DNA from: Brachionus manjavacas
Lineage: Eukaryota > Rotifera > Eurotatoria > Ploima > Brachionidae
Reading direction: 5' to 3'
Length of the DNA stretch: 64,000 nt
Assembly: GCA_019054805.1 (NCBI GenBank)
Contig: JAHQIY010000006.1
Location: 3,782,001 to 3,846,000, forward strand
This document shows positions 1 through 64,000 of the stretch, piece after piece. Numbering within the stretch: the stretch's first letter is position 1; every line of letters begins with the position of its first letter. The notes below the pieces were generated by a model, which did no database searches, was not told the origin of the DNA, and was given only the letters and a program-made list of their open reading frames with translations. Position numbers and translations under genes: made by a program.

Positions 1-124
1 AATTAAAAAAAGGTGTTTTTTCAAAATTTATAAAATTAATGTTTTTAGTCTATTTTTTAAACGTTTGTCTAAAAATAGAAAAAGTAAAGCACTCATAATG
101 TTCAAAATTCTATCTTGCTTCCAA

Positions 125-144
125 ATATATATATATATATATAT
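125..144. repeat. (AT)n microsatellite
   Basis: About ten uninterrupted AT dinucleotides. Confidence 0.9.
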
Positions 145-778
145 TATATGGTTTAGTTGGATAATCCTGGACTAGATACAATAAAATGAAAAATAAGTCC
201 AACAATATATTTTTTTATGAAAAGTCTTCGGATTATGACGTAAAATTTTGTTCTCTTTCAGAATATGGCTATTAATGGGGGTATATGGAATATATCTTTA
301 AATAAATTTCTCAAATACAGGCAACTTTATTAAAACACAACTGTCTTTAGAACTCAAGCATCGGAATTTTTTTGTTTACCGCCTTCTATGATTTTGGCTT
401 TCCTAAGTTTTCAAATACGTAGATTATTGAATTTAAGTCAAAAATTGAATCATGATATAGTGTGAACGTTTTGCATTTTCAGAACCTTAATTTATTGAAA
501 TTTTAGAAGCTTAAATAATTCAAAAGATTATTCCGATAATGGTCCATTTTTTTCTCTTGCGCGAATTTTGTCCTTAAGTTAGGATATAAATTAAAGCTCA
601 TTTTGAAGATATTCAGACAGCGATTAAAAAAATTTACAGCTCTTTGATTTTTAAGTTGGCTTTTGACAATAAAAATGACGTAAAAATGTCAGAAATAAAG
701 TTTTAACCATTTTTAAAGGTCAAAGGCCAGCTATAAAATTTTAGAGAGATGCACATTTTTTTTCTCTTTTTTCGTATT

Positions 779-816
779 TAAAAAAAAAACTAAAAAAAAA
801 ACTAAAAAAAAAACTA
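779..816. repeat. A-rich minisatellite, unit CTAAAAAAAAAA
   Basis: Three near-identical 12-bp units made of CTA followed by about nine to ten A. Confidence 0.85.
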
Positions 817-1705
817 ATGAGATAATAATTTTATTTTATATTTCTTTTTTTTGTTTTTTGAAACATTCTATATAAGCTTGGCAAAGGAGCAAAAGCTCGA
901 CCCAATATTTATTTATTTATTTAAATAAAGACGTTTATCCATCCATTCACATTTTTTTTATTTATTTATAGAATTTTTTTGCTTTATATTTAAAAAAAAA
1001 ATAAAGCAAAAAAATTTGAATTTTTAATTGTTATTTTTAAGCACTTTTGTATCATTATATTTATTAATAATCCAAATTGAAATTAAAAATTGGGCGTAAA
1101 AAAATTTCCAAATTATGCTTTAGTCAATACCATTTAGTTTAAAACATTAAATTATAAAATTAAGCTGAATTGCAGATTTAAAATTTTTTTAAATATTATA
1201 TCAAACTAACTAAATTTCATAGTTTAAATTTTTCTGCAAAAGGATATTACTTTGTTAAAATTGCAGAACAAACAACTTTTACTCTTAACTTTGGTAAATA
1301 TTTTTTAACGAATCTACTAAATTTTAAATAATCGAATATAAAATTTAAAATTTTTCAAAATTCATAAAGATTAATCATTTTCAAATTTGAAATTATTAGC
1401 CTTATAGAAAGTCTAAGTCTTACCAGTAGAATAATAAAAAAAGATGATTTTCAAAATTTAAACATGAAGATTATTCGATTTTCTTCATCATCAAATAATT
1501 ACGAAAAAATCAAACCAAAAATAGCAAATTTCTTTTTCAAAAAATAAACATTTAAAAAATCGATTTTAAAAACTAAAAATTTGCGATTCTCAGACTAAAA
1601 AAGCAAGCATAATACTTTCCGAATTTCTCTTATTTTTATGTTGCTGTTTACTCAAAAATTTTTTTATTAAACTTAACTTATATATACATATAAAAATAAA
1701 ATTAC

Positions 1706-3125
1706 CAATAGACTGAGTGTGCATTTTTTGATAATCATTTATGTAGTCTGTGTAGTTGGTGTCCGACGAATCCATGAAACAGCAGTCATGTAAATTTTGA
1801 TCGTTTGCATTCATGTAAAGCATGTTCAGATTGTCACAGAGGTAATTAAGGTCGCAATTGTTCTTCTCAGACAACTGACAAATCAGCCATTTCATGCACA
1901 TTTGAGTCAGATTGACAATGTTGTCTGGTAGCTTGGCTCTAGTGTGCTTGATGCCGACCAATTCTATGCTGATTCTCGGCAAATTATTGAACTCTTTGTT
2001 AGCTAAATTTATTGATGGTTTACAATTGCTTTCTTTGGTAAATTCTTGAGACATCAAATCGTGACTAGAAGAGTGCGTTGACGAAAGTCCTGGCTTTAAT
2101 TCCAGAATGTACTCGATGTTTTTCTCAATGCATTGTGTTGAAGCTTGGATAAGTTTTTCGTCCAGGGCAAAGCTCCGTATGCTGAGACAGTTGTCTACAC
2201 AAAGGTTTTTGGCCAAATGCTGTCCACAGGCGGACACTATGCTATCGAAAGATAAATGATAGGCTAGAGTGTAGACATGCGGTATTAGGTAAGAGGGAAC
2301 ACGCAATTTCGAAGTGTACATGTAGTCAATGCATACTTTGAGCGCCTCGTAGTCCATGTTGTGGTTGAACTGCTGATTTTTGTCCTCGTGGGTGCTCGAA
2401 CTAGGGTCCACACTTTTATTATTGTGGCTGTAGTGATGATGAAACTGGCTATTGTGATTGATTGCCGTGTTCATCTTGGCAAAGTGGTGATGGTTGGTAT
2501 CTTTTAAAAAATATTTTAAAAAGCCCGATAGACAAAAAACCAATTGACGCTGTGTGCTGTTCACATTGCTGTTGACCAAGGTCTGAAGGGATTTTTTGCG
2601 GATTTGATTTAGACTTTTCTCGTGTTCATTCAAGGCCTCTTCTTTTAGACTGTCGGTCGATCCGTTCGGCTGACTGCTCGACTGTTCAAGTTCATAGTTG
2701 GTGAAAATTTCCATGAAAAACTTAGAATTGCATGCTAGTATGATTTGATGACAATATATGTCGCGTGTGTCATTGTCCAGCTGAAGGATCAGATCGCACA
2801 ATTGGCGATTTTTTCTCAACGCGTTCAAAATTTTCATGGTTTGGTTGAAATTGTTTGCGTCAACATAAAGCAGTCCATCGAAATTTTGATCCGAATTGTC
2901 GAAGACTTCTTCGGAGCGGGCAATCTCAGGTGTCTTAAAGGCCTCATTGGTATAGTCATACAAATCACTATTGCTAAATTTGTGATTGTTTTCTTTTATG
3001 AACAGACTCGAAGTAGACGAACCATCGGTCGATATGCACTTGGTATTCAAATCAACCAAACTGGTCTGTCTTTCTGGACTTTCTGAGAAGCACTTTTGAG
3101 TGCGTGAGGCCGATGACGAACTCAT
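1706..3125 (-). CDS. BTB-BACK protein, IVNS1ABP-like (5' exon, partial)
   Basis: First coding exon of a BTB/BACK protein, about 473 residues. From the ATG at 3125 there is a Ser-rich leader of about 80 residues, then a BTB domain (LNALRKNRQLCDLILQL, then HQIILACNSKFFMEIF), interrupted by a low-complexity His/Ser-rich insertion of about 100 residues, then the BTB end (YEALKVCIDYMYTSKL) and a BACK domain (VDNCLSIRSFA, LPRISIELVG). The ANALR-CD start of BTB and the LPRISIEL segment match the influenza NS1A-binding-protein homologue subfamily, which normally has BTB-BACK-Kelch and acts as an actin-binding or Cullin-3-type adaptor. A GT donor after 1706 (CAGTCTATTG|GTAATTTT) suggests the Kelch repeats lie in exons left of the window. 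Unspliced read-through would instead stop near 1590, giving 511 residues without Kelch. Both the inserted loop inside BTB and the missing Kelch are unusual. Confidence 0.8.
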
Positions 3126-4609
3126 AATTAATTCTAAAAATTTTTTTTAGAATATCCAGAATTTTTCTTTTAAAAACTTAAGTTAAAACTAAGCAAACGC
3201 CATGAAAATATTTTGCCAATATTAGTTGGCAAACATTGCAGGTTTATCAAATTAAAGGTTCACAAGATTTGAGTTAGCTTATAAAACGCCCACACATTTT
3301 AAAAAATTTTGTTCAACAAATGTGCTAGGCCTATCTCTTGAACCAAGATAATGAATTTTTATCACTCATCTAACTTTGGATGTCTAAAAACCTAGATGGT
3401 AAATTTGAGCATTCGCTCAATATTTGGGATACAAATTTTAGTTATCAAATTTAAAGACGAAATTTGAATTTAAAAAAAATCATGCAAGTTGAAATTTTTA
3501 ACTAGATTTTTTAAGCATAAGATTTCATAAGATCTTAAAATAAAAAGTAATTTCAGCTAGCACGAATTAGACTTGTGCTTCACCTGAGCCTAAATAAACT
3601 ATTTTATTTTAGTAAACCAACGATAAAGCAAACTTTAGCTCTGAGATGCCGTGTGATAGCGCACATTTGCTTATTTAAAGGTGTTTTTTTTTAAATTACA
3701 CCCAGAAATTATCATAATTTAAATCCGATCCCAAAAGTGTAGCTACCTAATTTAATGACTAAAGCAAAAAATGTGCTTAAGCGCTTGCTAATTTATTGTA
3801 CTTAAATTTTAAAAAGCTGAATGAAAAAAACATAATTTAAAATTTGCAATGAAATTAAAGCGTTCCAAGTAAAATAAAGAATTTATGTTAACTTAATTCT
3901 TGCCCCATCACTAAAGTGGCTCCCATTCCAAAAACTAAATCTCAATACTCCATTTTGTTAGACTTATTTTTAAATTAACCTTCATTTCGTCTGATCTAAA
4001 TATAATCGAATAATTAGAAGCCTAATTTCATAATCTGATTCTTTCAATATTTGCAGTCAAAATTTAATCTAAAAAATATTCAAATCAAATCTCATGTTTA
4101 TATTTTTATTAACAAAAAAATATATTCTATCATTTTGATCAGCATCCTACTGTTTTTTTTTAACTAGTACATTTTAAAACTTTACGGTTCCTTTTAAAAC
4201 CGGAATCAAATTTGCATGTTTTAATTAATATTTATTACTGTAATTGAAATTTAAAAGGTTTGCTTGTATACAAGCAAATTAATCCAAGATTTTTCAAAAA
4301 TGTCACTTGAGAGCCTGGATAACAAGTACTTGGCTTTCAATGAGCTAAATCTCACCTTGGTTAGGATAAAAAAAACACTTTTTAAATATAAATATAAAAA
4401 AATTATAATTTTTAAAGCTTTTTCTTTAAAAAAATCAATAAATTATGTCATTTTTAAGTATTCTATTAAGCACTATCTTAAAAATTTTCCGTCTTTTTGA
4501 AAAATAATTGCTATTCTTTTAAAACATTTATTTTGCTTTCATTCTTCTTTTCTAAAAAACGAAATATTTTAATAATGATCCTGAACAAAACTGAATAAAT
4601 TAAAATATA
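3126..4609. other. intergenic, with one unassigned short ORF
   Basis: Head-to-head intergenic region between the BTB gene (minus) and ZC3HC1 (plus), so it should contain both promoters. No motif stands out. An ATG at 4301 opens a GC-richer run (MSLESLDNKYLAFNELNLTL) ending near a possible GT donor at about 4361; it may be a first exon or a small gene, but I recognise nothing in it. Confidence 0.5.
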
Positions 4610-6139
4610 ATGGAATCATTGAACGATTCATTGATTGAATATAGAGAAATAAAACCAAATTCCAAAGCAGTTCAATGTTTGGATAAATACTTAGAAAGAC
4701 TTAAAACTTTTCAAGTAGGATTCATGAAAGAATAATGTTTGAGGCTAAAATCATTATCTAGCTGCATAAATGGTTTGCTAAACCTGCCGAGTTTTCACCT
4801 ATCGAATGTGCCCGGCGTGGTTGGTTCAACTTGAATAAAGATACTCTTAAATGTGATGTATGTTCGAAAATTTTGTATCATCATTCTCAGTCAGCTTTGA
4901 TCACAGTCAAAATGGCAAAATTTTCATGTAAAACAATTGATATTTTAAATTTATAATTATATTTTTATATTAATTTAACTTTATTTAACTTTATAATTAT
5001 ATTAATTTAACTTTATTTTCAGCTTCAAAATATGATGAAAAATGTACAACTAACCCAGAACTGCTTGCTGAGAAGCATGATAATTTCTGTCCCTGGAGAA
5101 CTTATAAAATTCCGGGTTATTTTTTTAGTTGTAAGCTCATCGTTTGATTTAATTTTTTTTAAATTTAGATCGATTTATTTTAATTGATAGTTATGACGAG
5201 GAAAAGCTTAATAAAAATTATACTGAACGATTGAGAACATTTTCCAAATGTGCCTTGTTACCTTGTTTAGATGAACAACTATTCCAAGTAATTTGATTTC
5301 AATATGCTTTGTTATCTTTATTGAGTTTAAAAAATTAAATAAAAAGCTAGTCGATAAAAATAATATCAACTACCCGAGTAGATCCATCGAGTCTAAAGTA
5401 TCATATGAAATTAAATATATTCTTTCTTGTTTTGGTTGGACTTATAAGTTAGTAGACTCGAATTTTAAAAAGATTCAATTTTATTTTTTTAAGTGAACAA
5501 AAGGACATTTTAAATTGTGAAAAATGCCTTAGAAAGGTAGGATTATGGTTGTATAAGCGAGTGAAAAATTACCAAGAAGGCGCTTTATCAAAAACAAATG
5601 AAGCAAACGAAGATCTTAATGAATGTTTTGAAATGAACAATGAATCCGATATGGCCTCAGAAAATTTAATAATTAAAAATATAATCAACAAAATTTTAAA
5701 CCAAATTTCGATAAATGAAGAAAAGCTGCTAAGGAAAGAAAATGACGAAGAAATTGGACAAAGGTTTAAACGAAAATCTGAAAATTTACAAGAAAATTTC
5801 TTCAGTTCGGATTCAAAAAAAGGAAACAAATTTTTCAATCCTTTAAATGAACATCAAAGTTGGTGTCCGTGGCTTTTTGGAAACGACTCGCTCATAGCTA
5901 CCAAGACTTTTGACAATAAGTCTAAAAAAATAAATAAAAATATGTGCATTTTATCATTCGAATTAGTTAGTAAACGAAACAAGTCAATTTATCAATTTGA
6001 TAAAAATGAAAAAGAAAATAAAGAATCAGATCACAATTTAAAATCAAGTGATTTTTCAGATAGCGAATCTATGATGAGTAGAATCAAATCAGTTCAATCG
6101 ATTCTGGTCAATTGTTCATCTAAGATGTCACAATTTTAG
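4610..6139 (+). CDS. ZC3HC1: C3HC-type zinc finger protein, ZC3HC1/NIPA
   Basis: Nuclear C3HC zinc-finger protein; the family is a nuclear-basket component and was described as an SCF substrate adaptor for cyclin B1. Exons 4610-4714, 4762-4927, 5023-5130, 5169-5287, 5326-5447, 5494-6139; 421 residues. Exon 2 encodes the diagnostic first finger (WFAKPAEFSPIECARRGW, then LKCDVCSKIL), completed in exon 3 by ELLAEKHDNFCPWR. Exons 5-6 carry the second Rsm1-type finger: ILSCFGW, LNCEKCLRKVGLWLY and, after an acidic insert, NPLNEHQSWCPWLF. The last about 80 residues are polar and look disordered. The introns are extremely short: three are 38-47 nt. The start ATG at 4610 is chosen because it leads directly into the finger with phase-correct splicing. 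All six exons join in frame and the total is a multiple of three. Confidence 0.88.
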
Positions 6140-7369
6140 TATTTTGATGTTGAATTCATATTTTCCTATTAATTTTTTAAATACTAATCTATTTTTGTCG
6201 TGAAAAGAAATTAAAATACAAATAAATTCAAAAACAATTAATAAATTTTAAAAATTTATTTATTTCTTGAATATTATTTTTTGAAACAGCGTTGCTTTGA
6301 CATAGGATTAAATTTTTGAAATTTTAAGTAAATTTTCATAACATTAAATTTAAATTTCATTAATTTTCATCATTAATTATTCTGAATAAAATAAAATAAA
6401 TAATTATTAGCAAAAAATAGGATAATCTGAGTTAACTTTTATTTTCATGTACATAGATTTTTGAGACATTAAACAGTACAGTTATATCTTAAAATTTCTT
6501 TCATAGATTTAATTTTACCTGGCGAGATGATTTATTTATTAATTTTTACTTTCTATTAACTAAGGATTATCTTAATTTGTTTTATTTTAATAATTTTTTT
6601 CGTTTCTCCAATCATTAAAAATCATAGATTTTATCAATAAATTATTAAATGTTGTAACAATTGAATAAAATACCACCACTATAAAATTTTATTTTTTATT
6701 AATTATCATTTTGAATTTTTTATTTAATTAATTAAATTAAATTTTACTTAATGTTTTTAATAATTTAATAAAGCGTATATAGTAAATTTACTTGATTAAA
6801 CATAACTTTAAACATTTACTATGAAAATTTGAACAATCAATAATTTTTTTTTTATAGTTTACTAATAGTTGCGTAAATATCAAAATTAAGAAATAAACAA
6901 TTTTAATGTGACATTAATAATAATTTTAGAAATTAATTAATAACAAAGACTCGAATGTCATTGGAATGTAACTATGCTGTTAATTTATGGAGTCCCAGTT
7001 AGAAAAAAGATTTATTGGACAAATGCAAAAACTAAATGAAGACCTTATGAAATGCATTTTAGGACTGAAACTTTTAGAATGGTTTTTAAGACTTGTATAT
7101 AGATAAACATGTTTAAATCAAATATTACTAATACTTGCTATTGAACAATAAGACTTTTATTTTTACAAAAAAATGATTTTTTTTGTCATCTTATTGTTCA
7201 ATTTATTACTGGATTGAAGTTATGAATTAATGGCCTATAATTCTTTCCTCCACTAATTTTTTTTCAGCTAATATTTATTTTTACAAGCAATATTATTTTT
7301 TATCAGAAAATTTGTTCATTTATATTCTAATATTTTTTCATCATTTATTTATTTGTTTTCTGTACCGAA
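6140..7369. other. AT-rich intergenic region
   Basis: No open reading frame of note. Many homopolymer A/T runs. A slightly less AT-rich patch at 6960-7100 has no recognisable coding or RNA structure. Confidence 0.6.
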
Positions 7370-7975
7370 CTAGGGCTCCTTCAGAATAAATTTAAATAAA
7401 TAAAATCAAAATAAAGTAGATAAGCTAAAAAAATGAAGGTTTAGAAGACATAGATTGTTACATGTGGCACAATGGAGTTTGGTATTCGATATATCTCGAT
7501 TCGAAACCTTCTTTGTATTCCTCCACCAGTCTTACAACCAATGGAATAGAATGACTCAGTCCTGTCCCAACATATCTCTCACTCAACTCAAAAAGCCGAT
7601 TTGAGACTGTTAGTAATTGAAGTTTATTAAAAGCCTCATGATGCCCCATGTTGGAGGGAGTATCATATTTTAACTTAAGCATAGATCTTACTTCTGAATT
7701 CTGAATTGCTTGTAGTTTTTTGATATTATTTTCTGAAAATGCATTCAAGCAAGGAAAAAAAAAGCCTAAAATTGATCCGACTAAAGATTTGTATTTATTT
7801 CTTAGTGTGTTTTGAGTAAGAGCCCATTTTTTATTTGACAATATCTTAATCATTTCGTCTACCAGTATATTAAAGTTTAACATAGAATCAAATTTAATAT
7901 CAAGAAACTTGATTTCTTTTAGGTTCACTATTCTGTTTCCATAAATTATTAAGTTAAGATCTGATTGTATTTAGA
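7370..7975 (-). mobile_element. 5'-truncated non-LTR retrotransposon (ORF2 C-terminus and 3' end)
   Basis: The open part, 7458 to about 7970, encodes the post-RT thumb region of a CR1/jockey-like LINE ORF2: IKFLDIKFDSMLNF, then YKSLVGSILGFFFPCLNAF, then NIKKLQAIQNSEVRSMLKL and a FELSERYVGTGLSHS tail. These match the usual conserved blocks after the reverse transcriptase palm. Upstream reading meets a stop near 7975, so the catalytic RT and endonuclease are missing, as expected of 5' truncation. The sequence at 7370-7400 (reverse complement: GGAGCCCTAGTTCGGTACAG after an A/T-rich run) is probably the 3' UTR/tail. Confidence 0.8.
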
Positions 7976-8063
7976 AATTGTACTTAGATATAAAGTTTTA
8001 TTTCGACACAGTAGAAATGGACATTTCAATTAAATCGAACCGTAAAAAAGGCCGACCGTTATA

Positions 8064-8309
8064 CAGTATGTCTAGAAAGTTTAGAACATTACTAAAAATT
8101 TATAAAAAAAATTTTAAGGAGTAAAAATCTAAAATTATAACGTATATTTACAAATAATGTTAACTATACCATCTTAAAGATAATTTTAATAGCTTTCTTT
8201 TGATATATAGATTGTTCAACAAAAAAATTTCTGAACACTCCAAAACCCATTTAAAAAAAACAGATAAAATTGAACAAAAAAAAATAGTCTACAAAGTTTA
8301 GAACAATTA
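8064..8309 (+). repeat. left inverted repeat with two direct repeats (IR/DR)
   Basis: Outer repeat 8064-8091 and inner repeat 8287-8309 share the GTCTA(G/C)AAAGTTTAGAACA core. They are the presumed transposase-binding sites. Confidence 0.85.
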
Positions 8310-8475
8310 TTTTATCCTAAAATTTTACCACACGTTGACAATCCTGGCCATTTTTTTTTCACACAATGCTTGGTTTTTTCATACTGTTTGCTTGCACTTT
8401 TTACATTTAATATTTTTGGATTTTAAATTGGGTATTTTATTGAGTTGTACCATTTTGGCGTTTTTTCCATAAAAA

Positions 8476-9403
8476 TGGGCAAAAAAAAGTATCTGAGGAT
8501 CAAAGGTGGCAAATAATTGGTCTATTGAAGGATAAGACTAAATCTCAACAAGAAATAGCTGTTCTAGTAGGAGTTTCGAGAAAATGTTTGATTACAACAA
8601 AGTGCAATTTTGAGAAGACATCCGTGGTCAAAGAATTACCAAGGTTTGGTAGACCCCGAAAGCTAACCCGTCGAGATGAGTCGTAAATTTTTAGAAAGGT
8701 CAGAATCAATCCTACAACAAGCTAAAGACAGCTAGCCTCTGATTTTAGTTCTAAATTTCCAAATGTTACTGTTAGTAAAGACAGTATAAGAAAAGTTCTA
8801 TTAAACTAAAAAGTACAGTCGTACACTGCAATAAAAAAACCTCTGTAGACTGTATAAGGATCGATCCAAAAGGCTCAAATGGTGCAAAGAACGACAAAGA
8901 TGGACTGTTAATGACTGCTCAAATGTAGTTTTTAGTGACGAGTCTAGTTTCGAAGTACTAAAAACTACATTAAACAGAAAATCTAGAGTGTTTGTAAAAC
9001 ATTTTGCAAACGAAAAGTATCATCCCAAGTTATAATTACCAAAGTTACAAAATGGTGGAGGTTCGGTTGGTATTTGGGGATGTATTAATTATAAAGGTAC
9101 TGGATGCTGCTCCATTTATAGAGGCAGAATTAGTCAATTTGTGTATTTGGACACTCTGGAAAATAACTTATTACCTACAAATTGATAATTTTTGATCAGA
9201 GTCAAGACTGGATTTTTCAGCAGGATGGCGCCAGTGCACATACTGCTCATTCCGCTCGAGATTGGTTTCAAGAAGAACAAATAACAGTTAGTGTCCAAAA
9301 TCACCTGATCTCAATCCAACAGAGAAAAATGGTCAATACAAAAATTACGTCTGTAGAACATTTAAAAATCGTTCTTTTTGATGAATGGTTGAAAGTTCCT
9401 TAA
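8476..9403 (+). pseudogene. Tc1-type DDE transposase, decayed
   Basis: Fragments in several frames give the canonical order. An HTH region (SQQEIAVLVGVSRKCL, ending FGRPRKLT) comes first. The catalytic core follows: first Asp in VVFSDESSF (about 8925-8945), GGGSVGIWGCINYKGTG, second Asp in IFQQDGASAHTA (about 9213-9245), and the Glu block SPDLNPTE (about 9305-9335). The D-to-E spacing is about 33-34 residues allowing for one frameshift, fitting the DD34E Tc1 group. At least three frameshifts and several stops make it non-functional. Confidence 0.85.
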
Positions 9404-9524
9404 CTATTCCCTTCACTATTCTTTTTGATGAAAAGTGAAGTAGTTAAAAAACATGATTGAATTTATGCCAAAACGTGTCACTGAGTGTATTAAAGCTAAG
9501 GGTGGGCATTTTAAATGTTAAAAA

Positions 9525-9769
9525 ATTAATGTTCTAAATTTTGTAGACAATTTATTTTGTTAAAAAATTTCACTCCTTTTTTTTGCGGTTTTTTTACTTC
9601 GATTTTTATTTCTATCCTAGTTTTTGTACTTTTCCGATAAAAAAGTTTTTTTTAAATAAATTTATAAAAAAAAAATATCTTTTTATTTTTGCATTTAGCC
9701 GCACGGCTTTCAAGAAACAAACCTTGCATAAAAAAAAATTAAAATGTTCTAAATTCTCTATACATACTG
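9525..9769 (-). repeat. right inverted repeat with two direct repeats (IR/DR)
   Basis: Inverted partner of the left arm: inner copy 9525-9548, outer copy 9742-9769, about 215 bp apart, mirroring the left spacing. Confidence 0.85.
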
Positions 9770-9903
9770 TAGATAGTAGCTCACTGAAAAAACAACTGAA
9801 AGAAACAAAAGCTTTTAACGTTGTTCCAACAAAAAAAGCAAGATTGGAGCCTAACAATGTAGAAGTAATTGTTAAACAAGACTGTTCTTGTCCAAACAAA
9901 TGA

Positions 9904-10548
9904 AGAAAAAATCAAAAAATTTAAAATTTTATTTTTATTGTCATTTTAATCAAATTGGTGTCAAATAATTAAAAAATTGTTTATTTTTATTTTTATGCAT
10001 TTATTTTTTGTGGTTATTCTAATAAAATTGGGGGAAAACTTAAAAATTTGGGGTGTTTTATTAAAAATTTGTGGTATTCGAACTAAATTTCTCCTCCTTA
10101 AATATAAAAGTTAATCTATGGTAAAGACTAGTAAAGTAAACTATTGAGCCTTAATCAGTTTCAAAATTGAATTAGATTTGAAAATTTAGAAAATGATGCC
10201 ATGATTGCAAACATTGCCATATGAAACTGACAGGATTGAATTTCTATCAAAAAATAAATCATAGAAAATTACTACTAACAATAAAAATAAAATAGTTAAT
10301 TCTGCAATTCGTTAAATAAAAATATCAATTGTAAAAAAAAATTTTGCATATGAATAAAGTAAGATCCAATATTCAAATACACCAAGCTATCAAAACTTAG
10401 AAATTTTTGCATATATATATTATGTTTGCGTGCTGTAATGTATTAAGGAACATAATTTTGGTCCTTTGATTTCATCCCTTCAAAATGCTCAACTATTTTG
10501 ATAAAATTTCTCTGATTTTTTTTTCTTAGGTCCGATTGCGCTTTCAAC
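9904..10548. other. AT-rich spacer upstream of NDUFA9
   Basis: Probably the trailing end of the MULE relic (a G-rich stretch at 10030-10080) followed by the NDUFA9 promoter region. No clear motif. A possible 3' splice site (TTTTTTTTCTTAG at about 10529) just before the NDUFA9 ATG could mark a 5'-UTR intron or a trans-splice acceptor. Confidence 0.5.
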
Positions 10549-13522
10549 ATGCTTGGCAAAAACATACGACTGTGTTTAAACTTGAAAAGTTTGAATCCAA
10601 GTAATACCTAGAATTTAAATGGTTTGCTTAGAATTAGAAATTTTATTAAAGAAAATTTGGGTTCATCGATTAATTTCTGCTCAAACTATAGCACCGACAA
10701 CACTAATTCAAGCCCACCAAGTAGCGACTTGCTAGCTTCTCTCAATTTGGCCAGATATGCTCGTGGAACTGGTGGAAGATCAAGTGTAAATGGAAATGTT
10801 GTAACAGTCTTTGGTGCAACGGGAATGATGGGCCGAATTATTTGCAATAGATTGGGAAAAGAAGGTAGCCAAATGATTCTCCCAACCAGAGGTGATTTGT
10901 GGTCTGCTCGTGGCATCAAATTAACTGGAGACTTGGGTCAAGTTATTTTTTTGGTAGGACTTTGCTTAGTTTGAAGCAATTTTTGAGTTTTTTTTTTCAA
11001 AGGACTATGATTTAAGAGATGAAGAGAGGATTCGCCAAGCTGTTCAGTATTCTAATGTTGTAATCAATTGCATAGGTGCTGATTATGAGACTTCGTAAGA
11101 TATATTTTTCTTTAATTTAATAAAGCCTAATTTTTAAAATTTTAACAATGACCAAGAGTAGGCTGATAGACAAGTCCATAAGACCAGTTTAAAAATAGTT
11201 TTGTATAGAATCGGTTTCAAAATAAGGGTTTGAAACTGGTTTGACTGACTCCATTTAATACGAAAAAAAAATCTTTTTATCTATTTTTTTGTTTTATTTT
11301 TCAAGAGACTATAAAAAGATCTAAATTTTTTTTTTAAGTATTGCTCGTTTTTATCAAATAGAATCAAACATAAATTCTTATAAAATATAGGTGTGAGAAG
11401 AGAATTAATTAAAAATTATTACTTTTTTGGTATATTTATGTTTTATCTTTGAGATTTTGAGTCTTAAAGAACAACAACTTTTTAAAGGGTTTGCTATTTT
11501 TGGAACCTTGGGTGTAAACAATTTTTTTCTAGCCCATTAGTTGGAAAAAATTTATCAAAAATATCTAAAGTTCACGAAATTCAAAACTTTAGTGCTATCT
11601 GAATTCTTTAGGATTAAGTTCATAAGACATAAGGTTGTTTTTTTGCCTAAATTTCATTAATGTGACGATTTTGTCGGTGTTTAGGAGGTTACAATAATGG
11701 TGCGACATACGGTCAAGTCCTAAAAGCATATTTTTCAGGAATATCAAAAATAAACAGTGGTTGAGCACTTAAAAATATCGAATTCTAAAGTTTAATCTAA
11801 AAATTCTAATAAAAGAATTCAAATTTGACAAATTTGTTAAAAATCACATGATTTGAAGAGATTTTTTAAGAAAAATAAAGCAATAATGTAAAAAAGTAAA
11901 ACCATTTATTGCTTCAGAATTTTGTCTAGATTTAAAAAAAAAAAAGTGGGCTCATAATTGATCCCTCGGAGGAGATACGATTTAAACCAGAAAAAACACA
12001 TTTTTTTCCTTTTTTTAGCCAACAAAAACCGCCACACCCTTTTTTTTTTAAATTACATTAGCATGTAGTGAATTTTATGCTCTTTCAGAATATTTTTACT
12101 TTTTTGGTATATTTAAGTTTTATCTTTGAGATTTTGAGTCTTAAAGAACAACAACTTTTTAAAGGGTTTGCTATTTTTGGAACCCTGCGTGTAAACAATT
12201 TTTTTCTAGCCCATTAGTTGGAAAAAATTCGTTTGAAACTTAGTGCATGATTTTTGCAAGTAAAAAAATGGTTTCTCCGTAAAATTTTTAAAGACTAATA
12301 TTTAACAATATTTAAAAGTCTTAAGTCAAGTCCAAGTTCGAACTTAAATGTTAGTACTTAAGAATGACTTGATTTTTGAGTCAATTGAAAATTTTAATTT
12401 TTAACTAATTTAAATTTTTTTTTGAAATAAAGAAACTTCAGTTATCACGATGTTCATGTTGATGGTCCAAGACGCTTAGCTAGAATTTCAAAAGAATGTG
12501 GCGTTGAAAAATTTATTCATTTTTCTGCCTTGAACGCGTCGCCCAATCCGCAGAAAATTTTTTTCAAGCCATCTGAATTTTTGATCTCTAAAGTAAGATT
12601 ATTTGAATACAATAATTTATTAATATTTAAAAAAAAAACTTAGTACGAAGGAGAGGAAGCTGTGCGAGATGAGTTTGAAAATGCAGTGATCATTCGACCA
12701 TCTAATATCTATGGCGAATCAGACCGATTTTTGTACTACTACCTAAATGACTTGAGACGTAATGTCAGCTCGATTCCACTTTGGAAAAAAGGAGAAATGA
12801 CCATTAAAATGCCAGTTCATGTAATTAAAATTTTAGGTCAGTTACTTTATACTAAATCAATTTGTTTTATAGCAAAGAGATGTGGCTGATGGAGTTATGA
12901 AGATAATGAACAATAAAGATATCAAGGGTGCCACCTACGACTTTGTTGGGTTAATAAAGAATAAAATATTTTTTTTCTTCAAGCAAATATTTTTTTTGTA
13001 GGCCAGATCGATATCTATTGAGTGAAATTGTTGATTACATGTATCAATTACTTCAACGGCCCAATATTCGAAGAAGCCATTTAACTCCAGCTAGACTGTA
13101 ATTAGTTATAAACTTAATATAATCAAATCAAATTTTTATTCGAGTTTTAAGTGGAATGGTTTATCTATACGAAAAAGTAATGAAACGTCCGCAATTTAGC
13201 TTAGACCTTTTTGAAAGAGTAAATCAAATTTTTCACAAATTATTGTGTTCTTTAGCATTCCTTTTAGGAATTTATTAGTGACCAATTGTCTTCTGATGCA
13301 AAAAATCCCACTCTAAAAGATCTGGGTCTTGAGCTAAGAAAGTTTGATGAAAGTGTAGCTTGGTGTCTCAAGGTTTTCAACAAATTGTCTTATTATAACG
13401 AAAAATTGAACGAATTTCCCGAACCAAAGCCACCTAAACCATTGAGTGATGACTTTGAATATCAGTTGAGAAGAAAAATAAGACAAAGTAATCCTTTAAA
13501 TTTTTTTGAAAATCTAGATTAA
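10549..13522 (+). CDS. NDUFA9: NADH dehydrogenase 1 alpha subcomplex subunit 9
   Basis: Accessory 39-kDa subunit of mitochondrial complex I, an atypical short-chain dehydrogenase that binds NADPH. Exons 10549-10571, 10632-10953, 11003-11094, 12433-12592, 12644-12820, 12873-12949, 13002-13097, 13152-13218, 13268-13522; 422 residues. The N-terminus is basic and amphipathic, fitting a mitochondrial presequence. [20 protein letters not shown] leads into the nucleotide-binding loop FGATGMMGR. Further family blocks are [58 protein letters not shown] and [18 protein letters not shown]. The 23-nt first exon was picked because only its phase (donor CT|GTGTTT) joins exon 2 in frame; it is the least certain boundary. 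The 1.3-kb third intron is TE-like. A polyadenylation signal AATAAA lies at 13541. Confidence 0.92.
11419..11552 (+). repeat. 134-bp direct repeat, copy 1 (NDUFA9 intron 3)
   Basis: Nearly identical to 12096-12229 (about four differences by eye), including AGTCTTAAAGAACAACAACT and CTAGCCCATTAGTTGG. Copies lie 677 bp apart in the same orientation. Confidence 0.9.
12096..12229 (+). repeat. 134-bp direct repeat, copy 2 (NDUFA9 intron 3)
   Basis: Second copy of the repeat at 11419-11552. No TG...CA ends or target duplications were seen, so a solo pair of LTRs is not shown. Confidence 0.9.
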
Positions 13523-13540
13523 TCTATCCTAATTTAGCTC

Positions 13541-13546
13541 AATAAA
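13541..13546 (+). terminator. NDUFA9 polyadenylation signal AATAAA
   Basis: Canonical hexamer 19 nt after the NDUFA9 stop codon. Confidence 0.6.
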
Positions 13547-13935
13547 ATGATACTTTCGAATTCGTGTTGATGTATTTTTAATTTAACAGAATTAGAAATT
13601 AATTTTGAAACAAATATTTAAATAAAAAATTGAAAATAAATTTAATTATTCTCCCTTGGGAAAATTCTCCAAATTTCGGATATTTTAATTGAAATTTCAA
13701 ATTTTCACTAAATTTAATTAAAAATAGAAAAAAATATTCACAGCTCAATGATCAGAGCTCAAAATAAGCATAAAAACGTTCATATTATTCTTAGAATAAT
13801 ACTAAAGATAGATTTCTTACAATTCCCAATGCACACTTTTCAATTTCTAATAGATTTCAATTTATCTTAGACTAAAATGAGTGACAATAGATTATTTTCG
13901 ATTCTTTTAATCTACCTTTGATTTTCAAAAACTTC
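13547..13935. other. intergenic, nothing recognised
   Basis: AT-rich sequence between NDUFA9 and a MITE; no ORF or motif. Confidence 0.6.
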
Positions 13936-13943
13936 AAAAACCA

Positions 13944-14444
13944 AGCATTGTGAAGTTTTGTTCAAAAAGTTCAAAAAATTCTAGAAAAAAGTTCTTAATT
14001 GAAATTTTTCGATGAATGAAAAAAAATTGCTCCTGTAAAATATGTAACAATGTGTAACAAAAGTTATTACAACAAGTAGCCTTGAAAATAAATTCTGAAA
14101 ATTTAAATAATTTCGTTTAAATAATCATCGACTTTTAAAATCAATAGAATTTAAGACAATTTATTTGTCTTTGTAAAAAAATAAGTTTTATTTGCAATAT
14201 TTTAAAATTTTTGTAAGTGTTTAATTTTAAATTTCGAAATTTTTTATCTCAAAACCAACTTAACATTCATTCAGTTTTTTTGGAAAATCAATAATTGATT
14301 AATTGGAATTTTTTTTTGAGTAAGTCCTGTAACATTTTTTGTTACATCATGTGCTAAATTTTTATTTTATCACTTCATTCCATTCAAAATATATACGAAT
14401 TTAAGATCTTGAACTGAACTTTATGAACGAAACTTCACAATGCT
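13944..14444. mobile_element. hAT-type MITE with 8-bp target duplication
   Basis: A 501-bp non-coding element. Left end AGCATTGTGAAGTTTTGTTC and right end (reverse complement) AGCATTGTGAAGTTTCGTTC; the inverted repeat extends to about 29 bp with two mismatches. Immediately outside is an 8-bp direct duplication AAAAACCA (13936-13943 and 14445-14452). An 8-bp duplication is typical of hAT-like elements (P elements also make 8 bp). No transposase is encoded. A 31-codon ORF starting at 14439 begins inside the right repeat and is probably chance. Confidence 0.88.
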
Positions 14445-14452
14445 AAAAACCA

Positions 14453-14828
14453 AAATTTTTCACTATAATTCCATGTCAGATTCTGCCTTTAAAATTAAAG
14501 ATCTCCGGAAATTCACAGCGTTCCTGACCAGGTAAAAAAATAACGAAATCTTTCAGATATCAACTCTTAAAAGTCTTAAAGCAAATTATCTAAATCAAAA
14601 CTAAAATTTATAGCCTATTTAGTTTAAATTTATTAAACCAATCCAGCAAAAAAAATATTATTAAAAAAACTAAAATACTTACTTTAGTGCAATTGTTTTC
14701 CTTGAAGTAAAGTTTTTGTGTTCAATTTTTTACCAAAATTTTGCATAGTAAGTGCTTTAAGTTAAATTAAAAATAAAACCTTGAAAAAATATTAAAAAAT
14801 TTATTCAAAATATTGATTTAAAAAAAAA
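14453..14828. other. intergenic, 3' flank of PI3K regulatory gene
   Basis: AT-rich; a short open stretch 14439-14522 ends at a possible donor (ACCAG|GTAAAA) but has no partner exon. Confidence 0.5.
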
Positions 14829-17714
14829 TTATTTTTTAGAAAAAGCTGGTAAAGACAATTTATCTTCCAAAACTAAATTTCCTAATTTTATCAAATTTTT
14901 CGAATAAAACACAATTAATTCAGTCAGAGTTTTAAATTTTGTTTCTTCTTCAGATCCAGGATCACAATTTTTTGTATCATCAAATGAACTATTTAGACTT
15001 AGATTTGATGAGTTCAAATAATCTTGTTCATCTCTGGCTGTGTTAAATGCCATTTTTCGTTTAATATAGCTAGATTTTAAAAAACAGCCAGAATTATTTT
15101 CCTCAATCAATATATGCTTTATTTCTCCATTGCACACCATACTCAAAATGTATTTTGAATTCGGCTTGACATTTGGTCGTACCAAATAAGTTCCGTTTGG
15201 TTTCGATTCTAAAAATTCTACTGCTTGCTCTCTGCTACAATCAGCCATGAACCAATTCAATGAATTTGCATGAATATCGGCATTTTTTTCACAATAATCT
15301 CCATTTATTTCCGAAAATTGCATTTGTGTCTCTTGAGACAAGTCCAAGGATTCATTTAAATTTATACTTGACATTCTCTCTAAATTATTTTGAATTTTAT
15401 CATCATTTTCTCCCCGTTGAATCAGCCACATGTGATAATTTTCTCTTTTTTTTCGCATTTCAACCAGTTCAGGCCTCATCAAATCGACTTCTTCCTGAAG
15501 TTGACTCAAAACAGTATTACAATAGTCAACTTCTTCTCTTACTTTCTCTCTCTTAATATTAAACTCTCGTATTCTGGACTCCAGTTTTTCTTTGTTCTGT
15601 TTCATCAAAGAATCTAATTGACCAGTGTCGTCATCATTTATTTCGTCACTTTGTCTACCAGCCAAACTCATTGGCATCAATTGAGATACCAAAAGCCTGG
15701 TAGTTGAGATGGCACTTGTTTTTTTGTAAAGATTGCTATTAATTGTTCTATTTACTTGGTTGATCTGTTGATTATACATTTCAATAATTTTTTCAAGAGC
15801 CTCCATGGCCAATTTTTTATTTGCCATGTCTTCTCTTACACTATTAATCTCAATTTCTAAATTATCATACTTTTTGGTCAACTGTTCGAACTGGTTAAAA
15901 GCATCCTGAAAAGATGAATAAAGCTTATCAATGCTCCATTGAGTGGTTTTTCCAAATTTGTACTTGGACACGCCATATGTCAGTACCAAATTTAGATTGT
16001 GGTTGTACTCTCTGAGAGAAACTCGTGAATAGTATGATATCAAATTGGCAACTGATTCAAAGCGGCATGGTTTTTCTATATCATAAAAATTACCATTTGC
16101 TTGTTCTTGCCGAAAAATTTTTATCGACTTAACTAAAGATGATTTCATAACACATAAAGTATAGGGCGAATCGAAACTTTTATCAGTTGAATTTCTTACC
16201 AAAAAACTTCCATCGGGACAATTTTTCAAAATCAAATAAGTCTCATCTCTGTTTATGTCTCCCCAAAACCATTGATTTTCATTTATAGAATCCAATTTTT
16301 CGCTAGCCACTGATCTAATTAAGTCCTGTTCGACTGGGGCTGTGGGACGCTTAGGCCGTACTTTGTACTCAGGCAATTCAACTCCCCAGTCAATTTCAAG
16401 AATCAATCTTTGAATAACTAGTGTCTGATTATCAGTATTTACAACTATGTTGGTTATATTTTGCCATTCTGGTCGAATTAAGATACTGCGAAAGATGTGA
16501 AATAATTTATCTGGTAAATATTGGCACCCTCGGACCTTGTGCTGGTAATTCCACACTCGAATCAAATGTGCCATAACAGACCTTAGACAAGTAAAATTAA
16601 CAGGATTTAATTGCTCATTTATAATTTGTTTAAGCTCTTCTAATTTCATTGTGTGAATTTTCGCTACCAATCTATCGTATAAACATTCAGGTAACACACT
16701 GTCCTGTAAGTCCCTCAGAAAACTTTTCACTAAAGCAGCCACAGTATTTAAATCATAAGAATCTAAATTAATCAATTCGAGTCCATTTTCATTTATAAAC
16801 TCTTTTATTTTATCAATTTTGGCACTATCAGCACTCAAACGATAAACGTCGTATAAATCTTCACTGTTTTGCAAGGCTCTTTGTTCAATATTTTTAAAGA
16901 GGCGAGCTAAAAATAGTGGAGCTTGTTCGGAAGTCTCTTGGTTCATCAACTCGATCAAATTTGCGCCAAAAATTAAATTTTTTTTAGGTTTGAAAGTCTT
17001 GGGATCAAGTTTACACTGCGGAAGACCAATCTGAGAGCATTGTCTGTGGCACAGAAGACCACATTTTTGACACTGAAGTCCTTGATGAAGTATGCCAAGC
17101 AATGGTCGCCTACAAATACTACAATCAGTTAATTTGGATAAAGTTTTTAGTAAAAAGAAATGGTTGTCAGCTTTAAATTGGTTTTCGATAAGATTTTTTT
17201 TAGCCTCTTCCTGCTCTAAAATTACTTGTTGAATATTTGAATAAAGCTTAGATTTGAATATAAGCTCATCTCTGGCTTGCAGAATGGCAGCATGATGAAA
17301 AGGGTCTCTAATTCTAAATGCGAATAATTGATAAACATCTAGGCTCAATAGTTTTACACCATTAATACCATAATTTCCAAATATTTCCGAATAACGATGT
17401 ATGTTAACTACAGCTAGCCATTCTTTCACTGTTTTTACACACCAATTCTCCACCGGAAATAGAGTTTTCCTACTTATATTGTCAATTGTTTCCGCATCAT
17501 CTTCAAAACATTTACTATTATTAACAAACAGTCTACATTTGTTGTGAACACATTGTGAGCATTTTAAACATGAATAGCCGATGAACCCTTCGCCCCAAAT
17601 AAAATCTTTGCAATTAAAACAGATTGTTGGCTTCAGAAATGCACGTATTTGAAATGAATGGATATCAGATGGAGCATCTGAATCAAGTGGCTTGTACTCA
17701 ATGTAATCATTCAT
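14829..17714 (-). CDS. PI3K class IA regulatory subunit (p85-like), intronless
   Basis: Adaptor that holds p110 PI3-kinase and recruits it to phosphotyrosine receptors at the plasma membrane. 961 residues in one exon. Order: C1 domain at 19-69 with a perfect HX12CX2CX13CX2CX4HX2CX8C pattern; SAM-like domain about 88-152 (VKEWLAVVNIHRYSEIF); second C1 at 185-234 with the same ligand pattern; RhoGAP/BH domain about 245-440 with VYRLSADSAKI retaining the arginine; N-SH2 (WFWGDINRDETYLIL, GSFLVRNS); inter-SH2 coiled coil (YSSFQDAFNQFEQL); C-SH2 (WFMADCSREQAVEF, GTYLVRPN) with an insertion of about 45 residues before its end. Human p85 has SH3-BH-SH2-iSH2-SH2. Here the SH3 is replaced by C1 and SAM modules, which could add lipid binding. 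It is intronless among intron-rich neighbours. Confidence 0.92.
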   Translation of the reverse strand: MNDYIEYKPLDSDAPSDIHSFQIRAFLKPTICFNCKDFIWGEGFIGYSCLKCSQCVHNKCRLFVNNSKCFEDDAETIDNISRKTLFPVENWCVKTVKEWLAVVNIHRYSEIFGNYGINGVKLLSLDVYQLFAFRIRDPFHHAAILQARDELIFKSKLYSNIQQVILEQEEAKKNLIENQFKADNHFFLLKTLSKLTDCSICRRPLLGILHQGLQCQKCGLLCHRQCSQIGLPQCKLDPKTFKPKKNLIFGANLIELMNQETSEQAPLFLARLFKNIEQRALQNSEDLYDVYRLSADSAKIDKIKEFINENGLELINLDSYDLNTVAALVKSFLRDLQDSVLPECLYDRLVAKIHTMKLEELKQIINEQLNPVNFTCLRSVMAHLIRVWNYQHKVRGCQYLPDKLFHIFRSILIRPEWQNITNIVVNTDNQTLVIQRLILEIDWGVELPEYKVRPKRPTAPVEQDLIRSVASEKLDSINENQWFWGDINRDETYLILKNCPDGSFLVRNSTDKSFDSPYTLCVMKSSLVKSIKIFRQEQANGNFYDIEKPCRFESVANLISYYSRVSLREYNHNLNLVLTYGVSKYKFGKTTQWSIDKLYSSFQDAFNQFEQLTKKYDNLEIEINSVREDMANKKLAMEALEKIIEMYNQQINQVNRTINSNLYKKTSAISTTRLLVSQLMPMSLAGRQSDEINDDDTGQLDSLMKQNKEKLESRIREFNIKREKVREEVDYCNTVLSQLQEEVDLMRPELVEMRKKRENYHMWLIQRGENDDKIQNNLERMSSINLNESLDLSQETQMQFSEINGDYCEKNADIHANSLNWFMADCSREQAVEFLESKPNGTYLVRPNVKPNSKYILSMVCNGEIKHILIEENNSGCFLKSSYIKRKMAFNTARDEQDYLNSSNLSLNSSFDDTKNCDPGSEEETKFKTLTELIVFYSKNLIKLGNLVLEDKLSLPAFSKK

Positions 17715-18322
17715 TCTATTTTCATTATTTCAATTAATCATTCTCATAACTAAATAGTAGGGAATATTTAGAAAGGAAATTTATTTACGTTATCATTTTA
17801 AAATTTGATTTCAATTAGTTTTAAATAATTTATTAATTATTATTAAAAATATTAATTTAATTTGATAAATTATTATAATTTTAGATTTATCGTCATTGAA
17901 ATTTTCTGAGCGAATTTTATTTAAATTAACTTGACTTTAGAAAAGAATATTAATCAATATTTACTTTTAATACTTCACTAAATGTTTAATTAAATAAATC
18001 AAAAAGTTTAATTAGTAATTTTTTTTAGTAATTTTTATGTTTTTCCTTTCAATTTAAAATTTGAATATTAATCAAATTTTGATCAATTTTTAAAAAAATC
18101 TTATTTCATGTTAATAATTCAAGAAGCTCTCAGTTTAAATGAATCAAAATTATTTTAAAAAATTTTAATAACTAACAGATTCTAAAAATAAATTTACCTT
18201 TCTGATTGAATTGATAATAAACATTTTTTATCAACAGAAAATTAAAAAAATTGTTAAAGAGTTTTATTTATTAAAATCTAATAGTTTTATGTAAATTGAA
18301 AAAATCTTTCTTGAAAAAATAT
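17715..18322. other. AT-rich promoter-side spacer
   Basis: Upstream of the PI3K regulatory gene and 3' of the Cys-rich gene. No ORF or recognisable motif. Confidence 0.6.
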
Positions 18323-19481
18323 TTAAGCGCACACACCATTAGTGTTAGTAAATCCTTGTTTGCAAACGCACCTGTAACCATTGCATTCCAAGTTAGCTGC
18401 TGAGTCACATCTGTCTACAGTATTTTCTGAATTTTCAAAGCTTTCATATGAATCAAAGTTGAATGATCGTTTACATTTCGCATTAAATGGCAAAGAATCT
18501 AATTTCATTGATTAGCAAAATTATTTAAAATTTTTTTTATTGACTTACCGCAAATTCCTAATATTGAATTCCAACTTCCAACTCGACATCTATAATTTTA
18601 GAACTTTAAATTTCATTTTGTATTCAAAATTTTTCAAAAAAATTTTCTTACGCGCAGCTTCCTGACACGCACCGTAAGCCACGATTGCATGTTCTATCTC
18701 TTAACCCAAAATTACAAGTGACATTAAAAGTATCACAAAACTTTCCATTCCATTCTCCAGCGGGACATCTAAACAAAAAATTAATAAAATATACAATTTT
18801 TAAACCAACATATGATTAGATACAGGCATCTTTTTTCTGAATCAACTTGAGTACATCTTAAATCTTGTTTTTTACAAACGCGGGAGCTTGAACAGGTTTT
18901 GTTGTAAAAGTCTAAAAATAAAAAATTCACTAAATTCTATATTCAAATTTTTTGGTATTTAGTACCGCATTTTTCTCCGTCCCAAACCGATTCTCCTGGG
19001 CATCTAAAAAAGTCGTTTAATTTTTAAAAAATTAAAATCTAATGGTTACTGGCAAATTCCATCTGAACATTGGAATCCTTGAATTTTGCATTCATAATTG
19101 TTATTACAAGCCATCTCAAATCTCTCTTTAAAAAAAATCAACAAAAATAATTTTTATTTTGCAAAGATCATACCACAATGTTTTCCATTCCATGTAGAGT
19201 TTGAAGGACATAAGCAAACATTCGATTGACATTCTAAATTATCTTTACAGTAAGTTCTCCATCTTTTAATTTTACATGATTGATTGAAGCGCCCTGTTTG
19301 AATTTTTTCCTTCCAACTTTCTCGAGATTCGCTTGATTCTTTGGACTCATGGGATCCGCGGGATCGCTTAAGCTCAACAGTCGCAAAAATAACAAAGAGA
19401 ACTTAATATTTTATTAATTAAAATTTTTTTTAATAAAGCTGGAAATCATATACCAAAAATAATTGACTTCATGTTAAACAT
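18323..19481 (-). CDS. secreted cysteine-rich modular protein
   Basis: Predicted secreted protein of 263 residues from eight small exons: 19454-19481, 19174-19401, 19050-19125, 18966-19003, 18824-18911, 18652-18768, 18549-18589, 18323-18498. The N-terminus MFNMKSIIFVLFVIFATVEL is a clear signal peptide. It is followed by a basic/acidic Ser-Arg-Glu stretch and then repeated Cys modules such as CKDNLECQSNVCLCPSNSTW, ACNNNYECKIQGFQCSDGIC, CPAGEWNGKFCD and LECNGYRCVCKQGFTN. Short W-(D/N)G-x-x-C motifs recur (TWNGKHC, VWDGEKC, EWNGKFC). The pattern resembles EB/EGF-like extracellular modules, but spacing varies and I cannot name the family. All splice phases are consistent and the sum is a multiple of three. 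Role unknown; extracellular by inference. Confidence 0.85.
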
Positions 19482-20329
19482 TTTTTTAACTTTTTATTTT
19501 TTTTCGAAAGTTTTCTTTTATTTATACAGAAATCGAAAAACCAAAATTCTTGAAAAATTTTAATTCCCATCCTAGACAGAATTTTTTAAATCGATTCGAT
19601 TTCACTGTTTAAGCACGATATTTGTTTTATAATAATTTTATATTTTTACTTATTTACCAGTCGTGATTTTTGCTGAAATGTAACAAGCATTAAAAAAGCT
19701 TTTAATTGAGTGAATCATTCTATTATTTAAATAAAAAAAAACAAAAATCAATGTTTCTTTCTTTATGATAATTTGATTCCTGACAATTTAAATTAATTTT
19801 CTATTTATTTTCTTTCTTTTGAAATAAATTTTTTCAAGCGTTTTTAAATAATGATTAACTTTTATTTTTATAATTAATATTTATTTGAATAATTTAATTT
19901 AAAAATGGTCAATTTAAATTTAATTTGATTAAATAAAGGCATTAAAAAACTTGGGTAAATTTTGGTTAAATTTAAGCTAAATTATTAATTTTTCCAAAAT
20001 ATATTTGAAAAAAAATAGAAAAGAACACCGGCTAAATTTAAGATTTAAAACCTTTGGCATTATTTTAAGTAATTTGTGAGAAAAAAATTTCCGAAAAATA
20101 ATCAGGAAATAAATCATGCTTTAAATAAATACATTCAGGCTCTAAAACTAAAAAAATATGTAACTTTTAAAAAAAATTGTCAAATTAAAACTTGTGAAAT
20201 GGTCAAAAAAAGTAATTGACTTCTATTTGAAATAAAAAGGCTCTAAAAAAAGATTGAAAAATAATCAAGTAGACAATTATAATTTCAAAGTAAAATTTAA
20301 GCAAAGGGTCAGGAGGAGGTCGAAGTTTT
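19482..20329. other. AT-rich intergenic region
   Basis: Promoter side of the Cys-rich gene. Nothing recognised. Confidence 0.6.
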
Positions 20330-20730
20330 AGTAGTATGAAAAATTTTGAATTTAAGAATGCTGCAAATTTGTCAAAAATAGAGGCGGAAAGCGATGAACT
20401 TAAGGAACAAAGAATTTCAGAATTTTATAGAGTCCTAATAAGTGTGTTAGGGTTAATCTTGAGCCTAACATAAGAGACGAAGCCAATTAAAAGTGTATCT
20501 CCTGATTGTTGATGTTAATTGGCTTGACTCAAGTGTCAGGTGTGCATGAGTTTATAATTACAAGTAGTTTGAAAGACAAAAAAGTTATTTTAGGCCAAGA
20601 TTTTTTTAAAAGCCCACAACGTTAAAATAGACCATGGTAATGATGAAATTTTAATCAACAAAAGGGAATCAGTTTTTGGCGATGAAGAAGAACAACTTAA
20701 TTTTGAAATTAAATTTTTGATTTAACCCTT
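20330..20730 (+). pseudogene. LTR-retroelement gag-pol relic (retropepsin region)
   Basis: Broken frames give KDKKVILGQDFFK, matching the C-terminal ILG-DF signature of retroelement aspartic proteases, followed by KIDHGNDEILINKRESVFGD. Upstream, VDVNWLDSSV is plausible protease N-terminal sequence without a clear DTG. Several stops and frameshifts. No LTRs were found. Confidence 0.55.
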
Positions 20731-20823
20731 ATCCGTCGAAGATATAAAAAGTTAGGATAAAGAATAGAATGGGCCAATTTTAATATTGATTTATTTATTT
20801 ATTTAATTCAAATTAATCTCCAT

Positions 20824-20877
20824 TAGGAGAAGTAAATTTACTATACTTTATATTTTGATTTTACTTCTCCTAATGAA
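20824..20877. repeat. inverted repeat, 16-bp arms
   Basis: CATTAGGAGAAGTAAA and its reverse complement TTTACTTCTCCTAATG separated by about 22 bp. Confidence 0.8.
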
Positions 20878-20889
20878 GAAAAATAAAAA

Positions 20890-20932
20890 GCATATTAATT
20901 TATTTTAGGAGAAGTAAAATAAATTAATATGC
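20890..20932. repeat. perfect palindrome, 18-bp arms
   Basis: GCATATTAATTTATTTTA and its exact reverse complement flank the 7-nt loop GGAGAAG; the loop repeats the GGAGAAG core of the adjacent inverted repeat. Confidence 0.9.
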
Positions 20933-22083
20933 AATTTTATTTTGAGGAAAAAAATCTATATAAATATTTCTTACTTGCGATTCTTATTTTGCTTAATTTA
21001 AACGTGCTAATTGAAATTATCTTCTAATTTAATTATGTTATTTTAATATTAGCTCAAATACAGAGCCGCAGTTAACTTGGAATTCAATGGTTACAGAAGT
21101 GTTCGGCATTTTGTATGAGCTTTGATGAAAAATGCAATATTTTAATTTAAGATTTGTTAAAGATCATAATTAATTAAAAAATTATACAGTGGTGATTTGA
21201 CACGTGGGTTTTGACGTAAAATTACGAAAATTTACGTAAATTTACGTTAAAAAAAGTAAAAACTAAAAGGCCAAAAATTCGCCGTTTTTTGGTATATTTT
21301 TAATAAATTGCTCAAATTCAACAAAATATAAGTTTTAAACTCGAGAAAAAAAATTACGATATTTTACGTAAAATTTCGTAAAATTTGAGTTTAAAAGTGG
21401 TAAAATTTCGTAAGAAGTTGTAAAATTTCGTAAAAAGTTTAAAATTAAAATAGATATTAAGCAGAGATTTTAGTTTTTAAATGTTAAGAATGTAAGAATA
21501 TATTTTAATGATTCGACCATTCTCCATTCTTTTCAATTATAATCGGTATCACCTTATATTAAATTTATCTATTAAATTGTATTAAATTTAAACTCGAATT
21601 TAAAAATGTTTGTACACTAAATAATACCTTTTTAATATGGTTTATATAATGGATACACTTCTCTGCAGTTAATTTGTTTTGAAACTTAAAAATTGCATCA
21701 ATGACGTCTTGTTCATTTTCTTGACATTCTGAAAGAATAAACCTTTTTAACTCACTCCAACATAATCATCCAATTTGACATACAGCACCTTGATGGTACT
21801 GAAAATAATTTATCTTTCGGCCGCCCCACATGCTCCAGTCCTGGCTACGCTAATGACCCTAGTTACCTTTCATGTAAGAGTGTGTAACATACTAAGTTGA
21901 CTTCTTAGTGTCAAAGTAAACTTTAAATAAAAATCTTAAAATTGTTTTCCATATTAAAGGTTAACTGCGTCACATTTAAAGTTTTTACGATAACTGTAGC
22001 TATTTTTCTTACCCATAAATGATGTTTAGTTTTTGCAAAACAACTGTTAAATAAAAATAACAATTTAGGAAAGAACTTTAGAG

Positions 22084-22480
22084 ATGAATGGTCTTGAGTC
22101 TTCTAAGAAATTGAGTGCTTATATTGAGAAGAAATTTCAGATAAAAATAAGTGCTAGTATTATTAGAAAATACAGATTCAAAAAAGGTTTTTTAAATGAT
22201 TTATTCAATGAGATTGAGTTAAACTTTAAAATTGGATTCAAGGGTTTCGGTCAAGACGCCTTAGAAAATCGCCTAAATTTACTGAATTTCAAAAGCTTCA
22301 GAGGCTTGTTTGGTGCTCAAAAAATTTGAGTAATAATTTCGAAGACTTTATTTTTGTAGACGAAGCCACTATCATTGTTAATGATAAACCATTATATCAC
22401 TTGAGGCTGGTGACTAAATCAGACGGGACTAAATATTCTGCCAATATCTACTTATCTAGCCTCAAGTGATATGATGGTTT
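22084..22480 (+). pseudogene. transposase fragment of the 21187-22684 element
   Basis: Reads KLSAYIEKKFQIKISASIIR and KYRFKKGF, an HTH-like DNA-binding segment, then after a stop and frame change FVDEATIIVNDKPLYHLRLV, which resembles the first-aspartate block of DDE transposases. Truncated by the inverted duplication, so non-functional. Confidence 0.65.
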
Positions 22481-22590
22481 ACCCTTGAATCCAATTTTAA
22501 AGTTTAACTCAATCTCATTGAATAAATCATTTAAAAAACCTTTTTGAATCTGTATTTTCTAATAACACTAGCACTTATTTTTATCTGAAA
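22135..22590. repeat. long imperfect palindrome inside the transposon
   Basis: Left arm 22135-22244 (110 bp) and right arm 22482-22590 (109 bp) are inverted copies with one mismatch and one indel. Inner arms 22386-22408 and 22458-22480 (23 bp, one mismatch) continue the palindrome. The left side keeps 141 bp (22245-22385) that the right side lacks. Confidence 0.92.
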
Positions 22591-22686
22591 TTTTTGTAAA
22601 ATTACCAAATTTTACAATTGTAATTTTACGATATTTAACGTAAATTTACGTAAATTTTCGTAATTTTACGTCAAATCAACACTGTA

Positions 22687-23614
22687 AATATATTAATTAA
22701 ATTTCAAAAAAAAAATTTATTTCTATTAAATTTTCAAGATATATTAAAATTTTAAATTCTAAATTTTTGTAGAATAAAATTAAAATAAAATCCTCGTTGA
22801 CATTTTCAAAATTCATGTTGTTATTTTTTCTTTATATCAATTTAGCAAAAGCAGTATATTTGCAAGATACTGAATAGTAAATTAACGTAATTAAATTATA
22901 TGCTTATTTAATAAAAGTTAATACTTAAACAATAGTAAATTTACAAAAGTAAATTACTTAAACAATCAAAAATTAGCATAATAATAGAAATAAAATAAGA
23001 CATATTTGAAGTTTAGTAGATCACTAAAAAAATCATTTATTTTCTGATACAGATATTAATTAGAAATGAAAAAATCTTAAAATTAAAAATTAAATAAATT
23101 CATAATACGTGTTCTTACAGTTTGTGAATTAACAAGTAAATAAATAAATAAAAATACTATTGATGATACTAAAATAACTCAAATTTGTTAGAACGATTGT
23201 TTTATTTATTTACTAAAGAACAAAATAAAAAAAAATGATTTATTACGCTAATTTACTGGAAGGACAGTAAATTTTTAAAATAAAGTAAATTAATAAATTA
23301 ATATAAAAAACGAGAAAAAAATAAAAGATTCCGCTTTTTCTCTAATTCTCCAGAAAATTTTCAAATCCAAAAATATTCACATCAATTGACATTTAATTTT
23401 TAAAATAAAACTTAACTTTTTAGCTAAGAATATTTTCATAAATTAAAATTTTATAATGACATAACTTATGGCATGCTTGAGAATAATTTCAAATGTTACT
23501 TTTTATATTTCTCAGATAACGTTTCATCTTTTTTGTCCATGTTTTCAATTACTCAATTTTCTTTAAATATTTATTTATTATCTAATTTAAAAACAGATTA
23601 AAATTTAAAAAATA
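22687..23614. other. AT-rich region upstream of SBDS
   Basis: No ORF. Repeated GTAAATT motifs near 22870-23290 but no clear tandem array. Confidence 0.6.
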
Positions 23615-24484
23615 ATGGCAAAAATTTTCACGCCTTCGAATCGAATCCAACTAACTAATGTTGCCGTTGTACGTCTTAAAAAAAGTGGACATCGGTTTGA
23701 AATAGCCTGCTATAAAAATAAAGTTATTTCTTGGCGGAACAAAGTAGATACAGATCTTGACGATGTTTTGCAGTCCTATACTGTTTTTGTAAATGTAAGC
23801 AAGGGTCAAGTAGCTAAAAAAGAAGACCTAATGGATGTTTTTGGAACCGAAGACCAAACTAAAATATGTTTAGAGGTAACAATTATATTAAATTGAAAAG
23901 ATTATTTAAAAAAAAAATTCAGATTTTAGAAAAAGGAGAACTTCAAGTTTCGGATAAAGAACGGCATCAGCATTTAGAAAATTTATTTAAGGAAATAGCT
24001 ACAGCAGTTTCTGAAAAATGCATCAATCCGATGACAAAAAGACCTTATACCGTTACTTTAATCGAGCAAGCAATGAAAGATGCACATTTTTCAGTGAATC
24101 CTAACAAAAATGCTAAAGTACAAGCTCTAGAAGTGGTAAAACTTTTACAATCTTCGGGAACATTGCCAATAGAAAGAGCTCAGATGAAAATTCGATTAGA
24201 TATCCCTCAAAAAGAAGCTAAAAAAATTAAAGAAAAGTTGATAAAAGTAATTAATAAAGTCGAAAGTGAAGAATATAATGCTTCATCATTGGAGATTGTA
24301 AGTTTTTAAATTTTGACTTTGAGGTATTTTCTAAAAAAATTCGATTATATTTAAGATTGGTATAATCGATCCAGGTAGTTTCAGAGAAATAGATGAAATT
24401 TTGCAGTCAGAAACAAAAGGTAAAGGAGTAATGGAGGTAATAAGCTTTAAAGAGATGGTTGAAGGTGAGGAAAAATTGGAATGA
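23615..24484 (+). CDS. SBDS: SBDS ribosome maturation factor
   Basis: Works with the GTPase EFL1 to release eIF6 from pre-60S subunits in the cytoplasm, the last step of large-subunit maturation. Exons 23615-23875, 23923-24297, 24356-24484; 254 residues, the usual length. Domain [29 protein letters not shown], with [14 protein letters not shown]. Domain [22 protein letters not shown] and [20 protein letters not shown]. Domain [20 protein letters not shown] and the conserved end [14 protein letters not shown] plus [10 protein letters not shown]. All introns are phase 0 and short (47 and 58 nt). The human start [19 protein letters not shown]-type sequence fixes the ATG. Confidence 0.96.
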
Positions 24485-26143
24485 GCTAACTTTTAGTAAA
24501 AAAAAAATCTGATTTTAATTGTTCCAAAAACCAATTTAGTCGAGTTTTGATTTTAATAAATAATTTAAAATTAATTTTTTTTTAAAACGTTAAATCATAA
24601 ATAATATCAGACAATTTCAGGAATTTTCTGAGTGTGAAATGAGTCTAAGGGCGTTGCCAGAAAAGAAGCCGAAAGGTCTAAGTCCGGCTTTCACCATTTT
24701 AACTTTAAATTGAATTTTTAACCAAATCTACTTTCGGGTTTAAAAGTTCATCTATCCTTGGGTGTAGATGTTTTTAAGTTTCATTTTAATAACGCTTATA
24801 CGCTATTTTTTTCATGAAAACCTTGATTTTAGCAGAAACTTTTTGTTCGAGCAAATATGACCAAATGATTGTCCAACTCTATCTTAATGATCGTGTTAGC
24901 GTCTTTTATGTTGTGTTTTTTATTGAATTTTTATAAAAATAAAATTTAATTTTTTTTTTTTAATTTATTAAATTAATTCTTTATATTTTAAAAAATAATC
25001 TTGTTTGGCCGAACATTTTTATTTTTACTGAGAGATAATGTTTCTTTAATTCGTTCATCAAACTATCGATATTTTTAAAATGCATTTTTAGTGTTTTTGA
25101 TAGAATCAGTTTGTCGATTTGAAAGGCAACTTCAAATCTGGAGATTTTGTATCATTCAATTGAAATCGATGGTGGTGTTCCTAGACGTGTTTTTTTATGA
25201 ATTTTTTATTAAATTAATTTTCAAAATGGACTCAGGAATTGAACCTCTCTAACTTAATATTGTTACTCTTCATGAATATGATTACCTTGATTTGTTTAAC
25301 GCAAATTGCTATCGTGGTATCATTCAGGGTTTCTATCGAATTTGATTTTCCTTGTTCTTGTTGGATGGTTAGGCTTTTTGAAGCAATCTAAATGTCTAAA
25401 CTGAGAATCCTCTTTACATAGATCTTGATCCTGATCAAATATGGTATTTTCTCGAAATATACTTAAAATTTGATATTCAATTGTTTATTAGCATTATTCT
25501 TTCTTTCGGTGTCTCTCATTACGAACATGCTTTCAATAGCTCGAAATTCTTATCCATCATATTTCAACACTGTCAGATTTTTCCTTTATTAATTTCCATT
25601 GGTAAAGTGGATAGTGATTTAGGATTTTTAATTTAAAAAAAATCATGTTATTTAAATTTTAAGCTTTGGAACCACTTTGAGAATGCCAAATTATTCGTTT
25701 TATTAGATAAGTCAAACTTATCATGATTAATTAACATTAAATGAGTTTGTTTATTTTTTTGAATAAATTTTTGAAAGTTTTTTTTTTCTAAAAATTTATT
25801 TGTTATATTAGTAAGATGGTATTAGCCTCATCTTCTTGACCATTTCGCCACGTAATGTGGGAGATTCTTTACAAAATATTGTTTCTAAATTTTTCAGGCT
25901 TTTCGAAGTATATCAAAATAAATTCATCACTTAAATTTTGCATTTCAAAAATGAATTTTTAATTACAATCCATAACACTTTAAAAAAATGTAAATAAAAA
26001 AATCTTTATTTTCAAAAAATTTCAGTTAAACAATAAAATTCTTTATTTTTGAAATTAAATCACGAGAAAATGAATTTTTTCTCGGAACTTTTTGACTTAG
26101 ATGAAGGTTAAAAATCTTATTAAATATTAAACTAAAAAGTCAA
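24485..26143. other. intergenic region with degenerate coding remnants
   Basis: Lies between the convergent SBDS and VPS29 genes. Apart from the plus-strand remnants at 24750-25665, it is AT-rich and featureless. Confidence 0.5.
24750..25665 (+). pseudogene. decayed gene of unknown family
   Basis: Protein-like stretches broken by stops: FSMKTLILAETFCSSKYDQM then IVQLYLNDRVSVFYVVF (about 24808-24935), LEILYHSIEIDGGVPRRVF (about 25130-25195), LHEYDYLDLFNANCYRGIIQ (about 25265-25330), and the longest, ENPLYIDLDPDQIWYFLEIY continuing to about 25640. Composition and order suggest one former coding sequence, possibly leucine-rich, but I recognise no family. Confidence 0.4.
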
Positions 26144-26849
26144 TTATTTTTTTGAATATTCCATTTTTTCAACTTTTAAATCATTGTCAACATATTTGTA
26201 AATGTACATTGTAATAGAAGATGTTTGAATGTCCATCAAAACAAACGATGGTATAGATGAACTAAGAAGTATAAAAATAAATTTTTGAAAAAAAAATTAG
26301 AAAAATTACTGTCTTAAAGGACTGTAAGCTCCAGTTGCAGAGCCAGGATTGATGAAAAATTTATTATCTTCTTCAAATGCTTCAAATTGATGCGTATGAC
26401 CTGTGATAAGAACATCAACGTCCAATTGACGTTGAAGCATTGTTAGACTTTCTTTGTCACCCCATGGAACAATTTGATGTCCATGAGTTAATCCTATTCG
26501 GAATTGTCCCACCGTGACAATTTTTTGTTCCGGAAATTCAATCACCTTTATTTACTTTTGAGTAAAATCAAATTTAAAAGGAATAAAAATTTTTACATCA
26601 TCAAAATCTCCTCTAACTACATGAACATCATTGGCAAGAGTTTTCAAATAGTCATATGTCTCTTTATTACACAAATTACCAGTGCTTAGTATATGTTGAA
26701 TTCTTCCAGGTACAAGCAAGCTTTTAAACCTCTTTGGCAATCCATGAGATCTGTACGGGATATGAAAATCTCCAATGACTAATACTAACTATTTATTTAA
26801 TAAATAAATTATTGATTATATCTTAGTTGTTTTCGGGAAGAATTACCAT
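26144..26849 (-). CDS. VPS29: VPS29 retromer subunit
   Basis: Core retromer subunit with a phosphoesterase fold, working in endosome-to-Golgi and recycling transport. Exons 26847-26849, 26597-26788, 26310-26545, 26144-26261; 182 residues, exactly the human length. The first coding exon is the ATG alone, spliced to [20 protein letters not shown]. Family blocks follow: [96 protein letters not shown]. The metal-site residues of the fold are largely present (GDFH, GDFD, HGHQ, GHTH). The gene lies 161 bp downstream of the endoglycoceramidase stop on the same strand. Confidence 0.95.
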
Positions 26850-27010
26850 TTTTTACCAATCTAAAACGAAAAAATTCTATTAATTAAAAACACAAGGCTG
26901 AAATTTTTTAAAGATTAATTTAAGTCATATGATAAAATAAGAAAAATAAATTTATCAAAAATTTATGTTGTAAATAATTTTATTTTTTAATATTGCAAGT
27001 TTTTTGTCTT

Positions 27011-28666
27011 TTATAATTTCGGAAAAATTTTTACCAAAATGTCTTTGACATACTTTATTTTGTGTTCATTTAAAAATTCTTGAATTATTTTAGCATCAAG
27101 AATAATTTCAACTCGACTTGATTCTTCATTGAATGTCCATTTTAGACCATCTGTAACATTGATTTCAAATCCATTGGGATAAACAAATTTTGGAATAAAA
27201 ATTTCAGTAATTAAAATTGCTTGTTGATAGCTCGTTATATTAATCTGGTAGTTATAAATAAAATATTTTGTTGTCGTATTGTATGAATAGCCCATCGGTA
27301 TCCCATTTGTAGCCATCGGATATACTCTACTAAAGATTTTTATTATTTCCTCGTTTATCTCAGGATTCGGATCAAAAAAATTCGAGTCCCAGTAAGTCCA
27401 TGATTGAAAGTAATCATCTGAAGCATCTAATACATATTTACAATTATCCAGGTTAATATGGTGTGAAACTGGGTCTTGGTAAACACAAGTTCCGAATTCT
27501 GTCAAAAAAGAGGCTGATCCGCCAAGTTTTTTACTTTCGTCTTGTACTGACTTAAAAAAAGAAGTCAGTTGCCAGTCTGAGCAGACTTCGCGAACAAACC
27601 CAGGAAAAGATCCATTGACTAATAAATTCGGGTCAATATCAAGTAACCAACAGTAAAAGTGCCAAGACAAAGCGGTTCCGGAAGAATCATTATTTGGTGC
27701 TCTATCGAAACCAGTGCCAAAAGCGCCTTTTGACGTCACTAGACCCCAAGTTACCGGTTCATAGAAAACAATTGTTACTTTGTCATATTTTCTTATTTCT
27801 TCATAAGTTTTATCATACAAAGGAAGTAGATTTACTTTGTCTGTAATACCCGGAAGCAAAATGAAAGGATTTTGATAGATATTTCCTGCCTTTATAAAAT
27901 AAACTAATAAAATTAATAAAATAATATAGTTTGTAAAGAAACCCAAGGTTCATTTATTAGCTCATAAGCTAAGATTGAGGGTGAGTTGGAGAAAAGCTGT
28001 GAAACAGTTCTCCAGTAATTAAGAAAGTGTTCTTGAACATTATTGATGTTGTCATAAAGACACTGAAATGCAAAGCCACATGCTTCTGTAATATAGGACG
28101 CGAAAATATTAAATTCAATTGTTTTGTTTGTAATTGGCCATGGAAACTGAAGTTTAGAATTTGGAAGCTCGTTAACAAACCATAGTGGAAAGCCATCGTA
28201 TGAGGCACTAACAAAAAATATAGAAAAAAATAATTTATCAAGAAATTTTGAATTCTGATTACAATTTTGTTGACATCATGTCTTGGTGAAGATCAAGGAT
28301 AGTGTAAATTCCATATTTTTCCAAATTTTTAACAATACTAACCATTTCATTTACGTAAGTTTGGTTGAGCTGATTTTTAGCTGGAAAAAGACCCGACCAC
28401 ATCAAACCAAGTCTTACAGAATTAAAACCCCATTGTTTGAATAAAGAAAGATGAGTATCATTTTTAAGATTAAGATTTGAATGATCAGGTACCCATGGAA
28501 ATTGTTTACTTACTGCATTGAATCCATGAAAAAGAATAATTCGACCATTTTGATCAACAAACCATTTGTCTTGTGTTTTTATTTTTCTTAATGATGACTC
28601 ATACGTGTCAAAATAAACAAATAAAATAAAAAATGTCAAAATTGTCTTTTTTATAATGGGAATCAT
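27011..28666 (-). CDS. endoglycoceramidase-like GH5 glycosidase
   Basis: Secreted or lysosomal enzyme predicted to cleave the oligosaccharide-ceramide bond of glycosphingolipids. Exons 28263-28666, 27943-28207, 27011-27889; 515 residues. Signal peptide at the N-terminus (KKTILTFFILFVYFDTYESS). GH5 blocks: IILFHGFNAVSKQFPW, FNSVRLGLMWSGLFP, TILDLHQDMMS, YDGFPLWFV. Acid/base Glu in ELINEPW (about residue 221) and nucleophile Glu in FLTEFG (about 354), with HFYCW between. Several N-glycosylation sequons in the C-terminal beta region. The second intron begins GTTTCT, a weak donor, but phase and homology at NEPW|AGN support it. Length matches animal and bacterial EGCases (about 490-520). Confidence 0.92.
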
Positions 28667-30834
28667 TTTTTTTTTTTAGAATAAAAAATTATTTTAAATT
28701 TCTTTTCAAAACTTATCAAATGGATAAATTTAAATTAACAACTGATTAAATTATCTTATATTTATTTGTAAATCTTTACCTAGATAAAGCTTCTTCAGAA
28801 TAAAAATAAAAAAGTTAAATAAAATAATTAAGAATTTTAATATTCATCATACCCTTAAAAAATTTATCATAAAACTCCAAGTTTTCTTAGCTATGATTAA
28901 GTTTGAAAATAATTTTTTTATAAGTAGTTCAAGATAATTGGAAAACTCTAATATAGTGTCCAATTGCCTATACTCTACCATTTACAGCTAAGTCATTGGG
29001 AAATACAATTAGATAAAGGTGATTTTATATAAGCAACAGAGTAAGGTAAAGTCAAAACATTTTCTAAATTTTTAAAAAAAACAAAAAAAAATAAATTTGT
29101 TTGATTATAAATCTCAAATTTCCTGTTTTATGAGCTGTGGAAATTGGTTTTTACCTTTTATTTTTTTTATCAAAATTTTTAACTTTTAAGTCAAATAATT
29201 CATCCTATTTGTTATTTAGTTCTTACTTTATTTAAAATGAGGATTTTATTTCATACACAAAACTATAATTATTTCAATTTTTTAATTCAATAATTATTAA
29301 AATACATAATTTTACAATTTTTTTGATGGAAAAAAATTTATATTTTATCTATTTTATCTTCATAAGAACCACAATTCAAAATCGTGTATTCTCCTTTAAT
29401 GGTTAATTTTAAAATTTATTTGACATGTAATTATCGTATCACTTTTTTTTCATAGACAATCGTCACTTAAATTAAAAAAAATTAGTGACTTTTTTATATG
29501 AAAACATAACTTAATTGTTAAAATAAAAAACACTTTTTTATTTGAAATCGTCACTTAATTTAAAATATTTATTTAAAAAAAAAAACACATTTAACTTGTT
29601 GTTACGTGTTTGATTACAAAGTAAAATTACCATTGAAAGATGAAATTTTGAATTAAAATCAAATATTTAAAAAAAAAAATTAAACAAAACCATGATAAAA
29701 AATATTTAATCAAAAAAGAAATTTAAAAAATTTTTGTATTTTGCCCTTAAGGTTTTTGTTTTGTTTCCAAAAAAAGCATCCAATTTATCGGTCGGTGTTA
29801 TCAAATGACTATATCATAATCTATTCTAGTCGAATAACTGCATTTACTGGGCTTCTCAATTCCTTTAATGTCGCTCAAGGTATCATTGCTATTGAATGTC
29901 GGCACAATAAGCTTTTTTTGCTTAATTTAAAATAACAGAAATAAAGAAAATAAATTCTCAATAAATTATTTTACCTTTCTTTTCAATTCAAAAAATTTAT
30001 TTTTAAAATTGTCAACGAAAAAAAATTTTTCTTAAAAAGCTGAAAATAACACTGGTTATTTTTTAGGAAATTGTAGTTTAACTTTAAAATCATGAATTCC
30101 TCGCGGAATTGCTATTTCATTGACGTATTTTTCATTCCTTAAATTTTTAAAGCCTAAAACTCCAACAGAGTCAACCAAATTGTTCATGGATCAGAATATT
30201 CCATTTAAAAGTCAAATAGAGTTAAAATAATTTTTAATTGCATTTTTTTTTTGAAATCTTTGATTAAAAAATAAACAGATTTTTGAAACATTCAATTAAA
30301 CTTTAAATTTAATGGTCAGTTTTTCAGAATGGTACTCTAGCTAGGAATCAGATATTGCTATAAGAAAAAATAAAATTTACTGATCACGAAACTTAACGAT
30401 TCTTTTTATTCAAATGGATTCTAATACAAAACGTGCTGAAATTGTTCAAGAATGTTTAATTTAAGAATTTTCTATCAAAATTTTTATCAAGTTAATTGAA
30501 AATGTTGTTAAAATTTATATTAAAATTTTTTGAATCACTAATAAAATAAAGAAATTATCTAATTTTTTCACTTTTCAAAAATATTTCAAAATTATTTTAG
30601 ATTCTGTTTAAAAGCTATTTTTTCCGCTAAGTGTTAAATAATTATTTGATATTAATCAAATTAAAAAAAGTTAAATTTTAAATAAATATCAAAGTTGCCA
30701 AGCAACTTAAAATAATTTTAGTCAGCAGAATATTTTAACTTTGCTTTGTTCTTGTGTAAAAATAAATATTGAATTGGTGATATCCTTGTTAATGTAATTA
30801 GTTTTCTTACATTATTTATTAGTTGTTATTTCCC
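28667..30834. other. AT-rich intergenic region with two small unassigned ORFs
   Basis: Between the divergent endoglycoceramidase (minus) and ankyrin gene (plus). A less AT-rich plus-strand open stretch at 29741-29935 (contains ITAFTGLLNSFNVAQGIIAI) has no ATG at its start and is unrecognised. A 43-codon minus-strand ORF is listed separately. Confidence 0.45.
30056..30187 (-). CDS. small hypothetical ORF, 43 residues
   Basis: Begins MNNLVDSVGVLGFKNLRNEK and ends KVKLQFPKK. Its codon make-up is less A/T-homopolymeric than the flanks, and IAIPRGIHDFKVKLQF looks like beta-strand protein. No family recognised and no partner exon found; could be a last exon or chance. Confidence 0.25.
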   Translation of the reverse strand: MNNLVDSVGVLGFKNLRNEKYVNEIAIPRGIHDFKVKLQFPKK

Positions 30835-33186
30835 ATGAAAACAATTTTAAGCTTGTTTAAAACTAAACTTTTACTTAAGATGTTGCATGACGATTCAGTG
30901 CAAAACTCAATACTTCACCGTTCAAGTTCCAAATTAAATCGCACTCCATTCTTAGTTCCTTTAAATGACTCAACTTCTACATTCAGCAATTTTAATCTAC
31001 TCAGTTCAAAAGACAAAAGCTCATCCTCACGTAAATCATATCGCGCCTTACGACCTGATACAATTAAAAGAGCTGCAAATGATGCATGTATGGCCGCTGC
31101 TATTGGTGACCTTGAATGGTTGAAACAGACACTTAAGATCTCTAATGACAAAGCTTATGATAAAGATGTGAAAATTTTATTTTAGATATTTTATTGATCA
31201 ATGATTTTAAATTTTTAGGGTTTTGCAACTATCCATCTAGCTTCAATTCACGGCAGGATTAACATTATTAAGTACTTAATTGAAGAGCAAAATTTTGATC
31301 CTAATTATCCTTCGGCAATTCATTGCTGGTATCCGGTTCACCTTTGCATTAGCAATCAAACTGGTTCAAGAGCTGTTGATTGCTTAAAATACTTAATTGA
31401 AAGAGGGGCTGATATTAATGTGTAAGTATTAAAAAAATCAAACACTCTAGACAGCTTTTATAAGGTGAACTCTAGGATTACTAGAAATTATTTTTTTTTT
31501 CTAAAAATATTTGAATCAAAAATTTTCCATAATCGATAAACTCTTAAAAAAATTAAAATTTTCACTTTTGAAATTTACTTGTAACATTACTAGGAATTAT
31601 TAAAATTGTGATTTTTCTTTTATATTTAAATTTTCATAGATATAGGGTAAACTTGAAGTTAATTTGCGTATTGATGCTATTAATAAAAATTTGGAGTTGC
31701 TTTGTAAGATTATTTTGAATCAAATTTAGAAATTTTTTTTTGAATAAATTTTATTTTGTGATTAAAAATATTATCGAAGATTGGACACTCAAAATCTTAG
31801 ATAAGCTAAACTTGAGTTTATTCACAAATATTTTTTTAAGAAAAAATAAAACTATTTTATAAAATGATTTAGATTTGAAAAGATTTTTTCTATAAGAGTA
31901 GTAAGGGTATCAAATTTTAATTATCTAAAAAAGCTAACAAAAAAATTTGATGTTTATTTTTCAAGAAAAAATGCTGACGATATCTCCCCATTGCATATGG
32001 CGGCATCCGAAGGGCAAGTAGACTGTCTTAAAATTTTACTCAAATTAAAGCCGGATGCAAAGGTGACCGATAAGCGCGGTCAAACTCCGTTGGATCTCGC
32101 AAAGCTCTGGGGACATCGTATGTGTGCCAAGTAATTCTTCCTAATAACTAATTAAGTTATTTTTTTAAATTTACTAATAGGGTTTTGAACTCCTATCTGT
32201 GGAACCAAGAAAAAAAAGGGCAATTGGTCGAAAAGCGTGCAGAAAACAGACTAAGAACTCAAGACATATTAAAAGATATCGAACGAGCACACTTATCATA
32301 TTTTTCTGATTTAGAAGAATCAGAAAAACAATTTGATAGGTTTTTAATTAATCAAGGATTCAACTCCGAAGAAAATAAGACTGAGCCAGAGAAACCAAAA
32401 GAAAAAAAAGAGTATAACTTAGGTCTGAAAAATGTATTGTTAATATCTGACGAAGAGCATGAAAAAGAAACTGATCAAATTTTTTCCCAATTGGATATAA
32501 GGTCATCAGACATAACCAGTGTCATAACATCTTCAAGGAAAACACTGCCAAAAAAGAAAGAAAAAAACACCGAAATAAATAGAGCGTACCATCAAAAACA
32601 ATGGAACTATTCAACTAAGCCCCCGGTTACTAAGTACACCTCAGATCTAAAAGATTTTTTTCCACGTGACCCTTACACTCTTTTACCTTCAAATGGTGAT
32701 TTATTATTTGTAAATAAAGAGCTAAAAGGAATGAATTTAGAACAAGTAAAAGATTTTATGAAAAAAAATCTAAATAGAAAAAAATCATCTTCATTCGCTT
32801 TTCACAGAAACAACTCATCTCGTCCCTTTTATTATAAACCAAAAAATATAATAGACACCCAAGCTAAGATTCGATCTGAAGACCAGTTATTAGGTATTGA
32901 TAATGCTGGCTTATTTTTGGGTGATGACATTAATTCATTTGGTTTCAGACAAGCACAAAATTTTATCTTCAACAATCTTGATGATTTTTTTTCAAACAAC
33001 TCGAATTGTGTAGATAATTACGAGTTTCCTGTGATAAAAAAATCTGCCCAAGATTTTGGTAAAAGGTTTTCGGATGATAAGCTAGAGATAGTTGAGGGGA
33101 AATTTGGTCTTGAACTGGCTGAGTTTATGATGGATAAACGAACCGGTAAAATGAACCAAAAATATGAAAAGGTTTTTATCTCTTAA
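30835..33186 (+). CDS. ankyrin repeat protein, ANKRD53-like
   Basis: 568 residues; exons 30835-31167, 31219-31421, 31966-32130, 32181-33186. After a Ser-rich leader, ankyrin-type helices start at DACMAAAIGDLEWLKQTL; GFATIHLASIHGRINIIKYL, WYPVHLCISNQTGSRAVDCL, ISPLHMAASEGQVDCLKILL and GQTPLDLAKLWGHRMCAKVL follow. The W-Y/W-P-HL repeat with a long insertion (NQTGSRAVDCLKYLIERGAD) resembles ANKRD53, a spindle-associated protein; that assignment is moderate. The C-terminal about 330 residues are charged (EKPKEKKEYN, KKKEKNTEIN) with ENRLRTQDILKDIERAHLSY helix, then mostly disordered sequence with no known domain. The start is the first in-frame ATG; a second at 30880 is possible. Confidence 0.8.
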
Positions 33187-35207
33187 TCTTCAATAGATCT
33201 ATTGTTCTTCTCTTGTTGCCTGTTTTAGTTTTTCAAATTATTTTTATAAGATATTTTGAATTGATCAAAAATAAAAAATTTTGATAAAAAAAATTTTTAT
33301 TTTTATTTTTATTTATCTGACGCACCATTAAAATAATTTAAATTTAAAATCATTAGCTTTTCTTGGAATTTAAACGGCACTTGAAAAATTAATTTTGATT
33401 TTTTTAAACAAATTTTATAAATGAGATTTTTTTTTTTTAAACTTATGAATGCTAAAAAACTGCTCGAGAAAAAGAAAAAAGCAAATATTGCTTTTATGCA
33501 CAAAAACATCAGTTAAGGAGTTAAAAATTATAACCCTGTTTACCCAACTTTTATTTTATGTTAGGTGATGGACAGCTTAATAAAGGAAATTTTACTAAAT
33601 CATCTTCACCAATAATAATCTTACTAATTAGACCTAAAATAATCATATTAATTAAGCCTAAAATAGTTTTCTTCCAAAGAGATAGGCATTTTGAATTTTC
33701 ATTCAAAACTTCCAAAAATTGCCAAAATGAAATTCGCTTTTATCAATTAACTTTGACAAAATTAATGATAAATTTTATTGATAATAAAATATCTATATTT
33801 TTATTTTTCTTTGAGAATAAAAATTATTTTTCAGAATTTTTAATAAGGTACAGCGTTATTAATTTTTGAATAAAAATAAAAATTAGAAAAATGATTATTT
33901 TAATTTCAATTTTAGGAAAAAATCTAAAGTTTTAATACCGAATTAAAAAATTACAAGATAATATTGATAATTTGTCTACATTGTCAAATAATAAAAATAA
34001 TAATGATAATATAAGTTACAACAAGCTAGCAAGCTAGACCTGCGAAGATGGGAAACAGTAGGCCCATTTATGGTAACTGAGTGTATACACTGTGTCTAGA
34101 GCATAGTCATTTCCCCAGCTCTGCCTTCATCACACTTCAGATTTTTATTCGTTAGGTCACTATTCCCTCGTGTCGATTCTACCGAGTCTCAGGACTTCCA
34201 TGCTAGGTTTCTCCTTACGTCTGTAAATAAGTGATAAACTAATTTAAATGCAGAAAATTGCAAAACATTATTAACAGTGTTTTTGATGCTTCAAATGTGA
34301 AAAGTTTCAAAAAAAGATTTTTGTCTGGACAAATTATGAAACGACCGATAGGGATCAATCCTTTGGTTGAGTTTTTAAGTTTAAAAAATATTTTACTATG
34401 ACTAGCTTTCTTGCTGTAAAAAAAATTAACTTTTGTATCTTTACTGATTTTAGATCTGAACATTTTATTCTCTCTCATTTTATTTGAATTTTTGATTTCT
34501 TTTTAAACTTTTTTTTTTAATTCAGAAAAGGCTATAACTCGGTACAGTTTTACTATATTACAAATAATATAAACGTGATGCATTATATTTTTTCGATCTC
34601 ATGAAAATAATTTTATGCATATTTTATTTAAAAAATATGATAATGACATATTTTTAACTTAATTGAACAAGTTTTTAAAAAAAAATTAAATTTTATCTGA
34701 ATTGCTTCTTTTCAAAAACTTGGATCCTTTTAAGTCTAATTTCTTGTTAAATTTATCTTTGGCGATTCGTCCCAATCTAGAATTAATTTTTTTAATAAGA
34801 AAATACCAAAAAAACTCTTTTTTAATAACAATTATTGAGCAAGATCAATAAATTTTGAAAACTATAGCCTTTATTAACAAAACTACAGAATACTTGAGAC
34901 CATATGAACGGATAAAAATCTTACCTATCAAACAACAATTAAAAAAAATATCTTTTTTACATAAAATATAAATATTTATTGTAAAAATTAAAAAAATTCA
35001 AATAGAGAAATAAAAGTGTTTTGTTTTATTCTAAGAAATAAAGTTAATTTTGGATTTTGAATCATAGGATTGTTACTTAATTATTTGTGAATACATTATA
35101 AATAATTTTTGAGAATAATTTCGAAATTATTCTAGCATTTTCTTGATAAATTATATCTTTTATAAATTTTGCTTTTAGCATAAAGAAAAATCTCAAATTT
35201 GACAAAA
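33187..35207. other. intergenic region
   Basis: AT-rich except for the GC-shifted block at 34020-34230. ORFs of 66-103 codons here are Phe/Lys/Ile-rich chance frames. Probably holds the 3' flank of the ankyrin gene and the evectin promoter. Confidence 0.5.
34020..34230. other. GC-shifted block of unknown nature
   Basis: About 200 bp with near-balanced composition in an AT-rich desert, for example CTGCGAAGATGGGAAACAGT and CTCTGCCTTCATCACACTTC. No open frame on either strand. Composition and lack of frame suggest a repeat end, such as the UTR of a transposon, or an RNA gene. Confidence 0.5.
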
Positions 35208-36005
35208 ATGGTCGACATTGCTAAAGCTGGTTGGCTTTACAGACAAAGTAAACCATTTTTTATTTTTAACAAAGTCAACATAAACTTATAGATTTTTCAA
35301 GCGTCTTTCCTAAAAAATTGGAAAAAAAATTGGTTTTCTCTAAGCGTTGATGGATATCTTCGCTGTTTTGAATCACCTGACGATATGATCGCCAAAAAAA
35401 CAATCTCACTACCAAATGATGCAATAGCTATTACATCCGGAGATGACGTCGATGCTAAAGCTCCGGCACATTCTTCTCAATCAAATTTGATCAAAATAGT
35501 CATGAGGCAAGATAATTGGGTCTTATGTGCCGACAACATTGATGATATGCTGTAAGCAAATTTTATTATTAAATGCAAAAAAAATATTATCTTAATTTAA
35601 ATATTAAAAAAGAGCTTGGCAAATAGCTTTAGAACAAGCAAGAGTGTCACGAAGACCCCAGTTTAGACCAAATAATCCAAATATACCGGCATATTTGAAT
35701 GATGTTTTAGTGAATAGTAATATTTCATTATTTTATTCTTTACTTAAGCTCGATTACTTTTATTAATCATTTCATTTAAAGATCCTAATAATGGTTATCC
35801 AATTTATTATAGAGGAAATTATACCGGAAGATATCCATCGAGAATTGTTCATACTCCACAAGGTCCAATAACAGTAGTTTACATAGAAGATCCTTATTAT
35901 AGATATTCCAATTCTTGTGGAAATGCAGCGATGGGATTTTTAGCTGGTACAGCTTTGGCGTCAACTTTTATGTTTCCTTTTTGGTTCCCATTATTCTGGT
36001 TCTAG
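35208..36005 (+). CDS. PH-domain membrane protein, evectin/PLEKHB family
   Basis: Evectins are small PH-domain proteins anchored by a C-terminal hydrophobic segment to recycling endosome or post-Golgi membranes. Exons 35208-35247, 35302-35551, 35613-35716, 35782-36005; 205 residues. The PH domain occupies about residues 2-110: AKAGWLYRQTSFLKNWKKNW, SLSVDGYLRCFE, NWVLCADNIDDMLAWQIALE with the invariant PH tryptophan. A proline-rich linker (YPIYYRGNYTGRYPSR) leads to GNAAMGFLAGTALASTFMFP, a Gly/Ala-rich hydrophobic anchor ending FWFPLFWF. Length and architecture fit PLEKHB2 (about 220). Choosing the acceptor at 35301 rather than 35291 keeps the PH frame. Confidence 0.85.
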
Positions 36006-36339
36006 ATTTTTCTTAATTTTTCGTAGTCTTAAAAGCATATTTTTAAGCTAATTTATTTGTAAAATTGTCGTTTTTGATTTAAATTTTTTTTAAATGCTAA
36101 AATACCAAATTAAATATTATTTAAAATAAATTTATTATTTGTCTAATATAAATTCTCAATTCAAGCAAAAATTAAAATTAGAAAATTAATTTTTTTTCAA
36201 GTTAATGATGGAACAGTTAAATAAGAGACATTTGGTCACAGACATGAGAGTGTAAGTGGGGTTTTGATTTAATTTAAGCTTATAAACCTGAAAAAGTTAG
36301 CTGTAATAAAAAGTTAAAAAATTTAAGTAAACATGGTTA
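36006..36339. other. short AT-rich spacer
   Basis: 3' flank of the evectin gene; nothing recognised. Confidence 0.6.
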
Positions 36340-36682
36340 GTTGGTGCATTTACGATAAACTTATGGAATCACTCAGATACTATTGGTCTTCGCACTATTA
36401 ATCATGTAGAAGGCTTCCTTTATAAATTCAATCCAAAACACCCGAATATTTTTAACAGCAGGATATTATGCAACAAATTGAAATGAAAACTAGGATTAAG
36501 ATTGGATTGTATAAAAATGATCAATTATCTTTAGAAAGAAGGCTTTTTTATAAAGAGAAAGATTCGAAAATCAATCAGTATTTATTAAAGTTAAACAATG
36601 AAAAATGTGTTTCTTTTATTGATTACATGAGGAGCCGTTTAATTGTTTATGAACGAAAAAATAAAAAAAATTTAATTATTTA
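36340..36682 (+). pseudogene. MULE-like transposase C-terminal fragment
   Basis: Reads LVGAFTINLWNHSDTIGLRT then INHVEGFLYKFNPKHPNIF, the W-x-NH...RTNN-x-EGF block typical near the end of MULE/FLYWCH-type transposases, followed by a charged helical tail ending FIDYMRSRLIVYERKNKKN. One frame change near 36467. No upstream catalytic part is attached. Confidence 0.6.
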
Positions 36683-36739
36683 ATCGAACTTAATTGAAAT
36701 TATATTAAATTTAAAATTTGAAGATTCGGTAAATTAATT

Positions 36740-38225
36740 ATAATAAATTATGGATGAAAATGTCATTAACACTAGGTAAACCTTGCAAAGGACTCTGCAA
36801 AACACCAAACAACTGACTGTGTGTATGGTATCTGAGACTTCAAGGCGACCAAAAAGATCGAATCTTAAAACTGATCAGAGCCCTGTCGATACTCGTTGTG
36901 TCGGAATGGCCGAGTTTACAACTTGGAAGAACTGTGTGATAGTTTTAGAAGATCTTGAATAGATTGTAAAATCGAAAGATAAAGTGATCGAAGAACTGTC
37001 ATAAAAAAATTGAGAAATATAGTTAGATAATGGAATAACTAACGAATAGAATGCAACAACTTGAGAGTACAGATTACGAAAATTTCAATGAAAGCACGAC
37101 AAAGCTTGCTGAGAGAACGACAGAGACAGAAGAGAAGTGGAATGAACAAATTTCTGAACTAGAGTATAAACTGGTTGTTCTAACATCGAGACTGGATGAA
37201 AATAGCAGCAATAACGTTGACATGGCTTGGTCGCAGGGAAGTCTCAAAGCTGGATCGGTCTTGCATTGGTCATCTATTGTTGCTCAGCAACCTGGCGAAG
37301 TTGAAGGAGGAGAAAAATTAAGACCATCTAAGCCTCTACCGTCCCAGTAAATAGACATGACGAATTTTGTCCTTGCAGAGAACCAAGCCAGAGAAAGTAA
37401 AAAAAAATGTCTAATATTGTTGGTCTGAAGCAAGAGTCAAAGATTTATGTTGGAGAACAAGTGAGATATCTTTTCGAAGTGAGTGGTTTAAACTCAAATA
37501 AAATCGAGCATGTGCGAAAATTCAGACAAACGAACCCAAACAGTGTTCCTCCGATTTTTATCCGTCTCAAAAAGGGCGTCTACAGAAATGGTGTTTTGCA
37601 GAAGCCAAAAAGCTGAAAAGAATTGAAGGTCATGCAGAAGTGTATATATGTTCTGACAGGACAGAGTGCGAGAGAAGATTAGATAGGCAGCTGAGAAAAA
37701 GAAGAGAAATGCTCAACACGGAGGAAGAGAGTAGAAATGAAGGAAGGCATTACTGGTGGGTCATCCGAGGAAATGAGCTTCGAAGAATTAAACAAATGTC
37801 AACTATTATAGCAGATAAGTAGCAATTTCTTTGTTAAAAAGAAAAACAGAAGGACTGAGAAAAATTTACACAATTAAAAATAATTATGTAAATAATGATA
37901 CTAAAATAGTTAGTAGGATACTAAATAACTTACGGAGCCTGTTGTCCAGCTGGATAAGTTGGATAGGCCACATATTGTATGTAATTATGAGACTTGATAT
38001 TCCAAGTATATCTGGATATACTTTATACAGAAAAGAAAGATTGGGACGTGGCGGTGGAGTATGTATGAGATGTAATGTAAGTAATGTAAGAGATGATCTC
38101 TGTTTAATGGAAGTGCCATGTAGATTTCTCTGTGCAGATGGTGTTGAAAAGATGGCGTGGAGTGAGAAGTGGTGCAGAAAATTTGTTGGTTGGATTCATG
38201 TACAGACCACCTAAGATTAATGGTT
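36740..38225 (+). mobile_element. LINE fragment: ORF1 and endonuclease start (3'-deleted)
   Basis: Relic of a CR1/jockey-like element. ORF1 coiled coil: RTTETEEKWNEQISELEYKL (about 37100-37170). RRM-like ORF1 parts: KIEHVRKFRQTNPNSVPPIF and, after a stop, VYICSDRTECERRLDRQLRK with HYWWVIRGNELRR. ORF2 endonuclease traces: MRLDIPSISGYTLYRKERLG then RGGGVCM (about 37987-38070), the block following the ITETWL motif. Ends near 38225 in a MYRPP-like endonuclease block (38195-38215, frame-shifted) without RT. Many stops. Loss of the 3' half is unusual for a LINE and implies a later deletion or insertion. Confidence 0.7.
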
Positions 38226-38249
38226 TTGTAACTTTGTGTGTGAATCTTT

Positions 38250-39790
38250 GACGTCAATTCTCCTACCGATTCTTCAAAGACCGGAGAAGCAGAAAAAATA
38301 ATTGATTTAATAACCAACAGAGGAAAATGTAAAGGTTATATAATGCTTAAAACTTATGAGTCTTACAAAGAAGCAATAAAAGTGGTCCAAGATACCGAAA
38401 CCAAACTTGAAAGTGCTACTTGGGGAAAGTGAAACTCGCAAAAAGGAAAAGGGTTAACCAACGATGAGCAATATTTTAAAATCTCAAGCTGTTCAAAAAT
38501 GTTATACATTGAAAAACTCAAGACTAATTGTGGAGCCAACATATTTATTGAAAATGTTCTCCATATTCACGAGCAGAAAATAACGATACCCGAAAGTACA
38601 AAAAATTTAAATCAGTATAGTCAAATTCCAATAAATGATGATAATTTGTTTACTGTTTTTTCTTGGGAGATTACATCTGAAAAAGTTGATTTCAAAATTT
38701 TTTTACAACAAAAAGATTAATATCGTTTACAAAAAAAAACAAATCTATCCATATCGCAGCAGATGCAACCTATAAACTAACTTGGTTAAAATCTTCCAGT
38801 TTTGATGGTAGGAACCACTTATAAAAGCAAAAGTTTTGTACCTTCTGATTTATTATTGTCTAAACTCACGAAGAATTTGCCTTTTTGTTTAAATCAGAAA
38901 AAGATTTGTCCCAACAAATTTATAATTAAGATTCTAATTTACATGATCTTGTTGCAGATGCTGCAATAGCTATAACAAATGATTGTTGGTCACACGTAGA
39001 AAGACACATAAAAGACAATTTAAAAGGTGTACAATAAGATACAAAACAAAGAATTAAGAACCATTTGGTAGCTGTTCAGTGTTCTTCAATTCATGAACAC
39101 TTTGAAACAGTATGGAAATCGTTCAATGATAAATGGTTCGATCCATCGCCTAAAGAATCATTATCCCATGAGCGATTGTTTATCAATTAGTTCTTGAATT
39201 AATTTAGTGACAATTGGCTGGGTCAATATACCTTCGGCTGGGTCAATATACCTTCGGCTGGTTCAAGAAATATGCTAAAGGTACTCCGAGTGCTGACAAC
39301 GCATTGGTATCGACTAATAATGTAATTATAGAAGAAGCCACAAATACAGAGTTATTGTCAATGAACTAATTTCTAACTTGTGCTAAAGAAACTGGTCCAA
39401 AGATCGGGATCCTCAATTAACAACAACAAAGAATTAATTTTCTGATATTCCATTTGTAAACTCTCAAAGGTATACTTTGGCTTATGAATGGGTCAGAGAA
39501 AACAAGAGAACCATTAAATTTACTCATAATGGTTTTCTTTTGTATATGTTCACGTCAAGAGAAAACAAGGAAGCAGCTACGAAAACAATGTGCAAATACT
39601 ATTTGGAAAAGAAATCGTGGGATTCATTGGATGAATAAATGTCATTCAACTTTTTAATTATTCAACATTTCTTGTGAGATAAACCTTTTCTGGTAATACT
39701 ACACAAATATCATTTATTGAAGAAACTTTGAACAATGCATCATATAATTTTCCATGTGAAAATACCGATTCTGTTAAATAAATGCATACA
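38250..39790 (+). pseudogene. MULE-like transposase, multiply broken
   Basis: Starts SSKTGEAEKIIDLITNRGKC, then ESYKEAIKVVQDTETKLESA. A middle open part at 38499-38720 includes QYSQIPINDDNLFTVFS. Then frames with VGTTYKSKSFVPSDLLLSKL, ADAAIAITNDCWSHVERH (the catalytic-aspartate block followed by the W-xH motif of MULEs) and VQCSSIHEHFETVWKSFNDK. Further on, SADNALVSTNNVIIEEATNT matches the TNN block. Several stops and frameshifts. A 20-bp tandem duplication lies at 39216-39255. Confidence 0.6.
39216..39261 (+). repeat. 20-bp tandem duplication
   Basis: GGCTGGGTCAATATACCTTC occurs twice in a row, with a partial third copy. Confidence 0.9.
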
Positions 39791-40534
39791 AATTTTTGAA
39801 TGATTGTTTTTTTTTAAATAAATTTTATATAACTAATCTGGAACCATTACATTTACCATCGTCCGGTGAAATTTTTCTATTTTTTTGAGTTTAAATTACT
39901 TTAATGATATTGTTTATTGTCGATTCATTTTTTGTGCAAAATTTTGACATAAAGAAAATTCTTATGCATTGTACTTTTTTTAAATTAAAGTTATTATTCT
40001 AAAACTCACTAAAATTTAATCAATCATCTCAGACGTTTGCTTCGATCACGAAAACTGAAAATTTTCAAGAAATGTATTCGATCATGGATTATTATTTTTA
40101 AAAACTTTTTATTTTAGTAATTTTTTATTTCAATTTATCTCAATTAAAATTTTAAAAAAAATATTAAATTATTGATTCCTTTGATTTTAATTTCATTCGA
40201 TGTTTCTAGTAGTACAAAATTTTCGTGTTTCTTATGTTTAATAAATTATTTAACAATTCTAACAAATAACTAAAGTAGATTATTAAAAAGAAGATAATTC
40301 GCATCAGTTAAATTTATTTTTAGTTTGACTCAATTCGGTTCAGCTTCATTTGGCTTGTAATTAGGGCTTAACCAAATACAACCAAATACAACCAAATATT
40401 AGATGCATTTTTTAACCGAAAAAAATTTATCCTTAAATCTAAAACCTAGTTATTTTCCAATTAACTCAAATTAAAAATTTTTTCAATTAAATTTTTATTA
40501 GAAAAACATACACATCAAATATATCTGTTAAAAC
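39791..40534. other. AT-rich intergenic region
   Basis: 3' flank of the first asparaginase. Contains a 10-bp tandem repeat (AACCAAATAC, three copies) at about 40370-40399. Nothing else seen. Confidence 0.6.
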
Positions 40535-41583
40535 CTAATTCTTTGTGATTTCGTTATTAAAATAACTGTCTAGATTCGTGCCATTTTTACTCATAGAATT
40601 GCCAATAACAAGAGATGCAACAACCATTGCTTGATAAGCATTTAAATCATTAGCCATTACAACCCCTAAATCAATAAGACTTTGATTTCCGCCTAAGCCT
40701 GCATATTCAGGACTTACACCACCAAATTGACATTTTGTTACAAGGATCACTTTAATTCCGAATTCAATTACTTTTTTAATCGAATAATACAATTCCTCTG
40801 AAACATTTCCACTTCCATACGCAATAATTACCACTGCTTTAAAATTTCGGTTTAAAAAAGCATCAAGCAAAAAATCTGGTGCTCCAGGGTAAGCGCAAAC
40901 TATTGGAATCGATTCCAGTTTATTAGGTAATGGAATAAGTACCGGTCTTTTTAGAGCTCCTCTCCAATCAATGTTTTCTCCATGCATCATTCCTATAATT
41001 CCAAATTTTCCGCTGGTAAATGGATCTATAGAAAATGTATGCTCTTTTCGAAAATATGATGGATTATGGATTTTGCCAGCAAAATTAATACTCACTCCAT
41101 TAGAATACAAGATCGAATCTTTATTTAAAATTTGTTTTATTGAATTGCATAAATTTGCTTTTCCATCAAAATCAGAATTTTTAGTTTCTCTAGTAGAACC
41201 AGTTATAATTATTGGTTTATTATGATTTATGATACAACGATGAAGGAAATAGGCCAAAATTTCCATTGTATCAGTGCCATACACCAGAATCATTCCTTTC
41301 AAGCAGAAAATAAAAATTAATGCATACACAAAGTAAATTAATTACCTTTAACTTGATGAGAGTTGATTTTTCTTTGTATTGTTCTGGCAAGGTCATAGAA
41401 AAAATCCAAATCTGCCAAAGATGAATCTATATCAGCATAATCTATGATTTGAATATCTATCGAGGAAAATTGCTTTCTGACTGAATCAGAAATTTCTGTC
41501 ATGCTTGAAGTGGTTTGTCCGTCTTTAGTGGCACATGCCAATCCACCAGCAATTGTAATTATAATTTGAGAAGAAACATCCAT
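40535..41583 (-). CDS. L-asparaginase paralogue lacking first catalytic threonine
   Basis: Type I/II bacterial-fold L-asparaginase homologue, 332 residues, exons 41346-41583 and 40535-41295. The second half is well conserved: LVYGTDTMEILAYFLHR (Thr87-Asp88 of the TDT triad), KPIIITGSTRETKNSDFDGK, FRKEHTFSIDPFTSGKFG (catalytic Lys), IVIIAYGSG-like KAVVIIAYGSGNVSEELYYS and GGNQSLIDLGVVMANDLNAY. In the N-terminus the TGGTI nucleophile motif is replaced: IIITIAGGLACATK has Leu at the position of Thr12 of the Escherichia coli enzyme, and the hinge Tyr is absent. Compared with its neighbour it also lacks the MLRRFSSQ leader. Probably catalytically impaired or inactive. One phase-1 intron, absent from the paralogue. 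Confidence 0.88.
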
Positions 41584-42551
41584 TTATTTTTTTTTTTATT
41601 TTATTTAAAAACAGTTCATGATAATGCTATTTTCTAAATTTTTTAATTTTTTTAAATCGTAACATTAACAAAGATCTCCTTAACTTTTAACATATGTTTT
41701 CATATCAAGATACTATTCAAAGCTAAAAACAATCAATTCCAAACCATTTTATTTTATTTGATATTATCTTAAGAAATAAAACTTTTGTAGAAAAAAATTT
41801 TAAAAGCAATTCATGAATTTAAGAAAATTTAACGAAATTTATTCATTATTAATTTTTGCAATTTTATCTTATCTTGAAAATTTTTTTGAAATTTAAAATT
41901 TTGTTTCTCTTTTTTTTGGATATTTTTAATTGAGTCAACTTTTCGAAAGAATTCTAAAAATCATCACTGATTCTAAAAGAAAATAATCTTTTAAAAAAAA
42001 ATAAAAAAAGAATACCAATTTCACAAGACGAAATAAGCTAATCAACTAAATATTGAGAACCTTTTGATAAATTCAGACATATAGCCTGGTACCTTCAAAA
42101 CAACTTCGGCCTCATCATTTGAACCAAATTCTTTCATCAGGAATTAAAAAAAAACAATTTTTTTATGTTTATCTTGTAACAGATTAAATTTTTTTTTTCT
42201 TTTATTATATTATTTTCATTATCAATAGCGAAAATTTTTCATCAGCTTTTTAATTGTAAATAAAAATTTGTGACTTTTATTTTAAAAAATCTACTGATTA
42301 ATAAGATCTAAAAAAATAACTGAATTATGTTTTTTTTTTTTTTAATTTTTAAAGTTAATCATTTTTCCCTTTAATTTCAACTTTAATCAACAATTGTTTG
42401 AGTTAAATTAAAAAAAATTGGAAAAAAAATGCTGTAAAAATTTATTAACTTAAAATTTAAAAAAGTTATTTCATTCAATTAAAAATCTGTAATTTTTAGG
42501 GGAAGAAAAAATACATAGATTAGTTTTAAAAATCTTTTTTTATTACAAATA
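41584..42551. other. intergenic region between tandem asparaginases
   Basis: AT-rich. It must hold the promoter of the downstream paralogue and the 3' end of the upstream one; no motif recognised. Confidence 0.6.
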
Positions 42552-43592
42552 CTATTCAATTATTTTGTTGCTAAAATATTTCTCTAAACCGTATTCATTC
42601 GAAAGATATTCGTTATCAAAGACAAGTGAAGCCACAATCATAGCTTGATAGGAATTCAAGTCATCAGCCATGATGACTCCCAGATCTCTTAAACTCTGAT
42701 TACCACCAATACCGCCATATTCTGCATATACACCTCCGTACTTACAATTTGTGACAAGCACTACCTTCAAGCCATGTTCAATAGCTTTTTTAATTGCATA
42801 ATACATATTTTCATTAACATTTCCGCTACCATAGGCAACCACAATCAAAGCCCGGAATTTTTTTTCAATAAACCCATCTAAAAGATCAATGGTAGCTCCT
42901 GGAATAGCATAAACAATCGGAACAGACAAAAGAGACTCTAATTTATCTGGTAGTGGTATGCACAAGCTTTTTTTAGGGTTATTCAACCAATCTATACGTG
43001 ATGTATGCATCATACCAATTACTCCATAAGACCCGCTTGTAAATGGATCAATGGCGAATGAATGCTCTTTATGGACATTTACTGGACTGTGAATTTTACC
43101 AGCAAAATTAATGCTTACCCCATAGCCGTACATCAATGATTCTGGATTGGAGACTTGTTTAATAGCATTGGTAATGTTTGCTTTTCCATCATAGTCACTG
43201 TTTGTTACCACTCTCATAGCTCCAGTGATCACAATGGGTTTCATTGGTGAATATACAGATCTATGTAAAAAATAAGCTGTTATTTCCATTGTATCAGTTC
43301 CATGCACAATCACGACCCCATCTACTTCTTCGGCATTTACTTTTTGCTGAACTAGTTTGGACAAGTTGAACAAAAAATTGAGATCAATAGCTCGAGAGTC
43401 AATCATTGCAAATTCAATTAGATCAATAGTTTCCAAATTAATCTCGGAACCGATGGATTCAATGAGCTCTTTGCCACTTGTTTTTGGCACATAACCACCC
43501 AATTGTCTGTCAAATTTTTGTACAATCGTACCTCCGGTTGTTATCACTACAATTCTTGCATTTCCACTTTGGCTTGAAAAACGACGCAACAT
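42552..43592 (-). CDS. L-asparaginase, likely active
   Basis: Hydrolyses L-asparagine to aspartate and ammonia. 346 residues, intronless. First threonine motif IVVITTGGTIVQK (Thr22), hinge Tyr34 in LGGYVPKTS, Ser66 region FAMIDSRAIDL, second motif VVIVHGTDTMEITAYF (Thr99-Asp100), Lys175 in NVHKEHSFAIDPFTSG, and C-terminal GGNQSLRDLGVIMADDLNSY. All residues of the two catalytic triads are visible. The leader MLRRFSSQSGNAR is short, basic and hydroxylated, so mitochondrial targeting is possible but not shown. It lacks the C-terminal ankyrin repeats of human ASPG and is closer in layout to bacterial type II enzymes. Horizontal origin is possible but cannot be judged by eye. Confidence 0.93.
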   Translation of the reverse strand: MLRRFSSQSGNARIVVITTGGTIVQKFDRQLGGYVPKTSGKELIESIGSEINLETIDLIEFAMIDSRAIDLNFLFNLSKLVQQKVNAEEVDGVVIVHGTDTMEITAYFLHRSVYSPMKPIVITGAMRVVTNSDYDGKANITNAIKQVSNPESLMYGYGVSINFAGKIHSPVNVHKEHSFAIDPFTSGSYGVIGMMHTSRIDWLNNPKKSLCIPLPDKLESLLSVPIVYAIPGATIDLLDGFIEKKFRALIVVAYGSGNVNENMYYAIKKAIEHGLKVVLVTNCKYGGVYAEYGGIGGNQSLRDLGVIMADDLNSYQAMIVASLVFDNEYLSNEYGLEKYFSNKIIE

Positions 43593-45286
43593 TTTTTTTT
43601 GTTTTGTTTTATTTTTAATTGCCTTATTTTTTTAAAATAAACAAATTAATCTAAAATGTTACGTAATTATGTTTAAAATATAAAACATATGAATTTTTGA
43701 TTTTTGATTTGATTTCATTGAATTTATTATAAAAACTATTATTTCATTAAATTATATATTCGCTTCATAATTTTTCCAACCGAAAAAAAAAAAATTCTGA
43801 TATGTTGGAATTTTAGACAAAATTAATAGAAATGAAGTTTTATCCATTAATTACAATGTGAACACTAAAATTTCTTATTATTTATTCATCGCATGCTTAA
43901 AAAGATAATATTGATAAGAATATTTTAACAGGCTGAATAACACACCCTAATGACGGGCGTGTAAATCGCGTAATGCTATATCAGACAAATCATTATATTT
44001 TATTTCTTTAAATTTAAAACTAAGAATTAAAAAAAAAAAGCTTTCAAATATTAGATCAATATTTTTTCACAATAACATTTAATTTTAAAAATATGAAATG
44101 AAGAAAATTTAATAGATTTCTCATGACTAAAAAATGAAACTTTTTTCAATTTTGTTCCGAGGATTCTGTAACTAAATTAACAAATAAATGATGACACTTC
44201 ACTTAAAGCTTTAACAATAATTTGTATGTTTAAATTTTCTGACACTATTTTTTGTCTAAACATTTTAAAGCGTTTCAAAGCTTTTGAAATTATAAATTAA
44301 TGGAAATTATGTATTCATCGAAAATTGTTTTAAATAAATTAAATATACTAGCCAAAAAGTGTGTAATTTTCCGCAAGTATAAAACTATGAAATTTTAACA
44401 TGAGAAAATATAAAAAGCTTATAGGAAATATTTTAGGTTAAATTAATATTTTTTCAACAAAAAATATGTTGGCGCAATTTCAAAAAAGCTAAGCGGGCAA
44501 AATTTAGTCAAATATGAAAATTTTTTTATTTTTAATTTCATTTTTATTTTTTTTTTAAATAAATTTAAATATTCGTAGGGAAGGTTAGACATTTTAAAAA
44601 AATATGGAGCTCGATTAAGATTTTTGATTTTATCTATTATTATGAAAATATTATTTATATAATATTTTTGTTTTTTCAGTGAAATAAAAAAATAAACGAT
44701 TTGATCGAAGAACTGGCACCTCTAATTGTTAAGACTTGAACGAACGGTCATTTGGCTGACCGTATTGGCGGCTCATTATTACTAAATAAAGAGATATAAC
44801 TCCTAAGAATTGAAACAGTATTCATGGCCACGACGAAAATTTTTGCCATAATTTTGACCTACCGCTTAGGTTTTTCCGCATTTATTAAAAAATGTATTCG
44901 CCAAGATAACCGGAAATTTGGTCGCAAAAACTCTGCACAACTCTAGTGATTCCCTGTCAAGTAATTTCGATTTGATTAGAATAATTTTTGGTCACGTGAA
45001 AAAATTCAGATTCAATACAGAAGTTTTGTAGAGATGTGTTTTTGGGTGATCAAAATATTACAAAATTTTACATTTTTAAACAAATTTTTTTCAATGAAAA
45101 TCACTTTTGTTTTTTAAATCTTTAAAAAAAATGCAATTTTTTTGAAATTTAAAAAAAAAGCCAAGATTAATCTTTATTTTATTTTTTTTTTTTAAAACAC
45201 AGTATTATATGAAATTAACACTTTTTCAAATCGAAAATTTTTATTAAGTTTTTTTTATTCAAATTAACTATATATGATCATAATTT
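43593..45286. other. intergenic region
   Basis: AT-rich apart from a GC-shifted block at 44700-45060. A short hairpin CACACCC/GGGCGTG near 43942-43963. No ORFs. Confidence 0.55.
44700..45060. other. GC-shifted non-coding block
   Basis: Near-balanced composition, for example GGTCATTTGGCTGACCGTAT and CGCCAAGATAACCGGAAATT, with no long open frame. A small stem CGGTCATTTGGCTGACCG lies at about 44746-44763. Reads like part of a transposon rather than host gene; origin unknown. Confidence 0.4.
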
Positions 45287-48200
45287 TCAAACATTAGGTG
45301 CCAATGCGTTGCCAAGATTTTCTATCTTAGAGCATACCAAATTACATGTTTTACTAATGTTTAAATTATCTCTAAATCTTCTAGCAACTTCATTCATCAA
45401 TGTTTCATTGATTTTTATTGATTTTAACTCAATCAGCATTTCATCTACCAAATATTAAAAAATTAAGTTAAAAAAAACTAATACAGAGGTAAAAACCGTA
45501 TGAGCTGAGCTCTTTAAACACATTGCAGATACACTCGACTACATCGCGATCATCTTTGTGCATTGAATACGCTTTTTTCAACAAATTTATTCCGTCGATC
45601 TCTTTTTTATTCGAATCGCTGGGAGCCAAGTATAAAAATCTGAATGCGCAATCCTCTATTTAAATAGTAAAAGAATTTTATTTTAATTCTTCTAAAACCT
45701 ACCAAGATAAGAAATGAGGGCAGCAAGAGCAATACAAGCCGATTTTACGAAGTTGGCAGATTCTAAATTTTTCTCAAGCGCAGCTAAAATGGCGCTCATA
45801 GCATCTACTTCAAGTTCTTCGACACAAATTTGTCTTTCTAAAATTTCAAATTTCAAATTTTTCCAAATAAAAAATAAAAAAATACCGTCAGAACATAATG
45901 AAATAATTGCGTTCACTGCCATTTCGGAGCAGAACAAATTTTCTTGGTGTTGAAGGATACATTTTTTAAGATAAGACAAGCACTTCTGTTTTCGTGCACT
46001 TCTCAAAACATTTTCTTTTATAATTAAAAAATTTGAATTTATTTTATTAAAAATGAAAATATTTTCTTACGATTAAGACAAAGACACCAAAGTGCTTTGC
46101 AAAATAAGGCACAAAATGTTGAATCTAATGAATGTTTCTCAAAAATTTCAAGGATATGTTTAATAATGTTATATTCAGCCAGTTGATTCGTGATACTTTC
46201 TAATAATTTTTTAAAAATCTTTAAATTTATCTATTCTTACTAACAAATTTATTATTTCTTTTTAACAATAGAAAGCTCGTGTTTTTTACACTTTAAAATT
46301 TAGTTAATTATTAAATATTTTTTTTCTTTTTATACATTCTTATTTTTTATAATTATTATTTTATATTATGTTAACACGTAAATTTTGATATCATAGCTAG
46401 AGATAAAGATTAGATAGAGATTTAAAAAAAAATAAAGATAAATTAAGATGTTTTTACTAATTAATTAAAATCTCTTGTAATTGACTGAAAAAGTTTTTTT
46501 ACTAAGTAACTAAATAAGAGAAAATAAAAAATGAATTTCACTTAATTTTACAAGAATTTTTTGAATTATGAACAACTAACTTCTGACGGACTTAGACTGT
46601 AGAAAAAAATCGAGCAGTCTAGTGTTTTTAACTTTTGGTTTAAAAATCAGATAAAAAATAAATAAATCAATTTACCAAAATTAGAAAAATGAATGAAAAT
46701 TTTTAGAAATAGTAGTTGCATGTCAACCATGTTCTCATATTTCTAAAATTCAAATATTAAAAAAAATCAATTTCAAGTTTAATTGAAAAATAAAATTACT
46801 AAAAATATATAAAATATATTCTTGATAGTTGTGGCGTTTAAAAATTGTCTTTCATTAAGAGATTCGGAATCGAGAAGCTTTTTTTCAGCAATTATATGCA
46901 ATGAACTTTCCAGAATTCTTAGAAAATAATGTTGAATTATTTCATTTTGTGGATATGTTAAAATTATTTTATTAATTAAAAATTGGTTTTTATGTTCGAA
47001 TAATTCAAATCCATCTTTAAAGACTAAATCGTTTAATTTTTGAATTCCCGTCATTACTAGTCCTTCATTTTTAATATTTTCACTAAGAAATTCAGTAATA
47101 ATTTTGACAGATATTTTTTCCGGAAGTTGATCTTAATACAATAAAAAATTTTTGTACGAAAATTTAATTTTTCTATTTACCTGAAAATTCATGTTTGAAA
47201 TGACCAGAATGAACTACAAGATCTGAATCGATCTTTTGCAGACAATGCTGAACAAAATGATTATTGATCACAGTTCTTAATTTTAAATTTATTTTTATTT
47301 TTAATTCTGTCTAAATTTTGTAATTAGATAAAAATGTTCTAATTTTGATTCACCAAATTTTGTACTTTAATAAGTTTAATCTTTAATTCTATAGTGACGC
47401 TTAAATAATAAAAATCCATGAGTAAAGATACATTTTAAACCCCTCCTTTATATCCTTGAATGTTAACTTTTTGAATAGCCTTTTTTAATAAAAGTTTTAT
47501 TTTTTTTAGTTTTTCTTTTTTAAAGTCAATGAAAAACAGAATTAATCAAGCTATAGTAAATATGGAAAAAAAATTCAAATTTTGAGCTAAAAATATAGAT
47601 TGATATTTCAATTTTATAGAAATACATGTAAAGTATACAAATAAGAGCAACCAAACTGTTTGGAGAGTTGAGAAACTTGCAGCATGAAAATCGCCTAAAT
47701 ATATTAAAAAAGCTTGAGGAAGGAAGATTAAGAGGTGATTTAATGGAACAATTTAAAATTGTTAAAAATTTTGAGAAGGTTAAATGGCATTATCACTGTC
47801 TCGAATTTCTGAACATTATATAAGAAGAAGTGATAGTTACAGATTTTAAAAATAAATTATCAGATATTGTTTTACAAGATTGAACTTTTCACAAATCTAG
47901 TGGCGGATGTTTGGAACAAACCTACAGGAGTGGTAATAAACAAACAATGTCAATGGATTTTAAAAACAAATTGGATATTTATTTTTTGTTTAAAACAGAC
48001 ATTACAAGTTACCATAGCCCAATTAATCATTGTGCTACATTTGACGATGACTAATCGTAATCTATAATCTATGGCCATCAATTAATGGACTGACAAAAAA
48101 AATTAAATTTTACTGACAAAAAAACTACATATGATGACAAATAAATTAATTGACTGATAAAATAATGATTTGAGTGACAAAAATACTTTTTGACTAACTA

Positions 48201-50066
48201 ATTATTTTTTACAGCAAATTAATGATTTTGAGGTCACAATAAAAATCAAAATCTTGAACTATAGCACCAAAATCGGAAGGAACCTCCAGACGATTATGAC
48301 AAACCGTTTTGTCCAAATCTCATCATCAAGCTATGAGAAAACGACTATGAGAAAACGTCACAATTTTAGTTCATTCCTTACAATCTTAGAGAACTAAATT
48401 ACTAAATAGCTTTTCTTTTTTTTCCTTATTCACTCCTTATGAAGCATAGGGTCATTACTTTTGATTTCCACTCAAGTCCAACTAAATAGCTTAATTAGAA
48501 CTAAAATAATATAAAATAAAAATGAATAAAATTTTGTCAGTGCAAAATTATTAAATAGTCATCTCAATTTATATATATTTGTCAGTCGTTTAGTTTTTTT
48601 GTCAGAATAATTAGTTTTTTATTGTCAGGTAAAATAGATTAAATTTGTCACCCCCAAAAAATTTAAGCCATAATCTATTACCTTATATTTATTATTATCA
48701 TTATTTAATTAAAAAAATTTGGTTTAGTATTTTTGGGGTCATTTTATAAATTATCATCTCTTAATTATTTAAAAATTTGCCATATAATGCATAAGGAAAA
48801 TTTTAAGAAGTAAAAATTTTAAATGGAAAAAGTCTATAAGTACTAAATCAATTTATTTGGATACTGGAAACTTTTTGAGTAATAGATCACTCTATCAGAA
48901 TATTATTATCTATATTTTAATCAATATTTTCTTTTTATGTACAAGATTTGGTAAATCCAAACTAAATCATAATTTTTTTTTATAAATTTTAATAACAAAA
49001 TCGATACGAGCTTTATCAAATATTTTTAAGATTTTAAACAGATTATCTAAATTTACTTTATATTCGGCCGGTCTTCTATTCGGCACAGCATAGATTCGAT
49101 CAAATTAACCAAAGTTTTTGATTCATAAACCTATTAAAATATTTTATAGAATAAAATTTTATAAATGACTTTTTTACTCTTTGAATATCTGTCAGAATAT
49201 TTGATAGCAATTCACTGTCGAATCTTATATTCAATAAATATGAATGAAATTGTTCATACTGAAAAAAGACAGGAAAATTTTTGAAAATAAAATTTTTAAA
49301 TAAAATTTTTAAATAAAATTTACATCGTATAAACCAGTGGTGCAAATATCTAGCAAAGTGGCTCCTATAGACCAAATATCGGACTTGAACTCATAAGGTT
49401 GTCCATCTATTATTTCAGGTCCGGCATAATCGAATGCGTTTGCCACTAGTCTTGTTTTGGTTCGAGCATCTCTCATAATAGTAGGTACACCATAATCACC
49501 AATTAATAACTCGTATTCCTCTGAATTGTTTACCGTCTTCAGATAAAAACTACTGGGCTTAATATTTGCATGAATTACACTATTTTTCTGTAAATAATTG
49601 ACACTTTCGACCATATAGGCTATCCATTTTTCCAATACCTCAATGGGTATCACTTCTTTTCTGGCCCTATAGCTATTTAGTAAAGTCATTAGGTCGCCTT
49701 TTTCAAAGTAGTCCATCACATAGCAGACAAAAGCAGTGCTCAATTTTCTGTCCCATTTTATGAAAGAATCTTTTAAGGTACAAATAAAACGATGATTTAA
49801 TGAATGAAAAAGTCGATATTCGCTTTGCGCTTTCTCTGCATATTTTAAATCTTGACATTCTACCTATTTTAAGATTGTTTTTATTATCTTAGTTAATATC
49901 ATTAATTTTACTTCTTTTAAAATCAAGGGAGTTTGAGTCTCGTCACCTTTTCGAACTACTTTATAGACAACAGCTAATAAACCGATCGCAATTTGATTCT
50001 CAACCTAAAGTAAAATTATCAAAGAAATTCAAATTTTTGGACACAATTTACAATTATATCATCCAT
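45287..50066 (-). CDS. STKLD1: STKLD1-type pseudokinase with ARM-like tail
   Basis: 685 residues (human STKLD1 about 680). Exons 50052-50066, 49912-50004, 49324-49863, 49178-49258, 49057-49130, 47181-47275, 46800-47131, 46676-46742, 46581-46631, 46071-46199, 45886-46014, 45703-45837, 45497-45655, 45287-45444. Kinase domain at residues 5-270: weak glycine loop (IAIGLLAVVYKVV), beta3 Lys in LILKE, AEKAQSEYRLFHSLNH helix C, catalytic loop VIHANIKPSSFYL with HAN instead of HRD (134-136), GDYGVP in place of DFG (159-161), GPE in place of APE, and EFKSDIWSIGATLLDI. Losing the catalytic Asp fits the pseudokinase status of the family. The remainder is helical ARM-like repeats (YLKKCILQHQENLFCSEMAV, AAILA-type helices). 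All 13 junctions keep frame. Intron 5 (1.8 kb) is filled with TE debris. Confidence 0.88.
47620..48050 (+). mobile_element. LINE ORF2 C-terminal fragment (in STKLD1 intron 5)
   Basis: Reads IRATKLFGELRNLQHENRLN, KLEEGRLRGDLMEQFKIVKN, then ELFTNLVADVWNKPTGVVIN and FKNKLDIYF, the conserved post-RT tail (FFTNRV--WN-LP--VV) of CR1/jockey-like LINEs. Several frame changes. Opposite strand to the host gene. Confidence 0.75.
48045..48680. mobile_element. non-autonomous element with inverted TGACAAA motif arrays
   Basis: The left half carries repeated TGACAAA(A) words (48093-48180: ACTGACAAAAAAA, ACTGACAAAAAAAC, GATGACAAATAAA, GAGTGACAAAAAT). The right half carries the same words inverted (48533-48650: TTTTGTCAGTG, TTTGTCAGTCG, TTTTTTGTCAG, ATTGTCAGG, TTTGTCACC). 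Outer ends TAATCTATGGC and, inverted, TAATAGATTATGGC suggest diverged terminal repeats. The centre has a tandem CTATGAGAAAACGA duplication. No coding sequence. Exact ends and target duplication not fixed. Confidence 0.6.
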
Positions 50067-50920
50067 TCTTTTAATTTTTTGTTCGGCAGGTTTTTCTTTA
50101 AAAAGCAATAAACTTTATTTTTTAATTTAACAGAATGGTAGAACTAAAGTAGCAAAATGTTTCCTTGGAAACAGATTTTGATAAAATAAAAATCATTTCA
50201 TTTTGTCTTATAATAAATGATTATTTGGATGAAAATATTATTTAACTATGTAAACTAAAAAGAGGAAATATTGTATATTAGTATTATGTTGATAATTGTC
50301 ACTTTATCAACCAAGTTTAATTATGTGAAAAACAGAAAGACAATATGAGGAATATAGATAAAAAGTTCTTTGAACTCTCATGTGAGTAAACAAGTAAAAA
50401 AACTATTTGGAAGAAATTTCAAGGTTTTGTTAGATTTCGAGTCGGGACCAGAGAGCCATTGTTTAGAGTTTAGAGTAGATCCCATTTTCTATTTGAGAGA
50501 TATGTTATTAAGTTAGGTCTTGAATTACAGCGCTCTGTTAATTCATCTACTATTGGACCAAAGGTAAGTTTTGATGTGATGCCTAAAAATCAGACTTGTT
50601 TATAAGTCACAGTTTTAAGTCTAAGTCACAAAAATTTGAGTCAAAGTTATGACTTTACGTGACCTAGACTTTTTTTTTACATTTAACATGACTTTTAAAT
50701 AGAAACTTTCATTTTCCATTTAAAAAGCCATCTTTCGATTTCTTTTAGGTACTTATTTATCCTTTTTTAGCTGTCTTTTTATCGATATCAATTTAAACCA
50801 ATTTAACTTTTTTCAAAAAAATCGTTTTTTTTTTTTTTCATTATGTGGTTTCAAAAAACTGAAAGGAAGGACTAAGTCTCCATTCCAACCGGCCAAGGCT
50901 TCGTCTGAATTATTTTTTAA
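50067..50920. other. intergenic upstream of STKLD1
   Basis: No recognisable gene. AT-rich with a few patches of mixed composition (50430-50560) lacking a long frame. Confidence 0.5.
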
Positions 50921-51306
50921 ATTAAAAAAACAAAAAGAAGTGAATATTGGCTATTTGTTTTGTTTCTTTTTGTCATTTATAACAATACTCAAAAGAAGCG
51001 GACTTACTTTACTGACTTATGTGGAACTCCTGGCTTAATAAGATATTGAACACTTAGATGACCATTTCCATTTACTCTAGAAAATCTAAAATTTAGAAAC
51101 GATCCTATCCAATAAATAAGATAAGGAAGTAAATTAATTTTAGTTAACTTGTAAATTATTCCGTATGTATCGTGCCAAACTCTATCAAAAGCTTTATAAA
51201 TTTCATAATAATGAAAACACACTTTTTTCTTTCTATTAAAATTTGTTTTACAAGACAGATAAGACATGAAAATTGGATTCTGTATTCCAAAATTTAAATT
51301 ATACAT
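50921..51306 (-). pseudogene. LINE reverse transcriptase fragment
   Basis: Encodes the RT fingers/palm up to the active site: YYEIYKAFDRVWHD, LIYKLTKI-like GIIYKLTKINLLPYLIYWIG, SFLNFRFSRVNGNGH and IKPGVPHKSV, then after a stop or frame change SPLLLSIVINDKKKQ. The catalytic YADD block is not present. Orientation opposite to the next ORF. Confidence 0.8.
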
Positions 51307-51657
51307 TTGTATATTTTTTAAATATGTACATGTGACATGTGTGACATATAACTGACATGTAACTATAAAATTTTGAGCGAGACTCGGGGCACCTAGTCAT
51401 AGGTGCACCTAGCCATCAATTTTAAACCTATAACTAGGGGTACCTAGACAACAAATTTTATCAAACCTATAAATAGATTTGGCTAGGTGTACCTATATTC
51501 AATTTTATTAATTTACCCATTTTTCTTAACTGATCATTTGTTCTATGAATTTATATTATTTATGAGTACTTTTTTTGAAATAAAATGTCTTAACAAACTA
51601 TTTTGATTCTTATATCAAAAAATTTAATTCTACTTACAATCAATCTTAAATGTCTAA
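51307..51657. repeat. region of GGTRCACC/TAG palindromic motifs
   Basis: Between 51384 and 51500 the related words GGCACCTAG, TAGGTGCACCTAG, GGGGTACCTAG and TAGGTGTACCTA recur, several self-complementary, alternating with near-identical CAAATTTTATCAAACCTATA-like spacers. Before that lies a run of ACATGTGACATGTGTGACAT. Looks like a transposon end or diverged tandem repeat. Confidence 0.55.
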
Positions 51658-52263
51658 ATGTCTAATGATAAAAACGAATTTATTGAATCAAGCAGTAGTG
51701 AGTCTGACTCATCTTCGGATATGTCTGATAATGAAAGTGTGTCATCTAAAACTGTATTAAAATGTAAAACTAAATTACTAAAAATGGGTAAGAGTTTTGC
51801 AAAGTATGATGAATTTGAAAATGCATATAGAAAAATGATAGAAGACACTTATCAACTTTTCAATGTAAGAAATAGCAATTATTATAAAGATAGTCAAGGT
51901 AAGGAAACTAACAAACTAAAATATATAGAATTCCGATCTAAGAGACACAAGGAATTAGAATCTGTTAAGAGCCGTGGAAATTGTAAAAGACCAGTTCAAC
52001 GGTATAACGCAAATGGGTGTGAAGCAATCATAAGGATAAATCATGCTGAAAAACAAGATAAGTATAATATAACAAAATTAAATTTAACTCATAATCATGA
52101 AGTTTCTAAGGAATTGTTTAATAATGACGCTAAGAATCTTAAGTTGGATGAAAATGAACAACATGAAGTTATCAATATGTTAAAAACTGGCTCAAAAGTA
52201 GCCAAAGTAGCGGAGCACATGGAAAATAAAAGTAAAAAAAATCTATTCCTAAGATTTGCATAA
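51658..52263 (+). pseudogene. FAR1/ZSWIM-type DNA-binding domain ORF, probably truncated transposon gene
   Basis: 201-residue ORF. Ser/Glu/Asp-rich leader (SSSSESDSSSDMSDNESV), then KSFAKYDEFENAYRKMIEDT, YIEFRSKRHKELESV and a zinc-binding core RYNANGCEAIIRINHAEKQD ending LTHNHEVSKELF. This is the WRKY/FAR1-like N-terminal domain of MULE-derived proteins such as ZSWIM3. After LDENEQHEVINMLKTGSKVA the frame stops. The next frame continues DLHNLRQKFKFDSAK, so a frameshift near 52245 has truncated it and no transposase core follows. It could be expressed as a DNA-binding fragment but more likely is a relic. Confidence 0.65.
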
Positions 52264-52696
52264 TCTGAGACAAAAATTTAAATTTGATAGTGCTAAGACT
52301 AGTAAGAATGTCCACTAGAGAAACGACACATAAAACTTTTGGAAAAGGCATTTAATAGAATTTTGTATATTGAATAATCTTAGTCATTTTTTTGACAAAC
52401 TGAATTTTTTACTTAATTGTAAAATGGATATTTAACTGTCCTTTTTTTTTTTTTTTTTATTATTTCAATTTGTCCATGGGACTTAAACTTTAATTAAATA
52501 AATAAATATTATAAAAGTGAGAATATTGAAGCATTTTCATCTGGAAACGAATCTAATTGACCTGCTTCGGGTTTAAAGGGATAAAGTCTCGCAGTTCCCT
52601 AGTCACTATAAACATAAATCATCATCATCATTTTTAGATAGTTTAGGTAATAATTTACTAATTGATGAAGAAAAAAATTGAAAAAATTTAATTAGA
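52264..52696. other. AT-rich spacer
   Basis: Nothing coding. GC-richer words at 52540-52600 (CTGCTTCGGGTTTAAAGG, GTCTCGCAGTTCCCTAGTC) suggest another repeat end. Confidence 0.5.
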
Positions 52697-52704
52697 CTAT
52701 TTAT

Positions 52705-52916
52705 GGCAAAGTAAAATTTTTGTTCAATTTTCAATTTGCTCTTTTTGCTCAAAAATTTTAAATGAGCAATTTAATTGCATTGCAGTTTACACAGTTTTTT
52801 AACTTTTAAAGCTTTCAAATTTCAATTTAAAATTATTGCAAATATGCAATGCAATTAATTTAAAATTTTTGAGCAAAAAGAGCAAATTGAAAATTGAAAA
52901 AAAATTTTACTTTGCC
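52705..52916. mobile_element. 212-bp hAT-type foldback MITE with perfect 8-bp TSD
   Basis: Ends GGCAAAGTAAAATTTTTGTT and (reverse complement) GGCAAAGTAAAATTTTTTTT. The inverted arms continue for about 60 bp with one mismatch, then to about 75 bp with a small indel. Target duplication CTATTTAT at 52697-52704 and 52917-52924 is exact. Loop about 60 bp. No coding capacity. Near-identical arms suggest recent activity. Confidence 0.93.
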
Positions 52917-52924
52917 CTATTTAT

Positions 52925-54728
52925 TCATATGTATAATTTTGAATTCGAAATTTTTTCTTTCTATATTTTTTATTCCACATTATTTTTTCCATGTAAATTC
53001 GATATTTTTTTTCAGGTAAATTCTATATTATTCAATAAAAATTATTTTCTATATTTTGTCTTTCTATTTTATGTCACACTGCCTGAAAATTAAGTGTATG
53101 TAGAAAAAAAAATAAGAGAAAAAATCAAGGTACAACAAAAATTTTTTGCATGAAAAATTATGCAATTCTAAAGCTAGTATCTTTCTCTAAATAAACAAAT
53201 ATCAAAGAAAATCATTTTCAATTGTTCATACTCATGCAGTATTATTGATTTAACAAAACTGCTGAAAAAGATTTAATTTGATTATCTTACTAAGATAAAA
53301 ATACTTCCGCCAAGCTTTAGTCTTGCAAATGCATTTCCAGCTTTCGTTAGTCTGATACCGATGTTAGTTTGAGAAACCACATTTTATTAAAAACAAATCA
53401 AAATTTGATTATTAATCGAAAATCACTAGTTAACACAGAAAACAATCTTGGTTTATGTGTCTTAAATCTTAAATCTAAAATCAACATTGACGCCAAATAA
53501 AGCAAGCATATTTCTTGAGAATATCCGGATCTTTGAAAATTTAGTCTCTAAAATTTTTTAAGTTTTAATACCCTGTTAAGAAGAATGCAGTATGTTGCAA
53601 AAGTTCAGAATTTTTTTTTTAATTTTTTGATTTTACATTTATTTTTTAAGAAGCGACTTTTTTTTATTTTTATTTGTCATCAATCCAAAAACATAAAACA
53701 AAATAAAAAAAAATTAGTTAAAAAAATCCCAAAAAAAATATAATGTTGACCTCAAAAAGAAAAATGGATCCAGAAGTTTAGAAATTTCTACTATTAAATA
53801 TTTGAAATGACCGCATGTATAAATATTCTGGAAAGAATTAGGAGAAGACCATTAATTAAGTGAATTTCATCATGAATCTGGTTCAGACTAATTTTTGAGC
53901 CCAGGATCATGATTTGACCTGAACTGACTGAGTTGGTAGAATTTATGTCAAGTCTAATTAATTTCAAGATAAGTGCATTTGTTCTGGAAATAATGAACCA
54001 GATAATTTTCTTCTATAAAAATATGCTATTAAGATTGTGAACTCTTAAACACTCAAGAAAACTTTCATTCCAAAGATAAGATTAATCTTTTACTGCTAAT
54101 CTATTGTCACAGGTAGATATTCAACTCCTTTAGATGAATCAGTTAGACTTCCTTTAAAAAAAAGCTGCTGGCCAAAATAATTTGACTCGACTTCTTTTAT
54201 TTAAGAAAGCCAAGAGAAGTTAATTGGGTTTTTAATTATTTTTTCGCTATAAAATCTTTTGACGATTGACGAATCTCTCTATTATTACTATTATTATTAT
54301 TATTATTATTATTTATTTTTCAAGGTTCATGATGTTTAAGCAATTAAATTTTAGAACAATTTAATTTTTGGAAAATGCGTAAAATTAAAATTTTCTTTGA
54401 AATTATTATTTGAGAAAAAAACGAATGAAAAATTAAAAAAAAAAACTTAAGTTTTAATGAGTAAGACTTTAAAAAATAAAGCTTTTTATAAATTATCGGG
54501 CGGAACTCAATTCGAAAAAGAAATCGAAAATTCCGTAACATGTTTTCGGTGCCATGCTTTTCAAATAAAATATTTTTTAAATTAAAAAAAACAAAAAGTG
54601 TTAAAAGTAAGCAAACATTGTCTATCTAACTTTTGGTATAAATTTAAATTACCATAATTGAAAATAAAAAAAAATTCAAACCTAAGTTGATATTTAAAAG
54701 AAATTAAGATTGGTAGGAAGAATTTAAA
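52925..54728. other. intergenic upstream of the channel pair
   Basis: AT-rich, no supported gene. Contains an ATT microsatellite at 54280-54313. Patches near 53300-53500 and 53830-54180 are less AT-rich but have no open frame. Confidence 0.55.
54280..54313. repeat. (ATT)n microsatellite
   Basis: About eleven ATT units, one interrupted by ACT. Confidence 0.9.
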
Positions 54729-56096
54729 ATGAATCGAAAGCCTCATCAGATAGAGACAAGGGTTATATTTTTGCGTATTGGAGATATCGAAACTGTAAAT
54801 GAAAAGTTTTTTGCTGAAATATTGGTCGAAAGTAGATGGGAAGAGCCCAAGCTGAGTTCAGAATTCGACAAGTCTTATTTATTCAATGAAGAAAAAGAAT
54901 TGGCATCTGCTAAAAAATACTGGAATCCTAATATTTACATTGAAAATGCCTTGAATGATGTTAAAAAAACTGTTTCTTACAAAATCATGAAAAGGTTTTG
55001 TGTCAAACAAAATAATGAACCTGAAGATTCAAATATAAAATTTTGGCTTTACGAATGTCAGCAGATCAAAGGACATTTTTTTCAAAAGCTTAAGTTAAAA
55101 TATTTTCCTCTCGATGTACAAGATTTGAGTATTATGGTAACCACATTTAAATCTAACAAAGAAGTAGAACTTGTCAAGAACAAAGAAAAAGCATCAGTTA
55201 TTGGAAGCAGTATGACTATTGACAAAAATATTTGGTAATTTGATTATCTAAACTTTTAAAATAGAATATAATCAAAAAAATATTAAATAAAAAAAATTTA
55301 TTTTATTAGGCACTTGCATCCGAATGTTGAAGTTAAAGGAAACACCGACTTAATTGGAGATAAAAATGCTGATATGGATCAAAATACAATACATGAAGAT
55401 ACAAGTCTATCGATTCATAGTTTGATAAAATTTCCATTTATCATGTTTCAATGTAAAGTATCACGGCGAGGTGGCTATTACTTTTGGAATGCATATTTTT
55501 TGATTTTCTTGATCACAGCTGCAATTTTTGCTGTTTTCGCTGTAAATCCGAATCAACCATATTATAGACTTCCAATTTCGGCAACTTTATTACTTACAAG
55601 CATAACATTCAGATGGAGTTATAGCAGTCGTTGTTTGCCAACTGTAAACTACTTTACATCATTGGATAGCTATTCAATTAAATCAATTGTGCTCATTTTT
55701 TTATGCTTGATTTGGCATGGTATAATAACATTTTTTTTCAATTTTTTTGAATACAATACAGTAAACATAATAGATAAATCTATGCTAGGATTTTTGTTTT
55801 TTCTTTTTATTTTAGTTAATTTAAGTCTTCTTGTCTGGCTTAGATCTGCTTTCAAAATTCGCAAATCTATCCGATCCAGTGAAAAAAGCCTTTTTGCTAA
55901 TCTAAAATCAAGATTTAGTCAATCTGATGACATATTGAGATATAATATGTCCTTACAACTTGATGACATGCAAGCTCGAAATTCTATATTTAGTGTTGTG
56001 AACAATATTGACTTGATGAGTACTTTAAATGAAAACAACAATATATTGCGTCGTTATTCGCAAGCGGTTCCATTCAAAAGAAGTATTCCCGAATAA
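54729..56096 (+). CDS. Cys-less pentameric ligand-gated channel-like protein (copy 1)
   Basis: 430 residues; exons 54729-55234 and 55310-56096. The ligand-binding-domain-like half starts almost at the Met (QIETRVIFLRIGDI). It has the loop signatures VESRWEEP (33-40), KYWNPNIYIEN (63-73, the W-x-P loop) and KYFPLDVQDLSI (124-135), corresponding to FPFDxQxC. The second Cys-loop cysteine is Leu133 and no partner cysteine lies about 13 residues before it. Then four hydrophobic segments: FWNAYFLIFLITAAIFAVFA (M1), ATLLLTSITF (M2 region), SIVLIFLCLIWHGIITFFF (M3), MLGFLFFLFILVNLSLLVW (M4), with a basic C-tail. There is no visible signal peptide, so orientation in the membrane is open. Similar Cys-less members are known in protists and bacteria (GLIC-type). 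Ligand unknown. Confidence 0.82.
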
Positions 56097-57515
56097 ATGT
56101 TTTCTTTTTATTTAATTTTTCGCATCAATTCAATTTAAATGCTTCAAATTAAAACTTTAGATATAAATAAATAAAAATAAAAAATAAATAGTTTAAAATA
56201 ATTTTAATCATGTCATAATTATTGTTTTGAAAGAGTAAAAGTAGCAATAATGACTGCGGCATAGAGTTATAGACCACCGATTTCTGCTATAGATTAAAAG
56301 AACTTTTCAAAAACTAAAAAAGAATCTCCAAATAATTTTTGATTTTTTCAATTTAAAGTTAATTTGAAAATTTGAATGGCAGTTTCTTTAATATAAAATA
56401 TTTGTATTTATATTAAAATTGACAAATGATTTTTTTCTTTATATGAATAAAAAATCCAACAATATTGTTTAAAAAATATTCAAAGTGAAAATATTAATTG
56501 AACTAACTTACTTATTTTTTTAACAGTAAAAGACAAAATAAAAAAATAATTTTTTTCCAGAGTAAAATTTCATTTTCTTGATTTCAAATTATTTTGAAGT
56601 TAAACTTGTTTATTTTATTATATCCGTCTGGTTCAATAGTCCAAATTAGTTACTTTTATTATCTATTTAGAATTATAATTAAAAACTTATTAATTAGCCG
56701 CTGAAAGAAAACGAAAGGTTTTACTAGTTGAGCTTTATGATAGCTTTTTAAACCATAAATAGGAAGTTGAATTCCAACCAAACTAATCTAGATGCTTACT
56801 TGTAACAGAATGGTTAAAGACATTGAATAAAATAAGGTAAATGGCTTTATTTATATTAATTAAATTAATTTGTTTTCAGATAAACTCAGTAAAATTGAAA
56901 TGGAATTTTTTTTTATCACAAAATTTTAAGATCTCTGTATTTTTTAAAATAAAAAGCAGAAAAAATTCAATAATTTCGATTTGATTTCCTAAATTTTATT
57001 AATTAAAAATTAAACTCAAACAGGAATCAAATATTTTATTTAGAAAAAAGTTCGGATTTAAAGGTGTTTCTGATTTTTTTTATTTTGAGTTTTAAATTTC
57101 CATATAAAAAATAGCTGATTTTATTTTTAAATATTAATAAAAAAATGCGAAAAAAACGAACAAAAAGTTGTTAGAATAAAATCAACTCAAAAACACTTGA
57201 AAATTTAAATTAAAAAAAAACAAACTTTAGATAAGAAAAATTTGTTTTCAAATCATAAATGATAAAATAAAATTAATTCATTAAAATTCGTGACTTGTTT
57301 TTGGTACCATCAAATTCAGAAAAACATTAATTTAAAAAAAAATTTAAAATGAGAATTTAAATTGACAACAATAGAAAAAGAACTGTTTGAAAAGTAAATA
57401 AATATTCAAAAATTGATTTTAAATATAAAAATGTTTGCAATAAAAATAAAATTCTTTAGAAAATAAATTTTATTATTTAATAAATAACAACTAAAAAAAA
57501 GAAAATTTGAAAAAA
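56097..57515. other. spacer between the channel genes
   Basis: AT-rich, 1.4 kb; must contain the promoter of copy 2. No motif recognised. Confidence 0.6.
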
Positions 57516-58901
57516 ATGAATCAAATTCCTCGCCAAATTGAGACTAGAGTTATTTTTTTGCGAATTGGAGACATTAATACAGTCAAAGAACGATATTTTG
57601 CCGAAATTCTCGTAGAAAGTCGATGGGAAGAGCCGAAACTCTTTTTTGAATTCAAAAAAGCGGAACTTGAAGAAAAGGAAATAGTCAATTACAAAAAGTA
57701 TTGGAATCCAAATATTTATGTTGAAAATGTTCTGGACGACTCTAATCAAACTGTACATTACCAAGCCAAGAAAAAACGTAATCTAAACATGATTTCAAAT
57801 GGAGAAGAAAATCAAATAGAATCTAAGTATTGGATTTACGAATATAAAAAGATAAAAGGATTTTTCTTCCAAAAATTAATGCTAAAATACTTTCCTCTCG
57901 ATGTCCAAGATTTGAGTATTGTATTGACCACATATAAATCTAGCAATGAGGTTGCGTTGGTTCAAAATAAAGAAAATTCATCAATTATTGGAAGCAGTTT
58001 GACAATTGATAAAAATATTTGGTTTGATTAGATTTTTACCAATATGAAGTTGATTTTGATTAAAATTATCTTTATTCCAAAAATTAGAAAATCTAAAATG
58101 TTAAAAGTTGTGATAATTTATTTAATCTAAAATGTCATTGTTACTAAAAAAATTCTTCTTTAGATTTAATTTTCAGATTTGAATGACTGAAAAACTGAGC
58201 TATAAAACTGAAAAATCAACTTCTCACAATTTATCTTATAAATTTTTTTATCAAAAATTATTTTTAGGCATCTTTACAATCATGTTGAAGTGACTAGTAA
58301 TTTTTTCACAAATGAAAATTCCGAAAATAACAACAATGGTAGAAGTTTAATGAAATTTCCATTAATTGTGTTTCAATGTAAAGTATCAAGACGTGCTGGT
58401 TACTACTTTTGGAATGCATATTTTTTGATTTTTCTTATAACAACTTCTATTTTTGCCATATTTGCAGTGAATCCCAAACAAACATACTATAGACTAGCTC
58501 CTACTGCAAAACTTTTGCTTACAAGTATTGTTTTTAAATGGAGTTTCAGTGGTCGTTGCTTACCGACTGTAAATTATCTTACATCTCTTGATGTTTATTC
58601 AATTGAATCTATCGTGCTCATTTTTTTATGCTTTATCTGGCATGGTGTGGTCACAATATTTTTAGATTTATACGACAAAAAAACAGTTGATATTATTGAT
58701 AAATCCATATTGGGATTTATGTTTTTGCTGTTTATTTTTGTTAATTTGACACTTTTAATATGGTCGTTGTATGCTCTAAAGATAAGAAAGTTGATGAAAC
58801 ACAAAGACCGAAGCATTGTCGAAGATCCTTTACAATCCAATTATCAAAACAAATTAAATAGAATTGATAATTTTTCTCATTCATCATTGTATCAAATGTA
58901 G
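57516..58901 (+). CDS. Cys-less pentameric ligand-gated channel-like protein (copy 2)
   Basis: 379 residues; exons 57516-58021 and 58268-58901. Tandem paralogue of the gene at 54729: exon 1 is exactly the same length (506 nt) and the intron interrupts the same Trp codon (phase 2). Same signatures: VESRWEEPKL, KYWNPNIYVEN, LKYFPLDVQDLSI, then FWNAYFLIFLITTSIFAIFA, KLLLTSIVFKWSF, SIVLIFLCFIWHGVVTIFL and LGFMFLLFIFVNLTLLIW. No cysteines at the Cys-loop positions. It lacks about 50 residues of the C-terminal tail found in copy 1. The start used is the ATG that aligns with copy 1 (MNQIPRQIETRVIF versus MNRKPHQIETRVIF). The intron carries a 64-bp repeat found again downstream of the gene. Confidence 0.82.
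58181..58244 (+). repeat. 64-bp direct repeat, copy 1 (intron)
   Basis: Identical by eye to 59237-59300; contains GAATGACTGAAAAACTGAGC. Confidence 0.92.
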
Positions 58902-59635
58902 TTCTTATTTATTTAAAAAAATAGAATTTATAGAATTTACATTTTATTACAGCTTTTATTTAAAAATTTTATTAAAAATTTTTTATTTTATTTTAAAAAA
59001 AATCCCATTAAAACAAAATAACTTTAGTTTAATTTTACGACGCATTTCGTTCAAATAACCTTCTTCAGGTTTTGTGACTGAAATATTTATTTAAAAATTG
59101 ATAATTTAAAAAAATAAAATAAAAAAAAATAGTTGAGAAAAGAAGTTGCATAAAATCAATGAGTAAAAATGGTTTTTGAAATTAATCTAAAATTGATGTA
59201 GAATTTTATTGATGTGAATGACTGAAAATTGATGATGAATGACTGAAAAACTGAGCTATAAAACTGAAAAATCAACTTCTCACAATTTATCTTATAAATT
59301 ATGAAAAGTGTCATCATTAATGACATTTGACGCAAAAACAGGTATAAAGCTGAAAAGCCGAAAATTCTAGAGAAGAAAAAATTTGACCTTCTTGGTCTAT
59401 AAAAAGCTTTCCAAAGACCAAAAAAACTCAATCAATTTTTTACTCTAATTAAAAAGCTATGATGAAAATAAAAATTTGAAAACACCGTAATATTAGTCAA
59501 CTATTACTCGCTTCAATGATTTTAAATTAAGATCCAAAATAGCTTCTAAGACCTCATACTTCCATCAAACTCTAGTTCATTTCTTCTCAAAGGATCAGAA
59601 TAAATCGGAAACTTTTTCCAAACCAAAAATCAAAC
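58902..59635. other. 3' flank of channel copy 2
   Basis: AT-rich, containing the second 64-bp repeat copy; an antisense frame at 59156-59431 is not supported as a gene. Confidence 0.5.
59237..59300 (+). repeat. 64-bp direct repeat, copy 2 (3' flank)
   Basis: Identical to 58181-58244, 1056 bp downstream in the same orientation. Confidence 0.92.
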
Positions 59636-59639
59636 TAAG

Positions 59640-59865
59640 AATCAGTCTGAGATCGGATATACGGTACTAATGTAAACATTACAGATGGGTGATCGATTTG
59701 AATCAGTGAAGGCATGTAAATGAACAATGCTATGTTTGCTGACAATTTTGAAAAGTTGGATTGCATCACCTCTTTTTCTTTTACTTTCAAGCGTAGTGAA
59801 ACCAATTTTTGCTAATCATGGAAGATAATTGAGATTTTTGAGACCAGGCACTAGTCTAAAACTAC
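59640..59865 (-). pseudogene. LINE ORF2 C-terminal fragment
   Basis: Reverse strand reads LVPGLKNLNYLP, then KIGFTTLESKRKRGDAIQLF and KIVSKHS, the post-RT block L--R--RGDLI--FKI of CR1/jockey-like LINEs, with stops. Confidence 0.7.
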
Positions 59866-59879
59866 TTAGTTAATAAATA

Positions 59880-60300
59880 GAATTAATACCCATTAACTAT
59901 AATTTTTTTCAAGAAAAATCTCTGATTTGTGTTTTGGGTCGTTATCCTGGTGCAGTTTAAATACGCTATGATATTTTTTAGTCACAAATTTTAGTGAATA
60001 TTTTAAAAATATATTCCTATAAAGACCTGAATTCATCGTTGTTTAAAACAGCTTTGGATTTTTTAGAAAAGTAAACGATTCAATAAAATTAAAGTTACTT
60101 TAAATCAGATACCCCTTTAGATGAAATAACACCCCAAATATGTATTTTGCTTTCAAATTTTGAAGAATGGGGCATGGTTTAAATGATCGTTGCAAAAAAT
60201 GTACGAAATTATTTTAAAAGCATTTTTAATAAATAAGACTTTTACGATGGACTTTTCTGAAAAAGTTCGCACTTTACCACATTAGTCTATTTATCCCTGA
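59880..60300 (-). pseudogene. Tc1-type transposase remnant
   Basis: Reverse strand gives KIHIWGVISSKGV (GGIS--G block), FIESFTF, and LHQDNDPKHKSEIFL, the second-aspartate Q-DN-PKH signature of Tc1 transposases. HTH, first Asp and Glu blocks are missing or unrecognisable. Different family from the 8064-9769 element (PKH versus SAHTA signature). Confidence 0.75.
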
Positions 60301-60319
60301 TTATCTGTTTTTTTTCGAG

Positions 60320-60480
60320 ATCACACTTTTCACCAGATATCCCACTAATTCCAGATTATGACCTACCTGTCATTTGATATTTCACTATTCCTTCTTTACC
60401 AAGATTTTAGTCATATATCCCACTAAACATTAGCTCTTCTTCCTTTTTACTCATTATATCACTATACTTTTCTTCAGACT
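60320..60480 (-). repeat. about 40-bp-spaced TAGTG(G/A)(G/A)ATAT motifs
   Basis: On the minus strand TAGTGATATAATGA, TAGTGGGATATATGAC, TAGTGAAATATCAAATGAC and TAGTGGGATATCTGGTGA follow each other at 38-41 bp intervals with diverged spacers. Confidence 0.6.
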
Positions 60481-60580
60481 TCAAACAAATTAATTTTATC
60501 TACAAAAATAGCCTAAAATTTTAAAAGTCTTTATTTTGAAATTTTGATAAAATATAAATAAAATTTTTATTTTAATAATA

Positions 60581-61522
60581 TTAATTATTTTTAATCAAAA
60601 TTTTTTTTTGGTTCATATTTGATTTAGAAAATAAAAAATTTATTGGCAGAATTTTGAACGGAACATCACTCATATACTTTTTGTATAGTTCCGGCTTGTT
60701 CTGTAATTGCCTTTCTTCCATCAATGGCATTGATACAAAATATATCATGAGAAAAATTCCGACTTGACCAAATAAAAAACTTGCCAACCTCAGATTGTCA
60801 ATAAAGCTTGAATCAATACTTGTCACAAATAAACCGAACCAAAACAGAATCTCGCCAAAGTAATTTGGGTGCCTGGCTTGCGACCACAGACCTCCATTCA
60901 TGAATCGCATCCTTTTTTCTTTTTTAGCCATTTTGAACTCATTTGATAACTGATAGTCTGATATGGCTTCTATCAAAATACCTGAAGTCATCACTAAGAG
61001 ACCTAAAGTTTGACCAATACCAAAAATTTCTTTTGTCTTGAAAATATAATATAGCGGAACGCATCCAAAAAATGTTAAAATAAATGGCATAAAAAGAATT
61101 CCAAAAAAACCAAAAACAAAATACACGACCTTCGGTCTCCATTTTGGACGCAAATTAGAAAATCTCCAATCTTCGTCCTTAATACCGTGCACAGCTGTTG
61201 AATATAAATTAAAAGTGAGTCTAAATGACCAAATATTGACCAAAATGAACACTAAAATTGTCCAAAATTGGTAATTTCCCGATTCGATGAGATAATAAAA
61301 TGAATAAACTGACGATTGAATGGTCCAATTTGGATCATTAATACTGAAAGAGTCAAAAATAATGCAATTAAAATAAATTATAAAACATCCGAATAAATTT
61401 GCTATGAATAATTTAATAAAAAATGAATTAGAATCAAATAGATTGAAAAATATCCACGAAGTTGTTATTGCAGTACCATAAATCAAAAAATGGATCAAGA
61501 TGGTTTGTGTTTTTTTTGACAT
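60581..61522 (-). CDS. DUF1295/steroid 5-alpha-reductase-like membrane protein
   Basis: 313-residue, intronless, multi-pass membrane protein of the DUF1295 family (related to steroid 5-alpha reductases and isoprenylcysteine methyltransferase folds). About seven hydrophobic segments: ILIHFLIYGTAITTSWIFFN, LFIANLFGCFIIYFNCIIF, FWTILVFILVNIWSF, VVYFVFGFFGILFMPFIL, TLGLLVMTSGILIEAI, FGEILFWFGLFVT and FGQVGIFLMIYFV. The signature is present: EDWRFSNLRPKW, then MRFMNGGLWSQARHPNYFGE (SR-x-PNY-type NADPH-binding motif) and PLMEERQLQNKPELYKKYM near the C-terminus. Predicted endoplasmic-reticulum location with an unknown lipid-like substrate. The C-terminal KKILIKNN tail is Lys-rich. No intron, unlike most neighbours. 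Confidence 0.9.
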   Translation of the reverse strand: MSKKTQTILIHFLIYGTAITTSWIFFNLFDSNSFFIKLFIANLFGCFIIYFNCIIFDSFSINDPNWTIQSSVYSFYYLIESGNYQFWTILVFILVNIWSFRLTFNLYSTAVHGIKDEDWRFSNLRPKWRPKVVYFVFGFFGILFMPFILTFFGCVPLYYIFKTKEIFGIGQTLGLLVMTSGILIEAISDYQLSNEFKMAKKEKRMRFMNGGLWSQARHPNYFGEILFWFGLFVTSIDSSFIDNLRLASFLFGQVGIFLMIYFVSMPLMEERQLQNKPELYKKYMSDVPFKILPINFLFSKSNMNQKKILIKNN

Positions 61523-62484
61523 CTTTTAGAATTAATTTTTGGATATGGAGCAGAAATTTTTATACGAGATCGTTTTTTGTTCTATAGTTAAATACCACAT
61601 AAATAATTTTCTCGTTGCTAATAAAAATCCGTGCTACCTTACAAAATTTACCTTTTAAATCTAATTTTAGGAATAAAATTTTATCGTTTTTTTAAAAGAA
61701 GCCTTTAATTGAGACAAATTTGACGATAATGTGAATTATCAAGATTTTTTTTATTAATAAAATTAATTAAAAAATTATTTTTTCTAAATTTAATATTGTT
61801 TAAAACCAAAAAAATTTTTGAAACATTGAATTATTAAAAATGTCGTCATAATGATACGCCATGAAAAAATCTAATTAAAAAAACTGAATGTTTAATAACT
61901 GATTTGTTAACTTAGATTCCTAATTATTTTAAAAAATAATAAATAATTCTAATTTAAATATTTATGGGTCTAATATTTATGTCTTATCATATATACTTTT
62001 TAAGTTGCCCGAAATATTTCTACAACTAAGTAGCTTTGTTTTTTTTTAAATATAATATAATCTATTTCAAGCAATTTTTTATAGAAAGAAAATAATTATT
62101 AAATTTTACGATTCCATATTTTGAATTCACTGTTTATCAAATGCATTTTAAGAATAAAAAATAAAATTCAAAATTTTGAGAATCAAAAAATCAATCTTGA
62201 AATCAATCAACAGATATTTTTTATTGAAAAATTTCTTTATTGAACAAAATTAAATATTTTTCTGAAAGAGAAAATTTTTAAACTTAACTAATGTTAAGGT
62301 TAATTTTTGTAAAATTTTAAATTTTTTTTTGAATCCAAAACTTACATTTAAAGCTAGAGTAATTTTTCAAAAAATGAATGCATTGAAATGAACGAATTAA
62401 ATAAATGAAATTATTTAATCCAACTTTTTCTTTCGTTTAATTTTTATAAGGCCTAATTCTAATTTTTTCCTGTTCACAGACATA
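61523..62484. other. bidirectional promoter region
   Basis: Between divergent genes (DUF1295 minus, coiled-coil plus). AT-rich, no motif. TTCACAG at 62474-62480 may be a 3' splice site of a 5'-UTR intron. Confidence 0.5.
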
Positions 62485-64000
62485 ATGAATTCGGATGGAA
62501 GCACAACCGTCAGAGTTAAAAAGCTCAACGGTTCCATCATTCAAATGATTTTAATATGGGTAAATTGAACTAATTAAATTTAAAATTCTTTTTATAATTG
62601 ATCAATTTTGTAAGATTAACAAAACGCTTGAACAAGCATCGTATAATGGACTTAAAGAACTGTCAGATGGCGTCTTGTTTGAAAAACTTATCAAACTAAT
62701 AATTCAAAATTTTAATGATGAGAATAGGAAATTGCTCAAGGCTATTCGAATTAGTGAAATAAGAGAGAGCTACGACTTAGTGCGGATGATTTTTGAGAAT
62801 AATTTTAAGATAACTGAGGGCATTAACTACGAATTGGCCAAGACTGGCAACGAATTTGAACTAGCCAAAGTTTGATATAATGAATTTTCTTAAATATTAA
62901 ATAATTTAAATATTTTTCAAAAAAGATAAGTTTAATTATTTTAATGAATGGCATTTTCAATGAAGTTAAAGAAATTACTGAAGCCTCTGATAGACTTGAT
63001 ACGCATCATTATGAAATGATCACGAATTTTTACTCATTGGCAAGTGCCAAAAAAATTAACCTCCCTATAGTTCCGATTGAGTTTTATGCCGAATATCTGA
63101 CAATTTCCGAAAATAAACGTAGATCAATTAGTAAGTTTTTTCAATTAAAAATCAAATTAATTATTTCTTTAATATTTAAACTATTTATTGAAATTTAACC
63201 ATTTTTATAGCCAAAACACCAAGTGTTCATCGGACTCCACCAAAATCATTACGAAACAATTCAGCTGCCCATTCAGCCAACTATTTGATTTCACCATTAC
63301 AAAAAGCAACCTTACATTCGCCTAAAGAAAAGCACAAGAAACGCAACGATGACGAGATATTGATAGAAAAAAAGAAACTCGAAAATCTTGTGCAACAAAA
63401 AGAGATTTTGATCTACGATTTGCAAGATCAAGTTAAAGAAAAAAGCGACAAATTAGAAGAACTAAATAAGAATCTTGAAGAATTTAAGCGAAAGTATGTT
63501 GAAGCTAAAAATTTTAAACAAAAAGCTTATGAATATGAGACACTGGAAGAAAAGTATGCCAGCATAGAAAAAGAGAAAATTTATTTAGAGGAAAAATGCA
63601 AAAAATATATCAAAGACTTGGATGATTTGAAGGAATTGAGAGCTTTGAAGGAAAAATTAGAAAATGAAATAGCAAGATTGACTCATGAGAAGACTAAAAT
63701 GGAGACGAGAGACAATTACCACCAGACAGAACTACAGCGCCTGAGGTCAGTGGAGGCAGACCTTAAATCCATGACGGAATCAAACCAGAAAAAGGAAGAT
63801 AAAATTTTAGACCTAATAAACCAGAAGAGTCAGCTAGATGCACAATTGATTGAACTTAACGAAAAGTACAAAAATAAAAAAATGGAATTAGATGAAAAAA
63901 TTGAAAATTTGACAAATGACAATGCAGTTTTGCAAAATCAGATAAATATGCTAAATGCCGAAATAGCTAATTTAAAAGAAGACCACGCTTTGGCCATAAA
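62485..64000 (+). CDS. NuMA-like coiled-coil protein (5' part, runs off the window)
   Basis: Exons 62485-62559, 62615-62869, 62926-63130 and 63211 onward (open to the edge). The N-terminal about 180 residues form a helical CH-like domain: IIQMILIWINKTLEQASYNG, ELSDGVLFEKLIKLIIQNF, KTGNEFELAKISLIILMNGI and YEMITNFYSLASAKK. The E-x-ELAK-x-x-x-L-L block and placement before a long coiled coil resemble NuMA (spindle-pole microtubule organiser); Hook-family proteins are the alternative. A basic Ser/Pro linker (TPSVHRTPPKSLRNNSA) leads to a continuous heptad-rich coiled coil from about residue 230 (EKKKLENLVQQKEILIYDLQ onward). Intron 2 has a weak donor (GTTTGA) but phase 0 on both sides and the NuMA-like junction FELAK|ISLII support it. 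Confidence 0.65.

Follow-up and report, generated by a model that had tools for sequence, protein, structure and literature searches.

Two tandem genes of Brachionus manjavacas are predicted to encode subunits of pentameric ligand-gated channels (pLGICs) that lack the Cys-loop cysteines. The family of 16 genes to which they belong is, on balance, most likely to sit upside down in the membrane relative to characterised pLGICs, with the ligand-binding domain (LBD) in the cytosol. This predicted topology is the new part, loss of the cysteines from invertebrate pLGICs having already been published.

Gene structure and homology to pLGICs

In the window, the whole 64,000-nucleotide stretch of DNA that was analysed, the genes were located on the forward strand at positions 54729-56096 (gene 1, 430 amino acids) and 57516-58901 (gene 2, 379 amino acids), and their products showed 61% identity over 365 amino acids. 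Exon 1 of gene 1 (54729..55234, ATG at 54729) encodes the first part of the LBD up to the codon for Trp169, which is interrupted by a 75-nt GT-AG intron in phase 2 (55235..55309). Exon 2 (55310..56096) encodes the remaining LBD, membrane segments M1 to M4, a C-terminal tail and the stop. In gene 2, exon 1 with the first part of the LBD (57516..58021, ATG at 57516) is followed by a 246-nt GT-AG intron (58022..58267) and by exon 2 (58268..58901), which encodes the remaining LBD, M1 to M4, a 44-residue tail and the stop. As stated in the original prediction, the single intron splits the same Trp codon (TG/G) in both genes, a position that the gene models of three paralogues (C6a, C6b, and C5a) share. 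The equal length of exon 1 to which attention had been drawn (506 nt in both genes) held as a net value only; since 2-amino-acid indels cancel and exon 1 of the closest paralogues elsewhere measures 572 and 515 nt, the equality is partly coincidence.

Both proteins contain the WxP loop and the FPxDxQ turn (here FPLDVQ) that had been read from the sequence. In gene 1, the former lies in segment W65-N73 (54921..54947), which we take to include the equivalent of loop A, and the latter, in the Pro loop, at 55104..55121; the β2 strand (E30-W37) is encoded at 54816..54839. Absence of both Cys-loop cysteines was confirmed, their positions being occupied by Gln and Leu (Q119 and L133 in gene 1). The four membrane segments were likewise recovered, three strong ones (M1, M3, and M4) from hydropathy alone and M2 via alignment. 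In gene 1 these are M1 (residues 225-247, 55476..55544), M2 (256-275, 55569..55628; T6′, L9′, and R15′, with R0′ directly preceding), M3 (294-315, 55683..55748) and M4 (326-346, 55779..55841), with an M3-M4 loop of 10 residues (55749..55778; 1 basic, 2 acidic) and a tail of 84 residues (55842..56093). The corresponding segments of gene 2 are M1 (214-236, 58401..58469), M2 (245-264, 58494..58553), M3 (283-304, 58608..58673) and M4 (315-335, 58704..58766), followed by the tail (58767..58898). Each tail carries 6 Lys/Arg in its first 20 residues.

The Neur_chan_LBD profile matched gene 1 at E = 1e-5 (25.5 bits, slightly below the cut-off of 26) and exon 1 of gene 2 with 29.9 bits, and LBD profile matches at E ≤ 1 were obtained for 7/7 scanned members (best 6.4e-13). 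Against the PDB, gene 1 alone matched GABA-A β3 (E = 2.1e-6, residues 208-319, around M1-M3), while a 7-member family profile gave ELIC as its best match (E = 1.1e-22) over the LBD plus M1-M3 (hhalign, 98.5%). The resemblance of these predicted proteins to pLGICs is beyond chance. AlphaFold models for the two exons, made from two sequences, had pLDDT values of 45 and 36, too poor to use, so that the fold assignment rests on sequence profiles.

The family comprises 15 full-length models and a truncated one (C9a, which ends within M4), together with a decayed additional copy on contig C15 (C15:1403k). C11 and C16 consist of a single exon, and in model C14 the placement of the first exon junction is doubtful. 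The Cys-loop cysteines are absent in 16/16 genes, with Gln or Glu and Leu or Ile in their places, and each member has 0-5 other LBD cysteines. P127 and D129 (Pro loop), R221 (pre-M1) and P279 (M2-M3) are kept in all 16, and the LBD therefore presumably still contacts the pore. In M2, R0′ is invariant, 9′ is Leu in 15 genes and Phe in one, and 15′ is Lys or Arg throughout (Ala in the ELIC row). In the β2 strand, position E30 is acidic in 16/16, E34 in 14/16, and W37 is kept in 16/16; E72, at the loop-A position, occurs in 12/16. Of the unusual chemistry of activation in the original prediction, which is hypothetical, the sequences show only that the orthosteric positions differ from those of known receptors.

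Conservation of the pore and coupling residues argues against the reading that the members do not form channels by themselves, but are four-helix proteins with a pLGIC-like domain that act as scaffold or chaperone, or silent partners of other subunits. Such a role, which we consider improbable, would fit the missing M1 Pro (15/16, read by eye), the Lys at M2 6′ that only gene 2 has, and the fact that conduction is itself a prediction. The truncation of C9a, the decayed copy, and the 93.5% identity of C9a and C9b, which runs from the ATG onward, could in turn suggest functionless, decaying paralogues. However, 15 models have open frames with usable splice sites, and gene 1 versus gene 2 gave a dN/dS of 0.16 at a dS of 1.66, near saturation (in four other paralogue pairs dS was saturated and gave no value). 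General decay is therefore very improbable.

Start codons and the missing leader

No signal peptide was recognisable, as the original prediction held: by simple hydrophobicity measures, genes 1 and 2 have no hydrophobic N-terminal stretch. The N-terminal hydrophobicity maximum was ≤ 1.64 in 15/16 members, versus 2.74-3.69 in five leader controls, one of which gave 3.23 from its likely start (a value of 1.25 from another Met was not counted). The exception, C15, reached 2.3. An in-frame stop was found 1-21 codons above the start in 16/16 genes, at 5 codons in gene 1 and 8 codons in gene 2.

A leader might nevertheless go unrecognised if it were encoded by a small exon further upstream or began at a non-AUG codon, in which case the proteins would have the ordinary orientation, with the LBD extracellular and the basic tail outside. 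We consider this unlikely. AG dinucleotides do lie between stop and ATG in 9/16 genes, including genes 1 and 2, but in the other 7 there is none, so that no upstream exon could be joined in frame there. Hydrophobic residues occur in frame above the ATG of C12, with no Met among them, and near the start of C15. Ordinary receptors carry leaders, as do two examples in this genome; for bacterial pLGICs, a leader is reported in passages of PMC549065. Against an unrecognised leader, gene 1, gene 2, and C6b resemble each other from the same Met onward, and comparison of 1.5-kb upstream regions of four close paralogues (DNA and peptide) and of the C9 pair (DNA) revealed no similarity.

The ordinary orientation could also be reached without a leader, if M1 acted as a reverse signal anchor that pushed an N-terminal domain of 190-340 residues across the ER membrane. 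Leaderless N-tail translocation does exist in some membrane proteins, and the charge difference across M1, which predicts N-in in 11/16 members, is zero in 3 and opposite in 2. That difference is too weak to serve alone as a topology argument. However, 191-340 residues precede M1, which leaves much to translocate without a leader, and the domain they form is probably folded. Mean net charge is higher before M1 than after it (+2.07 versus +1.0), and the C-terminal tail is basic in 15/15 full-length members. Translocation by M1 is thus quite improbable.

Basic tail and predicted orientation

In each of the 15 full-length members the M3-M4 loop is short, and M4 is followed by a tail of 24-94 residues, the first 20 of which include 5-7 Lys/Arg. 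With an unrecognised leader, these basic residues would be left outside in 15/15. The tails of 7 bacterial pLGICs measure 0-7 residues and those of 4 ordinary receptors, cut by eye, 5-19. When the tail was counted and the truncated C9a excluded, Lys/Arg on the M2-M3/post-M4 side exceeded those on the M1-M2/M3-M4 side in 15/15 members, 0/7 bacterial and 0/4 ordinary rows, a comparison that partly measures tail length because the bacterial tails are so short. Bacterial L033, L034, L035, L037, L039, and L041 were left out of the charge counts and the tree by a frame filter (by eye, the frames of L033, L034, and L035 also stop right after M4), and L028-L030 duplicate the genes of L027 and L026.

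Without the tail, Lys/Arg in M2-M3 exceeded those in M1-M2 plus M3-M4 in 0/15 members, which favors an unrecognised leader, and pre-M1 plus M2-M3 were in excess in 6/15 (bacterial, 2/7). By net charge, pre-M1 plus M2-M3 exceeded in 12/15 (bacterial, 3/7). When the tail was limited to its first 8 residues, the Lys/Arg bias held in 10/15, and when pre-M1 and the tail were both counted, 3/7 bacterial rows were positive too. Loop charges without the tail were accordingly discarded as a topology argument. The charge argument for inversion rests on the tail, the loops by themselves not showing it, and in view of these counts the inverted orientation is slightly less probable.

Other candidate signals were set aside. 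Sequons in the LBD, considered as evidence for a cytosolic location, were not depleted (27 seen, 26.1 expected). In the control, pieces of ordinary receptors from this genome, they were not clearly in excess either (15 against 12.9), and the test was without power. A tail motif, [KR]x0-2S[IVM][FL], was present in 7/15 tails but had been chosen by eye after the tails of these related sequences were viewed, so that its recurrence in 0 of 2000 shuffles is no probability; the copy in C5a is also placed differently. Sites of the type [RK][RK]x[ST], likewise in 7/15 tails, were as frequent in 54/2000 shuffles.

Taken together, the missing leader, the basic C terminus, and the four helices point to an LBD in the cytosol, and the unusual membrane insertion of the original prediction is thereby supported, as a prediction, by the absent leader and the basic post-M4 tail. 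In the inverted orientation, the N-terminal domain, having no signal peptide, would fold in the cytosol. M1 would be the first membrane signal, inserting with its N-terminal side cytosolic, followed by M2, M3, and M4, and the tail, given how long and how basic it is and that a leader is missing, would also end in the cytosol. By homology, five subunits would assemble with the ligand-binding ring towards the cytosol, where a ligand or ion could bind between subunits. Contact between the Pro loop, the pre-M1 Arg, and the M2-M3 loop, all of which retain their key residues, would then open the Leu 9′ gate, if coupling follows that of the superfamily. Such a channel, whether its membrane is the plasma membrane or an internal one, would respond to a second messenger or metabolite and not to a transmitter. 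A cytosolic domain would be a simple reason for both the absent signal peptide and the absent disulfide, so that these two oddities may be one. With Arg 0′ retained and Glu lacking at -1′, the pore is not a cation filter of the classical kind. That it passes anions is a weak guess. The Pro-Ala before R0′ of anionic receptors is absent.

Comparison with known systems and origin

The characterised pLGICs known to us sense the outside or the periplasm. We know of no inverted pLGIC, and the prior for inversion is therefore low; none was found in the literature listings covered. Insect odorant receptors and heliorhodopsins are membrane receptor families that are inverted relative to their relatives or look-alikes, although their folds are unlike that of pLGICs.

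The family resembles GABA-A and glycine receptors, which are anionic Cys-loop receptors, in its LBD and pore region. It differs from them in lacking the Cys-loop cysteines and a recognisable leader, in an M3-M4 loop of 10 residues where those receptors have a large cytosolic domain, and in its long basic post-M4 tail. Neither the Cys pair nor, by simple measures, the signal peptide of metazoan Cys-loop receptors was found, with C15 doubtful. With ELIC and other prokaryotic pLGICs, the family shares the absence of Cys-loop cysteines, the short M3-M4 loop, and the sequence LP-x-x-Y-x-T-x-x-D after M2. Prokaryotic pLGICs differ, however, in their leader (passages of PMC549065; visible by eye in several frames) and short tail, a combination not found in the family.

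Cys-less invertebrate pLGICs, mainly from Lophotrochozoa, were described in 2016 by Jaiteh, Taly and Henin, and 69 Cys-less metazoan sequences are given for their alignment in the passages of PMC4795631 used here. The channel family of the original prediction is real and expanded, with 16 genes found in this genome; loss of the cysteines is not new in itself. By description rather than by sequence, the published clade is similar in being Cys-less, animal, and mostly lophotrochozoan (same passages, PMC4795631). The terms "signal peptide" and "rotifer" are absent from the main text of that paper (PMC4795631), and the passages used propose no inversion.

More tentatively, and with less confidence than we attach to the orientation of the present proteins, a whole animal pLGIC family may be inverted as a cytosolic sensor for second messengers or metabolites, of which the published lophotrochozoan/protist Cys-less clade is maybe part. 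If so, the missing disulfide and missing leader of that clade would be one consequence of topology, which would explain how some eukaryotic pLGICs do without an otherwise essential disulfide. pLGICs rank among the best-studied receptors. An inverted branch would imply a gating machine indifferent to membrane orientation, provide an example of a large receptor turned over during evolution, and indicate a class of internally gated channels that has gone unrecognised.

In a tree with 10 ordinary receptor rows (loci with a suitable open frame, covering part of the 70 LBD exon matches) and 7 bacterial rows, the 16 family rows formed one separate clade (support 100/99). Grouping with the Cys-loop receptors of the same genome was not seen among these 10 rows in the tree, which is unrooted and cannot settle ancestry. 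Recent transfer from bacteria was rejected: family-profile scans confirmed 0/158 candidate stretches from genome contigs and 0/200 from viral contigs, and an ELIC query yielded 2 loci from 31 stretches. The animal genome itself is small and AT-rich, and a COX1 search in it yielded a single frame, of 667 amino acids on contig C21, which is probably bacterial. Profile matches, all distant, were obtained in 2/301 and 9/398 genomes of two bacterial phyla, each count including a seed genome chosen because it carries a match.

Gene pair, homology and family

Two pentameric ligand-gated ion channel (pLGIC) subunit genes, gene 1 (54729–56096; 430 aa) and gene 2 (57516–58901; 379 aa), were recovered as the tandem pair that had been predicted, on contig C6 of the 114-Mb, 61-contig Brachionus manjavacas genome, in a window with a GC content of 22–35% per 2-kb step. 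Each has one GT-AG intron, located, as originally noted, in the same Trp codon. The proteins share 61% identity over 365 aa, with a dN/dS of 0.16 at a dS of 1.66; four other pairs were saturated. The predicted equal length of exon 1 was confirmed (506 nt in both), but because the two exons contain 2-aa indels that compensate each other, and the first exons of the next paralogues measure 515 and 572 nt, the match is partly accidental.

An alignment of seven family members, used as a profile against PDB, matched solved pLGICs over the ligand-binding domain (LBD) and M1–M3. ELIC was the top match (1.1e-22), followed by GABA-A receptors (among the best 60 of 301 distinct PDB sequences passing E 0.01), and gene 1 alone matched GABA-A beta3 (E 2.1e-6). 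Profile-profile comparison with a Dickeya ELIC gave a probability of 98.5% over 249 columns. All seven scanned members matched Neur_chan_LBD at E ≤ 1 (best 6.4e-13), gene 1 scoring 25.5 bits, just below the curated cut-off of 26, whereas Neur_chan_memb was matched by three of the seven and not by the other four. M1, M3, and M4 were visible by hydropathy and M2 by alignment. That these proteins are relatives of pLGICs is near certain. The M1 proline (M1 of gene 1, 55476–55544), present in 77% of pLGICs according to Table 1 of PMC4795631, was, by eye, absent in 15 of 16 members and retained in the one on contig C16.

Further copies, for which the original prediction had suggested a search, were found in protein searches of the genome with three members, yielding at least 16 genes on contigs C5 (2), C6 (4), C7, C8, C9 (2), C10, C11, C12, C14, C15, and C16. 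The three queries converged on the same set of loci; as each search scored its best candidates only, this count is a lower bound, and a decayed piece at C15:1403k was found by the second search only. Splice sites of the predicted models were picked mainly by profile score. Fifteen models were full-length, while C9a ended within M4. Its locus (L011, contig C9:403000–410500) holds two members that are 93.5% identical, one of them ending in M4, and is a recent duplication; a reverse-transcriptase-like frame was seen by eye near this pair.

A tree was built from 33 rows: 16 from the family, 10 from ordinary Cys-loop receptors of the same genome, and 7 bacterial. In it, the family occupied one side of a branch (support 100/99), as did the ordinary receptors, and the bacterial rows were not resolved (48/0). 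The program gave a long-branch warning and, since the tree is unrooted, it shows the separateness of the family and not its origin. Cys-less eukaryotic pLGICs were described earlier by Jaiteh and colleagues (PMC4795631), whose set included 69 Cys-less metazoan sequences; they reported a metazoan group “dominated by Lophotrochozoa” and predicted that expression would be non-synaptic. The main text of that paper mentions neither “signal peptide” nor “rotifer”. Work on nicotinic receptors in Lophotrochozoa mentions 8 oyster LBDs, out of 141, that lack a Cys loop (PMC6896357).

Protein start and leader

An in-frame stop was located 1–21 codons above the start in all 16 genes. In seven, no AG occurred between stop and ATG, so that no in-frame upstream exon is possible; an AG was present in the other nine, including gene 1 and gene 2. 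Gene 1, gene 2, and C6b, a paralogue on the same contig, resembled each other from Met onward, and the C9 pair retained its 93.5% identity from the ATG onward; upstream similarity was not detectable among four close paralogues (DNA and peptide) or within the C9 pair (DNA). The hydrophobic maximum before beta1 (10-residue Kyte-Doolittle) did not exceed 1.64 in 15 of 16 members, with a doubtful exception on C15 (2.3), and reached 2.74–3.69 in five controls that carry a leader, of which two belong to this genome and three are bacterial. The C12 member has hydrophobic residues in frame upstream of its ATG. Some N termini look cytosolic, for example MSDSDSDKKKKSSDESDLEE in C5b. A separate Cys-less family without a recognizable leader is very likely. 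Tasneem and colleagues (PMC549065) reported a leader in all bacterial pLGICs that they found.

Orientation, cleft and pore

A post-M4 tail of 24–94 residues, with 5–7 Lys/Arg in its first 20, was present in all 15 full-length members, as compared with 0–7 residues in seven bacterial pLGICs and 5–19 residues with 0–2 Lys/Arg in four ordinary receptors (segments cut by eye). The M3–M4 loop is short, as in bacterial pLGICs, and so does not correspond to the large cytosolic domain that ordinary receptors have there. Lys/Arg in M2–M3 plus the first 20 tail residues exceeded those in M1–M2 plus M3–M4 in 15/15 members, 0/7 bacterial and 0/4 ordinary rows, the flanks of M3–M4 being counted in the latter. 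This bias depends on the tail: the excess was seen in 10/15 members with only 8 tail residues and in 0/15 for M2–M3 without the tail. With pre-M1 added to the N side, the bias was positive in 15/15 members and 3/7 bacterial rows. Position 15' of M2, towards the LBD side, was Lys/Arg in all 16 members and is Ala in ELIC. Ahead of M1 lie 191–340 residues, and the charge difference across M1 alone indicated N-in in 11/16, zero in 3/16, and the opposite in 2/16. The sequon test for the LBD side was without power.

By the positive-inside rule, a strongly basic stretch right after M4 belongs in the cytosol. Since the protein has four helices and lacks a leader, the basic tail would then place the LBD in the cytosol as well. 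We lean slightly towards this inverted arrangement as part of the best explanation, a leaning that was a little firmer ahead of the recount of tail dependence. If true, it would be the first known for the pLGIC superfamily. We know of no earlier inverted pLGIC; none with an inverted topology or cytosolic LBD was recognized from the titles and abstract openings of the literature matches listed, with subscription papers mostly outside their scope, which is weak evidence of absence. A tail motif, [KR]x0-2S[IVM][FL] (for example ARNSIFS), spotted after the fact, recurs in gene 1 (55842–56093), C6a, C6b, C10, C15, and C16.

Residues coupling LBD and pore (Pro and Asp of the FPxD loop, pre-M1 Arg, and M2–M3 Pro) were kept in 16/16 members, so the LBD presumably still adjoins the M2–M3 loop, whichever side it faces. 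With cleft positions assigned to loops A, B, and D by what we take to be the usual numbering, beta2 showed acidic residues alternating around the loop-D position (E30 in 16/16, E34 in 14/16; gene 1 numbering), E72 occupied the loop-A position in 12/16, and the loop-B position was Lys in 7/16, aromatic in 5/16, and Leu or Ser in 4/16. This cleft, unlike the aromatic box of acetylcholine sites, suggests several different ligands, which are probably charged. In the pore, R0' and a non-acidic -1' were found in 16/16, 9' was Leu or Phe, and Lys at 6' occurred in gene 2 only. Such a channel would be opened from the cytosolic side and, as a guess, is perhaps anion-permeable.

Other features of the window and genome

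Three further features of the window were located on the reverse strand. Asparaginase-like tandem genes occupy 40535–41341, assigned by eye, and 42552–43631, the only one of the two with Pfam support. Glycoside hydrolase family 5 frames (27011–28675), with a cellulase domain and a GH5 C-terminal domain, are, by eye, possibly exons of one endoglycoceramidase-like gene. A single long frame (14829–17729) with C1 (2), RhoGAP, SH2 (2), and p85 inter-SH2 domains resembles a regulatory subunit of PI3-kinase to which C1 domains have been added. Elsewhere in the genome, the only COX1 match (C21:120555–121901) lies inside a 667-aa frame, a length close to that of bacterial oxidase subunits, and contig C21 may be bacterial.
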